Below, piece by piece: positions 1 to 64,000 of a stretch of DNA of 64,000 bases. The number at the start of each line of letters is the position of its first letter. The first letter of the stretch is position 1. Made by a program: the position numbers and the translations under genes. The stretch lies in contig NZ_JRLB01000101.1 in assembly GCF_000764495.1 (NCBI RefSeq), positions 1-64,000 on the forward strand. The letters run 5' to 3'. The DNA comes from Nitrincola sp. A-D6 (GTDB taxonomy: Bacteria > Pseudomonadota > Gammaproteobacteria > Pseudomonadales > Balneatricaceae). The notes under the pieces were generated by a model, which was not told where the DNA came from, made no database searches, and was given only the letters and a program-made list of their open reading frames with translations.

Positions 1-190
1 CTTGCCAGCATGTCTGGAAGTGACAGCCTGGACGCAGCATGAGGACGGGCGTATGGATGAAATTATGGCAGTCAGGCATAAGTATCTGGCTGTTGAAGGT
101 GTGCAGTTTCACCCTGAAGCTATTTTGACGCAGCAGGGGCATGCGTTACTGGCTAATTTTCTGCAGCAGCCTGTTGCTGCTGTTTCCTGA
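1..190 (+). CDS. trpG: Anthranilate synthase component II, C-terminal part (5' end outside window)
   Basis: Glutamine amidotransferase subunit that supplies ammonia to TrpE for anthranilate synthesis in tryptophan biosynthesis. Only about the last 62 residues are inside the window. They carry the class I amidotransferase ending with QFHPEA, which holds the His and Glu of the Cys-His-Glu triad, followed by the usual short C-terminal helix. The reading frame is open to the window edge, so no start can be given. It lies 16 bp upstream of trpD in the same direction, as in the usual trpGDC operon. A PabA-type dual-role subunit cannot be excluded, but the neighbours favour TrpG. Confidence 0.9.
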
Positions 191-206
191 TAGGAGAAGA
201 TAAAGA

Positions 207-1250
207 ATGCATATACAAGAAGCACTGAGCTGGGTGGTTGAACATCTGGATCTCAGTCGTGCACAGATGGTGGATGTCATGCGCCAGATCATGACCGGTC
301 AGTGCAATGAAGCGCAGATGGGGGCTTTTTTGGTGGCCCTGCGCATGAAGAGTGAATCGATCGATGAGATTGCCGGTGCTGCTCAGGTAATGCGGGAATT
401 GGCAACACCGGTTAAGCCTGAGTCACAGAATCTGGTAGATATCGTGGGTACGGGAGGGGATGGCGCCAATCTGTTTAATATCTCTTCAGCTTCTGCCTTT
501 GTGGCTTCCGCGGCTGGCGTCTGTGTTGCCAAGCATGGTAATCGTGCTGTTTCCTCCAGTAGCGGTAGTGCCGATGTGCTGGAAGCTGCGGGCATTAATC
601 TGAATCTGGATGCTGTTCAGGTTGCATCATGTATCGATCAGGTTGGTGTTGGTTTTATGTTTGCACCTGCTCATCATGGTGCGATGCGCCATGCCATAGG
701 GGTGCGCAAGGCCTTGGGTATCCGCACAATATTCAATATTCTGGGACCTATGACCAATCCTGCTGGAGTGAAACGGCTGGTTATTGGTGTATTCAGTAAA
801 CCGCTGTGTCGTCCAATGGCCGAAGTGATGCAGCAGCTAGGTGCTGAACGAGTGATGGTGGTGCATGCTGATGATGGTCTGGACGAGATCAGCCTGGCGA
901 CAGCCACACATGTAGCTGAGCTGAAGGATGGATTTATCACTGAGTACAGTATTACACCGGAAAAACTGGGTATAAACAGCCAAAGTCTGATCGGGCTGGA
1001 AGTGGAAACAGCCATGGACTCGCTGAATCTGATACGCGCAGCATTTTCCGGAGATACGGCGGCTATCGCTGAAAAGGCGCGGTCGATTATCGCCTTGAAT
1101 GCCGGTGCAGCCATCTGGTTGGCTGGAGAGGCAGAGTCACACAAGGTGGGCGTTGCCAAGGCAATGGAGCTTATGCTGAATGGTAGTGCGTTGAGTAAGA
1201 TGGAAGCGCTGGCTCATTTCAGCCAGCAATATGTAAAGGCGGATTCATGA
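207..1250 (+). CDS. trpD: Anthranilate phosphoribosyltransferase
   Basis: Transfers the phosphoribosyl group of PRPP to anthranilate, the second step of tryptophan synthesis; cytoplasmic. The 347-residue product has normal family length. The glycine-rich PRPP loop [14 protein letters not shown] is near residue 82 and the KHGNRAVSS motif near residue 108; both are hallmarks of TrpD. A purine-rich RBS (AGGAGAAG) precedes the ATG. The stop overlaps the trpC start by 4 bases (ATGA), indicating translational coupling inside a trpGDC operon. Confidence 0.97.
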
Positions 1251-2055
1251 GCGCGACCCCAACTATTTTGAAGAAAATTATAGCGCGTAAGCACGAAGAA
1301 ATAGCGGAGCGCCTGGCGCAGGTTTCTATTGCACAGTTGCAAGCGCGTATAGACGCGCAGCGCGGCAGTGAAACCGATCCGCGTGGATTTGTAGCGGCGC
1401 TTGAGGCTGCTATTGCGCAAGGGCGTGCAGCAATTATCGCAGAGGCTAAGAAGGCAAGCCCATCGAAGGGATTATCCGTGACAATTTTGATCCGGCTGAA
1501 ATTGCACGCAGTTATGCCGCTGCCGGCGCCAGTTGTTTGTCAGTACTGACGGATCAGGATTTCTTTATGGGATCAGATCGCAATCTGCAGTTGGCGCGGG
1601 CCGCTTGTGCGCTACCGGTAATCCGCAAAGACTTTATTGTCGATCCTTACCAGGTTTATGAAGCCCGCGCTTTGGGTGCTGACTGTATTCTGTTAATCGT
1701 TGCGGCGTTGACTGACGAACAGCTACATGAGCTGTCGGATCTGACGCAGCGGTTAGGTATGGATGTGCTGGTTGAAGTCCATGGTGCTGATGAGCTACAG
1801 CGAGCTCTGCCGTTGAATACGCGGTTGTTAGGGGTTAATAACCGTGATCTACACAGTTTTGAGGTGTCGTTGAATAATACCTTTGACTTGCTCGATGCCA
1901 TTCCGGCAGATCGTCTGGTTATAACTGAGAGCGGCATCAATACACCTGATGATGTGGCGCAGATGCGTGCGCGTGGTGTGCAAGGCTTTTTGGTTGGCGA
2001 GGCGTTTATGCGCGCCACCGATCCAGGTGAAAAACTACGGGCGCTGTTTGCCTGA
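1247..2055 (+). CDS. trpC: Indole-3-glycerol-phosphate synthase, frameshifted in this sequence
   Basis: Closes the indole ring of 1-(2-carboxyphenylamino)-deoxyribulose phosphate; TIM-barrel enzyme of tryptophan synthesis. The frame starting at 1247 carries the N-terminus with [11 protein letters not shown] (catalytic Lys region). It then breaks near 1469-1472, and the rest ([39 protein letters not shown]) continues in another frame to 2055. Adding one base after AAGGG restores 269 residues, the normal size. TrpC is monofunctional here (no fused TrpF domain). The missing base lies in a short G run and is more likely a sequence error than a null mutation. Confidence 0.93.
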
Positions 2056-2083
2056 GTCGATTGATAATGAGGATAAGTAATCA

Positions 2084-2481
2084 ATGAAAGCCAGTATACA
2101 ATGGGATGGTGATCTGCGTTTTAAAGGCACCAGTGGCAGTGGCTTTGAGGTGATGATCGATGCTGATCAGCAGCAGGGCCCGCGACCAATGGAGTTGATG
2201 TTGCTTGGCTGGGTGGCTGTACTAGTTATGATGTGGTGCAGATTTTAAAAAAATCCCGCCAGCAGGTTACTGACTGTCGAGCAGAAGTTACCTCAGAGCG
2301 TGCCGATAGTGTGCCAGCCGTGTTTACTAAAATTCATGTACATTTTGTTGTGACGGGTGAAAATCTGAAGCCGACACAGGTGGAGCGCGCTGTGCGTCTA
2401 TCGGCCGAACAGTATTGTTCAGCGTCACTGATGTTAGAGCGTGGTGGTGTGGAGATGACACACAGTTTTGAAATAGCTTGA
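2084..2481 (+). CDS. OsmC-family protein, frameshifted in this sequence
   Basis: Begins at ATG 2084, 28 bp after trpC. The first frame reads MKASIQWDGDLRFKGTSGSG through RPMELMLLG and then shifts near 2208-2211. The second frame continues with GGCTSYDVVQILKKSR and ends at 2481. One added base (GGC[C]TGGG) gives 132 residues. PxELML followed by GGCTSYDV is the OsmC/YhfA signature; the Cys in GGCT is the conserved redox residue. Members remove organic hydroperoxides or are uncharacterised YhfA-type proteins. Substrate unknown. Position behind trpC is common in related gammaproteobacteria. Confidence 0.85.
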
Positions 2482-2489
2482 TCACGGGA

Positions 2490-2518
2490 TTGTGGTTGCG
2501 TCAAGAGACGCGTATAAT
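2490..2518 (+). promoter_or_regulatory. Sigma-70 promoter of the rpsF operon
   Basis: TTGTGG (2490-2495), a 17-base spacer and a perfect TATAAT (2513-2518), about 80 bases upstream of rpsF. The spacer contains a small dyad (GCGTC-AAGA-GACGC). The remaining leader is long enough to hold an S6:S18-type autoregulatory structure, but I did not establish one. Confidence 0.75.
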
Positions 2519-2600
2519 CCTGACTCCGTTTTATTTGTTCAACTCCTTGCTTTCAATCATATGAAATGATCTGGGGGCTGCAAAACCGTAAGGAGCAAAA

Positions 2601-3023
2601 ATGCGTCATTATGAAATCGTATTTCTGGTTCATCCGAATCAGAGCGAGCAGGTTCCTGCTATGCTGGAACGCTACAAAAACCTGATCGAAGGTTCTGAAG
2701 GCACGATTCACCGCCTTGAAGACTGGGGTCGTCGTCAGATGGCTTACCCGATCAACAACGCTCATAAAGCCCACTATGTTCTGATGAACATTGAATGCAA
2801 CCAGGAAACCCTGGATGAGCTGGAAAGTCTGTTCCGTTACAACGATGCTGTGCTGAGAAGCATGATTCTGCGTTGTAAGGAAGCCGTTACTGAAGTTTCT
2901 CCTGTCAAGGCAGCTGAGTCACGCGAAGAGCGTAAGCCTCGCCGTGAAGAGCGCTCTGAGCGTCAGCCTCGTGAAGAAAACGAGTCAGCTGATGAGAAAG
3001 AGCAGGAAACTGCTGAAGATTAA
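2601..3023 (+). CDS. rpsF: 30S ribosomal protein S6
   Basis: Small-subunit protein that binds 16S rRNA together with S18. Starts [17 protein letters not shown] and contains [14 protein letters not shown], both diagnostic for S6. RBS AAGGAG precedes the ATG. At 140 residues it is slightly longer than the 131-135 of common homologues because of a highly charged Arg/Glu-rich tail from about residue 108. In E. coli S6 the tail receives added glutamates by RimK; here the tail ends EQETAED. First gene of the rpsF-rpsR-membrane protein-rplI operon. Confidence 0.98.
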
Positions 3024-3046
3024 TTTGAATTAACAGGAGAAAGGAA

Positions 3047-3274
3047 ATGGCACGTTTTTTCCGTCGTCGCAAGTTCTGTCGTTTTACCGCAGAAGGCGTC
3101 TCTCAGATCGATTACAAAGATCTGGAAACCCTGAAAGCTTATATTACTGAAACCGGCAAAATTGTACCTAGCCGCATCACAGGCACTAAAGCCCGTTACC
3201 AGCGTCAGCTGTCAACGGCTATCAAACGTGCCCGTTATATTGCGCTGCTGCCGTACACTGACGGCCACGAGTAA
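3047..3274 (+). CDS. rpsR: 30S ribosomal protein S18
   Basis: Partner of S6 in the 30S platform. The 75-residue product has the canonical [14 protein letters not shown] start, followed by [21 protein letters not shown] and [20 protein letters not shown] clear AGGAGAAAGG RBS lies before the ATG. The CRF motif gives one Cys only, so it is not a zinc-ribbon (C+) paralogue. Placed 23 bp after rpsF. Confidence 0.98.
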
Positions 3275-3291
3275 GTTGCGGAGATAGCGTC

Positions 3292-4146
3292 GTGCGAGCC
3301 CTGGCTGAAACGCTGATAAAGGGCCGCAGTCAGGCGGTCATGGTAGTGCTTGTCGCTGCCATGTTGCCTCTGCTTTACTGGGTCAGTGCAGCGGGGGTTG
3401 CTCTGATAACACTACGTAAGGGTGTATCAGAGGGTGTAAAACTGTTGGTATGGGCATTGTTGCCGGGCTTTTTCTGGATGTTATCCGGCGATCCTTCGGC
3501 ACTAGTGGTCATATCTGGGACATATCTATTGGCTGTCTTGCTGAGACAGACTGCGTCCTGGCAAAAAGTATTGCTGCTGCTACTGCCAATTGGTGTAGTA
3601 AGCAGCTTTATACTGGATGCCGGGCTAGGCAATTTGTTAGATCAGATTGCCGTTGCTGTTCAGGAGATGGTCAGCGAACGCCGTGCGGCGAACGCTTCAG
3701 TTACGCAGGCTTGGTCGGATATCAATATCCGTAACCTGTTACTGGGTGTCGTCACCGCTTTTCAGACCGCTACTATGTTGGGGTGTCTGATGTTAGCGCG
3801 AAGCTGGCAGGCTACCTTGTTTAATCCAGGTGGCTTTCGACAGGAGTTTCACCAGTTGAGACTGCCGTCAGCCGCTGCGATTGCACTGGTTGCGTTGTTG
3901 TTGTCCGGTCAGGTTACCGGAATGGATATGTCACGCTGGTTTACACTGCTGCTGTTACCTTTACTGGTAGCAGGCATAGCACTGATACATGGCCTGGTTT
4001 CTAAGCGGGGGCTGAACACTAGCTGGCTGACAGCATTTTATCTGTCGCTGATTTTTGTTGGCCCCTATATGGTTACATTGTTAGTGATTCTTGCGCTGAT
4101 TGATTCACTGATGGATCTGCGGGCAAGATTACCGGCAAAGAATTAA
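3292..4146 (+). CDS. DUF2232/YybS-like polytopic inner-membrane protein
   Basis: A 284-residue, very hydrophobic protein with about eight predicted membrane segments and short loops. Start is GTG at 3292 with a GCGGAGA ribosome site. It sits between rpsR and rplI, the position where many gammaproteobacteria carry a membrane protein of the DUF2232/YybS group. It is cotranscribed with ribosomal genes (18 bp after rpsR, 37 bp before rplI). The biochemical role is not known to me. A hydrophilic loop around residues 126-140 ([17 protein letters not shown]) is the only sizeable non-membrane stretch. Confidence 0.8.
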
Positions 4147-4183
4147 GATACTGCAATCACTGCAGAAAAAAGAGGTTTACGAG

Positions 4184-4630
4184 ATGGAAGTTATTCTGCT
4201 CGAAAATATTGGTAAGTTAGGCAAGCTGGGCGACAAAGTTGCTGTTAAAAGCGGCTATGGACGTAACTATCTGATGCCACAAGGTAAAGCGGTTGCTGCT
4301 ACGGCTGCAAACGTGGCTAAGTTTGAAGAACGTCGTGCTGAGCTGGAAGCTGCAGCAGCATCCAAGTTGGGTGAAGCGCAGGAGCGTGGCGAAACGCTGA
4401 ATGAAGCACACCTGACTATGGTCAGCAAAGCCGGTGAAGAAGGCAAACTGTTCGGTTCTATCGGAACGCGTGACATTGCTGATGCACTGACTGAAACCGG
4501 TCATGCGGTTGATAAAAGTGAAGTACGTCTGCCTGAAGGTACAATCCGTCATCTCGGTGAATACGCAGTTGATCTGCAGCTTCATCCAGAAGTCACTGTC
4601 ACCATTACCCTGACAGTTGCGGCTGAGTAA
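4184..4630 (+). CDS. rplI: 50S ribosomal protein L9
   Basis: Binds 23S rRNA near the L1 stalk base. The 148-residue product opens [17 protein letters not shown] with [16 protein letters not shown], the conserved N-terminal RNA-binding domain. A long connecting helix and the C-terminal domain ([16 protein letters not shown]) follow. Normal family length. RBS AGAGGTTT precedes the ATG. Last gene of the S6-S18-L9 operon; a strong hairpin follows the stop codon. Confidence 0.98.
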
Positions 4631-4642
4631 TTCTGCACACTG

Positions 4643-4676
4643 AACGCCTGTCTGGTTGATCCAGACAGGCGTTTCT
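4643..4676 (+). terminator. Rho-independent terminator after rplI
   Basis: Perfect 13-bp stem (AACGCCTGTCTGG with its complement at 4661-4673) around a 5-base loop, followed by a short T-containing stretch. It begins 12 bases after the rplI stop and separates the ribosomal operon from dnaB. Confidence 0.85.
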
Positions 4677-4756
4677 GCGTTAGTTCGCTGTACCCGCGAT
4701 TCCATTCCAGCTAAAATGCAGCCTTGTTTTCACCGCCTACCGGTACAGATAAGACT

Positions 4757-6142
4757 ATGGATTTTGCTGAACAGCACCAGGACGCCCTCGTCCAGGCTAA
4801 AACCCCACCTTTTTCGTTAGAAGCCGAGCAGTCCGTGCTGGGTGGCTTGATGCTGGATAATCAGGCATGGGACGGCGTATCTGAAATTCTGGTCGACAGT
4901 CATTTCTATCGTTCTGAACACCGCATGCTTTTCCGTATGCTACAAAAGCTGGTCGATGACAGCCGTCCGTTCGATGTAGTCACCCTGTCAGAAGAACTGG
5001 ATCGTAGCGGTGAACTGGAACGTGCAGGTGGTTTGGAGTATCTGGTCGAACTGGCACGCAATACGCCCAGCACCAGTAATATTCGCGCCTATGCTGAAAT
5101 CGTGCGAGACCGCGCGTTGTTGCGTCAGATGATCCATGTGGCCAATGAAATTGCCGATAGCGCTTTTCAGCCACAAGGCCGGGCTTCAGATGAAATTCTC
5201 AATGAAGCTGAGCAGAAGATTTTTCAGATTGCTGAGAATCGCCCGAATCAGGGTGGGCCGGAACCCATCAATCCCCTGTTGAAGAAAGCGGTCGAACGTA
5301 TCGATCACCTGTTTAATAACGCCGATGCTTTGACGGGTGTCACCACTGGATTTGATGATCTGGATACCCGAACCGGCGGGCTGCAAAAATCGGATCTGAT
5401 CATCGTTGCGGCACGACCTTCGATGGGTAAAACCACCTTTGCCATGAACCTGGTTGAAAATGCGCTGATGGGCACCCAGCGACCGGTGCTGGTGTTCAGT
5501 CTTGAGATGCCCGCTGATCAGCTGGTGACACGTATGCTGTCATCACTGGGCAAAATTGACCAGACACGGGTACGTAACGGACAGTTGCTGGAAGAGGACT
5601 GGCCCAAGCTGACCACAGCGGTGAATATGCTTAAGGGCAAGCCGCTGTTTATCGATGACACAGCGGGGATCAGTCCTAATGAGATGCGTACCCGTGCCCG
5701 TCGCGTGTTCCGGGAACAGGGTGATCTGGGCATGATCATGGTCGATTACCTGCAATTGATGCAGATTAAGACAGGTAAATCCGAAGGGCGTACCGCTGAG
5801 ATTTCTGAAATATCCCGTTCTCTTAAGGCGTTAGCCAAAGAGATGGAGTGCCCGGTAGTGGCGCTGTCACAGCTGAACCGAAGTCTGGAAAATCGTCCCA
5901 ATAAGCGTCCGGTTAACTCCGATCTCAGGGAGTCTGGTGCGATTGAGCAGGATGCCGACGTCATCATGTTTATCTACCGTGATGAGGTCTATAACGAAGA
6001 CAGCCCGGAGAAGGGCGTGGCGGAAATCATTATTGGTAAGCAGCGTAACGGACCGATAGGCACCTCACGTCTGGCGTTTATCGGTCAGTACACTCGCTTT
6101 GAAAATCTCAGTCATATTCATTATGACTATGGTGATGATTAA
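4757..6142 (+). CDS. dnaB: Replicative DNA helicase DnaB
   Basis: Hexameric 5'-3' helicase that unwinds DNA at the replication fork. The ATG at 4757 gives 461 residues starting MDFAEQHQDAL. An in-frame TTG at 4724 is possible but would add an atypical leader. The N-terminal DnaB collar domain (PPFSLEAEQSVLGGLML) occupies roughly residues 15-115. The RecA-like domain has Walker A ARPSMGKTTFAMN, Walker B IMVDYLQLM and the DnaB loop with ALSQLNRSLENR. No intein is present. Converges with the thioesterase gene, with 2 bases between the stops. Confidence 0.97.
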   Translation: MDFAEQHQDALVQAKTPPFSLEAEQSVLGGLMLDNQAWDGVSEILVDSHFYRSEHRMLFRMLQKLVDDSRPFDVVTLSEELDRSGELERAGGLEYLVELARNTPSTSNIRAYAEIVRDRALLRQMIHVANEIADSAFQPQGRASDEILNEAEQKIFQIAENRPNQGGPEPINPLLKKAVERIDHLFNNADALTGVTTGFDDLDTRTGGLQKSDLIIVAARPSMGKTTFAMNLVENALMGTQRPVLVFSLEMPADQLVTRMLSSLGKIDQTRVRNGQLLEEDWPKLTTAVNMLKGKPLFIDDTAGISPNEMRTRARRVFREQGDLGMIMVDYLQLMQIKTGKSEGRTAEISEISRSLKALAKEMECPVVALSQLNRSLENRPNKRPVNSDLRESGAIEQDADVIMFIYRDEVYNEDSPEKGVAEIIIGKQRNGPIGTSRLAFIGQYTRFENLSHIHYDYGDD

Positions 6143-6144
6143 GC

Positions 6145-6576
6145 TCAGGTCTCTTTCAACATACGATCTTTGAACGCCTCGGGTACCTGAACTACTTTAC
6201 GTGCCTGATAATCGAAAAACACCACGCCGGTTTTAGCATGGGCTATCTCTTTGGCATTTTTCTTGTTGGCCAGCAGGTAGTAGAGATCACAACCGTATTT
6301 GTTGAAATCGGCTACCGCTATATTGACCTGTAGCACATCCCCATGAAAGCCTTCCGCTTTATAGACGATAGCCGAATCGGTCATGATAATGCCGTAGCCT
6401 TCAATGTCGAGTTCCGAGTACTGATACTGGTTTAAGAAACGAATACGAGCCTCGTGAATAATCGAGAGCATGGCGTCATTACTCAAATGACCACCGTAAT
6501 TGATATCGCTGATACGCACGGGTATTTCTGTGGTGAAAAGATAGTTATCAGGCATGTCGATTTTAATGCGTGGCAT
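6145..6576 (-). CDS. Acyl-CoA thioesterase-like hotdog protein
   Basis: A 143-residue single-domain protein of the 4HBT/YbgC hotdog type. RISDINYGGHLSNDAMLSII near residue 21 matches the signature in which an Asp within a D-x-N-x-H-like stretch acts in thioester hydrolysis. Family members hydrolyse short or long acyl-CoAs; the substrate cannot be read from sequence. It stands alone between dnaB (convergent) and bioA (same strand, 59 bp upstream of it). No signal peptide, so likely cytoplasmic. Confidence 0.8.
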   Translation of the reverse strand: MPRIKIDMPDNYLFTTEIPVRISDINYGGHLSNDAMLSIIHEARIRFLNQYQYSELDIEGYGIIMTDSAIVYKAEGFHGDVLQVNIAVADFNKYGCDLYYLLANKKNAKEIAHAKTGVVFFDYQARKVVQVPEAFKDRMLKET

Positions 6577-6635
6577 GATGTGTCCTTCAGCGTCCTTTAT
6601 TATTCAATAAAACTACATAGTTCAATCTGGTCATA

Positions 6636-7927
6636 TTATAGCTCACTCACTACCTGAATGATGGCATTACAGAGTTGCTCCAGATCGGCATCCTCAATGA
6701 TGTAGGGGGCATGATATACACCAGTTTACCAAAAGGGCGTACCCAGACACCTTGTTCGACAAAGCGTGGCTGGATTTGTTGCATATCAACGGCCGTATGC
6801 AATTCAATGACACCAATTCCACCAAGGCAGCGCACCTCGGCAACGGCACTAAACTCGGCTGCAGGTAAAAGTCCTCGGCGCAGCCTTGTTCCAGACGGTG
6901 GATATTGCTTTGCCAGTCCTGTTCCAGCAGTAGGTCGATCGATTCACAAGCCACCGCACAGGCGAGTGGGTTAGCCATAAAGGTCGGGCCGTGCATAAAA
7001 CAACCGGCACCGCCGTTGGAAATAGTTTCAGCAACCTGACGGCTGGTCAGGGTAGCTGCCAATGTCATGTAGCCACCAGTCAATGCCTTGCCCAGACAGA
7101 GTATGTCGGCTGATAGCCGCATGCTGGCAGGCAAACAGCTCGCCGGTACGGCCAAAGCCGGTGGCTATCTCATCGGCGATCAACAGCAGTCCGTAGTGAT
7201 CACACAGTGCTCTGGCTTTTTGCACATACTCGGCGGAATAGAAACGCATCCCGCCAGCGCCCTGCACGACGGGTTCGAGTATCAGTGCTGCCGCTTGATG
7301 ATGCTGCTCCGCCAGTGTTTGTTCCAGCGCTTGCAGATCTTCAGCATAAAGGGGTTCACCAAAGGGGGTTTGTGGCGCGGGTAAAAAAATCTGCTGTGTC
7401 AGCGCACCACTGAACAGCTGGTGCATACCTGTGACCGGATCACAGACCGACATGGCCGCAAAGGTATCACCGTGATAGCCACGACGCAGGCTGATGATGC
7501 GCTGTTTGTGTGATTCACCGCGTGCCTGTTGGTATTGCAATGCCATCTTGATGGCCACCTCTACACTGACTGAACCGGAGTCGGCAAAGAACACCTTTTC
7601 CAGCCCTGGTGGGGTAATCTCAACCAGGCGTCGCGCCAGTTCCACCGCCGGTTGATGTGTTAGTCCACCAAACATCACATGTGACATGCAGTCAATCTGG
7701 TTTTTTGCCGCCTGATTCAGTCGGGGGTGATTATAACCATGAATCACCGACCACCAGGAGGCCATGCCATCTATCAATTCGCGACCATCACTGAGTTGTA
7801 GCCTGACACCCGAAGCGGAGCTGACCGCATACACCTGGGTGGGGTGGGTCATGGATGAGTAAGGGTGCCAGATATGCTCACGGTCATAGTCGAGGAGTTG
7901 TGTCTGTGAGACTGATGTCTGGGGCAT
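6636..7927 (-). CDS. bioA: Adenosylmethionine-8-amino-7-oxononanoate aminotransferase, three frameshifts in this sequence
   Basis: PLP enzyme making 7,8-diaminopelargonate, the step between BioF and BioD. The product reads from ATG 7927 ([63 protein letters not shown]) and then breaks near 7110-7125. It continues in a second frame with [20 protein letters not shown], where the K is the PLP lysine. It breaks again near 6860-6864 and near 6704-6709 (a 5-G run where 6 are needed), ending VVSEL at 6636. Repairing all three gives 430-431 residues, the normal length. The first break is either one extra or two missing bases; the other two are single missing bases. It lies apart from the bioBFHCD operon. 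Confidence 0.92.
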
Positions 7928-7977
7928 GAGGCTCCGCTGTTAGAGAGAAGTTATCTTACTGTTATCTTGTGGTTAGC

Positions 7978-8682
7978 TTAAGCAGTGGCAGGCAGGATGT
8001 CGATAACCTGAATGGCTGAATCACTGACAGACCAGCGCAGGTTCAGATCATGCAGGCGCATACCATAGATACGCTCACTGTCAGTTTGGTAAGCGGGCCG
8101 CGGGTCACAGCGCAGCAGTTCAGTGATCTGTTCCTGTAGCGGTTCACCCTGAGTTTGTTGATACTGCTGGCAGAACGCATCGGCCTGTGTTGAAAACAGC
8201 ACTGGTAGCGTCAGCGGCTCGGGTTTGCTGCCCAGGGAGAAGTGAGCCTCAGGCAGGCTGTCGGCATAGGGTAAATAGGGTTTGATATCCAGGACCGGCG
8301 TGCCATCGAGCAGGTCGGCATCCGCCACTTCCAGAATCAGATGATCACCTTCGCTGCTAATCTCAATGAGTCTGGCAACCGAAAGGCCGATAGGGTTGGG
8401 GCGAAAGGTGGAGCGGCTGGCAAATACCCCAAGGCGTTTATTGCCCCCCAGACGCGGAGGCCGTACCGTCGCATGCCAGCCCTGATCCTGCGTGGCACTG
8501 AATACGAAAATAATCCAGATATGACTGCAGTCTGCCAGCCCTTTGGTGGTATCCGGGTGATTATAGGGCGCATGCAGGTGTATGCGTGTACGAAGTGACT
8601 GCGTCAGGCCGGGTTGTCTGGGAATACCAAACTTTTCCTTGAACGGGCTGTGCACATAACCGATCGCATCGAACTGAAACAC
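7978..8682 (-). CDS. trmO: tRNA (N6-threonylcarbamoyladenosine(37)-N6)-methyltransferase TrmO
   Basis: Methylates t6A37 of threonine tRNAs using S-adenosylmethionine. The 234-residue product starts MFQFDAIGYVHSPFKEKFGIPRQPG, the conserved TsaA/YaeB beginning. RPPRLGGNKRLGVFASRSTFRPNPIGLS in the middle is the signature of the SAM-binding beta-barrel. The C-terminal extension with DPRPAYQ is typical of proteobacterial members. Monocistronic, on the opposite strand to the LOG gene. Confidence 0.92.
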   Translation of the reverse strand: MFQFDAIGYVHSPFKEKFGIPRQPGLTQSLRTRIHLHAPYNHPDTTKGLADCSHIWIIFVFSATQDQGWHATVRPPRLGGNKRLGVFASRSTFRPNPIGLSVARLIEISSEGDHLILEVADADLLDGTPVLDIKPYLPYADSLPEAHFSLGSKPEPLTLPVLFSTQADAFCQQYQQTQGEPLQEQITELLRCDPRPAYQTDSERIYGMRLHDLNLRWSVSDSAIQVIDILPATA

Positions 8683-8854
8683 CCTGGATATCTCCTGCTG
8701 CCTGGTAATGTTGTGATAGCTGGCAGGATGATAACCGGCTTGCTGTCAGGAGACAAAGTCTGTGTTGATTTCAAGCGGGGCACATGCTTAGATAATTCGC
8801 CATTGAAGCAGGCCGAACCTGCTTTAGTTTGTGAAAAGCTAAAGGAATGAATCT

Positions 8855-9415
8855 ATGAAAATTGCGGTATTTTGTGGTTCCAGTGCCGGACTGGACCCAG
8901 TATATACATCGGCGGCTAAAGCACTGGGACAGTATTTTGCTGAGCAGCAGATTGCATTGGTTTATGGTGGTGGTAAGGTCGGTCTGATGGGTGTTATAGC
9001 TGACGCCGTGATGGATGCCGGTGGACAGGTGTATGGTGTGATTCCGGTATCGCTGCAATCCAAAGAGCTGGCACATCCTGGCTTAACAGAGCTGTTTGTT
9101 GTCGCCGACATGCATGAGCGCAAGGCTAAAATGGCAGAGCTGGCAGATGCTTTTGTTGCCATGCCGGGCGGAGCCGGCACGCTGGAGGAAATTTTCGAAG
9201 CCTGGACCTGGGCGCAGTTGGGGTATCACACCAAGCCCTGTGCTTTTTACAATGTGAATGGTTTTTATGATCCGCTACTACAGATGGTAACCAACATGAC
9301 CGAGGCCGGTTTTCTGAAGCCTGTGCATGCCAATATGCTGATTCGGGCTGACCAGCCTGAATTACTGTTGCAGGCAGTAGAGCAGTATCAGCCGCCTCAG
9401 CATAAATGGGCTTAG
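8855..9415 (+). CDS. LOG-family protein (putative nucleoside-5'-monophosphate phosphoribohydrolase)
   Basis: A 186-residue Rossmann-fold protein of the TIGR00730/LOG type. The motif PGGAGTLEEIFEAWTWAQLG near residue 105 is the PGGxGTxxE nucleotide-binding and catalytic signature. YGGGKVGLMG near residue 38 is the second conserved loop. Family members release the base from cytokinin ribotides or other nucleoside monophosphates. In bacteria the physiological substrate is usually untested. Starts at ATG with AAAGGAATG just upstream. Transcribed divergently from trmO. Confidence 0.85.
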   Translation: MKIAVFCGSSAGLDPVYTSAAKALGQYFAEQQIALVYGGGKVGLMGVIADAVMDAGGQVYGVIPVSLQSKELAHPGLTELFVVADMHERKAKMAELADAFVAMPGGAGTLEEIFEAWTWAQLGYHTKPCAFYNVNGFYDPLLQMVTNMTEAGFLKPVHANMLIRADQPELLLQAVEQYQPPQHKWA

Positions 9416-9445
9416 TGACTGACTGAGGATGTCAGGCTGTTAAGT

Positions 9446-9994
9446 CTAACTGATGCGTTGTTTTTCAGTTTCCTTCACTTCGTCAACCCAGGCTGGGTTA
9501 AAGCGGGTTTGTTGTGGATCCAGCTCCAGTGCTTCAATTTTCTCCAGCAGTTTTTCGGCTGGCTTCTGCAACTCACTGACGCCGCCGTCATTGCCTTCCA
9601 GGCGGTGCATCTGCATCAGACCGAGGTGGTAGAAGCGCAGCAGCTTGATGGCGGTGATGTCGTTCCGTTCAACGCCGGCTTCGACATGATGCATGATATT
9701 AGTGACGCGCATCAGGCAGCGTTTGAGTGTCCAGCCATACACCGATGCATTCATCCAGGGCTGGTACCAGAGGATTTTTTTAAAGATCAGCGTTGTCAGT
9801 ATAAAGCCAGCCAGTACACCAGCCACATTCCAGACAAAGTTGTTGCCTTCGGGGTGGCCGAATAGCGATACACTTAGTGTTGCGAGTCCCATGCCTAGAA
9901 CAATGAAAATTGCCATCAGGATCAGGGTGTTTTTCCGTGTTTCTTTACGATAGTTGTCTGGATCACGCTGCTCCAGCTCAAAAATGTCTGACAC
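9446..9994 (-). CDS. DUF3087-like membrane protein of unknown function
   Basis: A 182-residue protein with a charged N-terminus (DPDNYRKETRKN) and two adjacent membrane segments (about residues 25-45 and 55-72). A long cytoplasmic helical tail follows (LKRCLMRVTNIMHHVEAGVERND). This layout resembles the DUF3087 group of small gammaproteobacterial inner-membrane proteins, for which I know no function. The gene is monocistronic and convergent with the LOG gene, with a 30-base gap between stops. Confidence 0.65.
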   Translation of the reverse strand: MSDIFELEQRDPDNYRKETRKNTLILMAIFIVLGMGLATLSVSLFGHPEGNNFVWNVAGVLAGFILTTLIFKKILWYQPWMNASVYGWTLKRCLMRVTNIMHHVEAGVERNDITAIKLLRFYHLGLMQMHRLEGNDGGVSELQKPAEKLLEKIEALELDPQQTRFNPAWVDEVKETEKQRIS

Positions 9995-10180
9995 ACTGGT
10001 CTCCTGTTATTGTTGCAAAAACGCTGGTATGACCTGTTATAGGTACAAGTATATTACGGGCAAGATTACCATTTTTTTGTTGTGTAAATCCTGATTTCGA
10101 CAAGGCCATTGCATTAATTTGCTTCTTGGCGCTGCACTGGTGTACTGGCAGGGTGGTGCCATGGGGAGTGGTGCCATGCT

Positions 10181-10287
10181 GGGGTGGTGGTATCACTCTG
10201 GTGTGACACGCTGTTCGCCGTCCCTGGCCGCTCGGCAGCCGCCTTCCCTGGCGGCTGACGGTCACACCAAAGTGATACCACCACCCC
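10181..10287. repeat. Nested inverted-repeat element 1
   Basis: Outer arms of 27 bp: 10181-10207 begins GGGGTGGTGGTATCAC, and 10261-10287 is its reverse complement with one mismatch. The 53-base interior holds a second perfect 8-bp hairpin (CAGCCGCC, loop TTCCCT, GGCGGCTG at 10236-10257). This architecture resembles a REP/REPIN-type or MITE-like element. No coding content. Confidence 0.8.
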
Positions 10288-10445
10288 GCCTAAACTCTGT
10301 GCCAGATCAAATAGTGGCCAGGTCGGTATATGCTGCGGGTTCATTACATAGATAGCAGAATTTACATTGAATTAGGTAGCATGGAAGATATTTTTCGTAA
10401 ATGCCGATTTTAAGCTGACTTTACGCAGGCACCCAAGTTGATGAG

Positions 10446-10567
10446 GGGCTGATGGGATCGGATTTGGCTGACCCTGTGCGCCATGGAAGGCGCACTGGAG
10501 CCCCCAGGGAGTGGGTTCACGGCGAGTCAGACAGACCGTGTCAGACAAACGCCGATCCCATTAGCCC
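10446..10567. repeat. Nested inverted-repeat element 2
   Basis: Outer arms GGGCTGATGGGATCGG (10446-10461) and its reverse complement at 10552-10567 (15 of 16 match). An inner perfect 7-bp hairpin, GTGCGCC-loop-GGCGCAC, lies within roughly 10476-10495. It has the same design as element 1 but a different sequence. It ends about 100 bases from the 3' end of the dehydrogenase gene. Confidence 0.7.
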
Positions 10568-10667
10568 AGCCCACCTCTTAGTCCACGGCCCGCTGATAAG
10601 CCCAAAGCTACCCATCAGCCTGTACCGACTGAGAAGTAGCTCCGTTGCTTTGAAAGGAATGCGGCTG

Positions 10668-11732
10668 TCAGATCAGCGCAGCTATCGCTTCACCCATCTC
10701 GGTGGTGCTGGCGGTGCCACCGAGATCAGGGGTGCGTGGTCCGTTGGCCAGTACTGTTTCGATGGCACTGAGCATGGCATCGTGTGCATCGGTGCAGCCA
10801 AGGAAATTAAGCATTAAGGCCGCCGACCAGATCATGGCTACGGGGTTGGCAATATTCTGACCATAGATATCCGGTGCTGAGCCGTGTACGGGTTCAAACA
10901 GGGAAGGGAAAAGGCCTTCAGGGTTTAAGTTGGCCGAAGGTGCCAGGCCGATGGTGCCAGTGCAGGCAGGTCCCAGGTCTGAAAGTATGTCACCAAACAG
11001 GTTGCTGGCGACCACCACATCAAAGCGGTTGGGTTGCAGCACAAAACGGGCCGAGAGAATGTCGATATGCTGTTTGTCGACGTGGATGTCTGGATAATGC
11101 TCAGCCATGGCGTCGGCACGTTCATCCCACCAGGGCATGCTGATGGCGATACCGTTACTTTTGGTGGCGACAGTCAGGTGTTTTCGGCGGCGGCTTTGAG
11201 CCAGCTCAAAGGCATATTTCAGTACCCGGTCAGTGCCGTAGCGGGTAAAGACGGATTCCTGTATCACCACCTCGCGATCTGTTCCTTCGAAAATGCGTCC
11301 ACCCAGATTGGTGTATTCACCCTCGGTGTTTTCACGCACCACATAAAAATCTATATCACCAGCCTTGCGGCCTGCCAGTGGGCAGGGCACACCTTCAAAA
11401 AGACGTACCGGACGCAGGTTGATGTATTGGTCAAATTCGCGGCGAAACTTCAGTAACGATCCCCAGAGTGAAATATGATCCGGAACCGTCTCCGGCCAGC
11501 CTGCAGCCCCAAACAGAATCGCATCCATGCCGGACAGTTGAGCCTTCCAGTCATCCGGCATCATCTGGCCGTGTTGTTGATAATAATCACAGCTGGCCCA
11601 TTCAATAGGGGTGTAATTCAAGCTGATATTAAAGCGCTCAGCGACTGCTTGCAGGGCGCGCAGCCCTTCGGGCATTACTTCCTTTCCTATGCCGTCACCG
11701 GCTATGACGGCAATATTGAATGATTGATTCAT
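10668..11732 (-). CDS. dmlA: D-malate / tartrate dehydrogenase (decarboxylating)
   Basis: NAD-dependent beta-decarboxylating dehydrogenase of the TtuC/DmlA branch of the isocitrate/isopropylmalate dehydrogenase superfamily. It has 354 residues, the normal length. The nucleotide site starts IAVIAGDGIGKEV. The R-rich substrate region includes LKFRREFDQYINLRPVRLF. VVRENTEGEYTNLGGR is typical of the malate/tartrate branch. Mg-binding aspartates lie in ASNLFGDILSDLGP, and EPVHGSAPDI follows. Oxidises D-malate to pyruvate and CO2, often also tartrate. A LysR gene is divergent from it, as for DmlR-DmlA in E. coli. Confidence 0.85.
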   Translation of the reverse strand: MNQSFNIAVIAGDGIGKEVMPEGLRALQAVAERFNISLNYTPIEWASCDYYQQHGQMMPDDWKAQLSGMDAILFGAAGWPETVPDHISLWGSLLKFRREFDQYINLRPVRLFEGVPCPLAGRKAGDIDFYVVRENTEGEYTNLGGRIFEGTDREVVIQESVFTRYGTDRVLKYAFELAQSRRRKHLTVATKSNGIAISMPWWDERADAMAEHYPDIHVDKQHIDILSARFVLQPNRFDVVVASNLFGDILSDLGPACTGTIGLAPSANLNPEGLFPSLFEPVHGSAPDIYGQNIANPVAMIWSAALMLNFLGCTDAHDAMLSAIETVLANGPRTPDLGGTASTTEMGEAIAALI

Positions 11733-11748
11733 GTTCGATTCTCCTAAG

Positions 11749-11766
11749 TTAATATAGCTATATTAA
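11749..11766. promoter_or_regulatory. 18-bp perfect palindrome between dehydrogenase and LysR genes
   Basis: TTAATATAGCTATATTAA is a perfect palindrome lying 17 bases before the dehydrogenase ATG and 55 bases before the LysR ATG. It is probably the operator, or part of it, used by the divergent LysR-type regulator. This is inference from position and symmetry. Confidence 0.55.
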
Positions 11767-11820
11767 TTGTGTACAAAATGAATACAATATGCTTTTTAGT
11801 TAACCTACTGTTTCCATATC

Positions 11821-12731
11821 ATGAATAAAAGTCCATCCAATGATGATTTGCGGGTGTTTATTAACGTAGCGGAAAAAGCCAGCTTTGCTGCGGCGGCGGT
11901 TGATCTGGGTGTGTCCGTGGCCTATGTCAGTAAACGCATACGCGCTCTGGAAGAGACACTGAATACGCGCTTACTACACCGAACCACGCGCCGTGTGAGT
12001 GTGACTGAGCAGGGTGAGAAGGTGTTGCGTCGTGCTAAGCAAATTCTGGACGATATTGATCAGTTATTTGAAGAGGTTGCACAAACACGTCAGACTCCCC
12101 GGGGTGTGTTGCGTATCAGCTCCAGCTTTGGCTTTGGTCGCCATCATGTCGCACCTGCGTTGGCAGCATTAACGCAGCAGTATCCAGAATTGGCGGTACG
12201 CTTTGAGGTGTTTGACCGGCTAATTGATGTGACGGGTGAGGGCTTTGATCTGGATGTGCGCATTGGTGAGGAGATCGCCAGTCATCTGATTGCACGTAAA
12301 CTGGCGGATAACCGACGGCTTCTGTGTGCCGCTCCAGCCTATCTGGATGCACGAGGCGAACCGCAAACCCTGGCTGAACTGGCAACACATGAATGTCTGG
12401 TGATTAAGGAAAGGGATCATCCGTTTGGTTTATGGCGTTTGGAGTCGGCGGGTGGTGAAAAGCAGATTCGGGTGCAGGGGCGTCTGTCATCCAATCATGG
12501 AGAAATTGCCTTGCAGTGGGCACTTCAGGGTAAGGGGATCCTGCTGCGCTCAGCCTGGGATGTAATGCCTTGATCGAAACGGGTGAACTGCGTCACATCT
12601 TGCCGGAGTATTGGCAAACGGCCAATATCTGGGCCGTTTATCCGCAGCGTTTGGCAGACTCGGCCAAAGTGCGTGCCTGTGTAGAGCATCTGCAGCACTG
12701 GTTTAAGCCCTTGCTTCCTGTCCACGGCTAG
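11821..12731 (+). CDS. LysR-type regulator, probably DmlR-like, frameshifted in this sequence
   Basis: N-terminal winged helix-turn-helix (SFAAAAVDLGVSVAYVSKRIRALEETLNTRLLHRTTRRV) followed by a periplasmic-binding-like effector domain. The first frame ends prematurely after SAWDVMP. Adding one base near 12570 lets it continue LIETGELRHILPEYWQTAN to HFKP-like sequence and a stop at 12731, giving 303 residues, normal for the family. Divergent to the D-malate/tartrate dehydrogenase gene, which it likely activates in response to that substrate. Confidence 0.85.
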
Positions 12732-12903
12732 TGTCATAGATAGTTTCATAGATGATCCTACAGGTTGAGTCCAGGCTTCCCAAACCGTACGTAAATCTCT
12801 ACGTGGGTTTACCCTATATGTGCGGCAACAAACAGACGGAATAGCTCCTGCCCTTTATACTTGATTATCGCAGACAGTGTGTCGCGATCATCGAGGAACC
12901 ATT

Positions 12904-13143
12904 ATGAATATTTTTAACAATAGTCTGATTAAGTCATCGCGCAAAAACCTGCTTGGCGTGGCTTGCATTACAGTGCTGCTCGGGCTCGGTGGTTGCGCTG
13001 GCATGTCTAGCAAGGATAAGAGTACCGTGGCCGGTGCCGGTATCGGCGCGGTAGGCGGTGCAGTACTGACTGGCGGTAGTGCGTTAGGAACCGTGGGTGG
13101 TGCAGCCATTGGTGGTGTTATCGGTCGCGAAGTCGGTAAGTAA
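12904..13143 (+). CDS. Glycine-zipper lipoprotein (OsmB-like)
   Basis: A 79-residue protein with a lysine-containing signal peptide and lipobox LGGC, so the mature protein would be acylated at Cys (about residue 31). The rest is dominated by a glycine zipper (GAGIGAVGGAVLTGG, GTVGGAAIGGVIGREVG) that can insert into or pack against the outer membrane. OsmB and related small outer-membrane lipoproteins share this form. The ATG at 12904 has a GAGGAACC RBS. Upstream at about 12790-12815 the motif TACGTAAATCTCTACGT repeats TACGT; possible regulator site. Confidence 0.75.
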   Translation: MNIFNNSLIKSSRKNLLGVACITVLLGLGGCAGMSSKDKSTVAGAGIGAVGGAVLTGGSALGTVGGAAIGGVIGREVGK

Positions 13144-13169
13144 AATTTTTGGTTGAAGTGACTGCCGAT

Positions 13170-13191
13170 GAGCGGGCCCCAGGGCCCGCTC
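13170..13191 (+). terminator. GC-rich hairpin after the lipoprotein gene
   Basis: GAGCGGGCCC and its exact complement flank a 2-base centre, 27 bases after the stop. No T-tract follows, so it may be a weak terminator or a 3'-stabilising hairpin. Confidence 0.5.
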
Positions 13192-13258
13192 AGTTCGTTA
13201 AAGCACAGGAGTGCATAGTATCGCCAAACGTTATCGCGCGACCTCATGGAGTAAAGTC

Positions 13259-14257
13259 ATGACCCGCGGGCTGTCAACGGCTACGCGAAAAGCGCTTCGT
13301 TCAGGATCCCGCGCAGTCACACGAGCAGCAACTCGCACTGTCACCAAAGCGCTTAAGCAAAGCGCGGATGCGAACAAGCCACCTCCAGGTGGGGGCCTCT
13401 GGCTTCACGGGCTGGCTGTTGGGGCGGCTGGTGTACGCCGCTTCCGAGTGTATCGACCGCCAGGCATACGTGCGAATGAACGCGTGCCTCTACTGGTCAT
13501 GCTGCATGGCTGTGGTCAAGACGCCCGCAGCTTTGCGATGAGTACTCGTATGAACCGAGTTGCGGATCGTGAACGCTTTTTGGTGCTTTACCCTGAACAG
13601 GATCGTCTGTCCAATGCGCAGGGTTGCTGGAACTGGTTTGATACGACTGCGGGTCGCGCGTTTGGAGAAGCTGAGTTGATCATGAATGCGATTGATCAGG
13701 TCTGCCTGCTTTATCCGGTGGATCCTGCGCGGGTCGCGGTGGCAGGGCTGTCTGCAGGCGCCAGCATGGCCGTGTTGCTGGTCTCGCGTCACCCAGAGCG
13801 TTTTCAGGCGGTGGTGATGCACTCCGGAATTCCGCCCGGCGCTGCGTATTCGACTCTATCGGCGGTTGGTGCGATGCATGGTCTGCGTGGTGCTGGAAGT
13901 TTGAAGGCTACGCCTGCAACGATGGCCGAGTCCTGGCCAGCCTTGCTGGTGATTCACGGAGACAGGGATGGCGTGGTGGCCGCCAGCAATGGACAAGCCG
14001 CGGTAAATGCCTGGGCGGAAGCCGCCGGGGCACGCAAGTGTGCGGCACGTAGCATGCAGCGTGGCAAGCGTTATCCGATGACCGTGACGGACTTTAAGTG
14101 TGGCACGAGAACGGTGGCTCGGCTGGTTGGGGTTGAGTCTCTCGGCCATGCGTGGAGTGGTGGTGCAGCCAGTAGTGGCGATTTTAGTGATGCGCGGGGG
14201 CCTGATGCGTCGCGCATGGTGTGGGCGTTTGTGGCGAAGCAGTTTCTTCGCGCATGA
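13259..14257 (+). CDS. PHB-depolymerase-family esterase (LpqC-like)
   Basis: Alpha/beta hydrolase of the esterase PHB depolymerase group. The ATG at 13259 has GGAG just upstream and gives 332 residues; a longer start at 13211 lacks a good RBS. LLVMLHGCGQDARSFA provides the oxyanion region. The nucleophile elbow is AGLSAGASMA, with the acid in HGDRDGVV and the histidine in SLGHAWSGG. NRVADRERFLVLYPEQ and CWNWFD are typical of the family. The Arg/Ala-rich N-terminus is not a clear signal peptide. G+C looks higher than in flanking genes, so the gene may be acquired. Substrate (polyhydroxybutyrate oligomers or other esters) is not determined. Confidence 0.8.
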   Translation: MTRGLSTATRKALRSGSRAVTRAATRTVTKALKQSADANKPPPGGGLWLHGLAVGAAGVRRFRVYRPPGIRANERVPLLVMLHGCGQDARSFAMSTRMNRVADRERFLVLYPEQDRLSNAQGCWNWFDTTAGRAFGEAELIMNAIDQVCLLYPVDPARVAVAGLSAGASMAVLLVSRHPERFQAVVMHSGIPPGAAYSTLSAVGAMHGLRGAGSLKATPATMAESWPALLVIHGDRDGVVAASNGQAAVNAWAEAAGARKCAARSMQRGKRYPMTVTDFKCGTRTVARLVGVESLGHAWSGGAASSGDFSDARGPDASRMVWAFVAKQFLRA

Positions 14258-14297
14258 TCACCAGGCCTCAATGGTTTACGCCCTTCCCAAAGCAGGG

Positions 14298-16178
14298 TTA
14301 ATCCAGCTGATATCCCTTGGCCTGCAGATAAAACAGTTCGGCGTAGCGTCCGTTTTTAGCCAGGAGCGACGCGTGGTTTCCCTGTTCGATAATTTCACCA
14401 TTGCGCAGCAACAGAATGTTATCAGCCATTCTGACTGTGGAAAAACGGTGTGAAATCAGGATAACCATGCGCTGCTCGGCATGGCTGCGAAAGTGTTCAA
14501 AGATCTTGGCTTCGGCCTCAGCATCCATAGCGGCTGTGGGCTCATCCAGTACCAGTATGTCGGCTTTGGAACGCATAAAGGCGCGTCCCAGAGCAATTTT
14601 TTGCCACTGACCACCGGAAAGTTCCTGACCTCCCTTAAACCAGCGTCCCAGTTGGGTATGGTATTGGTCATTTAACTGGCTGATGAACGGGTCTGCCAGT
14701 CCGAGTCGACCGGCTTCCTGCCAGCGCGCTTCATTATCGAATTCTGACACGTCACCGGCACCAAGGTTTTCACCCACGAGAAACTGGTAACGCACAAAAT
14801 CCTGGAAAATAACCCCCACTCGTTCTCTCAGAGTCTGAGGATCCCATTCATTCAAATCCAGTCCGTCCAGCAGGATACGACCTTCATCCGGATGGTAGAG
14901 ACGCGTCAGTAATTTGATCAGGGTGGTTTTGCCCGATCCATTTTCACCCACCAGTGCCAGACTCTGCCCCGGTGGCAGGTGTAAGGATATACGTTTAATG
15001 GCTGGCTTATTGGCGCCGGGGTAGGTGAAACTGACGGCGTCAAAGCGAATGCCGTCAGTGGGCAAGGGGCCCTGATGCGCGCTGCCAGATTCAGCCTCAA
15101 CCGGTTGCTCCAGATACTCATAGAGATTGGAGAGGTAGAGGTTATCTTCATACATGCCGCTGATGGCGGTCAAATTGGTGCTGATGGCCGTTTGACCCTG
15201 CTTGAAGATAAGCAGATACATGGTCATTTGCCCCAGGGTAATTAACCCCTGGATAGCTTCCACAACAATCCAGGCGTAGGCGGCGTAAAAAGCCAGTGTG
15301 CCCAGCAGACCCAGCATAAAACCCCAGAGATCGCGGCGAATGATCAGGCGTTTTTCAGCATCGAAGAGGGTGTTGAAAATGGCTTTGTAGCGATCCAGCA
15401 GCAGGTTACCCAGTCCAAATAGCTTTACTTCCTTGATCGAGTCTTCCCGTGCCAGCAGGGTTTCCAGGTACATCTGCTTGCGCAGTTCTGGAGAGCGCCA
15501 GCGCGATAACTGAAACGCATCACCGGAAAATTTTGCTTCGGAAATAAACACGGGTAAGGCGGCAATAAATAGCACTAATAAAGCCCAGGGTGAGAACTGC
15601 ACCAGCAATACCGCAAAGCTGGCCAGGGCAATGGAGTTCTGAATCAGGCTGAAGGTTTTATTTACCAACGCCAGTGGACGGGTCGAGGCTTCGCGTCTGG
15701 CTCGCGTTAATTTATCGTAAAATTCTGAATCTTCAAATTGCGCTAATGATAGAGTCTGAGCTTTTTCAAGAATCATCACATTGACACGTTGACCCATCAG
15801 TGCCTTTAACAAGGACTGCTGGGCTGACAGGCCGCGTTGCGCGGCGGCCAGGACCGTAATAACCAGCCCTTCCAGTGCAACAATTTGCATAATTGGCCAG
15901 TAATCAACTTGTCCCTGCTGCTGATAAGTATCCACTGCAGCCAGTACACCATCCACAATCAGTTGGCCTAGATAGGCAGCCAATGCTGGCATGACACCCG
16001 CTACCAGTGTCAAAAGCATCAGCCCCCAGGTGAGTGGGCGCGAGGTACTCCAGACTAACTGTAACGCCCGTTGACTGTATTGAAATACAGATAGAAAGTC
16101 GCGCAGCTTGTTTTCAGATCTGGGCCAGTCAGGTTTTGCAGCCAAGTACCTATCCTCAGGGTATGTCAGCAAGATCAT
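14298..16178 (-). CDS. ABC transporter, fused membrane and ATPase domains
   Basis: Half-size exporter of 626 residues: six membrane segments (about residues 45-330) followed by an ATPase domain. Walker A is GENGSGKTTLIKLL, the Q-loop FQDFVRYQF, the signature ELSGGQ, Walker B DILVLDEPTAA and the switch His SHRFS. It should dimerise. ATG at 16178 lacks a clear RBS; a TTG 11 codons downstream (16145) follows TGAGGATAG and may be the true start. The substrate is unknown. The neighbours comF and the esterase give no clue. Confidence 0.85.
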   Translation of the reverse strand: MILLTYPEDRYLAAKPDWPRSENKLRDFLSVFQYSQRALQLVWSTSRPLTWGLMLLTLVAGVMPALAAYLGQLIVDGVLAAVDTYQQQGQVDYWPIMQIVALEGLVITVLAAAQRGLSAQQSLLKALMGQRVNVMILEKAQTLSLAQFEDSEFYDKLTRARREASTRPLALVNKTFSLIQNSIALASFAVLLVQFSPWALLVLFIAALPVFISEAKFSGDAFQLSRWRSPELRKQMYLETLLAREDSIKEVKLFGLGNLLLDRYKAIFNTLFDAEKRLIIRRDLWGFMLGLLGTLAFYAAYAWIVVEAIQGLITLGQMTMYLLIFKQGQTAISTNLTAISGMYEDNLYLSNLYEYLEQPVEAESGSAHQGPLPTDGIRFDAVSFTYPGANKPAIKRISLHLPPGQSLALVGENGSGKTTLIKLLTRLYHPDEGRILLDGLDLNEWDPQTLRERVGVIFQDFVRYQFLVGENLGAGDVSEFDNEARWQEAGRLGLADPFISQLNDQYHTQLGRWFKGGQELSGGQWQKIALGRAFMRSKADILVLDEPTAAMDAEAEAKIFEHFRSHAEQRMVILISHRFSTVRMADNILLLRNGEIIEQGNHASLLAKNGRYAELFYLQAKGYQLD

Positions 16179-16243
16179 CCAGGTGTGTCTTGCAGCGGAA
16201 AGATGTAATTGTGCTGATATTACAGGATTTTCGACAGCAGTTC

Positions 16244-16948
16244 TCAGTCCAGATCAGGTTCCGGTGTTCGTGCCAGTACCCATACTTGCACATGACTAAC
16301 ACCACCGAGTTTCAGTAGGCCTGCAATTTCATCCGCCGTACCGCCAGTGGTCATGATGTCATCAATAAGCGCAACTCTATGAGGTAGGGGGCCTTGGATA
16401 CTGAAGGCCCCTTTTAGGTTTTGCTGGCGTGCGGATGCATTCAGTGTCATTTGCTTCCCTGTGCGTCGTATTTTACGAAGTTGTGCTGAGTCGCAGCAAA
16501 TCTGCAGATTCCTGCTTAGGATTTCAGCCAGTAATCCGGCCTGATTGAAACCACGCAGGGCCTCATCGATAGGGTGCATGGGCACAGGTAAGAGCAGATC
16601 TGGCCAGGTTTCACAGCGGTCTTGAAGATGGTGTGTCAGTAATTCTCCGAGCCAGCCAAGTGTCTGGATGCGGCGTTGGTATTTGATTCCCGGTATCAGG
16701 CTGTTTATTGGGAAGCGATATTCAAGTGGGGCTTCGGTTTGATCGAACTTGAATATTTTTTGCTGGCAGTGTGTACAAGGATGATCGGGAGAAAGTCGTG
16801 GCAGGCCGCAGATAGGGCAGCCCAGTAGCAACCAGGGGAGGTCAGCGTGGCAGTCCTCACACAGGCCACTAATCTCAGCTGACTGAAGACGACAAAGCGC
16901 ACAGGATTGGTTAAATAGTGATCTATAGTTAACTTTATTAAAAATCAT
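16244..16948 (-). CDS. ComF-family phosphoribosyltransferase-like protein
   Basis: A 234-residue protein with two CxxC zinc-binding pairs near the start (CALCRLQ, CEDC, CPICGLP, CTHC) and a type I PRTase domain. Its PRPP loop is VALIDDIMTTGGTADEIAG near residue 192. Family members (ComFC/GntX) are linked to DNA uptake or utilisation. It lies divergent to bioB, the standard neighbour in many gammaproteobacteria. The ATG at 16948 is 116 bases from the bioB start. Confidence 0.88.
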   Translation of the reverse strand: MIFNKVNYRSLFNQSCALCRLQSAEISGLCEDCHADLPWLLLGCPICGLPRLSPDHPCTHCQQKIFKFDQTEAPLEYRFPINSLIPGIKYQRRIQTLGWLGELLTHHLQDRCETWPDLLLPVPMHPIDEALRGFNQAGLLAEILSRNLQICCDSAQLRKIRRTGKQMTLNASARQQNLKGAFSIQGPLPHRVALIDDIMTTGGTADEIAGLLKLGGVSHVQVWVLARTPEPDLD

Positions 16949-16951
16949 AAG

Positions 16952-16979
16952 TTGACAAGTCCTTGTGTCAATTTACTAT
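16952..16979 (+). promoter_or_regulatory. Sigma-70 promoter of the bio operon
   Basis: TTGACA (16952-16957), 16-base spacer, TACTAT (16974-16979), about 85 bases upstream of bioB. The -35 box overlaps an imperfect dyad (TTGACAAG/CTTGTGTCAA). No good BirA operator (TTGTAAAC dyad) was found between this promoter and bioB. Confidence 0.7.
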
Positions 16980-17064
16980 CATCGCCCAGTATCAGAGCCT
17001 TCCTGGCTCTTCTTTTACTGGCGTTAGGCCAGTCTACTGTAAAACATTTGTATGGGGTGATGCT

Positions 17065-18122
17065 ATGACCACTGGGGTTTCTGTTCGACATAACTGGCAG
17101 CATGGCGAAATCAGTGCACTGTTTGAGCTGCCTTTTAGTGAACTGATGTACCGTGCTCAGACTGTACATCGGCAGTTTTTTGATCCCAATGCGGTGCAGA
17201 TCAGTACACTCTTATCGATTAAAACCGGAGCTTGTCCGGAGGACTGCAAGTATTGCCCTCAGAGTATTCATCATAATGCGGAACTGGAAACAGAAAAGCT
17301 GATGCAGGTTCAGGCCGTACTTGAAGAAGCCCAGGCGGCTAAAACTCAGGGTGCCAGCCGCTTCTGTATGGGGGCCGCCTGGAAGCATTTGCGTGCCAAA
17401 GATATGCCTATGTAGTGGAGATGATTCAGGGGGTTAAAGCACTGGGACTGGAAACCTGTATGACACTGGGAATGCTCAAAGCAGAGCAGGCTCAGGCACT
17501 TTCAGAGGCGGGTCTGGATTATTACAACCACAACCTGGACACTTCCGAGGCGTTTTACGGCAATATCATCACCACGCGTCGTTATCAGGACCGCCTGGAT
17601 ACGTTGGCAAATGTACGTGCGGCCGGAATGAAAGTTTGTTGTGGCGGTATTCTCGGCTTGGGTGAATCGCGGACTGATCGAGTCAGTTTATTGCAGACTC
17701 TGGCCTGCTTCCCTGAACACCCCGAATCCGTCCCGGTGAACCGGCTGGTAAGAGTCGAGGGCACTCCGTTGGCCGATGCGCCTGAACTGGACCCATTTGA
17801 ATTTATCCGTACTCTGGCCGTTGCGCGAATTTTGATGCCCGCCTCGCATCTGCGTTTATCAGCTGGTCGCACCGAAATGAATGAGCAGATGCAGGCCTTG
17901 TGCTTTATGGCAGGAGCCAATTCCATTTTTTATGGTGATCGTCTGCTGACCACAGAGAATCCACAGGCTGAGGCGGATAAGGCGCTGTTTGCTAAACTGG
18001 GTCTGTATCCCGAGCCTGTGGAAATGCTTTCCGATGACGACTGTGAAACAGCACTAATGCAACGTATTGAATCTGAACAGGACAAAGCGTTTTTTTATAA
18101 TGCGGCTGAGTCGGGCCGATGA
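17065..18122 (+). CDS. bioB: Biotin synthase, frameshifted in this sequence
   Basis: Radical-SAM enzyme that inserts sulphur into dethiobiotin. ATG 17065 follows GGGGTGATG. The radical SAM cluster motif [11 protein letters not shown] is near residue 54, then [18 protein letters not shown]. The frame breaks near 17411-17413, and the second frame continues [16 protein letters not shown] to the C-terminus at 18122 ([27 protein letters not shown]). One missing base restores 352 residues, the family length. The stop overlaps the bioF start. First gene of bioBFHCD. Confidence 0.94.
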
Positions 18123-19294
18123 TGGATAGTGCACTCAGGCAGGCGTTGGAGGATCGCCGCCAACAGCAACTCTATCGTCAGCGCCAGGTTATGCACTCAG
18201 CTCAGCAGCCGCAAAGAAGGCTGGGAAATGAGGCTGTGCTGAGTTTCTGCAGTAATGATTACCTCGGTCTGGCGGCTGATTCACGTGTGGCTGCCGCGAT
18301 GATCGAGGGCGCCCGGCACTATGGTGTCGGCAGTGGTGCTTCACATTTAACTGCAGGCCATACGGATGCACATCATCAATTGGAGCTGGAACTGGCAGTT
18401 TTCACCGGACGTCAGCGTGCGCTGTTGTTCAGTTCAGGCTATATGGCGAATCTCGGCGTAATGACAGCACTGGCGGGTCGACGTGATGCGGTATTCCATG
18501 ATCGCCTTAATCATGCGTCATTACTGGATGGCGCGTTGCTGAGCGGGGCCCGTTTTCGTCGTTACCCGCATCTCGATACGGCTTCGCTGGAGCGGATGTT
18601 ACAGACTTGTCAGTCACAACGTCGATTGGTTGTAACCGATGGGGTGTTCAGTATGGATGGCGATCAGGCAGACCTGGTGGCTTTGTCAGCGCTGTGTCAG
18701 CAGCATCAGGCCTGGTTGGTAGTCGATGATGCCCATGGTTTTGGGGTGCTGGGTGCCAAGGGTGGCGGCAGTGCAGCTGTCAGTGGTTTGGCAGCGGATC
18801 AACTGCCTGTGTTGATAGGTACGCTAGGGAAGGCGTTCGGTACAGCCGGGGCATTTGTGGCAGGCTCTGATGTGCTGATTGAAACCCTGATTCAATTTTC
18901 GCGTAGCTATATTTATACCACCGGGTTGCCACCGGCAGTTGCCGAGGCAACTCGGGTCAGTCTTGCCTTGGTGCAGCAAGAAGACTGGCGTCGCCAGCAC
19001 CTGCAGCAGTTGATCCAGCATTTCCGTCAGTCTTGTACTGCGGCAGGGATGAGTTTGCTGCCTTCTGAAACGCCTATCCAGCCACTGTTAATCGGCTGTG
19101 CAGGCAAGGCGGTGCGCATCAGTGAAGCCTTGTTGTTACAGGGTGTACAGGTTACCGCTATCCGACCACCTACCGTACCTGCAGGTAGTGCCCGACTTCG
19201 CGTGACCCTGACGGCAACACACACGCTTGAGCAGGTAGACAGGCTGGTAAGCAATCTGAAACAGGTGATGGAGTCAGATGATGCTGCACATTGA
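18119..19294 (+). CDS. bioF: 8-amino-7-oxononanoate synthase
   Basis: PLP enzyme that condenses pimeloyl-ACP with alanine. The 391-residue product has [48 protein letters not shown] and the PLP lysine in [17 protein letters not shown]. It overlaps the bioB stop by 4 bases and the bioH start by 17 bases, showing tight operon packing. Two adjacent ATG codons are possible starts (18119 or 18122). Confidence 0.96.
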
Positions 19295-20042
19295 GTGCCT
19301 GAATGACAAGGGGCGGGATCTGGTATTGGTTCCGGGCTGGGGTAGCAGTGCCGCTATATTTGATCCTCTGCTGGATGCGCTTATGGTCGAGTTTAAAGTG
19401 CACCGTGTGGTTTTTGATAATAGTGGTTGGTGTAAGAGTACACCTGCTGCGCTTCAGTACAGGCTGATTCAGTGTCTAAAGCGTCAAGCACCACAGCAAT
19501 CCTTGTGGATGGGGTGGTCGCTGGGCGGTTTGCTGGCAACGCAATTGGCGGCTCAGGCACCCGAATATGTCAGAGGGTTAATTACTGTGGCGTTCAATCC
19601 CTGCTTTGTGCAGCGTGATGATTGGCACTGCGCTATGCCTCAGGCTGAATTTAGCCGTTTTCAGACAGATTTTTCTATAAATCCAGAAACGACTCTGAAA
19701 CGTTTTCAGGCGTTACAGGTGCTGGGCGCACCAGATAAACGCCCTCTGCTTGATTGGCTGCAGCGCTCTTGTAGCCCTTTGTCGACGGCTTACCTGAGCG
19801 ACTTGCTCATGCTATTGCTAGAGGATGCACGCCCGGCGTTAGCGCAACTGCAGTTGCCCGTTTTGCATTTACTGGGTAAAGCGGATGCATTGGTGCCAGC
19901 ATCGCTCTTGGTCGAGCTACTGCCGTTACTGAGCAGTAATGCCAGTGTGCAGTGTTATTCCGGGGCATCACATCTACCGTTTATTTCAGCGGCTGACAGG
20001 TTAATGAAGGATCTGTTGTGCTGGGAGGCGAGTCTATGCTGA
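19278..20042 (+). CDS. bioH: Pimeloyl-ACP methyl ester carboxylesterase
   Basis: Alpha/beta hydrolase that removes the methyl group from pimeloyl-ACP methyl ester, ending the BioC-BioH branch. At 254 residues it has the expected length: oxyanion region [12 protein letters not shown], nucleophile motif GWSLGGLLA near residue 81, acid near GKADALVP and His near [10 protein letters not shown]. Encoded between bioF and bioC, overlapping both. The Trp-rich GWSLGG elbow is characteristic of BioH. Confidence 0.92.
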
Positions 20043-20839
20043 CACAGGTTACCGCCACTCAAACCTATAAACAGGATATAGCCACGCGCTTCAGTCGGGC
20101 CGCCAGGACCTATGACTCAGTGGCCGATCTGCAGCGAGAAGTGGCCGATACCCTGTTGTCCGATTTGCCAATGCAAACGCTCGAACGTGTTGTAGATCTG
20201 GGATGTGGTACCGGGTACGGCTTACCAGCTTTACGTAATCGTTATCCCTCCAGTCAATTGTTGGCACTGGATATCGCCCGGGGAATGCTCGAGCAGGTGC
20301 AGTCAGTTCATGCTGAGTTGGATCTGGTGCCCTTGTGTGCTGATGCTGAGTCTTTACCACTGGCAGATGAGCAGGTTGACCTGATCTGGAGTAGTCTGGC
20401 GGTGCAGTGGTGCAGTGACTACCCGCGCTTGTTTACTGAGTGCTGCCGGGTGTTAAAACCCGGAGGGCGTTTGATGCTGGCAACCTTGGGACCGAAAAGC
20501 CTGTTTGAGATGAGAGAGGCCTGGCAAAGTGTCGATCAGCTGCCCCATGTAAATCGCTTTGTGGCGTTGAATCAGTTGTTGGCACTGCCACCACACGGTT
20601 TGCGTTTGCTTAAATCACAGACTCAATGTTATACGCTGACTTATCCACACTTGCGGGACGTAATGAAAGCGTTGAAAATGCTGGGGGCCTCCGCTGTTGA
20701 GGGGCGTCAATCGCTATCTGGACTAGGCGGTCGTGACCGGTTGCAGCAGTTATCCTGTGCCTATGACCACTTTCGTCAGGATGATGGCAATTTGCCGGTC
20801 AGCTATGAAGTCTATTATCTGCAGTGGTGTAAGGAATAA
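20036..20839 (+). CDS. bioC: Malonyl-ACP O-methyltransferase
   Basis: SAM-dependent methyltransferase that disguises malonyl-ACP as a methyl ester so fatty acid synthesis can build the pimelate chain. ATG 20036 follows GGGAGGCG and gives 267 residues. IATRFSRAARTYDSVADLQREVA is the typical BioC start. The SAM motif is VVDLGCGTGYGLPAL, and LPLADEQVDLIWSSLAVQW is the conserved mid-domain. Overlaps the bioH end by 7 bases and is followed by bioD after 14 bases. Confidence 0.94.
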   Translation: MLTQVTATQTYKQDIATRFSRAARTYDSVADLQREVADTLLSDLPMQTLERVVDLGCGTGYGLPALRNRYPSSQLLALDIARGMLEQVQSVHAELDLVPLCADAESLPLADEQVDLIWSSLAVQWCSDYPRLFTECCRVLKPGGRLMLATLGPKSLFEMREAWQSVDQLPHVNRFVALNQLLALPPHGLRLLKSQTQCYTLTYPHLRDVMKALKMLGASAVEGRQSLSGLGGRDRLQQLSCAYDHFRQDDGNLPVSYEVYYLQWCKE

Positions 20840-20853
20840 GTAAGGAGTCAGTA

Positions 20854-21534
20854 TTGAAACAGGCCTATTTTATTACGGGTACGGATACCGATGTTGGCAA
20901 AACTCTGGTGACCACCGCCTTGTTGTATCAGGCAGGCCAGCGGCAACTTCAGACTATCGGACTGAAACCCCTGGCTGCCGGGTGCGAACAAACCCCAGAG
21001 GGGCTGCGTAATGCCGATGCGCTGTTATTGCAGCAGTACGCCAGTGTTGCCTTGAGCTATGATCAGATTAATCCGGTAGCATTGGAGGCGGCCGTGGCAC
21101 CGCATATAGCGGCAGCTGGACGGCAGCTTAGTGCTGACAGACTGGCATCCTACTGTCGTGGTGCTTTGATGCAAAAGGCAGACCTGGTATTGGTTGAAGG
21201 GGCCGGAGGCTGGCGTGTGCCACTGAACCCACGGGAAAATCTGTCATCGCTGGCTCAGTTACTCGAACTGCCGGTTATTCTGGTGGTTGGCATGAAACTG
21301 GGTTGTCTGAACCATGCCTTACTGACGCTGGAAGCGATAGCTCGTGATGGTATGCAACTGGCGGGTTGGGTAGCTTGTCAGACGGATGCGGAGATGCTCT
21401 GCCTGAATGAAAATATAGCCACCTTGCAGCAACGTATCCGGGCTCCATTACTGGGTGTGATCCCTTGGCTTGAGCAGCCAGACCCTGCCATCGCATCAAA
21501 TTATCTTGATCTAACCAGACTTCTGTCAACGTAA
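20854..21534 (+). CDS. bioD: Dethiobiotin synthetase
   Basis: ATP-dependent carboxylation of diaminopelargonate to dethiobiotin. The 226-residue product has Walker A GTDTDVGKTLVTTALL at residue 9 and GLKPLAAGCE. EGAGGWRVPLN is the conserved catalytic loop. The start is TTG at 20854 with a strong AAGGAG site six bases before it. Last gene of the bio operon; no clear terminator hairpin follows. Confidence 0.95.
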   Translation: MKQAYFITGTDTDVGKTLVTTALLYQAGQRQLQTIGLKPLAAGCEQTPEGLRNADALLLQQYASVALSYDQINPVALEAAVAPHIAAAGRQLSADRLASYCRGALMQKADLVLVEGAGGWRVPLNPRENLSSLAQLLELPVILVVGMKLGCLNHALLTLEAIARDGMQLAGWVACQTDAEMLCLNENIATLQQRIRAPLLGVIPWLEQPDPAIASNYLDLTRLLST

Positions 21535-21638
21535 AGTTTCAAATGAAAAGTTGAACAAATTATGTACAGCTTTGTCTTAAGTGCTATACTGCTAAGTGCA
21601 GTTGGAAAGCTGTTATAACCCAAGACGACAGGTGATTT

Positions 21639-21890
21639 ATGAATATTAATGGTGTTGCTGCGCAAACCAGTGGTCTTATGAATGTTAACCGTGGACTGGA
21701 TAACTCCGCACGTGCTGCCGGTGACGTACAGGGTACTGGTGCGCCTGATCGCCCTGAACTTGCGTCAGGACGGGGGGAAGACTTGGCTGTAAGCCAGGCC
21801 GCTGTCAGTCAGAATGAATCTACAGCATCTACTCAGGTTGTTCGTGAAGTGGATGAAGCACTGGGGTCCTTGATAGATACCCGTGCCTAA
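21639..21890 (+). CDS. Small protein of unknown function upstream of the SprA-like gene
   Basis: An 83-residue, soluble, Ala/Ser/Gly-rich protein with a clear C-terminal helix (VVREVDEALGSLIDTRA). The start MNINGVAAQTSGLMNVNRGL resembles the start of the next gene (MQVNGFSNSSIAPGLNAYGG), suggesting a shared export or targeting signal or common origin. The closing LGSLIDTRA recalls tails of flagellar rod-type proteins, but the similarity is too short to assign. It is 53 bases upstream of the protease gene on the same strand. Confidence 0.6.
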   Translation: MNINGVAAQTSGLMNVNRGLDNSARAAGDVQGTGAPDRPELASGRGEDLAVSQAAVSQNESTASTQVVREVDEALGSLIDTRA

Positions 21891-21943
21891 CGGATAACAG
21901 CTTCGTTCAGGGGCTGTTATCAACTTAAAGTGAGGGCTATTGC

Positions 21944-22882
21944 ATGCAAGTCAATGGCTTTTCTAACTCATCCATAGCACCGGGACTTAATGCTTACGGT
22001 GGCCTCTTTCGTGAGCGCGCGACTATGGCTGAGACTACAGCTACAACCGGACCAGTCACAATAACGGATGCTACTGTGCAATCAGACTCTGGTCGTCGGG
22101 TAGCAGCGGGTTCTTCTACTTCAGCCAGTGAAAATCGACAGCAGCAGGAAACTGAGCAAACTGTTGTACGTGAGTTAGCTGCACGAGATCGTGAAGTACG
22201 TCAGCACGAAATGGCGCATCAGGCAGCGGGTGGTCAGTATACCGGCGGAGCAACCTATACCTTTGAACGCGGTCCCGATGAAGTGATGTACGCTGTTGGG
22301 GGCGAAGTCAGTATTGATACTTCGTCCGTACCTGGTGATCCTGAAGCCACCTTACAGAAAGCAGAGAGAATAGAGCGCGCAGCGTTGGCGCCTGCTGAGC
22401 CATCTCCGCAGGATATGCGTGTGGCCGCGTCAGCCAGAGCGATGGCGGCGGAAGCGCGTGCCGAACTTCTACGTGAGCAACAGGACGCGTTGCAGGGTGA
22501 TGATGAATCTATTGATGCGTTATCAGAGACTGAGACGGAGCGTGAGTCGGCTGATATAGAGGATGCAGATGCTGCAGTGATGATGGGCCAGACTGAGTCG
22601 GAGGAAATCATTGCGGCAGATGAAACTGCTGAAGAGGACGATGCTGGTGCCAGCCGTATGGCAGAAGTGATCGATGAGTTTGAAGCTCAGCAGGCCCGCC
22701 GTGAAGAGATCGCTGAAGAGCAGCGTGAGAGAAGAGAGCGTACCGCCGAGTCGTTGCGTGAATTTGCCAGAGACCTGGCGGAGATACAGGATAAGCTGAG
22801 CGAATTGAACAAGCGCCTGTTTGAGACTGGCGCGTTACAAAATCTCAATGCGCCCGGCAGTCTGCTGGACAGTCAAGCCTGA
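21944..22882 (+). CDS. SprA-related putative metalloprotease
   Basis: A 312-residue protein of the SprA-like putative metalloprotease group. The zinc motif HEMAH (residues 88-92) lies in a stretch DREVRQHEMAHQAAGG followed by GGATYTFERGPDEVMYAVGGEVSIDTS, the signature of this family. The C-terminal half is acidic and strongly helical (DDESIDALSETETE, RREEIAEEQRERRERT), probably coiled coil. No classical signal peptide. Physiological substrate unknown. The last 38 bases overlap the convergent hydrolase gene. Confidence 0.78.
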   Translation: MQVNGFSNSSIAPGLNAYGGLFRERATMAETTATTGPVTITDATVQSDSGRRVAAGSSTSASENRQQQETEQTVVRELAARDREVRQHEMAHQAAGGQYTGGATYTFERGPDEVMYAVGGEVSIDTSSVPGDPEATLQKAERIERAALAPAEPSPQDMRVAASARAMAAEARAELLREQQDALQGDDESIDALSETETERESADIEDADAAVMMGQTESEEIIAADETAEEDDAGASRMAEVIDEFEAQQARREEIAEEQRERRERTAESLREFARDLAEIQDKLSELNKRLFETGALQNLNAPGSLLDSQA

Positions 22883-23642
22883 CCTGGCTGAAAAACTCTA
22901 TTACCAAACGCGAAAAAATCGCTGCTTTCTCTGCATGTGGCCAGTGCCCTGCATCCGCAATCACCTTCACATCCGCATCTGGAAACAACTGCTTAACTTT
23001 CTGGCTGTATTCCGGTTGCAGGTAGTGCGACTGTCCCCCTTTAATGAAACGAACCGGCCCACTAAAGGGTGATCCTTCCGGAGCGGCAGCAATCGCATCA
23101 TAATTGGCTTTTAGCGCGTCAAGATTCATTCTCCAGCCAAAGGCTTTGTCCTGGTTACGGTAAAGATTTTTCAGCAGAAAAGCGCGTATCGCCGGGTTGT
23201 CGATATGTTGTTTCAATTGCGTATCGGCATCGCTACGGGAGTGCAGTTGCTCAAGCTTGACACTGAAAAGTCCGCTGAACACCTCATCATGATCATGTGC
23301 ATAGCTGACCGGGGCTATATCAACAACCATGAGTTTATTGATGCGTTGCGGTTGGTGCATCGCCAGTTGCATCGCCACCTTGCCGCCCATGGAGTGGCCG
23401 ATCATATCCACCTGATCCAGTTGCAGATCATCCAGTAGCTCAAGCACATCGGCGGCCATTAACGGGTAGCTCATATCGGCGCTATGTGGTGAGCGGCCAT
23501 GGTTACGCAGATCAACGGCAATCACATCAAAATGTTGATTGAGCACTTTAACCTGGGCGCCCCAGTTTTCCAGAGTGCCGAATAATCCATGCAGGATCAC
23601 AAGTGGCGTACCTTGTCCGCTGCGCTGAAAATGCAGTTTCAT
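22845..23642 (-). CDS. Alpha/beta-hydrolase, YbfF-like esterase
   Basis: A 265-residue alpha/beta hydrolase with VILHGLFGTLENWG oxyanion loop, nucleophile elbow GHSMGGKVAMQLA, acid in the VVDIAP/GEA-equivalent region and catalytic His in DAGHWPHAEK near the C-terminus. This fits YbfF-type acyl-CoA/ester hydrolases. It overlaps the start of xseA by 4 bases (its ATG against the xseA stop), so the two are cotranscribed in the order xseA to hydrolase. Exact substrate unknown. Confidence 0.85.
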   Translation of the reverse strand: MKLHFQRSGQGTPLVILHGLFGTLENWGAQVKVLNQHFDVIAVDLRNHGRSPHSADMSYPLMAADVLELLDDLQLDQVDMIGHSMGGKVAMQLAMHQPQRINKLMVVDIAPVSYAHDHDEVFSGLFSVKLEQLHSRSDADTQLKQHIDNPAIRAFLLKNLYRNQDKAFGWRMNLDALKANYDAIAAAPEGSPFSGPVRFIKGGQSHYLQPEYSQKVKQLFPDADVKVIADAGHWPHAEKAAIFSRLVIEFFSQVRLDCPADCRAH

Positions 23643-24991
23643 GTTGAAAGACTCTCAGAGGGTTGGGGTTCGATAACCCGACAGGTAATATCACCATCCT
23701 GTAGGCGCGCGGTAATCAAGTCGTCGGGTTTTACCTGGTTGCAGTGACGAATGATTTTTTCATCCTCATCCAGTAGCAGACTGAAACCACGCTCCAATGT
23801 AGCCAGTGGACTGACGGCATTGAGACGCAGGGCGGTGTGTTTTAGTTGTGTTTGCTGAGCCAACACGCAGCGCTTCATACGCAGCACCAGGTTCTGCTGT
23901 AACTGCTGCAGCTGCTGTTGCCACTCAGGTAATTGTTGAGCCGGATTGCGGCGCAGCAAACGTTGAGAATAGCCATTCAAGCGCTGTTCTTCTTGCCGCA
24001 GTCGACTGCTGAGTTGTTTGCTTAGCTGCATTTCCAGCCGGTCCAGTCGCTGGTACTGGTCCTGTAATCGTTCACCTGGATGTCTGAGGCGCTTGCGGTT
24101 ATTTTGCAGCTGCAGTCGTGCTTGCTGCAGGGTTCGGGACAGGTGCCATTGCAGCGTGTTAGCGGTTTGTTGCAGACGCTGGCGCAATAGTGATTGATCC
24201 GGACTGAGGATTTCCGCGGCGGCTGACGGCGTGGGTGCACGGTAGTCAGCCACAAGATCACTGATAGTGGTATCTGTTTCATGTCCTACGGCCGATACCA
24301 CCGGGATATTCGATGCAATAATGGCTTCGGCGACACGCACTTCATTGAAGGGCCAGAGGTCTTCTAATGAGCCACCACCACGCCCGATAATCAATACATC
24401 ACACTCACCATGCCGATTAGCTAGCGCCAATGCCTTAACCAATTGATCGGCGGCTTCAGCTCCCTGCACCGCGGCCGGATAGAGGTTAACCGGTAAGCCA
24501 GGAAAGCGTCGATTCAGCACATGCAAAATATCATGGATGGCGGCTCCGGAAGCCGAAGTGATAACACCGATACAGGTCGGGTGAGCCGGTAGGGGCCTTT
24601 TGCGTTCATCGGCAAACAGACCGCGGGCGCTGAGTTGTAACTTGAGCGCTTCATAGGCTTTCTGTAACTGACCTTCACCGCCAGGCATCATCTGTTCACA
24701 AATCAGCTGAAAATCACCTCGCCCTTCATACAAGCTGACCTTGGCTGTAACAATGACCTGGTCGCCTTCTTTAGGACGAAAACTGATCAGTTGTGAGCGA
24801 TTTTTGAACATGGCGCAGCGAACCTGAGCCTGGCTATCCTTGAGAGTAAAATACCAGTGCCCGGAAGCTGGCCGGGCAAAATTGCTTAATTCACCTTCCA
24901 CACGAATGATGGAAAAGCTGTGCTCCAGTAAACGTCGCGCTTCGCGGTTTAACTGACTGACGGATAAGGCGGTGTTGGATTGATTATTCAT
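23639..24991 (-). CDS. xseA: Exodeoxyribonuclease VII large subunit
   Basis: Large subunit of the bidirectional single-strand exonuclease. The 450-residue product starts with the OB-fold (LSNFARPASGHWYFTLKDSQAQVRCAMF). The catalytic domain has CIGVITSASGAAIHDI, IGRGGGSLEDLWPFN, VVSAVGHETDTTISD and ADYRAPTPSAAAE. A long coiled coil and DITCRV near the end complete the family layout. Divergent from guaB, the common arrangement. Confidence 0.95.
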   Translation of the reverse strand: MNNQSNTALSVSQLNREARRLLEHSFSIIRVEGELSNFARPASGHWYFTLKDSQAQVRCAMFKNRSQLISFRPKEGDQVIVTAKVSLYEGRGDFQLICEQMMPGGEGQLQKAYEALKLQLSARGLFADERKRPLPAHPTCIGVITSASGAAIHDILHVLNRRFPGLPVNLYPAAVQGAEAADQLVKALALANRHGECDVLIIGRGGGSLEDLWPFNEVRVAEAIIASNIPVVSAVGHETDTTISDLVADYRAPTPSAAAEILSPDQSLLRQRLQQTANTLQWHLSRTLQQARLQLQNNRKRLRHPGERLQDQYQRLDRLEMQLSKQLSSRLRQEEQRLNGYSQRLLRRNPAQQLPEWQQQLQQLQQNLVLRMKRCVLAQQTQLKHTALRLNAVSPLATLERGFSLLLDEDEKIIRHCNQVKPDDLITARLQDGDITCRVIEPQPSESLST

Positions 24992-25062
24992 GCCGCTATA
25001 GTAGTGTCTCCGGGATGTAGAGTAAAACCCTGGATTAAGCGCTGCAGATATGAGTGTTCAGA

Positions 25063-25091
25063 TTGAGACAAGCCTGGCTTTGGTGTAAAAT
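25063..25091 (+). promoter_or_regulatory. Sigma-70 promoter of guaB
   Basis: TTGAGA (25063-25068), 17-base spacer and TAAAAT (25086-25091), about 40 bases before the guaB ATG at 25131. Confidence 0.65.
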
Positions 25092-25130
25092 AACGTGCTT
25101 AATTTTCCAAGACAAACAGGCTGGCTGATC

Positions 25131-26600
25131 ATGTTGCGAATCGTTGAAGAAGCGCTCACTTTTGATGATGTACTACTGATTCCGGGGTACTCTGAAGTAC
25201 TGCCAAAAGACGTGTCACTTAGAACCCGCCTGACGAAAGAAATTGTGCTGAATGTACCCTTGGTTTCAGCCGCGATGGATACTGTCACGGAAGCGCGTCT
25301 GGCAATCGCCATGGCACAGGAAGGTGGCATAGGAATTATTCACAAAAACCTGACGCCAGAGCAACAAGCTGAAGAAGTGCGTCGGGTTAAAAAATATGAA
25401 TCCGGTGTGGTGTCTGAACCGGTCACCTGTACACCTGACACCACTGTAGGTGAAGTGCGTAACCTGGCCCAGCGCCACGGTTTTTCCGGCTTCCCGGTAC
25501 TTGATGGTGATGAGTTGGTGGGTATCGTCACCAGCCGTGATGTACGTTTTGAAAGTGATATGAATGCGCGTGTTTCCAGTATCATGACCACCAAAGAGCA
25601 TCTGGTGACAGCGAAAGAAGGCGACGATCCCCAGGCTATTCGTGAATTGTTACGCGAACATCGCATTGAAAAAATTCTGCTGGTGGATGATAACTTTCAC
25701 ATGACCGGCATGATGACAGTCAAAGATATGAATAAAGCCCAGGCTTTCCCAAATGCGGCGAAAGATAGCAAGGCCCGGTTGATTGTTGGCGCGGCTGTAG
25801 GCACAGGTCCAGAAACACCTGCACGCGTTGAAGCCTTGGTTAATGCCGGTGTTGATGTGATTGTTGTGGATACCGCACATGGGCACTCCAAAGGCGTAAT
25901 CGACCGCGTTGCCTGGATCAAACAGAACTTTCCCCAGGTACAGGTGATCGGTGGCAACATCGCTACAGCCGATGCTGCCATTGCGCTGGCGAAAGCCGGT
26001 GCTGATGGTGTTAAAGTAGGTATAGGCCCCGGTTCAATCTGTACTACGCGCATTGTTGCCGGTATCGGTGTGCCTCAGATCAGTGCTGTAGCCAATGTGG
26101 CTGAAGCCTTAAAAGACTACGGTGTGCCGCTGATAGCCGATGGGGGTATACGCTTCTCGGGTGATCTGTCCAAAGCAATTGCAGCCGGTGCCTCAGCGGT
26201 GATGGTTGGCTCTATGTTAGCGGGTACAGATGAAGCCCCCGGCGAAGTGGAGTTGTTCCAGGGGCGGGCATTCAAGTCCTACCGGGGTATGGGCTCCCTG
26301 GGCGCCATGTCCGGTCTGACTGGTTCGTCTGACCGTTATTTTCAGGATGCCAAAGCCGGTGTTGAAAAGCTGGTACCGGAAGGTATTGAAGGACGTGTGC
26401 CCTGTAAAGGACCGATGCACAATGTGGTGCATCAGTTGATGGGTGGCTTACGGGCCTCCATGGGTTATACCGGCTGTGCGACAGTGGAAGAGATGCGTAC
26501 CAAGCCTTCTTTTGTGCGTATTACCAATGCCGGTATCACTGAAAGCCATGTGCATGATGTCAGTATTACCAAAGAAGCACCGAACTACCGCGTTAGTTAA
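25131..26600 (+). CDS. guaB: Inosine-5'-monophosphate dehydrogenase
   Basis: Oxidises IMP to XMP, the first committed step to GMP. The ATG at 25131 gives 489 residues, the normal length. The catalytic barrel is interrupted by a CBS pair ([27 protein letters not shown]). Catalytic Cys is in [11 protein letters not shown], with the flap and [10 protein letters not shown]-like loop ([12 protein letters not shown]). [10 protein letters not shown] carries the NAD contact. guaA follows 103 bases downstream. Confidence 0.97.
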
Positions 26601-26621
26601 TTTATTTAACCTATTGATCAG

Positions 26622-26645
26622 TGGGGCGCTTGCCGCCCCATTTTT
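26622..26645 (+). terminator. Terminator-like hairpin between guaB and guaA
   Basis: 7-bp stem TGGGGCG/CGCCCCA around CTTGC followed by TTTTT, 21 bases after the guaB stop. It could reduce read-through into guaA. Confidence 0.7.
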
Positions 26646-26703
26646 CGTTATACAGCGGTCTTGTTTTGCACTGACCACAGACCATTTGCCGGAGTGAGCA
26701 AAG

Positions 26704-28284
26704 ATGAGTAAAGATATTCACGCGCAACGTATTCTGATTCTGGATTTCGGTTCCCAGTATACGCAGCTGATTGCACGGCGTGTCAGGGAAATTGGTGTTT
26801 ACAGTGAAATTCACCCCTGGGATATGACGCCGGAAGCGATTCGTGACTTTGCTCCCAAAGGGATTATTCTGGCTGGCGGACCTGAGTCTGTAACCGAGCT
26901 GGATTCACCACGTGCACCGGCTGAAGTCTTTGAAATGGGAATCCCGCTGCTGGGGATTTGCTATGGCATGCAGACCATGGCTGAGCAGTTAGGTGGTAAG
27001 GTCAGTTGTTCTGAAAAACGTGAGTTTGGTTATGCACAAGTCAAACTGGCTGATAGCCCCAGCCGTCTTCTGGAAGGCATTGAAGACCATATAGGTAATA
27101 ATGGTTCGCTGTCACTGGATGTGTGGATGAGCCATGGCGATAAGGTAACCGAATTACCCGAAGGCTTCCATGTCATTGCATCAACAGAATCAGCACCCAT
27201 TGCCGCTATGTGTGATCCGCAGCGCGGCTTTTATGCCGTGCAGTTCCATCCGGAAGTAACCCATACCAAACAGGGTATGCGTATCCTGGAGCGTTTTGTG
27301 CGTGAAATATCCGGTGCGGAAGCCCTGTGGACAGCACAGAATATTATAGATGACCTGATCAGCAAGGTGCGTGAACAGGTCGGCGATAGCAAAGTACTGT
27401 TAGGCTTGTCTGGTGGAGTCGACTCATCGGTTGTGGCGGCGCTGTTGCATCAGGCCATCGGTGATCGGCTGACCTGTGTGTTTGTCGACAACGGTTTGCT
27501 GCGCAAGCAGGAAGGCAACCAGGTCATGGAAATGTTTGCCCGCAACATGGGTGTACGGGTGATTCGCGTGGATGCCGAAGAGCGTTTTCTGGGGCGTTTG
27601 GCTGGTCAGGCTGATCCCGAAGCCAAGCGCAAAATCATCGGTAACACCTTTATAGAAGTGTTTGATGAAGAAGCGCAGACACTGACCGAGTGCGGCTTCC
27701 TGGCCCAAGGCACCATCTATCCGGATGTGATTGAATCGGCCGCCTCCAAAACCGGTAAGGCGCATGTGATCAAGTCCCACCATAATGTTGGTGGTCTGCC
27801 AGATGATATGAAAATGGAACTGGTTGAGCCGCTGCGCGAACTGTTCAAAGATGAAGTACGCAAAATCGGCCTGGAACTGGGCCTGCCATACGATATGGTC
27901 TACCGCCATCCTTTCCCCGGCCCAGGCCTGGGTGTGCGTATCCTCGGTGAAGTGAAAAAAGAATACGCCGATATACTGCGCGAAGCCGATGCGATTTTCA
28001 TTGAAGAGCTGCACAAAGCTGATTGGTATCATAAAACCAGCCAGGCCTTCGCCGTCTTCCTGCCAGTCAAATCCGTTGGTGTAGTCGGCGACGGCCGTCG
28101 TTACGAATACGTCATCGCCCTGCGTGCTGTAGAAACCATCGACTTCATGACCGCTCGCTGGGCACACTTGCCGTATGAGTTTCTGGAAACTGTATCTGGG
28201 CGCATTATTAATGAAATCGCCCAGGTGTCGCGGGTGACCTATGATGTGTCCAGTAAGCCACCAGCTACGATTGAGTGGGAGTGA
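26704..28284 (+). CDS. guaA: GMP synthase (glutamine-hydrolysing)
   Basis: Converts XMP to GMP using glutamine-derived ammonia. The 526-residue product has an N-terminal class I amidotransferase domain with catalytic Cys in [11 protein letters not shown] and His/Glu in VQFHPEVTH. The ATP-pyrophosphatase domain has P-loop [14 protein letters not shown]. The dimerisation domain follows and ends [11 protein letters not shown]. The gene is intact. Its 3' end is a known integration target for genomic islands in many bacteria, relevant to the remnants downstream. Confidence 0.97.
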
Positions 28285-28331
28285 TCACACGTTAGGCAGT
28301 GGCTGGCATTAACTGGCAATAAATAAGCAAT

Positions 28332-28358
28332 AAGCCCATGTTTTAATGGGCTTTTTTT
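28332..28358 (+). terminator. Rho-independent terminator after guaA
   Basis: 8-bp stem AAGCCCAT/ATGGGCTT with a 6-base loop and a run of seven T, 47 bases after the guaA stop. Confidence 0.9.
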
Positions 28359-28383
28359 ATGTCTGGCAGTTTTGGGTCTCTGA

Positions 28384-28518
28384 TGGCAGTGGGAAGCACC
28401 GCTTGAGCGTGATATACGCCGCTCGATTTATACGCGAGAGCTGGAAACGAAATTCGGCAATCAGAAGCTGACAGAAATCCCCCACGAAGATTTACGGGCG
28501 CTGATATTTGTGTATTGA
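28384..28518 (+). pseudogene. Remnant resembling the core-binding region of a site-specific integrase
   Basis: A 44-codon open stretch with no proper start reads WQWEAPLERDIRRSIYTREL and then KFGNQKLTEIPHEDLRAL before a stop. The pattern of an LERDI helix, FGNxxLTEI and DLRAL is typical of the SAM-like core-binding domain of tyrosine recombinases. No catalytic domain follows. Its place about 100 bases after guaA, a frequent island integration site, supports a relic of an integrated element. The identification rests on pattern memory over a short sequence. Confidence 0.4.
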
Positions 28519-28542
28519 TTGCAATATACTAAAATGCAATCA
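28516..28542. promoter_or_regulatory. Inverted repeat, likely operator of the toxin-antitoxin pair
   Basis: Perfect 8-bp inverted repeat TGATTGCA...TGCAATCA with an 11-base spacer containing TATACT, a fair -10 box. It lies 28 bases before the antitoxin start, the usual site of autoregulation by ribbon-helix-helix antitoxins. Confidence 0.6.
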
Positions 28543-28569
28543 TGTAAAGCAAACGTAGGAATGAAAGCA

Positions 28570-28824
28570 ATGCCATCTATCACTGTCAGAAACGTACCGG
28601 ACGAGGTACACCGCGCCCTGAGGGTACTGGCTGCCCAGCATGGGCGCAGCGCCGAGGCGGAAATTCGCGACATACTGGCAAACGCGGTGAAGCCACAGGG
28701 CCGCAAGCAATTGGGGACGCTGCTGGCCGAGATTGGCCGCCGAGCCAAGTTGTCGGATGAAGATTTTGCGATCATCGAGCAGGTGCGTGACAAGACCCCT
28801 GCTAAGCCGATGACGTTTGAATGA
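28570..28824 (+). CDS. FitA-like ribbon-helix-helix antitoxin
   Basis: An 84-residue protein starting MPSITVRNVPDEVHRALRVL. This is the FitA/Arc-type ribbon-helix-helix with the strand SITVRNVPD and helix-turn-helix HGRSAEAEIRDILANAV. The C-terminal part should mask the toxin active site. The start at 28570 has AGGA nine bases upstream; ATG 28561 is too close to it. Its last 4 bases overlap the toxin start (ATGA). With FitB it would bind the inverted repeat upstream and repress its own operon. Confidence 0.85.
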   Translation: MPSITVRNVPDEVHRALRVLAAQHGRSAEAEIRDILANAVKPQGRKQLGTLLAEIGRRAKLSDEDFAIIEQVRDKTPAKPMTFE

Positions 28825-29240
28825 TTATCCTGGATACCAATGTCATTTCGGAGCCTTTGCGTCAGGCCCCCGAAAGTCGGGTGATCGAATGGATCGACGC
28901 GCAGGCGCTTGAAACGCTGTATCTGTCAGCGATTACCGTGGCCGAGCTGCGTTTCGGAATGGCTTCACTGCCAACCGGTAAACGCCGGGACAGGCTGCAA
29001 GAGAGCTTGGAAAAGCAGATATTGCCGCTGTTCGCTGGGCGGGTGCTTCCGTTCGATATATCGGCATCACAAGCCTATAGCGAGTTGATGTCGAAGGCCC
29101 GGGCGGTGGGTTTGGCAACTGGCACCGCCGATGGATATATCGCAGCGACTGCCGCCGCCAACGGCATGATGGTTGCCACGCGAGATGTCAGCCCCTTTGA
29201 AGCGGCAGGCGTAGACATAATTAACCCTTGGGTATCCTAA
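28821..29240 (+). CDS. FitB/VapC-type PIN-domain toxin
   Basis: A 139-residue PIN-domain ribonuclease. The acidic active-site residues are visible: Asp in MIILDTNVISE, Glu in ITVAELRFGM, Asp in GTADGYIAATA and the final acidic position in ATRDVSPF. Length and motifs match FitB-type VapC toxins that cut tRNA or other RNA. Translationally coupled to the antitoxin. The pair lies inside the accessory segment downstream of guaA and probably arrived with it. Confidence 0.88.
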   Translation: MIILDTNVISEPLRQAPESRVIEWIDAQALETLYLSAITVAELRFGMASLPTGKRRDRLQESLEKQILPLFAGRVLPFDISASQAYSELMSKARAVGLATGTADGYIAATAAANGMMVATRDVSPFEAAGVDIINPWVS

Positions 29241-29283
29241 CCGTTCCCCGGGACAATGTACGAACTATATAAGTTGCTCTGAA

Positions 29284-29924
29284 TCAGATCAGTAGCTGAT
29301 CATAGGCGTACTTGGTCAGTTCTGCGGTAGTACTCAATTGCAGCTTGGATTTAATATTCTGTCGATGCGTCTCCACCGTTCTTACACTGATATTCAATTC
29401 ACTGGATATGGCTTTACTACTGAGCCCCCTGGCCACCCTGGACAGTATGGCCTGTTCGCGGCGTGTCAGTTTACTTTCCAAACGGTCTATCTCACTGCCT
29501 GGTGGAACAGTGTCTCGGTAGCAGCCCGGCAAATGTAGGTAGCACCGTCTGCAACACTGCGAATGGCCCGAACCATTTCTTCTGCAGAGACATCCTTTAG
29601 AATATAACCCTTGGCACCGTGAAGCATAAGCTGAGATATGTATTCCCGGTTATCGTGCATACTGAGAATCAGTACTTTTAGATCGGGATACTTATCCTGA
29701 AAAACCTTTGTTGTCTCGATACCGTTCATATTAGGCATGCTGACATCCATCATGACGACGTCCGGCTCAAGCGTTTTTAGCATTTCCAGCGCTTCCTGAC
29801 CGTCGCTAGCCTGGCCGACAACGGTAATTCCCACTTCCTGATTCAGCCTTGCTTTAAGGCCTTCCAGCACCAGGATATGATCATCAACCAACAAGACTTT
29901 AATGACAGATTCAGATGGTTCCAT
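29284..29924 (-). CDS. NarL/FixJ-type response regulator, frameshifted in this sequence
   Basis: Receiver domain with phospho-acceptor Asp in DVVMMDVSMPNMNG (about residue 60) and a LuxR-type helix-turn-helix (LTRREQAILSRVARGLSSKA, then ISVRTVETHRQNIKSKL). The receiver frame stops at LFHQAVR, and the DNA-binding part continues in another frame with EIDRLESKLTRRE. One base added near 29497 gives 213 residues, the normal size. The start is at 29924. It lies directly downstream of the histidine kinase and behind the TRAP genes, and probably controls that transporter. Confidence 0.88.
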
Positions 29925-29977
29925 AAAGTGGCTACCGTCAGGTTTAAAAGAATCAGGCTCGTTTCAGTGAAGCTCAA

Positions 29978-31327
29978 CTAGGCCTGAAATTGATTGAACG
30001 AGGCAAAGATGCGCGTACCGCTCCCTGGCCGGGAAGAAACCCTGAATTCTCCCCCCAGGAACTCAACACGCTCCCGCATGTTACGCAACCCTATACCTCT
30101 GTTGGCGTAAGCACCCTTTTCAGCAATGCCCACACCGTTGTCAGCAATACTCAAGAGCAACCCTTCCGCGTCTTCCTCCAACCCCAATACCAATCGCGTG
30201 GCCCCAGCGTGTTTTTCGATATTCGACAACGCTTCCTGAATAATGCGGTAGATGGTTGTCGCTACTTCCTCACTGATATCGCTGGTGATTGCCTGAATAT
30301 CAACATCCATCTTGATGCCGCTGCGCTCGTGAAAGTCATTCAGCAATTGTTTGACCGCCGACAGCAACCCCAGATCATCCAGTACGCTGGGGCGTAAATC
30401 ATGGGATATACGCCGCACTTCCTGTATTGCCCGGTTCAACCCCTCTGTGCCTTTAACCAGTGATTCATGGGCGATTGTGTCAGCAGTTGGAATGTGGGTC
30501 ATGGCCGTTTCCAGCTGATACTTTACCGAAACCAGAAGCTGGTTGATGCCATCATGCAGTTCACGGGAGACCCGGCGGCGCTCCTCCTCCTGATGCTGAA
30601 CTGTTTTGTGACTGAGCTCTTTAAGGTTCTGATCAGCCAGGCGATGCTCACGGACGTTAAAAATAACGGATGCGAAAACGACGACACCTATGGATATCAT
30701 CAGCGCAACCAGGATCGCCAGCAGGGTCTGTTTGACATTGGCATCCACCCCGGCTTCAATTAAGCGCATCTCAGAGGCTATGTCGTCAATATACAAACCC
30801 GTGCCAAACATCCATTGCCAGTCCGAAATCTGTTCGACATACCCGACTTTATCGACCTCGTTACCCGTTGAAGGCTGTTGCCATAAATACTGGTGATAGC
30901 CACCACCATCTTCAGCTATTCGTATGAGGTTACGGATCAGGTTATTGCCATTGCTATCCTGAAAATCAATCAGGTTCTGTCCAATCAGGGCTGGCTGGGC
31001 GGCATGCACCAGATTCAGGCCATCGTAGGTGTAGGCATAGAAATAACCGTCCTCACTAAATGATGCTTCCTGCATCAGGGAAACGACCTTGTCTCTGGCT
31101 TCATCATCACTGCTGGAGCTCTGCCGGATAAAGTCTATCGCCGTACGCATGATGGAGACGTAGTCTTTCAACGCCGTTTCTTTAGAGCGCCGCAGGTTCT
31201 GCTCAAAAATCTGAAGCTCCCGCTCGGCCAGTATGCTTCCCTGATGCAACGTCACTGCCGAGAATATGGCAGTGACGACCAGTAACGGGATCAGGGCAAA
31301 CAGGATCAATTTGGTTCTTAACGACAT
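29978..31327 (-). CDS. Sensor histidine kinase with Cache domain
   Basis: A 449-residue membrane kinase. TM1 is at about residues 7-28. A periplasmic single-Cache domain (DGYFYAYTYDGLNLVHAAQP; WQWMFGTGLYIDDI) occupies about 35-190 and TM2 about 197-222. A HisKA_3 dimerisation domain follows, with the phospho-His in VSRELHDGINQLLVSVKYQL. The ATPase has RIIQEALSNIEKHAGA and IADNGVGIAEKG. Cache domains of this type often bind carboxylates, so it may sense the substrate of the adjacent TRAP transporter. Followed by its response regulator after 53 bases. Confidence 0.9.
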   Translation of the reverse strand: MSLRTKLILFALIPLLVVTAIFSAVTLHQGSILAERELQIFEQNLRRSKETALKDYVSIMRTAIDFIRQSSSSDDEARDKVVSLMQEASFSEDGYFYAYTYDGLNLVHAAQPALIGQNLIDFQDSNGNNLIRNLIRIAEDGGGYHQYLWQQPSTGNEVDKVGYVEQISDWQWMFGTGLYIDDIASEMRLIEAGVDANVKQTLLAILVALMISIGVVVFASVIFNVREHRLADQNLKELSHKTVQHQEEERRRVSRELHDGINQLLVSVKYQLETAMTHIPTADTIAHESLVKGTEGLNRAIQEVRRISHDLRPSVLDDLGLLSAVKQLLNDFHERSGIKMDVDIQAITSDISEEVATTIYRIIQEALSNIEKHAGATRLVLGLEEDAEGLLLSIADNGVGIAEKGAYANRGIGLRNMRERVEFLGGEFRVSSRPGSGTRIFASFNQFQA

Positions 31328-31489
31328 GACGAATACCCTGGTTATTATTATTGGCAGTCTGTCATAAGCACTTTATACAAAGTGCCAGCAAGTGTCATCC
31401 AAATGGTACCCGGTGAACAGTAAGGTATGGTGGCTGGGTTCCGGCCTTTCGAACATGACCGGAACCCTTGCGCACCTGAAATACCGGCC

Positions 31490-32781
31490 TCAGGTAGATG
31501 ACATCCCAAAGAATGCGGGAAAGATCAGGATAGAGATCAGCACCAATATCTGCAGCACAATGAAAGGCGTAACCCCGCGGTATATATCAGTCGTTTTTAC
31601 CTGGGGTGGGGAAACCCCTTTAAGGTAGAAAAGGCTAAACCCGAAGGGCGGCGTCAGGAAACTTGTCTGCAGGTTCATCGCGATCAGAATGGCAAACCAG
31701 AGCATGTTGATGCCAAGAAGTTCAGCGATTGGAGCCAAAATTGGTACCACGATAAAGGAGATTTCAACGAAGTCGATGAAGAAGCCAGAATCAGGATGAT
31801 GAGCATCGTCAGTATCAGAAAGCCCCATTTTTCACCCGGCAGTTGTAGCATCCACTCTTCCAGCAAATAGTCTCCACCGGTATAGCTGAATACCATTGAA
31901 AAAGCGGTAGCCCCAACCAGAATGGCGAATACCATGGCGGTCACCTTGACAGTATCCAGAGCACTGTTCCACATCATCGTCCAGGAGAACTGCCGATAGG
32001 CCGTTGCCAGGATCAAAGCACCCACGGCACCCAGAGCAGAAGACTCGGTCGGTGTTGCGATGCCCGCAAAAATAGAGCCAAGCACCACCACTATTAGCGC
32101 CAGTGGCGGGATGATGGCGATCAGCGCTTTACCGATTTCCTGAGCGCGGCTGTCCTCGCTGTCCTGTGGCATGGCCGGCGCAGAGTCAGGAGACTTCCAG
32201 CTCACAAAGAGTATGTAGGCTACGTACAGACCGACCAACACAACACCTGGAACCACAGCCGCCCTGAACAGATCCCCCACAGGTAAGCCCAAAACATCGC
32301 CAAGGATAATGAGGATGATGGACGGTGGGACAATTTGCCCCAGGGTACCTGAAGCACAGATCGTACCGCAGGCGAGCTTCTTGTCGTATCCATTAGCCAG
32401 CATGACCGGCAATGAAATCAGACCCATGGCGACAACGCTGGCGCCCACCACACCGGTAGACGCGGCCAGCAAGGCACCAACCAGAATAGTGGAAATGGCC
32501 AGGCCACCGCGTAGCCGGCCAAACAACCGGCCCATCGCCTCCAGCAACTGTTCGGCCAACCGGGTACGTTGCAGCACAATGCCCATGTAGATAAACAGAG
32601 GTATCGCCATCAATACCGTGTTCTGCATGATGCTCATAATGCGGTAAGGCATAAACGCAAAGAGTTGCGGACCCTCGGCAATCAGACCAAAGATCAGGGC
32701 AACGCCGCCAAAGGTGAACGCAACCGGGAAGCCAAACAACAGCATGAGCAAACAGACCAAAAACATCACCATGCCAATCAT
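31490..32781 (-). CDS. TRAP transporter large permease (DctM-like), frameshifted in this sequence
   Basis: Polytopic permease of the DctM group with about 12 membrane segments. FGFPVAFTFGG lies near the start and PPSIILIILGDVLGLPVGDLF in the middle. The first frame breaks near 31785-31790 (expected LGFFIDFVEISFIVVPIL), and the second frame carries MNLQTSFLTPPFGFSLFYLKG to the stop at 31490. One missing G restores 430 residues, normal for the family. The start overlaps the small-permease stop by 4 bases. It pairs with the small subunit to import an organic acid using the sodium gradient. Confidence 0.9.
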
Positions 32782-33323
32782 GCCAGACCTCCGGCGCCTG
32801 TTTGGCCTTCATAGGTAGATTCCCGTGCAAGCACTCTCAGGGCGAAGGTCGCCATGCCCAGGCTGGAAATGGCCAGGAAGAAGGAGGAAGCGGGAATAAG
32901 CCCTTTGATGATAAACCGGTAAGGCAGGCCACCGGGGTCCGCACTGCCCTCGCCCATACGATAGGCATCAAGCATGTAGCTCCAACCCAACCAGGCAATG
33001 AGTGCTGCAATGGGAAGCGCAAATAAGAGCGCTCCGATGAGGTTGACCCAGGCCTTGCGTGCTTCGCTCCAACCAGAGTACAGAATATCCACACGTACAT
33101 GACCATCTGTTCTCATCGCATAGGGTATAGCCATCAGGAAGACGAAAGCATACAGATGCCACTCCATTTCCTGCATGCCAATGGAGACTTCGTTAAACGC
33201 ATAGCGGGCGAGCACATCGTAGAAGACATTCAACATCATCAGGATAAAGGCAATGCTTGCGAGAAACCCACATGCCTTCGAGATGGCCCCCAACCCGTTA
33301 TCCACAGCAATTAACCAGCGCAT
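32778..33323 (-). CDS. TRAP transporter small permease (DctQ-like)
   Basis: A 181-residue protein with four membrane helices. It contains MNVFYDVLARYAFN near residue 30 and MEWHLYAFVFLMAIPYAMR followed by HVRVDI, the DctQ signature. It forms the scaffold of the DctQM membrane complex. Encoded between the binding-protein gene and dctM; the stop overlaps the dctM start. Confidence 0.9.
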   Translation of the reverse strand: MRWLIAVDNGLGAISKACGFLASIAFILMMLNVFYDVLARYAFNEVSIGMQEMEWHLYAFVFLMAIPYAMRTDGHVRVDILYSGWSEARKAWVNLIGALLFALPIAALIAWLGWSYMLDAYRMGEGSADPGGLPYRFIIKGLIPASSFFLAISSLGMATFALRVLARESTYEGQTGAGGLA

Positions 33324-33393
33324 AGTAATACCTCTTACCGGAGCACCCCTCCGGATCAGTCAGCTTTAATAGGAGGTTCGTTCTAGACACCAC

Positions 33394-33425
33394 AGAGCCA
33401 GGCCTTCCGACGAAGGTCTGGCTCT
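33394..33425 (-). terminator. Hairpin between binding-protein and small-permease genes
   Basis: 14-bp near-perfect stem (AGAGCCAGGCCTTC against GAAGGTCTGGCTCT) around CGAC, just after the dctP-type gene in its reading direction. No T-run follows. Such intercistronic hairpins usually allow higher expression of the binding protein than of the permease. Confidence 0.6.
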
Positions 33426-33431
33426 CAAACG

Positions 33432-34514
33432 CTATCGTTCCAATTCAAACATGGTGTTCAGGTAGGCGCGCTCGGAGATGTTGGTATAAGCGCGTGTCTT
33501 TTCCAGGTACTCCTGCTGCGATCGAATAATACGCTGGCCCTGCTCGTTATCTCTGGAATACTCTTCCAGAACTTTCTCATTTGCCGCGACCATGGCTTCG
33601 AAGATGTCGTCCGGAAAAGTTCTGACTTGTACGTTAGGATAGTCTTCACTGATTGACGCCCAGGCTTCAGCGTTGGCATGCACAGATTGGGTTAGCATGT
33701 CATAAGAGGCAGTACGCATGGCGACGCGCAGAATTTCCTGCAGATCAGCAGGCAAGCTCTCCCATACCTCTTTATTGATCATGAACTGAAGTTCGGTGGC
33801 AGGCTCGTGCCAGCCTGTGTAGTAGTAATCGGCTATCTGCTGAAAACCAAGGCGAAGATCCAGCGCGGGGCCCACCCACTCCAGGGCGTCAATGGTATTA
33901 CGCTCGAGTGCCGTGTAGAGCTCTCCCACGGGAATGTTGACCGGGCTAACACCCACTTCGGCGAAAACCTCGCCTGCAAACCCGGGAATCCGCATTTTCA
34001 AACCCTGAAGATCTTCCAGAGATTTGATCTCTTTACGAAACCAGCCACCCATCTGGTTACCCGTATTACCCCCCGGAAACGACAGCATGTTATGCGGCTC
34101 ATACACTTCCTGCATCAGCTCCATACCGCCGCCATGATAAAACCAGGCCCACTGTTCCTGTGCATTCATACCAAATGGCATGCTGGTGAAGTAAAGGGTA
34201 TTCGGAACCTTGCCTTTCCAGTAGTAGGACGCAGAGTGACCCATATCATACTGACCTGCTTTAACCATATCAAAAACACCCAAAGGTGCTTTATGGCGGT
34301 TGGCGGAATCAATGCGGATGGTGAGCCGGCCATTGGACATCTTCTCAACCATCTCAGCCATATTTCTGGAAGCATCACCAAAGATCGGGAAGTTCGGACC
34401 CCAGGTTTCAGCCAGCTTAAGGTTATAAACCTCTTCCTCAGCGTGTGAAAAAGAGGCGAAGAATAGTCCAGACACAGCTGCAGAGAGGGCAGCAGCCTTT
34501 ACAAGTTTATTCAT
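33432..34514 (-). CDS. TRAP transporter substrate-binding protein (TakP-like)
   Basis: A 360-residue periplasmic binding protein with a signal peptide ending about SFSHA-EEE. YNLKLAETWGPNFPIF, GDASRNMAEMVEKMSNGRL and MRIPGFAGEVFAEVG hold the conserved Arg that binds the carboxylate. TGNQMGGWFRKEI and NTIDALEWVGP place it nearest to the TakP group, which binds 2-oxo acids such as pyruvate together with a metal ion. The exact ligand is not proven. First gene of dctP-Q-M, followed by the sensor kinase and regulator. Confidence 0.87.
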   Translation of the reverse strand: MNKLVKAAALSAAVSGLFFASFSHAEEEVYNLKLAETWGPNFPIFGDASRNMAEMVEKMSNGRLTIRIDSANRHKAPLGVFDMVKAGQYDMGHSASYYWKGKVPNTLYFTSMPFGMNAQEQWAWFYHGGGMELMQEVYEPHNMLSFPGGNTGNQMGGWFRKEIKSLEDLQGLKMRIPGFAGEVFAEVGVSPVNIPVGELYTALERNTIDALEWVGPALDLRLGFQQIADYYYTGWHEPATELQFMINKEVWESLPADLQEILRVAMRTASYDMLTQSVHANAEAWASISEDYPNVQVRTFPDDIFEAMVAANEKVLEEYSRDNEQGQRIIRSQQEYLEKTRAYTNISERAYLNTMFELER

Positions 34515-34742
34515 TGTCTTATTCCTGTTGTGTTTGTTTTGGGAACACCACCCATATTGGGCAGGAATAAAACAATGACAGATCAGTCGTTAGCTTTTTA
34601 TCCGTTTAACTGACCAATTATGAAAGCAGTTATACGTAGGAAATCTGCGGTATATACTTACGGACTTAGGGACTTACGGACTTACGCACTTGAGTCACCA
34701 AACATTAACCCCCCATCAGGGCCAAGCAATTATTCGATCGTC
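34515..34742. other. Upstream region of the TRAP operon with an 8-bp tandem repeat
   Basis: No gene is supported here. An 8-base unit ACTTACGG is repeated four times with small changes plus a partial fifth copy at 34656-34694. This is about 140 bases upstream of the binding-protein start and could be a regulator-binding array or a simple-sequence repeat. Confidence 0.6.
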
Positions 34743-34867
34743 GTCTACCGCCATCCTTACCCCGGCCCAGGCCCGGGTGTGCGTATCCTCGGTGTCGTCG
34801 GCAACGGTCATCGTTACGAATATGTCACTGCACTGCGTGCTGTGGAAACCATCTACATCCTCAACGG
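34743..34867 (+). pseudogene. Decayed guaA fragment with internal deletion
   Basis: Bases 34743-34794 match guaA 27898-27949 with two mismatches (VYRHPYPGPGPGVRILG in translation). From 34795 the match jumps to guaA 28082 onward ([20 protein letters not shown]) with roughly ten to twelve differences. The 132 bp skipped (44 codons, in frame) lie between two GGTG copies in guaA, so a microhomology deletion explains the join. No start, no 3' end, no function expected. It lies 6.5 kb downstream of the intact guaA. Confidence 0.88.
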
Positions 34868-34913
34868 TATTTTTCATGATATTCATTGCGTGTAGCAAGG
34901 CAGAGATAGTTAC

Positions 34914-35006
34914 TTACAGGGTCTCCAATGATCCCATGGGCACGAATAGCTTCATGGGGTTTTCTTTACCGATATAGGCTTCTAATGCCTCGGGCACATG
35001 TCGCAC
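34914..35006 (-). CDS. Possible 30-residue ORF behind the flavodoxin operon
   Basis: GTG at 35006 follows AAAGGAG at good spacing and is 13 bases after the stop of the upstream small gene. It reads RHVPEALEAYIGKENPMKLF and ends VPMGSLETL. It may be a real microprotein, or the start of a longer gene truncated when the guaA fragment arrived next to it. I do not recognise the sequence. Confidence 0.35.
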   Translation of the reverse strand: MRHVPEALEAYIGKENPMKLFVPMGSLETL

Positions 35007-35019
35007 AGGGCCTGCTCCT

Positions 35020-35891
<872 letters not shown>

Positions 35892-35909
35892 TTAATTAAT
35901 ACGACTACT

Positions 35910-35938
35910 ATTAATGCAAATAATTATCATTCAGTCAA
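35910..35938 (-). promoter_or_regulatory. Flavodoxin promoter overlapped by a Fur box
   Basis: On the minus strand, TTGACT (35933-35938), 17-base spacer and ATTAAT (35910-35915). A Fur-box-like 19-mer (35916-35934) covers the spacer and matches GATAATGATAATCATTATC at 13 of 19 positions, with TGATAAT intact. Iron-replete repression of flavodoxin is the expected outcome. Confidence 0.65.
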
Positions 35939-35971
35939 GTGTTTTTCAGTGCGATCCAACTCTGATCTATT

Positions 35972-36862
35972 TCACCACCAGCTCAACTGAACCTGATACA
36001 CCCCGCCTATGACCAGATGCTCCTGTTCTCCTTGTAAAATGTCGGGCAAAAGGCCGGGAAAGTAGAGGAGTTTTGCGCCGGGTACCTGGGTTTCCAGAAT
36101 GGCATCGCCGAAGGCGCTGGCGGTGTCTCGGTCACTGCTAAAAGAACTGAGATTATTCAGCACAAGCTGATAATGACCGGCTTCATTTCGGTTGAGCAGC
36201 TCGTGGGCTTCAATCCGATTTATGCCACGATAAAGCAGCCAGTGTTGCTGCGCTGGAAAACGCCGCTTCAGCTCGTATTGGCAGAAGCTGTAAAGCAGGT
36301 CCAGTTGTGCCTCCAGGGCATTGGCGTTGTAGAGCCCGCGCGACACATCAGCCAGATAGGCGGCATAACAGGGGCTGTTGATGTCTTTGAGTGATCCCCG
36401 ATGGTTGCGTGGCAAGAGCCCAAAGCGTGATTCAACCCAGTGTTTCAGTACCGCCGCTTCCCTGCCATCGGCATTAAATAGCCAGCCGCGCAACAGTCTG
36501 AGGTAATCCGCCTTATGGCGCTTTACACGTTGTTGCGGATCGGCACCGGCATGCTCCACCTGATCCAGCAGGAAAGCCGAACACATGTACTGGCGAAAAT
36601 GCAGCGCCCGTATGGTGGGTTCGGCTAACCCATCCATTGCTTGGAAAAAGTTCTGGTGCAAGGCATGCACCCCGTCAATCAACAGGGGAGCGGGTTGCTG
36701 CTGAAACGTCAGGCTGCCGAGAATCACTGGCGGCAGGTTGCAGCGGTTGATGGAGCGTCGTGCCCATGCGGGCAGGGTGGCCTCACCACTGGTTGATTTT
36801 GCCAGCTCAAGAGCTGAGGGGGCGGCAAAAAGGTGATTGCGGTAGGTCAAGATGGGTGTCAC
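35972..36862 (-). CDS. draT: NAD(+)-dinitrogen-reductase ADP-D-ribosyltransferase
   Basis: Switches off nitrogenase by ADP-ribosylating an Arg of NifH when ammonium appears or energy falls. It has 296 residues; the start is GTG 36862. Motifs fit an R-S-E ADP-ribosyltransferase: LLYRGINRIEAHELLNRNEA supplies the Arg. NNLSSFSSDRDTASAFGD carries the Ser motif, and QGEQEHLVIGG holds E-x-E. NRCNLPPVILGSLTFQ near the start is conserved in DraT. draG is divergent with 61 bases between the starts. Confidence 0.9.
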   Translation of the reverse strand: MTPILTYRNHLFAAPSALELAKSTSGEATLPAWARRSINRCNLPPVILGSLTFQQQPAPLLIDGVHALHQNFFQAMDGLAEPTIRALHFRQYMCSAFLLDQVEHAGADPQQRVKRHKADYLRLLRGWLFNADGREAAVLKHWVESRFGLLPRNHRGSLKDINSPCYAAYLADVSRGLYNANALEAQLDLLYSFCQYELKRRFPAQQHWLLYRGINRIEAHELLNRNEAGHYQLVLNNLSSFSSDRDTASAFGDAILETQVPGAKLLYFPGLLPDILQGEQEHLVIGGVYQVQLSWW

Positions 36863-36923
36863 TCTATTAGCTAGATCCCGTACAGTATAAAGGGTTTTAC
36901 GATAATCAGCAGGAGAAAAAACG

Positions 36924-37835
36924 ATGTCTGACCGACAGCAACGCTATCGCGGCTCCCTGCTTGGGCTGGCGGTTGGAGATGCCATCGGCACCACCCTCGA
37001 GTTTTGTCAGCGCGGTAGTTTTGACCCCATCACCGATATGGTCGGTGGTGGGCCGTTTTTGCTCAAACCCGGCCAGTGGACGGATGACACCTCTATGGCA
37101 CTGTGCCTGGCTCACTCTTTGTCGGACTGCCAAGGGTTTGATGCCGAAGACCAGATGCGTCGCTATTGTGACTGGCGATCTAATGGCTACATGAGCAGCA
37201 ATGGTCGTTGCTTTGATATTGGGGCCACTGTTTCTGAATCCATCAGTTGTTATCGGCGCACGGGCAACCCGTTGGCGGGTTCTGGTGATCCTTTTTCGGC
37301 GGGCAATGGTTCGTTGATGCGCCTGGCGCCGGTGGTGATGTACTTCAGCCCCGATGCGGAGCAAGTGCTGTATTTTGCGGGCGAAAGCTCGCGCACCACG
37401 CATGGTGCTAAAGAGTGCATCGATGCCTGTCGTTACTTTGCTGCCCTGCTTCACCAGGCCTATGCGGGTACCAGCGAAGTTCGTGAGTCTCTGCTGAGTT
37501 GCGATTTATACCACCCCGAAACCGTCAAGGTTAAGGCCATACAACAAGGGCATTACCGGCATAAAAGCCGCAACGAGATTAAAGGCAGCGGTTACGTTAT
37601 CGATTGCCTGGAGGCCGCCCTCTGGTGTTTTTATCACACGGATAGCTTCAGTGAAGCGGTGCTGGCCGCGTCCAATCTGGGCGATGATGCCGACACCACG
37701 GCCGCCGTTTGTGGACAGATCGCCGGTGCCTGGTACGGACTGGACGGTATTCCTACCCGCTGGCAAGAGCGCGTGGTGATGGGGCCGGAAATTATTGAAC
37801 TGGCGGATAGGTTAATGGGTAATCCTCCTGGATAA
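36924..37835 (+). CDS. draG: ADP-ribosyl-[dinitrogen reductase] hydrolase
   Basis: Removes ADP-ribose from NifH and so reactivates nitrogenase. The 303-residue product has the ADP-ribosylglycohydrolase fold. RYRGSLLGLAVGDAIGTTLE is at the start, the first metal site GQWTDDTSMALCLAHSL, PFSAGNGSLMRLAPV in the middle, and the second metal site NLGDDADTTAAVCGQIAGA. The strong RBS is CAGGAGAAAA. Most diazotrophs carry draTG as one operon; here the two genes are divergent. Presence of both implies nif genes elsewhere in the genome. Confidence 0.93.
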   Translation: MSDRQQRYRGSLLGLAVGDAIGTTLEFCQRGSFDPITDMVGGGPFLLKPGQWTDDTSMALCLAHSLSDCQGFDAEDQMRRYCDWRSNGYMSSNGRCFDIGATVSESISCYRRTGNPLAGSGDPFSAGNGSLMRLAPVVMYFSPDAEQVLYFAGESSRTTHGAKECIDACRYFAALLHQAYAGTSEVRESLLSCDLYHPETVKVKAIQQGHYRHKSRNEIKGSGYVIDCLEAALWCFYHTDSFSEAVLAASNLGDDADTTAAVCGQIAGAWYGLDGIPTRWQERVVMGPEIIELADRLMGNPPG

Positions 37836-37926
37836 CCCAACCTCATGGATCAGCCCCTTCGCAGGTGCAGTTTCATATACGGACTGGTAGAATCACGACT
37901 TTTTAATTCCCCACCGGATTACCGTT

Positions 37927-38457
37927 ATGAAGCTTCTGAAAGAACTAATTCATCCTGAGCTTGCGACTCGTGAAGGGCGTATTTTCCGGCGTCATGCTGC
38001 CCGTGGCATAGTGCTGCGTGAAGATAAGATTCTTATGCTATTCACTGAGCGTTATAACGATTTCAGTTTGCCGGGTGGTGGTGTTGACCAGGACGAAGAT
38101 ATTCATATCGCCCTGAAGCGTGAATTAGAGGAAGAAACCGGCGCCCGCGATGTTCAGGTCAAGGCGCATTTTGGCTTTATTGAGGAATATCGCCCTCATT
38201 GGAAGCCGGAATATGATCTGATGCATATGACATCGCATTTCTTTGTCTGCGATGTAGCGCCAGAACTGGAAGGTGTACGCATGGAAAGTTATGAGATTGC
38301 TAATGGCATGAAGCCTGTGTGGGTCACTGTTGATGAGGCGATGAATCACAACCGTCGGGTTATGTCGTCCCAGGAGAAAACCATGGGGCAGTCGATTCAA
38401 CGGGAAACCTTTATGCTGGAGAAAATTTCCCAAGAGCTTATTGCGCCGGCTATTTAA
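37927..38457 (+). CDS. Nudix hydrolase
   Basis: A 176-residue protein with a complete Nudix box GGVDQDEDIHIALKRELEEE followed by TGA, near residue 57 (pattern GX5EX7REUXEEXGU). Upstream is RHAARGIVLREDKILMLFTER and SLPGGGVD. Such enzymes cleave nucleoside diphosphates linked to another moiety; the substrate cannot be read from the sequence. It stands alone between draG and the haem locus, with 125 bases to the next start and no shared operon evident. Confidence 0.88.
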   Translation: MKLLKELIHPELATREGRIFRRHAARGIVLREDKILMLFTERYNDFSLPGGGVDQDEDIHIALKRELEEETGARDVQVKAHFGFIEEYRPHWKPEYDLMHMTSHFFVCDVAPELEGVRMESYEIANGMKPVWVTVDEAMNHNRRVMSSQEKTMGQSIQRETFMLEKISQELIAPAI

Positions 38458-38510
38458 AATAGCTCTCTGCTTTAGCGCAGATCACTTTTCTGGCAGAAAA
38501 ACAGAAACAC

Positions 38511-38552
38511 TTGCATCAGATGCCGATATTAATAATAATGATAACTAATATC
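38511..38552 (+). promoter_or_regulatory. fecI promoter with Fur box
   Basis: TTGCAT (38511-38516), 17-base spacer, AATAAT (38534-38539). A Fur-box-like 19-mer covers 38534-38552 and matches the consensus GATAATGATAATCATTATC at 15 of 19 positions. It ends 30 bases before the sigma-factor start, so iron-dependent repression is expected. Confidence 0.75.
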
Positions 38553-38582
38553 ATTTAAGAAGGCCTATCGGAGCAATTGTTC

Positions 38583-39095
38583 ATGACGGCTATTAGTACA
38601 CAGCATGCGCAAGAAGTAGAGCAGCTGTATCTTGAAAACCGCACCTGGCTGTCCATCTTTATCCAGCGACGTCTTGGATGTCCGGATGACACGGCTGACC
38701 TCATACATGATACCTATATGCGTATTCTGACTTGTGGCTATCTACCTCAGAAACATGAGTCCAAACGCTTTTTAACCCATATCGCCAAAGGCTTGTTGGT
38801 CGATACGTATCGTCGTAAACAGGTTGAAAAAGCCTATGAGCAGTATCTGTTACAGCTGCCGGAGAGCTATGCACCATCGGCTGAAGAGCATGTGCTGATG
38901 ATAGAGTCACTTGTCAGTATCGATGCGCTGCTGCACAGCTTACCTGATAAAATGCGTGAGGCATTGTTGCTAAGACAGTTAGATAATCTCAGCTATAAAG
39001 ACATTGCAAAACGCTTGAATGTCTCGGTTTCATCTGTGGAAAAATATGTTGCCAAAGCACTTCAGGCCTGCATGGCGGATATCATTCAGGATTAA
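38583..39095 (+). CDS. FecI-family ECF sigma factor
   Basis: A 170-residue extracytoplasmic-function sigma factor. Region 2 has FIQRRLGCPDDTADLIHDTYMRIL, and region 4 has LPDKMREALLLRQLDNLSYKDIAKRLNVSVSSVEKYVAKAL. The ATG at 38583 has GGAG 8-10 bases upstream. It would be held by the FecR-like protein encoded at the far end of the haem locus, about 9 kb away, and released when the TonB receptor binds haem or hemophore. The candidate promoter motif is shared by hemO and the receptor gene. Its end overlaps the convergent DUF454 gene by 14 bases. Confidence 0.9.
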   Translation: MTAISTQHAQEVEQLYLENRTWLSIFIQRRLGCPDDTADLIHDTYMRILTCGYLPQKHESKRFLTHIAKGLLVDTYRRKQVEKAYEQYLLQLPESYAPSAEEHVLMIESLVSIDALLHSLPDKMREALLLRQLDNLSYKDIAKRLNVSVSSVEKYVAKALQACMADIIQD

Positions 39096-39489
39096 TGACT
39101 TTCGTTTTAATTTTCATTGGGCAGGTTTTTGGCATTTCAGGTCGGCTAGCTAACCAAATCATCACCAACGCCATGAGGGTCGGTGCCGCACATTTAACCC
39201 ATAAGGGTGCACTACTGGAAAACAGCAAAAATGTGCTGAGTAGCATACTCAGAGCAGCTATCCACTTGGCCCGACGAGGGATAGCCCGATGTGTTTGCCA
39301 TTGGCTGATCAGAGGGCCAAATCGTGGATGCGCTAATAGCCAGGCGTGTAATCTTGGCCAGGCATTGGCTGAAGCCCAAACGGCTAATAGCACGAATATT
39401 GTGGTTGGAAAGCCGGGCAAGATGACACCGATAAAGGCCAATGCGATAAAAAACAATGCCAACAGGCGCCATAATGCTATTTTTAGCAT
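39082..39489 (-). CDS. DUF454/YbaN-like inner-membrane protein
   Basis: A 135-residue membrane protein with about four helices. LLALFFIALAFIGVILPGFP with TTIFVLLAVWASANAWPRLHAWLLAHPRFGPLI is the DUF454 (YbaN) signature. In many bacteria such genes sit beside haem-uptake genes. The ATG shares one base with the haem oxygenase stop (TAATG), so it is translationally coupled to it. Function unknown; a role in haem handling is suggested by context only. Confidence 0.85.
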   Translation of the reverse strand: MLKIALWRLLALFFIALAFIGVILPGFPTTIFVLLAVWASANAWPRLHAWLLAHPRFGPLISQWQTHRAIPRRAKWIAALSMLLSTFLLFSSSAPLWVKCAAPTLMALVMIWLASRPEMPKTCPMKIKTKVINPE

Positions 39490-40124
39490 TAGCCAGCCAC
39501 TTCTTTTATGTTAATAGACATAATTTGATCGACTGACTTAGTAACAAAATGGAAAGCCTGTTTGGCCGCATCCAGCGCTTGCTTTTTTTGCGGGTCAGTC
39601 AGCATTAAATTATCAAGTAATGCCCTGAACTCACGCCAGTGCGCAGCCCGGCCATCAGCGTGAGCAGTCATATGTCTGGCACCAAAGGTCTCAGAAAAGC
39701 CCAGTGAATTTTTAACATGCTTGAGTAGAATAGCGGCACCCAAGTTCGATCCTTCGATAGTGTATAACCAACCCAGGCCAGCATAGACACCGTTAATACT
39801 CACCTCTTGTCCTTTTTTATGATCAATTTGTAGCAGATCAGTTGATATATTTAAATCCTTACAGTCCTGCAGAACAGCGTTCAGTCTGCTGCGTTGATGT
39901 GCTCCAGAGATAAGATTGTTTATCTGTTTGTCTTGGTAAACAGCTTCACTTGCTGAGTGCAGCCGCAGTTGCATACGTAAAAAACCTTGATAACTGGCAG
40001 TATCGGCAAATGGGTTAAGCTGCATAATGCTGTGATCCAGTTGATCATGTATTGCCTTGGTCCCTTCTTTCAGATACATCGAGAGCGCTTCAGATTCAGT
40101 TGTTTGGGTCATCATCATATCCAT
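39489..40124 (-). CDS. hemO: Haem oxygenase
   Basis: Degrades haem to biliverdin, CO and iron in the cytoplasm. The 211-residue product carries the proximal His in KEGTKAIHDQLD near residue 27 and the distal-helix motif GLGWLYTIEGSNLGAAILLK near residue 117. This matches the HemO/PigA/HmuO-type bacterial oxygenases. A run of ATG codons follows the first Met, so the exact start may be a few codons later. Upstream is the TTTACGGA-N15-CGGTATA motif shared with the receptor gene. Cotranscribed with the DUF454 gene. Confidence 0.93.
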   Translation of the reverse strand: MDMMMTQTTESEALSMYLKEGTKAIHDQLDHSIMQLNPFADTASYQGFLRMQLRLHSASEAVYQDKQINNLISGAHQRSRLNAVLQDCKDLNISTDLLQIDHKKGQEVSINGVYAGLGWLYTIEGSNLGAAILLKHVKNSLGFSETFGARHMTAHADGRAAHWREFRALLDNLMLTDPQKKQALDAAKQAFHFVTKSVDQIMSINIKEVAG

Positions 40125-40149
40125 TAAATTATAGGGTGAAGATACCCTG

Positions 40150-40179
40150 TATACCGAATGAAATGATGATTTCCGTAAA
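40150..40179 (-). promoter_or_regulatory. Candidate ECF-sigma promoter of haem oxygenase
   Basis: On the minus strand TTTACGGA (40172-40179), 15 bases, CGGTATA (40150-40156), ending 25 bases before the hemO ATG. The same pair of boxes with the same spacing is found upstream of the TonB receptor gene. Interpreted as the -35 and -10 of the FecI-type sigma factor. Confidence 0.65.
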
Positions 40180-40208
40180 AAATACTTCAGAATTATATTT
40201 ATTTTGTT

Positions 40209-41534
40209 TTATTTCGTTTTATTTTTTACTGTTGTAGCCCGATTGCTATAAGGCCTTGCCTTGCCGGGTTTTCCCCAGGCAGTATAAAGGGCCGTAAGAT
40301 TATCCAATGCCACCAACAGGCTGTCCTCATTCGCGGATGGGGTACTGTCCAGCAACGCCAAGGCTTTCAGAAACAGTGGCTCAGCTTGCGCATAGTGCCG
40401 CTGATTGTAATACAGTGTTGCCGTATAGCTGGCTATTTGTGATGCTTCCAGCGGACGCAGATTCAACTGATCATGCAGCAACAGGCTTTGCTCAAATAAG
40501 GCCAAGGCCGCGGCATTATCTTTCTGTGACAATTTCAGACTGGCCAGGTTACCCAGAATCAGTGCCTGCTCAATGGATTCACTTTTATTCAACTCAGACA
40601 GTAGCTCAAGTGCCTGTTGGTACAGACTGTCGGCTTGTTGGTAGTTGGTATTCAACTGATGGCGCAGTGCCAGTTCATTGAGATGCATAACACTGGCCAG
40701 GCTCGGTTCGCTGTATTGCTGGCGCAACAATAAGGCCTGTTCACGTATGGGGGTGGATTGGGTTTGTTGATTCGCATCATCATAGGCATTCGCCAGGTGT
40801 TCCAACACACTCAGCAGGCGTTCATTATCTGGCTGCGAGCTCTGCTGTAAGGCTTGACTGGCCTGTTCCAAGGCATTAATGGCTTGTTGCGGTTGCTGCT
40901 GCGCCGTGTGTGCCTGTGCCAGCAGTAATAGTAAATCCGCCGTGTCCGATGCGGAGCTGGGCTGAGGATGATAGTGCTCCGTCTCTGCAAAGCCTACTAA
41001 GGCATTGTTGATTAGATTTCCTGCCTCGGCATATTGATGTTCTTCCATTAGCATCTGCGCTTGTGCCAATACAGCCTGCCACAACTTGCCCTCGCCAGTA
41101 TTCATTAGCGTGAGGTAACGCTCAATCGACTGCTGATAAACCTGCCTGGCCTGCTCAAAGCGGTTGGCCTGTTGCAATAGCTGCCCCTGGTTGAATAGTA
41201 ACTGACCCAACTGCTCCTGATGTTCGCCAGACGCCTGATTACTCAGTTGCACGGCCTCGGAGATCGCCTCCAAAGCCTGATCAATTTGCCCTTGTGCAGC
41301 ATAAATATAGGCGAGCATATTTAAACTACTGGCTTGGTAGCATCGCCATTATCAGCCTTTTCAGACACACGTATGGCTTGTTGTATCGCCTGTTGCGCCT
41401 GTTGATAGTCTCCGTGTTGATAGGCCTGAGTTGCCTGAGACTGCCAAGGCTTGCCAGTCTGTTGTACTGGCATGCGACTGCAGGCTTAAAAATAATAAGC
41501 TCAGGATCAATAAACTAAGATGACGTTGTCGCAT
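40209..41534 (-). CDS. Secreted tetratricopeptide-repeat protein, two frameshifts in this sequence
   Basis: Signal peptide MRQRHLSLLILSLLFLSLQS-HAS, then helical repeats of TPR type to the end (AYQHGDYQQAQQAIQQAI, AAQGQIDQALEAISEAV, QADSLYQQALELLSEL, AQAEPLFLKALALLDS). The frame shifts twice: near 41444-41449 (one extra base) and near 41330-41335 (one missing). Repaired length is 441 residues. It lies between Slam and haem oxygenase, 27 bases after the Slam stop. Probably periplasmic. It may chaperone the hemophore or assist Slam; that is inferred from position. Confidence 0.75.
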
Positions 41535-41560
41535 AAAACTCTCACTTTTAGATCTAGTAT

Positions 41561-43068
41561 TCAAAAACGTTTTTCCAGTTTCAAGCTGACACTGTTGCGG
41601 TCATAGGAGTACAGCCAGTCTATATTGCTATTTACTTTGCGGTGCTTGAAGGTCAGGTTGGGTTCCAAGCCATATACAGCAAGGCCAGGAAAACGCAGGA
41701 TAGCGGTATAATTTTGTTCCACATCGTTTCGCTGCTCAGCAAATACCGCACTGAATGCATCATGTTCGCGCTCACGTACAGATGCAAAAAACACCGCATT
41801 GACGTGCTGATTAAAGGTCTTGGCAACTCCGGCTCTGAGGCCGATTTGTTCATAGGCATTTTGCTCTACTTCCGCCTGTTTACGAGTCCAGTCCAGGCCG
41901 CCAAACAGGGTCCAGTTGTTTGGTAGCGCGTACCAGGCGGTAGCATAGACTGATCCGGTATAACCATCATACTGAGATGCAAGGTTGTCTTTGCTGTATG
42001 CCTGATCTTTGTAGTCTGTTTCCAGCTTGAACATCACTTTGTCGGTCAGATAATGCAGCCATTCCCCATGCAGCCCCCAGGCGGTATAGAGGGACTCGTT
42101 ACCATAACGTGAATATTCGAAGGAGGGTGCCAGTGACAACTGGTTGCGCAGCGTATGGTAACTGTAGCCGAACTGGGCGTTAAGTTGGCTTTCGTTGTAG
42201 GCTGAATGGTTTTTATAGCTTTGGCCGAAGAGTAATGAACGAAAATACAAGCCGTGATGCCCAGAAAGAGCAATGCGTTTGTTTAAAGTCATTTCATACT
42301 CGAGGCCTTCGGATCTGATAGCATCTGGCGTTTTACGTTCAAACAGGCATATGGAACTGTAATACATTAGGCAGGTATAGCTTTCCGATGATTGGTTAAG
42401 ATTGTCTGACCAATTTGGGCCCAGGGATAGGGAACCTTGCCAGGATTGGCGTTTATCCACAGCTTGCAAAAAACTATCAATAGTTTTGAGTACACCTTGC
42501 TGGCGCTCATCGTCCGGGTTGAGGGTTTGAGCAATTTGCTGGAACATCCGCTTGGCTTCAGCATCTTTACGGTTTTCAAACAGCACCCGCGCCAGTTCCA
42601 ACTGACCCAGCAAGAAGTCAGGATTAATCACCAATAGGATAGAAAACTCGGTTTCGGCCTGTCTCATATCCCCCGTAATCTGGCGAGTGAGCCTTGGGCA
42701 TAGGCAATCAGCATGGGATCTGCTGCAGGAAACGTCCGATATTCTTCTAAAAAATATACCACGGCGGGCCACTGTTTTTGTTGAATCGATAAATACAAGG
42801 CACGGCCTACATCATTCACATCATGTTTGATGGTGTAGGTTTTACCGTCGAGAGTGAGTGTTGGGCGTTCACCCCTTAGGTAATCTTCATCCTCAAGGAT
42901 TTGTCGTTCCTGCTGGAGTGACTGCAGATCAATACTTTGATTCAGGCGTAAAGAGGTATCCTGATTATCCGCCCAACTCTTCTGACCGATTGACAGGCTG
43001 ATAAAAAATACAGCCACAATCGCCATTTTTCGTGACGAAACAAACAATAGATGTGATTCAGGTAACAT
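41561..43068 (-). CDS. Slam-type outer-membrane translocon, frameshifted in this sequence
   Basis: Surface lipoprotein assembly modulator family (DUF560). After a signal peptide (about residues 1-33) there is an N-terminal TPR domain (AYAQGSLAR, then AETEFSILLVINPDFLLGQL and LARVLFENRKDAEAKRMF). The beta-barrel follows from about residue 200 (GSLSLGPNWSDNLNQSS) and ends in KLEKRF with terminal Phe. The frame breaks at a run of five C (42671-42675) where six are needed; repair gives 502 residues. Slam proteins move surface lipoproteins or hemophores across the outer membrane. The adjacent hemophore gene is the likely client. Confidence 0.87.
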
Positions 43069-43095
43069 AATCTGGCTTCGGTAGAGAAAGGGAAA

Positions 43096-43121
43096 GCAAG
43101 CGTCTGAAAACAGACGCTTGC
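43096..43121 (-). terminator. Hairpin between hemophore and Slam genes
   Basis: Perfect 11-bp stem GCAAGCGTCTG/CAGACGCTTGC with a 4-base loop, followed on the minus strand by TTTCCCTTTC. It probably ends most hemophore transcripts, so Slam would be made at lower level than its client. Confidence 0.75.
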
Positions 43122-43167
43122 TTGTTAAAACACTGTTTAATCAACTTCCATGTAGTTCAGGCAGTGC

Positions 43168-43997
43168 TTACTGTGCTTGACCACCAAAAGCGGTGTTGTA
43201 GTCTGATCCTGCACCGAAGTTCGCTATACCCGCTAGCGCATCCTGGTTGTTGAAAAAATGACCATTAACAGTACCTCCGGTAGCCACATCAACACCACTA
43301 ACAGAGAAAACTGCTCCATTTCCTGAGACAGCTGCGGTGTTTAGCCCAATGTCCGCTGTCCCGATATCTAATTTGATGTTAGATGTAGTATTTTGTACAT
43401 AGCCCGTGAGTTCCAAGGTACCGAAATCAGCAGTAAAGGTGCCTTGCATAACACCATTTTCTGTATATTTATTAATACCAGTAACGTTGTAATCGACTAC
43501 AGAACCCAATAGGTTGTTTGTGGTTACGTTGCTGTCTGCGTCATCACCATGGTAGTAGACTTGGCGACCATTGTAGGTAGTGCCATCGACTACAGTCTCT
43601 CCATTTTCTGACCATTCACCAAACCAGACATCACCATCACCCGCTTGTGCAAAGCTGAATATGCCGAGCTCATCGTGAGTTTCTGGTGCCTCAGTAATTG
43701 GAAAATCCAGATGGTAGATTGGCCCCGTCAGGCCGTCAGTTAGCCCTTCAAAATCGACTTTTGCTGAGGTTCCCAGTAACGGGAAGTTGGAAATACCAAT
43801 GCCAGCATTGTTCCAGGAGTGAGGTCCAAAAGGAACATTTGATACACCGACCTGTATATATTCATAGCCACTCACCGCGGCGCTCTGAGTGCCCGCCCAA
43901 GGGGCTGCCTGAACCTGGCTCCAGCCATGAACAGGGTGCTGCCCAGTGCGATACCGACTGTCAGTTTTCCTTTGTTGAACAGATGTTGCATTTTCAT
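43168..43997 (-). CDS. HphA-like Slam-dependent secreted hemophore, frameshifted in this sequence
   Basis: Signal peptide MKMQHLFNKGKLTVGIALG, then, after one missing base near 43919-43927, WSQVQAAPWAGTQSAAVSG. Repaired length is 276 residues. There is no lipobox, so a soluble product is expected. The body matches the hemophore HphA of Acinetobacter baumannii in pattern: DVWFGEWSENG, VDYNVTGINKYTENGVMQG, TFTADFGTLELTGYV and a C-terminal TbpB-like barrel ending DYNTAFGGQAQ. It would bind haem outside the cell and hand it to the TonB receptor. RBS AAGGAGC is six bases before the ATG at 43997. Confidence 0.85.
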
Positions 43998-44064
43998 GAT
44001 AAAGCTCCTTTCCAAGGTTAATTCAGATGGTCAGCAATTATTTATGGCCACCTGCTTATCAGAG

Positions 44065-47000
44065 CTATTGCTCTAATTCGTTAATTTTAAAATTCATGGT
44101 CAGGCTGAGCTTTAACACTCTGCCCGGCGCGGCCATCATTGAGCGGGTAATGGGGTCAACGTAATATTGATCGGTCAGGTTGGTACCTGTGAGCTCTATG
44201 TCGATGTTGTCGTTGACTTTGTAACTGGCATAGGCATCAACAATCATTAAGTTGTCCCAGGTAAAAGGCGAATTGAGGCCAAAATTACCGTAGTACTGGA
44301 CATAGTCTTCAAGGTATTGATTGCTGTGAGCTTTGTAATAGGTTAGTCGGGTGCCTAGTTCCAGCTTTCTGTCCATAAACCGACCTCCCAGAGACAGGTT
44401 GCCGGACAGTTCAGGAATGGCTTGTGTCAACAGATAGCCGCCGATAAAACCATCCTGTACGCACCTTGGGGTAGACAGGCTGGCTGTTCCTCCTGGGCCC
44501 GTCTGCTGGTTAGCAGCTTCTGCGCTGGCTTTATCGCACACCTCGTTTTCCAGGATATAGGACAGGCCCAGGTTGGTGAAAAAACGTCCGTTGTCATAAC
44601 GTGCCTGTATTTCGGCACCACGAATGGTCTGCTGTTCTATATTGCTAAAGCGCCACCAGCGATCACGTTCAATGACATTCTTTGTTTTGTGCTGGAAGTA
44701 GGCCAGCTTGAAATCGGCATATTCGGCATTTAACCAGGGAGTCAGATCCTGGATAAAGGCCAGTTCGTAGTTATAGGCATGTTCCGGCTCAATATCATAG
44801 TAGGGGCTTTGGTTGGAGGAAAAACCGATAGTGCTTTCAAACATACTGGGATAGCGTTTTGCTTCGCTGTAGCGGAAATAAATTCGGCTGGCATCTGTTA
44901 GTTGATAGGTGGTTGAGAAAAAGGGTGTCCAGGCGTGACTACGCTGCGTTTTGGCAGTGGTGTCAGCTTCATAGGTTAGCTCATCACGCAGAGCCGTAAC
45001 TTCGGCTGATTCTCCTCCAGATTGTGTCTCTTCCCATGCTATACAGTCGTCGACATTGGATAACTCGCCATTTTCGCAGGGATTATCTGCCCTAAAGTAG
45101 TTACCTTTGCCGTCGTGATACCAGGCTGAGGTATATACTTTGTCGTATGTTTCACCCACCTGAACTTGTTGGTTGGCCCCTTGTGTAGCACTTTGATGTG
45201 CTCTAGTTGCTATTTGCTCTTCGGTCCATATCCCGCCAACAAGCTCATTAAGAAGTTCTATATTGTTTGCATAACTGGTTTGGTAAATAGCATCCCAGTC
45301 GTCCTGGGTATAGACAGCCTCGCCCGTCCAAGAAACCACTCGCCCCTGGTATGCTGTGGCTGTTGTTGCCATATTGCCGGCTTTCTGCTGCTCGTCCAGA
45401 TAGTCGTCAAATGCCCAGTAGGATGAGTAGCGTGCGCCGGCTGTAAAGCTCAGTCGGTCAGTGGGTCGCCAGTCAAAGTTGAAGTTTGTTTCCCATTCTT
45501 GTCGACTGCCAGCCCGAGGAAGGCTCCAGCTGCCGTTCCAACTATCCGGGTTATACTCCAGCCCTTCGGAGCGCAGTTTTTCGTATTGCCAATTGCCACC
45601 CAGGGTGAGATCAAGAGAGTCCAGCAACGTCATTTTGTTGCTGAGGGTGATGCCGGTGCGTTCATTATCTTGACTACGCAGGGCGGTATTGAAGATATAT
45701 GGATCGTCAGGACCAAAAGCAAAGTTTGGTGAACCACCGGCGGTGTAGGTATCACTGCCAGTATCGGTATGCCATAGGTTGGAGTAGAAATCGATCCAGC
45801 GGTTGCTTTCAGGATTCAGTGTATATTCCATGCTGTAAGCTTTGGCATCAACGTGGCTGAGTGGCCACTGAATTGTGCCTGAACACTGGCATAACCCGAA
45901 CTGCGGATGCGGGAGGGCATAACTTCACCATAGAGGGTATCGGTATCACGAGCCGTAAAGGTGAGCTGCTGCTCATCGTTGAATTTCCATGTCAGTTTAC
46001 CTAGCCAGGACTCCATGGTGCTGGAGGTATTCATCACTTCCGTTCCGGGTGGGAACCCTATTGCTAAACCACGCAGCGGATTGAGTTCAGCCAGTGTTGT
46101 TCCGCTTGAGTTATGGGGAGTTGAGTAGAAACCGGCATTGTTTTCACCGGAATAATGGTTGCCCTTTTCCCGATAGGCATAGGCCAGCATGGCGTCAAAA
46201 TTTTCATGCCGTTTGCCAAAAGCCAGACGGTAGGCATAGTCCTCGCCGGAAAATGGGTTGTAATCGCGGCTGGTTTTCGGTTCGACACGCAGTGTCGGAT
46301 CACCCAGGGAACCAATTGCGCCCGGTGAGAATCCTGAAATATCCCGATAGTCCATGCCAGTAGACAAGCCTGGCACGCGCGGACTTACCGAGCCACTACT
46401 GCCTTCTATCTTCAGTTCCGCACCAAAGTCTTCGCCTGGTTTGACAATATCATCAACACCAATGGTCTTTGCGACTATGGCACCACCCACACCACTGTAG
46501 ACATTGCGCTCAAGATTCGGTCCCTTGATAATCTGAATGCTGCCAAGCAAATTCGGATCAATATAATTGCGGTTGGTAGCCCCGTTGTAGCCACGCCATA
46601 CCGTGATGGCTTGTTCAGTACCATCGATGGTCAACGGCACCCGTCCGGGACCTTGAATCCCACGGATGTTCGGATCTATCGCACCACTGTTACGCGCATC
46701 GCCACTGAAAACCCCAGCAATACCATTCAGCAAGTCGGCCGGGTTGGCACCTTTATAGCGTTCAATCTCTGTTTTGCCGATATAGCTGGTTGAGATATCC
46801 CGATCAAATACTTCGTTGTATCCCTGCTCATCTCGCGTGAAAGTAAAACCGCTTCCATACACATTGAGGGCATCCAGCTGTACCGAGTCTGCGAGGCTGC
46901 TTTCCTGCTGCACGGCTGTGGCTGAACCAATCCGGTAAGCACCATCGGCTTGTTGGATGGCGACAAGTCCTGTATCAGTTAATAGTTGGCGCAACCCTTC

Positions 47001-47255
47001 ATGCGCGGTGTATCGCCCCTGAAGCCCCTGGCTGGTTTGTCCTTGTAGTAATGCACCATTCAGATAAAGCTCCAGGCCCGCCTCTAATCCAAAACGATTC
47101 AGTACCTGGTCGAAGTCACCGGCCGGAATATTGAATTCACGAATATCGGATACCGTGGTTTGTGCTGCAAGTGGTAAGGCATAAAATGGGGTGATTCCTG
47201 CCAGAGACAGGCCGATCAAGATGACGTTCAGTCGTGAAAAGGGTTGCGACAACAT
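44065..47255 (-). CDS. TonB-dependent haem/hemophore receptor with STN domain, frameshifted in this sequence
   Basis: Signal peptide ending PLAAQ, then an STN signalling domain (about residues 35-110; FNIPAGDFDQVLNRFGLEAG), a plug (DLLNGIAGVFSGDAR; NPNIRGIQGPGRVPLTIDG) and a 22-strand barrel. The frame shifts near 45848; one missing base joins SATL to DAKAYSMEYTLNPES. Repaired length is about 1063 residues, at the large end of the family. The STN domain fits signalling to FecR/FecI in addition to transport. The carboxy end is atypical (NFKINELEQ rather than a terminal Phe). Hemophore HphA is encoded 67 bases downstream. Confidence 0.9.
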
Positions 47256-47291
47256 ATGGACTCCTGCTGTTTCTCATCAAGTTGTAATCTA

Positions 47292-47321
47292 TACACCGGA
47301 TGAGGAGCCTAAATCCGTAAA
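47292..47321 (-). promoter_or_regulatory. Candidate ECF-sigma promoter of the TonB receptor
   Basis: Minus-strand TTTACGGA (47314-47321), 15-base spacer, CGGTGTA (47292-47298), about 36 bases before the receptor start. The -35 octamer and spacing are identical to the motif before haem oxygenase, and 6 of 7 bases of the -10 box agree. Confidence 0.65.
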
Positions 47322-47439
47322 CAAAAACTAAATGATTTATATTCGTATCCTTTGTTTGTTAATAAGCCTGTGATAGAGGATGGAATCAACTATCAGTGTC
47401 AACCTGTATAGTGAAGAAGAAGCCTGAATCTGTAAGCTA

Positions 47440-47497
47440 GGAGCTGTCCGAGAATAGTGACCAAAACGGCTTTTCCGCATATTCTCGGACAGCCTCC
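47440..47497. mobile_element. MITE-like inverted-repeat element flanked by TA
   Basis: GGAGCTGTCCGAGAATA at 47440-47456 is mirrored by TATTCTCGGACAGCCTCC at 47480-47497, differing by one extra base. A TA dinucleotide stands on each side. The 58-bp size, terminal repeats and TA duplication resemble a non-autonomous relative of an IS630/Tc1-type element. It could also act as a transcriptional hairpin between the two genes. Confidence 0.5.
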
Positions 47498-47561
47498 TAA
47501 GTAGTCTTGATAAGACGCTAAGCAACTGACTATCTCAGTGCTTTTATCTCGGTTATAAAGA

Positions 47562-48517
47562 TTACGCCGGTAGCAGGGTGATCCAGTAGGGGGTAAAGGC
47601 TTGCAGTCTGACCGGAAGAATTTCTGTTAATTGCTGGAGTATGCGTTCTGTGTCTTGCAGCGAAAATATGCCGGTTACCCTGAGCGATGATACGTCCGGG
47701 CTCACGCGTAGCTTGCCGGTATGATAACGTGATAACTCCTCGGCAAACTCTAGCAATGGCATGTTGGCCACCGCCAGTTTTCGCCTGGTCCATGCCATAT
47801 TAGCAGCCTCTACAGCCTGGCGTTTGATCAGCCGAAAACGGGTGAAATCAGCACCCAGTCCGGATTCTATGATGCTGATGTCATCAGACTCGGCGGGTTG
47901 AATTTCTACCCGGCCTTCGTAAACGGCTAATCGAGCTTGTTTGTCCATAAGTCTTACTGAAAAGCGCGTACCCAGTGGACGTAGACTACCCTCTCGTGAA
48001 ACTACGGATAGGGGGAGTTGGTGGGGCGCCGTTTCGATATAGACTTCGCCCTCATACAGGCGTATTTCGCGTTTTCGCGGGGTAAAGTTTATATCGATCC
48101 GAGTTGCTGTGTTAATAAACAGATGGGTACCGTCAGCCAGGATTATGTCCTGTATTTCACCCTTATTGGTGGCATAGTCAGTTGAGTTGAAAAGGTTGGT
48201 ACGGAAGTGTTCTGTGGCCAGTAGCCCAGCGCCAGCGGTAACACTCGCATAGGTTAAAAACTGGCGGCGAGAAATGGATTTTGTCTGTCTTAATAATTTG
48301 CTGCCAACTTCGGGGTCGGGTACGACACGAAAACGCTGTTGTAACTTTTGTACCTGTTGCCAGGCCTGTTCATTTTCAGGTGCTGACTGACGCCAGGATA
48401 AACAGGCAGCATGATCTTGTTCTGTGACATCATCCGCCATAGTCGTGCCAGCCAGTTACAGGCCTGATTGATGGATTCCTTTGATGTTGCCGGCCGATCC
48501 AGTGTGTTGCGCCGCAT
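47562..48517 (-). CDS. FecR-family anti-sigma regulator, frameshifted in this sequence
   Basis: The cytoplasmic N-terminal part INQACNWLARLW is followed, after one missing G near 48440, by ADDVTEQDHAACLSWRQSAP, the classic FecR opening. A single membrane segment lies at about residues 88-105 (RQFLTYASVTAGAGLLA). The periplasmic part has GTHLFINTATRIDINFTPRK, LYEGEVYIETA and GTRFSVR, and the C-terminal STN-like tail interacts with receptor STN domains. Repaired length is 318 residues. It would transmit haem sensing from the receptor to the FecI-type sigma factor, which is encoded 9 kb away. Confidence 0.88.
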
Positions 48518-48577
48518 GTTAATTTCCCAGTTTATCTGAGCATCTGCCGGTATTTTTACATAGAACTGAGCGGGATA

Positions 48578-48596
48578 ACAAATGATTATTATTACT
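48578..48596 (-). promoter_or_regulatory. Fur-box-like sequence upstream of fecR-like gene
   Basis: On the minus strand AGTAATAATAATCATTTGT matches the Fur consensus at 13 of 19 positions, with ATAATCATT intact. It lies about 60 bases before the gene start. Consistent with iron control of the regulator. Confidence 0.5.
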
Positions 48597-48716
48597 ATTT
48601 GTAGTCTGGCCCTTATTGTTAGGGGGGAGGGCGCAGGCTTCAGCTGTGACTGATACAGATGTGTAACTCTGCTATTATCTTGGCTGTTTGACAACTGAAT
48701 GGGAGCGACACAGCTT

Positions 48717-49190
48717 GTGACGGATCAGGTAGATATCGACTGGATGAAGCGGGCACTTGCGCTGGCACAACAGGCGGCAGATCTAGGTGAGGTGCCGGTG
48801 GGTGCGTTGGTGGTGTTGGACGGACAGGTGATAGGTACTGGGTTTAACCAGCCGATTGGTGCACATGATCCCTGTGCCCATGCTGAAATTATTGCCCTGC
48901 GCGAAGCGGCCTTGCGGCTGGGTAATTACCGTTTACCCGGTGCGCAGCTCTACGTCACACTGGAGCCCTGCATGATGTGTGCGGGAGCGATGATCCATGC
49001 ACGTATAGAGCGGCTCATTTTTGCTGCAACTGAACCTAAAGCGGGGGCTATAGTCAGCCAGCTCAACAGTTTTGAGCTGGCGCATGTAAATCATCGTCCG
49101 GCCGTGACGTCAGGTGTACTGGCGGCTGAATGCAGTGCACAGCTGAGTGGTTTTTTTAGGGCGCGGCGAGCGGCCAAGCGCGGATCATAA
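48717..49190 (+). CDS. tadA: tRNA adenosine(34) deaminase
   Basis: Deaminates A34 to inosine in tRNA-Arg(ACG). The zinc/catalytic motifs are HAEIIALREAALR (His and proton-shuttle Glu) and PCMMCAGAMIHARIERL (two Cys). The GTG at 48717 has GGGAG upstream and gives 157 residues starting MTDQVDIDWMKRALALA. An ATG at 48699 would add six residues but has no RBS. Its end overlaps the convergent mltF stop by 6 bases. Confidence 0.93.
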   Translation: MTDQVDIDWMKRALALAQQAADLGEVPVGALVVLDGQVIGTGFNQPIGAHDPCAHAEIIALREAALRLGNYRLPGAQLYVTLEPCMMCAGAMIHARIERLIFAATEPKAGAIVSQLNSFELAHVNHRPAVTSGVLAAECSAQLSGFFRARRAAKRGS

Positions 49191-50693
49191 GCTGGGAGCA
49201 AAATTCCTTAACACCTTTTCGCTGATGTCGCGGAAATCCTCTGGCGTGTTGCCATTGGGTATCCCTTCCTCGTCATCGGGTTGCTGGTTTTCGCGAGTCA
49301 GCAGCTGATATTCCCACTCAAACACATCGATATAGCGCCGGACGTTATCGACATAACGGACGGGTTCATGGCCTCGGGCGTAGCCATAGCGCAGTTGTGA
49401 GTAATAACGTTCCTGAGCCAGTTTGGGCAGGTGTGAACGCACATCGGCCCAGCGATCCGGGTCATCACCCAACTGCTGAGTCAATCGCCGGGCATCTTCC
49501 AAGTGGCCATAGCCTACATTGTAGGCGGCCAGCGCGAACCAGGTATGGTCTGGTTCGGGAATCCGAGCAGGAATGCGTTGTTTTACATTCAGCAGGTACT
49601 GTGCCCCACCCAGAATGCTTTGTTCTGCATCGGTGCGATCTTCAACATTAACCTCACTGGCAGCGGCATTGGTTAGCATCATTACACCTCTGACGCCTGT
49701 TGGCGAAACAGCATCAGCATTCCAGTGTGACTCCTGATAAGCAATGGCGGCCAGTAGTGACAATCCAAAACCGGTGCTTTCGGCTGCTTGTGAAAAATAC
49801 GGTTTGAGCGGTATAAAGCGTTCGGTCAGATGACTGCGGAAAGAAACCGTATCAAAAAAATTCAACGGATTTTCCTGGGTGAAGTAGCGAGCTTCCAGAT
49901 CGGTGATCAGTGCTTGAGTGTCAGGCGCTGCAAAAAAATCATTGAGCGCATTGATGAAGGACTGGTCTCTTTGCAGGGGCAGTAGCCAACTCACCGCAAT
50001 GGGCTCGCCTAATGCTGAAGCTTCCTGTAAGCCTGGAAAAAAAGAGCGCTGGGTGCCAAAAAAGAAAGTATCTGTGACGGTATAATCTAATTCGCCTTCA
50101 TGCACGGCCCTCAGCAGGTCAATACTGTCGGCATCGGCGGGTGTGATTATCTCTATTGAGTCTAGTGAGTCGATGCCTGCGAGGTAGTTGTGCAGGCTGG
50201 CTTCATGGCTGGTGCCTGGCAGTACGCCGATTCGGCTGTCGACCAAGTCTTCTGCGGTTTGCGGGGCGGGGCGCCCCTGGCGTTGCCTGTAGATGAGTAC
50301 TGAATTACTTTCGCGGTAGACAGGACCGGCTTTGAATAGCAGGCGGCGCTCATCGGTGGTAAGCAGATTGGCCGCCAGAAAATGCACGCTGCGGCCTTGC
50401 AGGCTCCGAAACAGTTCGTTGTAATCGTTAGTAACGGTAAGTTCCAGTTCCACGCCCAGGTAGTCGGCAAAGGCTTTGCTGAGCTCATACTCAAATCCGG
50501 CGGGGTCTCCCCGCTGCAGGTACCAGGTCATTGGGCTGTTGACAGTACCAACACGTAGTTTGCCCTGGTTTTGAATCAGCTTGAGTTGGGTGGCATTGTT
50601 CAGGCTGATAAACACCACAGCAAAGGTCAGACCAAGCACCAGCAGGGTCAGTAACAGTTCGCGCAGGTAATTAGATTTTTGTGTTGGTATCAT
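49185..50693 (-). CDS. mltF: Membrane-bound lytic murein transglycosylase F
   Basis: Cleaves peptidoglycan glycan strands to 1,6-anhydro products. The 502-residue product has an N-terminal membrane anchor (residues 10-28). A solute-binding-3-like domain follows (LRVGTVNSPMTWYLQRGDPA, GFEYELSKAFADYLG). The SLT domain carries the catalytic Glu in LLAAIAYQESHWN and has GVRGVMMLT and LAAYNVGYGHLEDA. The acidic C-terminus (QPDDEEGIPNG) is usual for MltF. Divergent to purL and convergent with tadA. Confidence 0.95.
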   Translation of the reverse strand: MIPTQKSNYLRELLLTLLVLGLTFAVVFISLNNATQLKLIQNQGKLRVGTVNSPMTWYLQRGDPAGFEYELSKAFADYLGVELELTVTNDYNELFRSLQGRSVHFLAANLLTTDERRLLFKAGPVYRESNSVLIYRQRQGRPAPQTAEDLVDSRIGVLPGTSHEASLHNYLAGIDSLDSIEIITPADADSIDLLRAVHEGELDYTVTDTFFFGTQRSFFPGLQEASALGEPIAVSWLLPLQRDQSFINALNDFFAAPDTQALITDLEARYFTQENPLNFFDTVSFRSHLTERFIPLKPYFSQAAESTGFGLSLLAAIAYQESHWNADAVSPTGVRGVMMLTNAAASEVNVEDRTDAEQSILGGAQYLLNVKQRIPARIPEPDHTWFALAAYNVGYGHLEDARRLTQQLGDDPDRWADVRSHLPKLAQERYYSQLRYGYARGHEPVRYVDNVRRYIDVFEWEYQLLTRENQQPDDEEGIPNGNTPEDFRDISEKVLRNFAPSL

Positions 50694-50800
50694 GTCTTGG
50701 CTTTTCTGGTATCGGATACCCCTGTTCGGGTAAACTATACACTTAATTTCCCGCTGTTAATGCCTGGCGTTACAGGTACCAAAAGAGGCTCGAAATCGAC

Positions 50801-53800
50801 ATGCTCGTTCTGCGTGGAGCACCCGCTCTCTCGGCTTTCCGTCGTGATAAGTTATTATCACTCCTTCAGACTCAAACCGATTCAGTAACCGGTCTGTATG
50901 CTGAGTTCATTCATTTTGCCGATACACCGGCTCCGCTGAAGGGCGAGGAGCAAGGCGTGCTCGACCGGATTCTGAGCTATGGCCCCACAGGGATGGCTGA
51001 AAATCCTGAGGGCGAGCTGTTTCTGGTTATTCCCCGACCTGGAACAATTTCGCCCTGGTCCAGCAAGGCTACAGATATCGCACAAAACTGTGGTCTAACG
51101 CAAATAAATCGGTTGGAGCGTGGGTTAGCCTACTATATTCACAGCCGGACTGCACTGAGTGATGCTGAGCGCAGCTTCATTCAGGCCCAACTGCATGATC
51201 GTATGACGCAGTCGGTGGTTGATACGCTGGAGGCGGCTGCCAGCTTGTTTAGGCATGAAGCACCTCGTCCGCTTGCTCTGGTTGATGTGTTAACAGAGGG
51301 GCGGGCAGCCCTTGAATCTGCTAACACGACCTTAGGGCTGGCGCTGGCAGAGGATGAAATCGATTATCTGCTGCAAAGCTTTACCGATCTGCAACGTAAT
51401 CCCACCGATGTAGAGCTGATGATGTTTGCGCAGGCTAATTCTGAGCACTGCCGCCACAAAATATTCAATGCCAGTTGGGATATTGATGGTGAAACACAGG
51501 ATAAGTCCCTGTTTGCGATGATCCGTAACACCAATGAGCTGGGTGGTGAGAATGTCCTTTCGGCTTATAAAGACAATGCTGCAGTTATAAGCGGTTCGGT
51601 TGCCGGGCGGTTTTACCCAGACCCAGATTCTGCGGCATACGGCTTTCATCAGGAACCCATTCATATCCTGATGAAAGTTGAAACACACAACCACCCGACG
51701 GCTATAGCGCCGCATCCAGGTGCGGCAACCGGGTCGGGTGGTGAAATTCGTGACGAAGGTGCCACAGGTAAGGGCGCCAAGCCGAAAGCCGGTTTGAACG
51801 GGTTTACCGTATCAGATTTGAATATCCCTGGTTTTGAACAGCCTGGGAATCGGATTACGGTAAGCCGGAACGCATCGTGACCGCATTGGATATTATGCTG
51901 GAAGGTCCTATAGGGGCGGCGGCGTTTAATAATGAATTCGGTCGGCCAAATCTCACCGGCTATTTCCGTACCTTCGAACAGCAAGTGCCTGGTGCGGCGG
52001 GTGATGAAGTGCGCGGCTATCACAAGCCGATCATGATTGCCGGTGGCTTGGGAAATATTCGTGAAGATCACGTTGATAAGGGCGAGATTCCGGTAGGGGC
52101 CAAACTGATCTGTCTGGGTGGTCCGGCGATGCTGATCGGTCTGGGTGGTGGCGCCGCTTCTTCAATGACATCGGGTAGCTCGGCGGCTGATCTGGATTTC
52201 GCTTCAGTACAGCGCGAAAACCCTGAACTGGAACGCCGTTGTCAGGAGGTGATCGATCGCTGCTGGCAGTTAGCGGATCGGAACCCCATCGCGTTTATCC
52301 ACGATGTTGGCGCGGGTGGTTTATCCAATGCTTTCCCTGAGCTGGTTAAAGATGGCGGTTGCGGCGGGCATTTTGAACTGCGTAATATCAATAATGATGA
52401 ACCCGGTCTGTCACCACTGGAGATCTGGTGTAATGAAGCCCAGGAACGTTATGTGCTGGCGGTCAGCCGCAGGATATGCCACGTTTTGAAGCCATTTGTG
52501 AACGTGAGCGCTGCCCTTACGCGGTGGTGGGTGAGGCGACTGATGCGCATCACCTGACCTTAAATGACACCCATTTTGAAGCTAAACCGGTTGATTTGCC
52601 AATGTCAGTGTTATTTGGCAAACCACCGAAAATGCATCGCAGTGTTACACGCATTAACTATGACCTGCCAGAGTTTGATGCTAGCAATATTGATCTGGAA
52701 GACGCGGTTGAGCGAGTGCTTAAACTGCCGGCGGTAGCTTCCAAATCCTTCCTGATCACCATTGGTGACCGGACCATTACCGGGCTGGTTGCACGTGATC
52801 AGATGGTCGGTCCCTGGCAGGTGCCGGTGGCTGACTGTGCTGTGACAGCGGCCTCCTTTGATACCTATGCTGGCGAAGCCATGGCTATGGGGGAGCGGAC
52901 TCCCCTGGCATTAATTGACTCTCCGGCCTCAGGGCGTATTGCCGTTGGTGAAACCCTGACCAATCTGGCGGCGGCACGGATTGCTGATATCGCTGATGTT
53001 AAGCTCTCAGCCAACTGGATGTGTGCCGCGGGCCATCCTGGAGAAGATGAAAAGCTCTATGACACGGTCAAAGCCGTGGGCATGGAGTTGTGTCCTGAGC
53101 TGGGTATTACCATTCCTGTCGGCAAGGACTCCATGTCGATGCGTACGGTATGGAGCGAGGAGGGTCAGGCTAAAAGTGTCACCGCGCCTATGTCGTTAGT
53201 CGTGTCGGGCTTTGCACCGGTGGTAGATATACGCAAAACGCTGACACCGCAGCTACTCACAGATCAGGGTGAAACCGATCTGCTGTTGATAGATCTGGGT
53301 GCTGGCCAGAATCGACTCGGCTTATCAGCCTGGCGCAGGTCTATAATCAGGTCGGACAGCAGGCTCCTGATCTGGATGATGCGGGGTTAATGCGTGCATT
53401 CTTTGCTGCAATTCAAGAACTCAACGCCCAGGGTAGGCTGCTGTCCTATCATGACCGCTCTGATGGTGGTTTATTTGTTACCCTGGCAGAAATGGCCTTT
53501 GCCGGCCACTGTGGTATCGATATTAATCTGGATATGCTCGCGGCGGGCCAGGATGAGATTGCAGCGGCCCTGTTTGCAGAAGAGTTGGGCGCTGTGATTC
53601 AGGTGCGCCGCGAACACACGGCTGAAGTGTTAACGGAGCTGAATGCGGCAGGTCTCGGTGATCTGGTCAGTGTGATTGGTACGATCAATGAGGATGACTC
53701 GGTTAACCTCTACTTTGATGAAGAAGAGATCTTCAGTGAAAGTCGCTCGTTATTGCAAAGCTATTGGGCGGAAACCTCTTATCAGTTACAGTCGATGCGT

Positions 53801-54700
53801 GATAATCCTGAGTGCGCGCAGCAGGAGTTTGAGCAGATTCAGGATCGCAATGATCCGGGCCTGCATGTGGCACTGAGTTATGCTGTAAACGAAGATGTAG
53901 CGGCGCCCTATATCGCCTCAGGAATGCGGCCACAGGTGGCTGTTTTGCGCGAGCAGGGAGTGAACGGTCAGGTTGAAATGGCCGCGGCCTTTGATCGCGC
54001 CGGATTCACCGCTGTGGATGTGCATATGAGCGATATTCTGTCTGGGCGTGTTTCGCTGGACGTTTTCCAGGGTTTGGTGGCCTGTGGTGGCTTCTCGTAC
54101 GGTGATGTATTGGGTGCCGGTGAAGGTTGGGCGAAATCAGTATTGTTTAATAGTCGCGCTCGCGATGAATTTGCCGCTTTCTTTGCCCGTCAGAGCAGTT
54201 TTGCATTGGGTGTGTGTAATGGCTGTCAGATGATGTCTAATCTGCATGAGTTGATTCCCGGTGCCGAGCGTTGGCCGCACTTTGTGCGTAATAGTTCTGA
54301 GCAGTTTGAAGCACGTCAGGCGATGGTAGAAGTTCAGCAGACGCCTTCAATCTTCCTGCAGGGGATGGCCGGATCACGCATGCCTATTGCGATTGCACAT
54401 GGTGAAGGGCGCGCTGAGTTCAGTGATGCTGATCATCTGCAACGTTTGCAGCAATCCTCGGATATCGCGCTGCGCTATGTGGATAACTATGGCAAGGTAA
54501 CGGAACGTTATCCCGCTAATCCCAATGGCTCACCAGCCGGGATTGCGGGTATTACAACGCCGGATGGTCGCGTAACGATTATGATGCCACATCCGGAGCG
54601 CATGTTTCGTGCTGTACAGCATTCATGGAGTCCGGAAGACTGGTCTGAGGATGGTAGTTGGATGCGTATGTTCAGAAATGCGCGTGCCTGGCTGAAGTAA
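50801..54700 (+). CDS. purL: Phosphoribosylformylglycinamidine synthase, three frameshifts in this sequence
   Basis: Large ATP-dependent amidotransferase of purine synthesis, single-chain type. Recognisable in order are the PurS-like N-terminus ([16 protein letters not shown]), [27 protein letters not shown] and [20 protein letters not shown]. Further on are GGGAASSM, the FGKPPKMHR region, GKDSMSMRT and the C-terminal amidotransferase domain with [12 protein letters not shown] (Cys) and MPHPERMFR. Breaks near 51862, 52465-52476 and 53330 each need one added base. Repaired length is 1300 residues, the normal size. The amidotransferase triad is intact. Confidence 0.93.
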
Positions 54701-54758
54701 TCCGCTAAAGCAGTTACCTGTCTGTTGGGATGGGTGACTGCTTAACGAGGTTCAGGCG

Positions 54759-54790
54759 AAAAAAAAACCAACCCGAGGGTTGGTTTTTTT
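54759..54790. terminator. Bidirectional terminator between purL and the OmpA-like gene
   Basis: AAAAAACCAACCC paired with GGGTTGGTTTTTT around a 2-base centre, T-rich on both strands. It serves purL (+) and the convergent OmpA-like gene (-). Confidence 0.9.
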
Positions 54791-54809
54791 GTCTCTTGCC
54801 GGTCAGTTA

Positions 54810-55406
54810 TTACTGAGCGCGACGAGTGCCTTTGATTTCAACGTCTACACGACGATCAGGACGCAAGCAAGCAATCAGCTCAGCACCACGACCAGAACAG
54901 TTAGCTACAGGTGAACGGCTACCCATTGAGCTAGTGCTCATCAAGTTACGATCAACGCCAGCATTTGCCAGTGCAACAGCAACAGCATCTGCACGACGCT
55001 GTGATAGGCGATCATTGTAAGTCATGTTACCAATACGGTCAGCATGACCAGTCAGTTCGATGCTATCAACGCTAGCCAGTGAACCAATATGGTTAACAAT
55101 GGTAGAGATATCGCCAACATCAGTTTTGTCAAAGTCGAAGTAGAGTGCAAATTTGCGCTCAAGATCAGCAACTTCAGGAGCTGGAGCTGGAGCTGGAGCG
55201 GGTGCATCAGCCTGAGCGACGTAGCCAGCGCAACCTGGAACCGCTTTATCAACGCTCCAAGAACTTGTCTGCCAGCATTCACCGAAGCTGGTGCGCCATA
55301 CAGTGTCGCTTGAATTTGCGGCGTAGCCTGAAACCTGAGCCTGAGCGGCTGAGAAGCCGAGAGTCAGGGCCAGGCCGGCAGCTATAGCAATTTTCTTCAT
55401 CATCAT
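54810..55406 (-). CDS. OmpA-family outer-membrane protein
   Basis: A 198-residue protein with signal peptide (MKKIAIAAGLALTLGFSAAQA). Next is a short Cys/Trp-containing domain (WRTSFGECWQTSSWS), a (PA)n hinge, and a C-terminal OmpA peptidoglycan-binding domain (YFDFDKTDVGD; ELTGHADRIGNMTYNDRLSQ; RRVDVEIKG). The first part is too short for a full eight-strand barrel, so it is an OprF/OmpA relative of the small type. Three tandem Met codons occur at the start; the last (55400) is best placed to the AAGGAA site. Confidence 0.87.
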   Translation of the reverse strand: MMMKKIAIAAGLALTLGFSAAQAQVSGYAANSSDTVWRTSFGECWQTSSWSVDKAVPGCAGYVAQADAPAPAPAPAPEVADLERKFALYFDFDKTDVGDISTIVNHIGSLASVDSIELTGHADRIGNMTYNDRLSQRRADAVAVALANAGVDRNLMSTSSMGSRSPVANCSGRGAELIACLRPDRRVDVEIKGTRRAQ

Positions 55407-55559
55407 TTCCTTGTGCCAGGTTGGATGTAGGTCTTTTAGTTAATTTCTCAGCTTAATTTAAGCATACTAAAGCTTAACCCAAGATAAACGCACTTCATAG
55501 ATAAGTGTCGCTTTTTTGGTCAAGTTCTACACAGGAGAGTATAGCAGAAACTACTAAGG

Positions 55560-55858
55560 TCAGGGCAATACCTTCTTGAAGGGTTTGATGCTAATTCTTT
55601 TGTATACACCCGCGATGCGGTAAGGATCCTGATCAGCCCATAACTGCGCCTCAGTCAGGATGGGAATTCAGCTACAATAAGGCTTCCGCTAAAGCCTGCA
55701 TCTCCAGGGTCTTCATTATCAATCGCAGGGTGTGGTCCTGCTATAAGTAAACGACCTTCAGAGCTGAGTTGTTTTAGACGTTCGAGATGCGCCGGACGTA
55801 CTTCAAGACGTTTTTCCAGACTATCTTCGATATCTTCAGCAATAATGGCATAAAACAT
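55560..55858 (-). CDS. yciI: YciI-like protein, frameshifted in this sequence
   Basis: Starts [18 protein letters not shown] and contains [20 protein letters not shown] and [16 protein letters not shown], then continues in a second frame with [18 protein letters not shown] and ends KKVLP at 55560. One missing base (TCC[N]CTG) gives 99 residues, typical of the YciI family. The fold is ferredoxin-like with a conserved His-Asp pair; activity is unknown in most members. It lies next to the PHP gene, as in the conserved yci neighbourhood of other gammaproteobacteria. Confidence 0.83.
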
Positions 55859-56043
55859 ATTTTTCTCCGGCGTTTTTTTACTGATACAGTCAGTTGTATC
55901 TCATATTGGGCGGGTGTTTTTGTCATTATACTACTATAATAGGGCCCAGAATCCGCATTATTTTTGCCAGATATGGCTGCTGCAATTTGACTGGCCGGTG
56001 TCGGCCGTCATGCTTATTCATGTCCTGAATCCGGAGATATAAT

Positions 56044-56903
56044 TTGTTATATGATTTGCACATGCATAGTAGTGCCTCAGATGGCGTATTGGCCCCTGGC
56101 GCGCTGGTGGATCTGTGTGCAGATAAGGGTATACAGATTATGGCACTAACGGACCATGACACGATGGGGGGTATTGCTGAAGCTAAACAGGCTGCCGCTG
56201 CCCGGGGGGTGTGTTTGGTGCCGGGTGCTGAGTTCACCTGTATGTGGCGTAGGCAGTTTTGCATATATTAGGGTTGAATTTGGATGAGCAAAACCTGGAT
56301 TTGCAAGCTTATGTTCTTGAGTTGATTGCAGTGCGTAATAAGCGCGCAGAAAAAATTGCAGAACGTCTGATAAAGAAAGGTATCTCAGCCGATATACTGG
56401 ATCGGGCACGTGTTATAGCCGGTGATGCAAGTATTTGCCGGCCTCATTTTGCTAAGGCACTTATTCAGAGTGGTTATGTAAACTCTGCCAAGCAGGCTTT
56501 TGATACCTATCTTGGTCAGGGTAAAGCGGGAGATGTCAAAGCACAGTGGCCAGATCCAGAATGTATAATTAATATTATCCATCAGGCGGGTGGTTATGCT
56601 GTGCTGGCTCACCCAACGAAATATAATATGACGTTTACACGACTACGATTATTGCTGGGTGAGTTGAAAGATTGGGGTTGTGAGGCGGTTGAGGTGAGTT
56701 ACCCGGGAATGAATCCTGATCAGGCGCGTGAGTTGTTAAAAGTAGTTAAGCAGTTCGGTTTTTTAGTTTCTGCAGGGAGCGACTTCCATTCGCCTGAATC
56801 TAGCTGGACGGCACCGGGGCGCTTTCCTGTTATTGATGTTGATAGCAGTCATTTGTTAAATAAATTTTTAGTAAATATTAATATAGAAGCTGGTTTGAGT
56901 TAG
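56044..56903 (+). CDS. PHP-domain phosphoesterase (YciV/Rnm-like), frameshifted in this sequence
   Basis: Metal-dependent phosphatase of the PHP class. LYDLHMHSSASDGVL and ALTDHDTMGGIAEAK hold the metal-binding His and Asp, and LVPGAEFTC a Glu. The frame shifts at a TTTT run near 56254-56258, after which LHILGLNLDEQNLDL, HPTKYNMTFTRLR and AGSDFHSPESSW continue to 56903. One missing base gives 286 residues. The start is TTG at 56044 with GGAG seven bases before it. Known relatives hydrolyse 3',5'-nucleoside bisphosphates and trim short RNA. Confidence 0.87.
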
Positions 56904-56921
56904 CCAGCGATGGAGGTAGTA

Positions 56922-57542
56922 GTGAGTCAGTTTTTCCAGATTCATCCTGAAAATCCTCAGAAGCGCCTGATTACTCAGGCTGTTGAAATATTAAGGCAAG
57001 GCGGTGTGATTGTTTACCCGACTGATTGTGCTTATGCGCTAGGTTGCTGCCTCGAAAATAAAAAAGCGGTTGATCGTATCCGTCAAATAAGGCGTCTGGA
57101 TGACAAGCATAATTTCACGCTGGTTTGCGGCGACCTTTCGGTAATATCAACCTATGCTAAGGTAGATAACTCAGTATATAGGTTGCTGAAAGCACATACC
57201 CCTGGTGCTTTTACATTTATACTTAATGCTACCGGTGAAGTGCCACGCAGGTTGTTACATCCAAAGCGTCGTACTATCGGCATTCGTGTTCCTGATAACC
57301 CTATAGTTGCCGCATTGCTGGCGGAGTTGGGTGAACCTATTATGAGCACGTCACTTATCATGCCGGAAGAAACTGTGCCCTTGTCTGATCCGTACGATAT
57401 TCGCGATACCTTGCAGCATCATGTTGATTTGGTGATAGATGGTGGTTTTTGTGGCATGGAAGCGACCAGTGTTATAAATCTAACTGGCGATGAACCTGAA
57501 ATAGCGCGTGAGGGTGCGGGTAATATAAGTTCCTTTATGTAG
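56922..57542 (+). CDS. yciO: YciO-like protein of the Sua5/TsaC family
   Basis: The GTG at 56922 with GGAGG upstream gives 206 residues starting MSQFFQIHPENPQKRLITQA, matching YciO rather than TsaC. The TsaC/Sua5 core is clear: GGVIVYPTDCAYALGC, KHNFTLVCGDLS, PGAFTFIL, RRTIGIRVPDNPI and EPIMSTSL. TsaC makes threonylcarbamoyl-AMP for tRNA t6A; YciO has a weaker or different activity. Follows the PHP gene by 18 bases. Confidence 0.9.
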   Translation: MSQFFQIHPENPQKRLITQAVEILRQGGVIVYPTDCAYALGCCLENKKAVDRIRQIRRLDDKHNFTLVCGDLSVISTYAKVDNSVYRLLKAHTPGAFTFILNATGEVPRRLLHPKRRTIGIRVPDNPIVAALLAELGEPIMSTSLIMPEETVPLSDPYDIRDTLQHHVDLVIDGGFCGMEATSVINLTGDEPEIAREGAGNISSFM

Positions 57543-57628
57543 TAAAATATTTTTATTAGCCTGTTATTGCAAAAGCTGTATTTCTGAAGATAATAGGCAG
57601 GTCAATAAATAAGGTGGGAATTAATCAA

Positions 57629-58024
57629 ATGTCTGATTTTATCAAAATACTAATGCGTAAAAATTCTTTAAGAAAGCAATGCCAGGACTTGTCTGTCGGT
57701 GATGTGGAAAAGGTTCTTTCTGATTTAAGTGACATTCTTGCTGAGCGTAAGGAAGAGGAAGCGCTAAAAGCGGCAGAAGAAAGTAAGCGTATCGAAAAAA
57801 TTGAGCAGATCCGCCAGGCAATGAAAGACGCTGGTCTGGATATTTCAGATTTATCGGATTTAGCTGAAGTCGCACCGAAAAAAACAGTTAAAGCAAAATA
57901 TTATATTATCGATGCCGAAGGTGAGCGTCATGAGTGGTCAGGTCGTGGCAGGACACCTGTTGCGTTTGCGGACTATATGAAGCAGCGTGGTATCAGTAAG
58001 GATCAGTTGCCGAGTGTGGATTGA
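57629..58024 (+). CDS. H-NS-family nucleoid-associated protein
   Basis: A 131-residue DNA-binding protein. The N-terminal half is a coiled-coil oligomerisation domain (SLRKQCQDLSVGDVEKVLSD; AERKEEEALKAAEESKRIEK). A short linker (APKKTVKAK) precedes the C-terminal H-NS domain with the AT-hook-like loop GRGRTPVAFADYMKQRG. ATG 57629 is preferred over 57614 because of AAGGTGGGAA upstream. Likely silences AT-rich, acquired DNA. It lies between yciO and rluB. Confidence 0.85.
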   Translation: MSDFIKILMRKNSLRKQCQDLSVGDVEKVLSDLSDILAERKEEEALKAAEESKRIEKIEQIRQAMKDAGLDISDLSDLAEVAPKKTVKAKYYIIDAEGERHEWSGRGRTPVAFADYMKQRGISKDQLPSVD

Positions 58025-58062
58025 TTTTAGTATTTTTTGGATGAATTATCAGGGTAGCGTCA

Positions 58063-58965
58063 ATGGAAAGTGAAAAGCTTCAAAAAGTATTGGCGCGCTC
58101 CGGAGTTGGCTCACGTCGTGAGATGGAGCGTTGGATCGAAGCAGGTCGGGCATCAATCAATGGTAAACTTGCCGGTCTTGGTGATCGGGTTACTGAAAGT
58201 GATCAGGTTGTTGTTGATGGTCGTCCTGTGAAGTTGATTTTCGCATCAGAGTCACCCAGGCGCGTTGTTATCTATAATAAGCCGTTGGATGAAGTATGTA
58301 CCCGCCATGATCCGGAAGGGCGGCCTACAGTTTTTGATAATCTGCCACCTTTGAAGCAGGGGCGCTGGATAGTCGTAGGGCGGCTGGATATCAATACTAC
58401 TGGTCTGCTGATTTTTACCACGGATGGTGAGTTGGCGAATCGGTTAATGCACCCTTCAGCACAGATAGATCGTGAGTATGCGGTGCGTGTGTTGGGTGAG
58501 ATAACTGAGGGTATGATTGAGCAGTTAACTAAAGGCGTGTTGCTTGAGGATGGTATGGCGCGCTTTACCGATGTGCGCTTTTTTGATGGAGAAGGTGCTA
58601 ATAAGTGGTACCACTGTGTTCTGATGGAAGGGCGTAATCGTGAAGTACGTCGTTTATGGGAATCTCAGGGTATACAGGTTAACCGTCTGAAGCGTGTGCG
58701 CTTTGGGCCGGTATTTTTACCCAGTGATGTCAAAGTAGGTACCTGGCGTGAGCTGGGTCGTAAAGAGAGTAATATGCTGGCAGCTGAAGTGGGTCTTGAT
58801 GCTGACAAAACCCCCTTTGATCGAACGCCAGCACAGTTGGATGCGGATGAGCGACGTTTTCGTAAGCAGCGCGTACGTCAGCATGCTGTGGCCGGAAAGG
58901 GCGATGTCAGGTCGGTAAAGGCGAAGCCTCGCGGGCGCTCAGTCGGCAAGCGCAATGCTCGCTAA
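58063..58965 (+). CDS. rluB: 23S rRNA pseudouridine(2605) synthase
   Basis: RsuA-type pseudouridine synthase. An S4 domain is at the start (LQKVLARSGVGSRREMERWI), then the catalytic Asp in VVGRLDINTTGLLIFTTDG and LMEGRNREVRRLWESQG. The Lys/Arg-rich C-terminal tail is typical of RluB. It has 300 residues; the start is ATG 58063. Part of the yciO-rluB-yciK neighbourhood; converges with yciK. Confidence 0.92.
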   Translation: MESEKLQKVLARSGVGSRREMERWIEAGRASINGKLAGLGDRVTESDQVVVDGRPVKLIFASESPRRVVIYNKPLDEVCTRHDPEGRPTVFDNLPPLKQGRWIVVGRLDINTTGLLIFTTDGELANRLMHPSAQIDREYAVRVLGEITEGMIEQLTKGVLLEDGMARFTDVRFFDGEGANKWYHCVLMEGRNREVRRLWESQGIQVNRLKRVRFGPVFLPSDVKVGTWRELGRKESNMLAAEVGLDADKTPFDRTPAQLDADERRFRKQRVRQHAVAGKGDVRSVKAKPRGRSVGKRNAR

Positions 58966-58983
58966 CGTTGGCGCTGCGCTTAT

Positions 58984-59727
58984 TTAAGCCTGTGCATCGA
59001 TTGACTGGCCTTGGGTATCTTTGCTATCCGGGCCCATCAAGTATAAATACACCGGCATGATATCGGCTGGTGTTGGTAGGGTAGCTGGGTTTTCTCCTGG
59101 GTAGGCGTAAGCGCGCATATTGGTGCGCGTGCCACCTGGGTTGATGGCGTTAACACGAATGTTAGGCGTGTTTTCCAGCTCATCAGCCAGTACTTGCATC
59201 AATCCTTCTGTGCCAAATTTAGACACAGCATAAGCGCCCCAGTAAGCTTTTCCTTTGCGCCCTACGCCTGATGAGGTGAAGATGATGGATGCGTCTTCTG
59301 ATGCCTGCAACAAGGGCATGAGTGTTTGCGTCAGCATGAAGGGGGCGTTGAGGTTGACTTGCATGACTTGGTGCCAAATGACCGGGTCATAGTTTTCTAT
59401 CGGGGTTCTAACGCCCAGAATGCCTGCATTGTGCAGGATGCCATCTAGTCGGCCAAATTCTTGGTGCAGGGTATTGCAGAGCTCAATATAGTCATGCTCC
59501 GTTGCCACCTCCAGGTTCATGGGTACAATGGCTGCCTGTGGATAGCCGGCCGCTTCTATTTCATCATAAACCCTGTCCAGCTTTTCCTGGGTTCTGCCTA
59601 ATAAAATCACTGTGGCGCCGTGGGCGGCATAGTGTTTTGCTGCTTCACGGCCTATGCCCTCACCAGCGCCGGTAACGAGAAGGATTCTGTCTTTTAAAAG
59701 ATCAGTCGGCGCGTTGTATGCAAACAT
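58984..59727 (-). CDS. yciK: YciK-like short-chain dehydrogenase/reductase
   Basis: A 247-residue SDR with cofactor motif LLVTGAGEGIGREAAKHYA, LHNAGILG, the catalytic Ser (IIFTSSGVG) and YxxxK in AYAVSKFGTEGL, and NPGGTRTNMRA. This pattern is the YciK group, whose substrate is unknown. It heads toward rluB and lies 33 bases downstream of gph on the same strand, consistent with a ubiG-gph-yciK operon, the standard order in pseudomonads and relatives. Confidence 0.92.
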   Translation of the reverse strand: MFAYNAPTDLLKDRILLVTGAGEGIGREAAKHYAAHGATVILLGRTQEKLDRVYDEIEAAGYPQAAIVPMNLEVATEHDYIELCNTLHQEFGRLDGILHNAGILGVRTPIENYDPVIWHQVMQVNLNAPFMLTQTLMPLLQASEDASIIFTSSGVGRKGKAYWGAYAVSKFGTEGLMQVLADELENTPNIRVNAINPGGTRTNMRAYAYPGENPATLPTPADIMPVYLYLMGPDSKDTQGQSIDAQA

Positions 59728-59760
59728 AATCTTGGTGCTCCTATTAAGCTTAGATTGCTA

Positions 59761-60435
59761 TTAATATGGATGTATAAGTGATTTTAGCAGAGGTAGTAGT
59801 TGGGTAGATTCCTGAATGCAAAAATCGCTGTGCCAGTGTTGGGGTTGATCATCAGGACTCAAGTAACCAAAAGCTGCAGCCAGGGTGCGCATACCTGCCG
59901 CCTGGCCTGCCTGAATGTCACGTAAATGATCGCCAATGTAGAGCGTGCTGGCTGGCGGTCGGTTAATACGCTTACAGGCCAGTAACAGTCCTTCTGGATC
60001 CGGTTTGCTGCGGCTAACATCATCGGGACAGATGGTTACGGCGCAGCGTGTATCCAGAATCAGTTGCTGGAGTAGTTTGTGGGTAAAGCGTGCGGGCTTG
60101 TTGGTTACTATGCCCCAGGGAATGTTCACCTCATCCAGCCACATTAGCATTTCATCGAAGCCAGCAAAAAGTCGACTGTCCTGAGCGGGAGATGCTTCAT
60201 AAAGAGCCAGCATCTGCTCAAGTAGGCGCTCAAAGTCCGGGTGGTCGTCTTTAAAGCCAAATGCCTCTTCAATAACGGCCCGTCCGCCATTGGAAACAGA
60301 TAAGCGCAGTTGAGTATAGTCAACCGCTGGGCGGCCTTCAGCCAGAAGTAACTGGTTGCAGATACGGTGGAAGTCGGGTGCAGTATCAACCAGGGTGCCG
60401 TCAAGATCAAACAACACAGCTTGAATCGGTGTCAT
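59761..60435 (-). CDS. Phosphoglycolate phosphatase / MupP-like HAD hydrolase
   Basis: A 224-residue HAD hydrolase: motif [14 protein letters not shown], motif II near [10 protein letters not shown], motif III Lys in [13 protein letters not shown], and motif [19 protein letters not shown]. In pseudomonads the gene at this position (ubiG-mupP-yciK) encodes MupP, which dephosphorylates MurNAc-6-phosphate in cell-wall recycling; phosphoglycolate phosphatase is the generic call. The stop lies 33 bases before yciK, and the start overlaps ubiG by 4 bases. Confidence 0.85.
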
Positions 60436-61160
60436 GCCAGGTTCGCCTTTTGAGTGGCGAGCATGTAGTTCACATCCACATCATTCGGGTCGAGACGATA
60501 CTGGCGGGTCAGGGGGTTGTAGGTCAGGCCGGTCATTTCAGTGATATTCAATCCATTTTCACGCGCCCAGCCAGCGAGTTCGGCGGGTCGGACAAATTTA
60601 TTGAAATCATGGGTGCCTGCAGGGACTAGTCTGAGCAAGCGTTCGGCACCGAGGATTGCAAACAAATAGCTTTTTGGATTGCGGTTAAGTGTTGATAAAA
60701 ACACTTGTCCGCCGGGTTTAACCAGGCTGGCGCAGGCATTAATCACCGAAGCCGGATCGGGTACATGCTCAATCATCTCCATGCAGGTGACCACATCAAA
60801 GGCTTGTGGATGGGTAAGCGCCATCTCCTCGGCCGTAATGCGCTGGTAATCTACTTTGACGCCACTTTCCAGTCCGTGCAGTTTGGCGACCTTTAACGGT
60901 GCCTCACCCATATCAATGCCGGTTACTTCGGCACCTCGCCTGGCCATGGCTTCCGAGAGTATTCCGCCGCCGCAACCGATATCGATAACTCGCTTGCCTG
61001 CCAGTCCGGCGATACGGTCAATAAAACCGACTCTGAGCGGGTTTATATCGTGTAACGGTTTAAATTCACTGTTTTTGTCCCACCAGCGGCTGGCCAGTTC
61101 TTCAAATTTTGCTATCTCGGCAGGGTCAAGGTTCAGTGCTCGGGAGTTGCTCATGGTCAA
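60432..61160 (-). CDS. ubiG: Ubiquinone biosynthesis O-methyltransferase
   Basis: SAM-dependent enzyme performing both O-methylations of ubiquinone synthesis. The 242-residue product has [23 protein letters not shown] motif [16 protein letters not shown] and [28 protein letters not shown] and [18 protein letters not shown] close the protein. Divergent from gyrA, as in many gammaproteobacteria. First gene of ubiG-gph-yciK. Confidence 0.96.
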
Positions 61161-61228
61161 TTAATTTCCAATTGGTCAGTTCAAGTTGATTCTAACACTC
61201 ATAGCAGAGGTGAGTCAGCGTGTGTTTA

Positions 61229-61237
61229 TGGTATAAT
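61229..61237 (+). promoter_or_regulatory. Extended -10 promoter element of gyrA
   Basis: TGGTATAAT is a perfect TATAAT with a TGn extension about 65 bases before the gyrA ATG. The -35 region is weak, as in many extended -10 promoters. Confidence 0.55.
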
Positions 61238-61301
61238 AGCGCGTTAATAAACTGCCGTATCAACGGCGTGTAAGCATACCGAATCAAGGAACGCTGAGCG
61301 A

Positions 61302-63926
61302 ATGGGTGATCTAGCCAAAGAAGTCCTGCCAGTCAATATTGAGGATGAGCTTAAACAGTCCTATCTCGACTACGCCATGAGCGTCATTGTAGGTCGAGCT
61401 TTACCTGATGTGCGTGATGGTTTGAAGCCGGTGCATCGCCGGGTTCTGTTTGCCATGCACGAACTTGGGAATGACTGGAACAAACCATACAAGAAATCGG
61501 CACGTGTTGTCGGTGACGTCATCGGTAAATACCATCCGCATGGTGACAGCGCTGTTTACGATACCATCGTCAGGATGGCACAGAGCTTTTCCATGCGTGC
61601 GCCGCTGGTCGACGGCCAGGGTAACTTTGGTTCCGTAGATGGTGACAGTGCCGCTGCCATGCGTTACACCGAAATCCGCATGGCCAAGATCGCCCATGAT
61701 CTGCTGGCTGACCTGGATAAAGAAACGGTCGATTTCGTTGATAACTATGACGGCACTGAACGTATTCCAGCGGTGTTGCCGACACGTGTACCCAATCTGT
61801 TGGTGAATGGTTCGTCAGGGATCGCCGTGGGTATGGCGACCAATATTCCGCCGCATAACCTCAGTGAAGTGGTAAAAGGGTGCCTGGCGCTGATTGATGA
61901 CCCGGAGCTCACAGTTGATGAGTTGATGGAGTTTATTCCTGGTCCGGATTTCCCCACCGGTGCGATTATTAATGGTCGTGCAGGTATTTTACAGGCTTAC
62001 CGTACCGGACGTGGGCGCATTTATGTGCGTGCGCGTCACCATGTTGAAGATAATCCACGTAATGGCCGGCCAATGCTGGTGATTACTGAGATTCCTTATC
62101 AGCTTAACAAAGCCCGTACTATTGAAAAAATTGCTGATCTGGTTAAAGAGAAAAAGCTGGAAGGTATCAGCGAACTGCGTGACGAGTCTGATAAAGACGG
62201 TATGCGCATTGTCATTGAGCTGCGTCGCGGTGAAGTGCCTGAGGTGATTATCAATAACCTGTTTATCCAAACACAGCTGCAAAGCGTATTTGGAATCAAC
62301 ATGGTGTCACTGGTGGATGGGCAGCCACGTATTCTTGATCTGAAAACCATGCTGGAGTGCTTTATCCTGCACCGCCGCGAGGTGGTTACACGACGTACTG
62401 TGTATGAGCTGCGTAAAGCACGTGAACGTGGTCATGTTCTGGAAGGGCTGGCGATAGCGCTGGCTAATATTGATCCGATCATTCAACTGATCAAAGAATC
62501 CCCAACCCCGGCTGATGCGCGTGAGCGTCTGATTGCTTCGCCTTGGCAGCCGGGCAATGTGGTGGAGATGCTGGAGCGTGCCGGTGAAGATGCCTGCCGT
62601 CCTGAGGATCTGGAGCCGCAGTTCGGTTTGCGCGATGGTCAGTATTATCTGTCACCGGTTCAGGCACAGGCTATTCTGGATCTGCGTTTACACCGATTGA
62701 CCGGGTTGGAGCACGAAAAACTGATTGGCGAATACCGCAATCTGGTGGAGAAAATCGCCGAGCTGCTGTATATCCTGTCATCACGTGAACGCTTGATGGA
62801 AGTTATTCGTGAAGAGCTGGCCGCTGTCGTTGATGAGTACGCTGATCCACGTCGTACTGAAATCATGTCTTCGCAACAGGATCTCACCGTTGCCGATCTG
62901 ATCACTGAAGAAGATATGGTACTGACTATCTCACACAGTGGTTATGCCAAGACACAGCCTCTGGACGCTTATCAGGCTCAGAAGCGTGGTGGTAAGGGTA
63001 AGTCATCAACAGCAATGAAAGATGAAGACTTTATCGAGCATCTGCTGATTGCCAACACGCATGATACCGTGCTTTGTTTCACCAGTCGTGGCAAGGTTTA
63101 CTGGTTGAAAGTCTATGAAATTCCACCAGCCAGTCGCGCTGCACGTGGGCGTCCATTGGTGAATATATTGCCGTTGGAAGAAGGCGAGCGGATCAACACC
63201 ATTCTGCCTGTCAAAGAGTTTGATGAAAATCGCTTTGTGTTCATGGCAACCGCCAAGGGCACGGTGAAAAAAACGCCATTGCAGAGTTTTGCCCGGCCTC
63301 GTAGTACCGGCCTGATTGCACTGGATATCGTCGAAGGCGATCACTTGATCGGTGCCGCTATTACCAATGGTAATGACGATGTGATGTTGGTAACCAGTGC
63401 TGGAAAAGCGGTGCGCTTTAATGAACAGGATGTTCGCTCCATGGGCCGGACAGCCCGCGGTGTGCGCGGTGTCAGAATGCCAGAAGAGGCCAGTGTTATC
63501 TCCTTGATGATTCCACAGGCGGGCGGCAAAGTACTTACCGCGTCTGAAAAAGGCTTTGGTAAGCAAACGGCCGTGGAAGACTTCCCACTCAGAGGCCGTG
63601 GCGGTCAAGGGGTTATCGCCATGCAGTGTACTGAGCGTAACGGATCCCTGGCTGGCGCAGTGCAGGTCTTCAGCGGCGATGGCGTGATGCTCATCAGTAA
63701 CCGCGGCACCCTGGTACGCACACGTACAGAAGAAATATCTGTCTTGGGTCGTAATACCCAGGGGGTTATGTTGATTCGCGTGAGTGAAGACGAAAAACTG
63801 GTTGGTCTGGCGCGTATTGAAGAGCCGGAAGATGACGAAGTTGAGCTGGGCGCGCAAGCGTTGCAGCCACAAGCGGATGATTCCTCAGCTTCTGACGTAG
63901 CTTCTGATACAGCCGCAGACGAGTAA
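61302..63926 (+). CDS. gyrA: DNA gyrase subunit A
   Basis: Introduces negative supercoils with GyrB. The 874-residue product carries the catalytic Tyr in [10 protein letters not shown], and the quinolone-resistance region [17 protein letters not shown] has the wild-type Ser and Asp (Ser83/Asp87 in E. coli numbering). The GyrA-box is present in the C-terminal domain ([10 protein letters not shown]), followed by six beta-pinwheel blades and an acidic tail ending [11 protein letters not shown]. The start at 61302 follows AAGGAACG. No intein. Confidence 0.97.
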
Positions 63927-63941
63927 AACACCATCAACTTA

Positions 63942-63963
63942 GGTGGGAGGGATTTCTCCCACC
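63942..63963 (+). terminator. Hairpin after gyrA
   Basis: 8-bp stem GGTGGGAG/CTCCCACC with a 6-base loop, 15 bases after the stop. No T-run, so it may only partly terminate before the next gene. Confidence 0.5.
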
Positions 63964-63987
63964 AGAGCAACCGGACTGATAGACGTA

Positions 63988-64000
63988 ATGACACGTAAAT
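63988..64000 (+). CDS. Possible start of serC (cut by window edge)
   Basis: ATG at 63988 followed by ACA CGT AAA (MTRK). This is where phosphoserine aminotransferase usually begins after gyrA in pseudomonad-like genomes, and SerC often starts MTRK or MSKR. Only four codons are visible, so this rests on synteny. Confidence 0.3.

Follow-up and report, generated by a model that had tools for sequence, protein, structure and literature searches.

An HphA-Slam haem acquisition locus with FecI-FecR signalling genes in Nitrincola sp. A-D6 and its apparent modularity within the genus

The window, a 64,000-nt stretch of a Nitrincola sp. A-D6 contig in which no tRNA was found, carries a block of eight genes at positions 38583-48517, and Pfam, PDB and promoter evidence speak for its being an HphA-Slam locus for haem acquisition with FecI-FecR signalling. 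An earlier note on this DNA had described the block correctly as to contents, order and coordinates, and Pfam matches were obtained for all eight parts. The genes, and a small insert among them, are as follows.

38583..39095, forward strand, fecI-type ECF sigma factor (Sigma70_r4_2, 3.9e-17)
39082..39489, reverse strand, DUF454 membrane protein (PF04304, 7.9e-33)
39489..40124, reverse strand, hemO haem oxygenase (PF01126, 1.1e-22), frame intact
40209..41534, reverse strand, TPR protein (TPR_12, 2.6e-36), two frame breaks in this assembly
41561..43068, reverse strand, slam (DUF560/T11SS) translocator (PF04575, 1.5e-52; TPR_Slam, 6.1e-10), one frame break near 42,670
43168..43997, reverse strand, hphA hemophore (HphA_N, 1.1e-31; HphA_C, 2.3e-24), one frame break in the signal-peptide region
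44065..47255, reverse strand, hphR STN-plug-barrel TonB receptor, one frame break near 45,830
47436..47502, reverse strand, palindromic (MITE-like) insert of 67 bp between fecR and hphR
47562..48517, reverse strand, fecR anti-sigma (FecR, 6e-18, 65.5 bits; DUF4880, 6.5e-9), one frame break near 48,440

One cluster thus encodes an STN receptor, a FecR anti-sigma and a FecI ECF sigma factor. The fecI product was matched by Pfam at both sigma regions 2 and 4, and reached 1e-46 against the NCBIfam FecI models, yet under their cut-offs. Matches within hphR comprised STN (1.3e-6; at 28.5 bits just over the cut-off of 28.4), plug (2.3e-14) and barrel (8.1e-29), and its pieces scored 1e-36 and 7e-28 against the haem receptor model TIGR01785, each under the curated cut-off. 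The slam gene is the sole match to PF04575 in the genome, and the TPR protein has a Sec-type leader, judged by eye. The MITE-like insert, of which partial copies lie on three further contigs, is missing from the fecR-hphR spacer of the congeners G010 and G001. Uptake, which the block had been said to cover, holds for the outer membrane and not for the inner, as neither an inner-membrane haem transporter nor TonB occurs among the open reading frames scanned within the block. A single nifH scoring above cut-off (467.7 bits) lies on another contig (C116) of the assembly, for which contamination is estimated at 7%, and lends support to the suggestion that the organism is a likely nitrogen fixer.

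The closest PDB hemophilin to HphA was 8gmm (2.2e-28 by single sequence, 3.1e-60 by profile), and A. baumannii HphA (7re4) was matched at 1e-17 and 7.4e-42 respectively; all PDB hemophilins matched by the profile fell between 3.1e-60 and 8.9e-33. With these matches to experimental structures the fold of HphA can be regarded as settled. The axial haem ligands of A. baumannii HphA are H43 and H106 (PMC8560813). Both histidines, 63 residues apart in 7re4, align with His columns of the window HphA, the loop around the first being gapped in the alignment. Histidine occupies both columns in 66 of 79 HphA rows and the remaining 13 are gapped at the first, these rows being BLAST-matched segments in which some gaps are cut ends. 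The HphA leaders of Methylophaga lonarensis and G010 are free of cysteine by eye; that of the window is interrupted by the frame break. In a tree built solely from Slams of HphA loci, the window Slam falls among them. The matches to families, PDB entries and axial histidines together bear out the reading of the block as an HphA-Slam locus that also encodes a haem oxygenase and surface signalling proteins.

Three candidate regulatory elements accompany the genes.

38525..38553, forward strand, Fur-box-like element before fecI (15/19 consensus match), kept in congeners
40150..40178, reverse strand, candidate FecI-type promoter before hemO (TTACGGA-N11-CNTTCGGTATA, 0 mismatches)
47292..47320, reverse strand, candidate FecI-type promoter before hphR-hphA-slam-TPR (same motif, 2 mismatches)

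When up to two mismatches were allowed, the promoter motif had only two matches in the assembly, one ahead of hphR and one ahead of hemO. Counts were 2 in this genome (G000), 2 in G010 and 4 in G001, against 0, 0 and 1 for the control, and the sites lay ahead of hphR or hemO/DUF454 in 2/2, 2/2 and 3/4 cases. In G010, G001 and M. lonarensis the corresponding site before hphR carries the motif without a mismatch, and in M. lonarensis the hemO/DUF454 site is exact as well. Further afield, only forms with three mismatches precede hphR in L031, L033 and L044, and no clear match was seen there in L013, L030, L034 or L045. FecI may use the shared motif as its promoter. Matches of at least 14/19 to the Fur consensus numbered 3 in the window against 1-2 in three mononucleotide shuffles, so that the match alone is weak; three congeners, however, share about 29 bp of the element unchanged, and in M. 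lonarensis a separate Fur-like site occupies this position.

From this arrangement a working order can be proposed. Under low iron Fur would leave fecI. HphA, secreted via Slam, would bind haem by its two histidines and pass it to HphR, whose haem-occupied form would signal through the STN domain to FecR and thence to FecI. FecI would act on two promoters, one serving hphR-hphA-slam-TPR and the other hemO-DUF454, and HemO would release the iron from haem. It is very likely, in our judgement, that the locus is an HphA-Slam haem acquisition system with FecI-FecR signalling, that its breaks are assembly indels and that it is modular in the genus. Its parts are all known; the novelty lies in the comparison with congeners.

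The locus of G010 occupies the same site, by tadA. At this site Nitrincola lacisaponensis has kept a receptor with the window-type barrel (82% identical, dN/dS 0.086), while hphA and slam are absent; the strain has a second HphA-Slam locus of its own. Among 390 genomes of the order, eight had an HphR match at E <=1e-150, and HphA adjoins HphR in six of the seven besides G000, only G001 being without; at most two candidates were scored per genome, so that cases may have been missed. The N. lacisaponensis receptor could equally well be an ordinary free-haem receptor that makes no use of foreign hemophores. According to the working model in the literature, HphR can carry out haem piracy by itself (PMC8560813), and the orphan barrel shows no significant relaxation of constraint (p=0.17), both of which agree with such a role; the strain's own second locus argues weakly against it, suggesting that the window-type receptor has another ligand. 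Hemophore specificity and piracy are offered here as predictions. Both G010 and G001 also lack hemO at this place, and no match to a haem oxygenase was obtained in G010 (two contigs), from which it follows that HemO would be dispensable for such a locus to persist.

The locus had been called complete in the earlier note, a description that does not hold for the sequence as assembled. Single frame changes occur in fecR, hphR, hphA and slam and two in the TPR gene, leaving uninterrupted frames only in fecI, hemO and the DUF454 gene; five of the eight genes are broken. All five are intact in the congener locus L012, and G010 has an intact slam (502 aa), TPR protein (439 aa) and fecR. On the same contig purL carries three frame changes between pieces of 95-97% amino acid identity, other genes are likewise frame-changed at 79-97% identity, and the slam pieces to either side of the break show dN/dS of 0.10-0.16. 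The purL frame changes and the slam dN/dS make assembly indels the likelier cause of the breaks. Assembly indels being the most likely explanation, the organism itself probably has unbroken genes.

A locus in decay, with real breaks and a system dead in this strain, would be in keeping with six frame changes across five genes, with the absence of hphA and slam from the N. lacisaponensis site and of hemO from the site in two congeners, and with the splitting of hphR in 3 of 75 other named loci (L029, L046 and L086), that of M. lonarensis included, which likewise has one frame change. It is nonetheless improbable, given the frame changes of purL and other contig genes, the constraint on either side of the slam break and a break density (6 in 9.2 kb of the locus against 6 in 22.9 kb elsewhere, counted by hand) that is higher in the locus and not significantly so (p=0.098). 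The underlying census used G010 open reading frames of at least 120 aa at 55% identity and 60% coverage, and thus left out hphA and hphR; it missed the breaks in fecR and the TPR gene, its 27 frames include one antisense to DUF454 and one repeat of the purL end, and one counted change (L130 18727) sits in a doubtful frame. In the 75 named loci slam is split once (L046, both halves found). L094, considered as a fourth split hphR, proved to be two different genes.

The comparison with G010 sets one segment apart.

43100..46535, reverse strand, segment in which window and G010 diverge jointly (hphA and the HphR barrel from about residue 240), delimited by identity profiles, trees and AU tests

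Outside it, fecI, fecR, slam, the TPR gene and DUF454 are 80-92% identical between the two congeners (FecI 92%; FecR 80% over the C-terminal 291 aa; TPR 84% over the longest window piece; slam 88-91%, SlamC 91%), as are the neighbours TadA (89%) and MltF (92%), whereas the HphR barrel and HphA share only 49% and 47%. The step in identity, seen in DNA and protein profiles, is abrupt at HphR residue ~240, the plug ending at 247, and again before slam. Window and G010 are joined in the Slam tree (SH-aLRT 99.9). The same pairing was rejected by AU tests, picked after the identities were known, for HphA (p 1.9e-5), the barrel (4.2e-29) and the N part (0.007), and again in a careful barrel tree (p 1.9e-5); of the 79 to 80 rows available, a chosen subset entered these trees, namely 27 in general, 26 in the N-part tree and 21 in the careful barrel tree. 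In the barrel tree the window sequence clusters with those of N. lacisaponensis, M. lonarensis and M. oulmenensis and that of G010 falls outside. The HphA of G010 still branches directly beside the clade of window, M. lonarensis and M. oulmenensis (support 97), and HphA alone would also fit an older split, so that the argument rests on the barrel. For the G010 barrel and HphA no donor was found.

Fast point-by-point evolution in an arms race with phages, bacteriocins or competitors, in place of recombinational import, would explain why several closely related pairs, such as L039/L043 (Slam 90%, HphA 76%, barrel 71%), show faster change in barrel and HphA than in Slam, and why the HphAs of Vibrio penaeicida are nearest to each other. 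It is improbable in view of the barrel grouping that excludes G010, the AU tests that reject the pair and the sharp steps where the plug ends and ahead of slam. By these comparisons the barrel and HphA of G010 are foreign relative to the window, with STN, plug, Slam and the accessory genes in common, and in this sense the locus is modular within the genus. Barrel and hemophore would then form a matched recognition pair, different pairs being tolerated by Slam and the signalling proteins, and we read the two as an exchangeable recognition cassette. What appears new here is the joint replacement of hemophore and HphR barrel with export and control genes kept; no joint exchange of barrel and cargo was found in the literature searched on T11SS/hemophilin systems.

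Similar patterns were sought in the other loci. By identities alone the V. penaeicida pair L090/L092 looks like the window/G010 swap (FecI 100%, FecR 95%, Slam 96%, barrel 60%, HphA 74%); its HphAs are mutually nearest in the set compared, and the pair therefore gives no demonstration of import. Of 172 pairs, not independent of one another, in which Slam was at least 80% identical, only two showed a joint drop of at least 20 points in HphA and barrel, and the mirror-tree correlation was slightly and not decisively higher for HphA-barrel (r 0.86) than for HphA-Slam (0.79). In Marinomonas sp. TW1 the border lies elsewhere than in window and G010.

A wider reading, that hemophores of free-living bacteria come in types as the pyoverdines of pseudomonads do, with barrel and HphA fitting as lock and key within a cassette of fixed border and with some strains that have lost hphA and slam and kept the receptor using their neighbours' hemophores, is conceivable and somewhat short of an even chance. 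The border on this reading would run from the plug end to the slam start, leaving Slam, the signalling domain and the sigma regulon in place. Three congeners at one chromosomal site constitute a natural experiment on hemophore-receptor specificity: two share the same Slam and signalling end with unlike hemophore/barrel pairs, and the third has a receptor without the hemophore. The choice of cargo by Slam according to type, the choice of hemophore by HphR and the use of foreign hemophores by non-producers become testable, and the motif found at two promoters, a candidate target of a FecI-type sigma factor, can be used in searching other HphA loci.

A scan recovered 77 HphA loci, among them L040, L049, L064, L067, L068 and others with genes missing at contig ends. 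The TPR gene was found in 13 of these, each time directly after slam. As an added component it is real and missing from the cluster descriptions compared, and it is also recurrent. A role for its product as a Slam partner is weakened by N. lacisaponensis, in which the gene still adjoins the receptor although slam is gone.

In view of these 77 loci the claim of an extended host range is not supported, and haem oxygenase and DUF454 are known T11SS neighbours, co-occurring in 137/1,111 and 118/1,111 cases respectively (PMC12282271). The dedicated signalling receptor is no addition either, for the published A. baumannii hemO cluster already lists ECF-sigma, anti-sigma and HphR together with HphA, HsmA, a TonB-related protein and haem oxygenase (PMC10483418). 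A literature search linking hemophilin, Slam and Stenotrophomonas maltophilia found no paper.

The locus resembles the A. baumannii hemO cluster in its core set, HphA fold, both axial histidines, sigma/anti-sigma pair and haem oxygenase, with 35% identity between the window HphA and its match in record L079 of A. baumannii. It differs in that fecI is encoded on the opposite strand and lies at the distal end of the block, in that slam is followed by a TPR gene in the position for which the published table gives the TonB-related gene, and in the two FecI-type promoter motifs defined here. The M. lonarensis locus (L029) is closer, with ten scored protein pieces 62-79% identical and the genes fecR through DUF454 arranged alike; its fecI lies ~2.3 kb beyond DUF454. 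As M. lonarensis belongs to another bacterial order, the locus has probably moved between lineages. With the T11SS/Slam hemophilin family of Proteobacteria it shares a Slam (PF04575) beside a two-domain cargo with C-terminal barrel, and its parts show no qualitative difference from that family. Variable haem receptor systems are also represented by hpuAB and hmbR of Neisseria, for which recombination and diversifying selection have been discussed. Those systems belong to host pathogens, whereas the window encodes a secreted hemophore in a free-living bacterium, with Slam and the signalling end outside the apparent swap.

Both strands of 38.5-48.5 kb were read and the pieces profile-scanned, bearing out the eight gene families named in the earlier note: fecI, DUF454, hemO, a TPR gene, slam, hphA, fecR and hphR, the last encoding a TonB receptor of STN-plug-barrel architecture. 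The genome yielded one PF04575 match. Window HphA best matched, among solved structures, hemophilin 8gmm (2.2e-28 by single sequence, 3.1e-60 by profile); A. baumannii HphA 7re4 gave 1e-17 and 7.4e-42 respectively. The haem iron ligands of A. baumannii HphA are H43 and H106 according to PMC8560813, with which the 63-residue spacing of the 7re4 histidine pair in the alignment agrees. Both lie opposite the two conserved histidine columns of window HphA, the first within a gapped loop. Histidine occupies both columns in 66 of 79 HphA rows and the first column is gapped in 13, in part because the rows are BLAST-matched segments.

The locus had been described as complete, a claim contradicted by this assembly, in which five genes are frame-broken, with one frame change each in fecR, hphR, hphA and slam and two in the TPR gene. 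All five are intact in the congener G010 (locus L012). The breaks were read as assembly indels; real inactivation of the window genes is unlikely. Frame changes number 6 in the 9.2 kb of the locus versus 6 in the remaining 22.9 kb (p=0.098, hand counts), and the two slam pieces give window-G010 dN/dS values of 0.10 and 0.16, compared with 0.10 for tadA and 0.04 for mltF. When G010 ORFs were compared with the window contig (at least 120 aa, 55% identity, 60% coverage; hphA and hphR fell outside, and the fecR and TPR breaks did not register), 27 ORFs (27.8 kb) yielded 7 frame changes. Three of these fall in purL, each of its four pieces matching G010 at 95-97% identity. At 50,801-54,700 purL is split by frame changes, as are other conserved genes on the contig, and gene-level claims from this assembly call for care. 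Among 75 named loci, hphR is also split in three (L029 of Methylophaga lonarensis, L046 and L086) and slam in one (L046); L046, in which both are split, and L010 belong to Osedax symbiont Rs1.

The window and G010 share the site beside tadA, and most of the locus is similar between them: FecI 92%, FecR 80%, SlamC 91%, SlamN 88%, TPR 84% and DUF454 86% identical, with TadA at 89% and MltF at 92% in the flanks, versus 49% for the HphR barrel and 47% for HphA. DNA identity drops at approximately 46.55 kb and recovers just before slam. In 20-residue steps, HphR identity is 70-95% to residue 240 and 15-70% thereafter (to 460); the plug ends at residue 247. The Slam tree pairs the window with G010 (SH-aLRT 99.9), while in the HphA and barrel trees the window groups with M. 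lonarensis and Marinobacter oulmenensis. The window-G010 pair was rejected for HphA (p 1.9e-5), barrel (4.2e-29; 1.9e-5 in the careful barrel tree) and N part (0.007), in tests picked after the identities had been seen. Since G010 forms the next branch to the window clade in the HphA tree, HphA alone also fits an old split; the barrel is the decisive evidence for replacement. Nitrincola lacisaponensis 4CA (G001) is more distant from the window in its flanks (TadA 80%, MltF 80%) yet has a barrel 82% identical to that of the window, so replacement most likely occurred on the G010 side. These sequence comparisons are evidence that the barrel-hemophore pair was probably replaced in one congener, G010.

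A Vibrio penaeicida record pair (L090/L092) has an identity profile of similar shape: FecI 100%, FecR 95%, Slam 96%, N half 87%, barrel 60% and HphA 74%. Import is not established there, as the two HphAs are each other's nearest among the compared loci, in a comparison by identities. The divergent segment here also takes in two genes located between hphR and hphA (L090 6800-9617, L092 6838-9756), whose leaders look lipoprotein-like by eye. The window-G010 and V. penaeicida cases represent 2 of 172 non-independent pairs with Slam at least 80% identical. Marinomonas sp. TW1 is a different mosaic, with a window-like Slam next to a Marinomonas receptor.

At the N. lacisaponensis tadA site, fecI, DUF454, TPR, hphR and fecR are kept and hphA and slam are gone from the hphR-TPR interval, with approximately 14 bp spanning the stop codon of slam left beside TPR (by eye). 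This hphR is intact (dN/dS versus window 0.065-0.086). A further HphA-Slam locus lies on contig C36, with hemO elsewhere in the genome; L064 (NZ_JMSZ01000037) lies within L013. HphR matched at the strict cut-off in 8 of 390 genomes of the order, scoring at most two candidates per genome, and only N. lacisaponensis lacked an adjoining HphA. In both G010 and N. lacisaponensis hemO is gone from the site and the second promoter motif retained; no haem oxygenase match was found anywhere in the G010 genome, which keeps a hemO-leader-like sequence at the site (by eye). L012 is a producer-type locus without hemO. Tentatively, hemophore types may exist in which barrel and HphA form a lock-and-key pair swapped as a cassette, some receptor-only strains using their neighbours' hemophores. 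No publication on hemophilin cassette swaps or piracy was found in the open-licence PubMed Central literature. A social-evolution precedent is the P. aeruginosa has system, which PMC6298776 describes as public good, conditionally cooperative or private.

The motif TTACGGA-N11-CNTTCGGTATA precedes hphR and hemO in the window, G010, G001 and M. lonarensis, DUF454 taking the place of hemO where the latter is gone. Among 11 loci scanned, L031, L033 and L044 have it upstream of hphR in 3-mismatch form only, and L013, L030, L034 and L045 have no clear motif there. At up to 2 mismatches, whole assemblies contain 2 (window), 2 (G010) and 4 (G001) matches, versus 0, 0 and 1 for the reversed pattern. 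The two exact G001 sites precede hphR and DUF454; a third (2 mismatches) lies approximately 120 bp upstream of a hemO Pfam match on a different contig, and a fourth (2 mismatches) has no known target. FecI probably uses this motif, whose GGAAAT-like core is similar to the -35 element of E. coli FecI. Approximately 29 bp spanning a Fur-like box upstream of fecI are identical in three congeners; as a bare match to the consensus the box is near chance (3 matches in the window versus 1-2 in shuffles). A palindromic MITE-like element of 67 bp lies between fecR and hphR (47,436-47,502) and is missing from this spacer in G010 and G001; contigs C39, C55 and C101 carry partial copies. Another FecI-FecR-receptor set occurs in the same assembly (L017, contig C2 9,079-13,044), its FecI sharing 36% and its FecR 26% identity with the window proteins.

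HphA was found in 3 of 11 genomes of the genus. In seven of the other genomes, whose contig reached the site, guaA adjoins tadA (G004, G005, G006, G008) or lies 2.1-2.3 kb (G002, G003) or 6.8 kb (G007) away, guaA being tested in G005 and the window and judged by eye in the other six, and tadA of G006 being unlisted as an ORF. The separation in the window is 20 kb (28,281-48,699); the locus therefore sits in a variable guaA-tadA stretch. The suggestion of a diazotrophic host is in line with a nifH match above cut-off on contig C116 (28981-29805, 467.7 bits).

The locus is very probably an HphA-Slam haem-acquisition system with FecI-FecR signalling that is modular within the genus, although the odds of this best explanation and of the hemophore-type reading are slightly lowered by hphR being split in other loci and by the result for the V. 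penaeicida HphAs. The extended host range and added signalling receptor proposed in the earlier note are not new. The A. baumannii hemO cluster table of PMC10483418 already comprises an ECF-sigma factor, anti-sigma factor, hphR, hphA, hsmA (Slam), TonB-related protein, haem oxygenase and hypothetical protein; cluster-1 T11SS co-occur with haem oxygenase (137/1,111) and DUF454 (118/1,111) according to PMC12282271; and the scan recovered 77 distinct HphA loci from Methylophaga, Marinobacter, Marinomonas, Marinobacterium, Xanthomonas, Stenotrophomonas, Vibrio, Alcanivorax, Acinetobacter and other genera. These include the TPR gene in at least 13, hemO in at least 22 and DUF454 in at least 19, contig ends making the counts lower bounds. 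All eight families occur together in four loci (L029, L030, L031 and L033), FecI and FecR of L030 being just 25-26% identical. The locus is a good further example of the known HphA-Slam kind of system.
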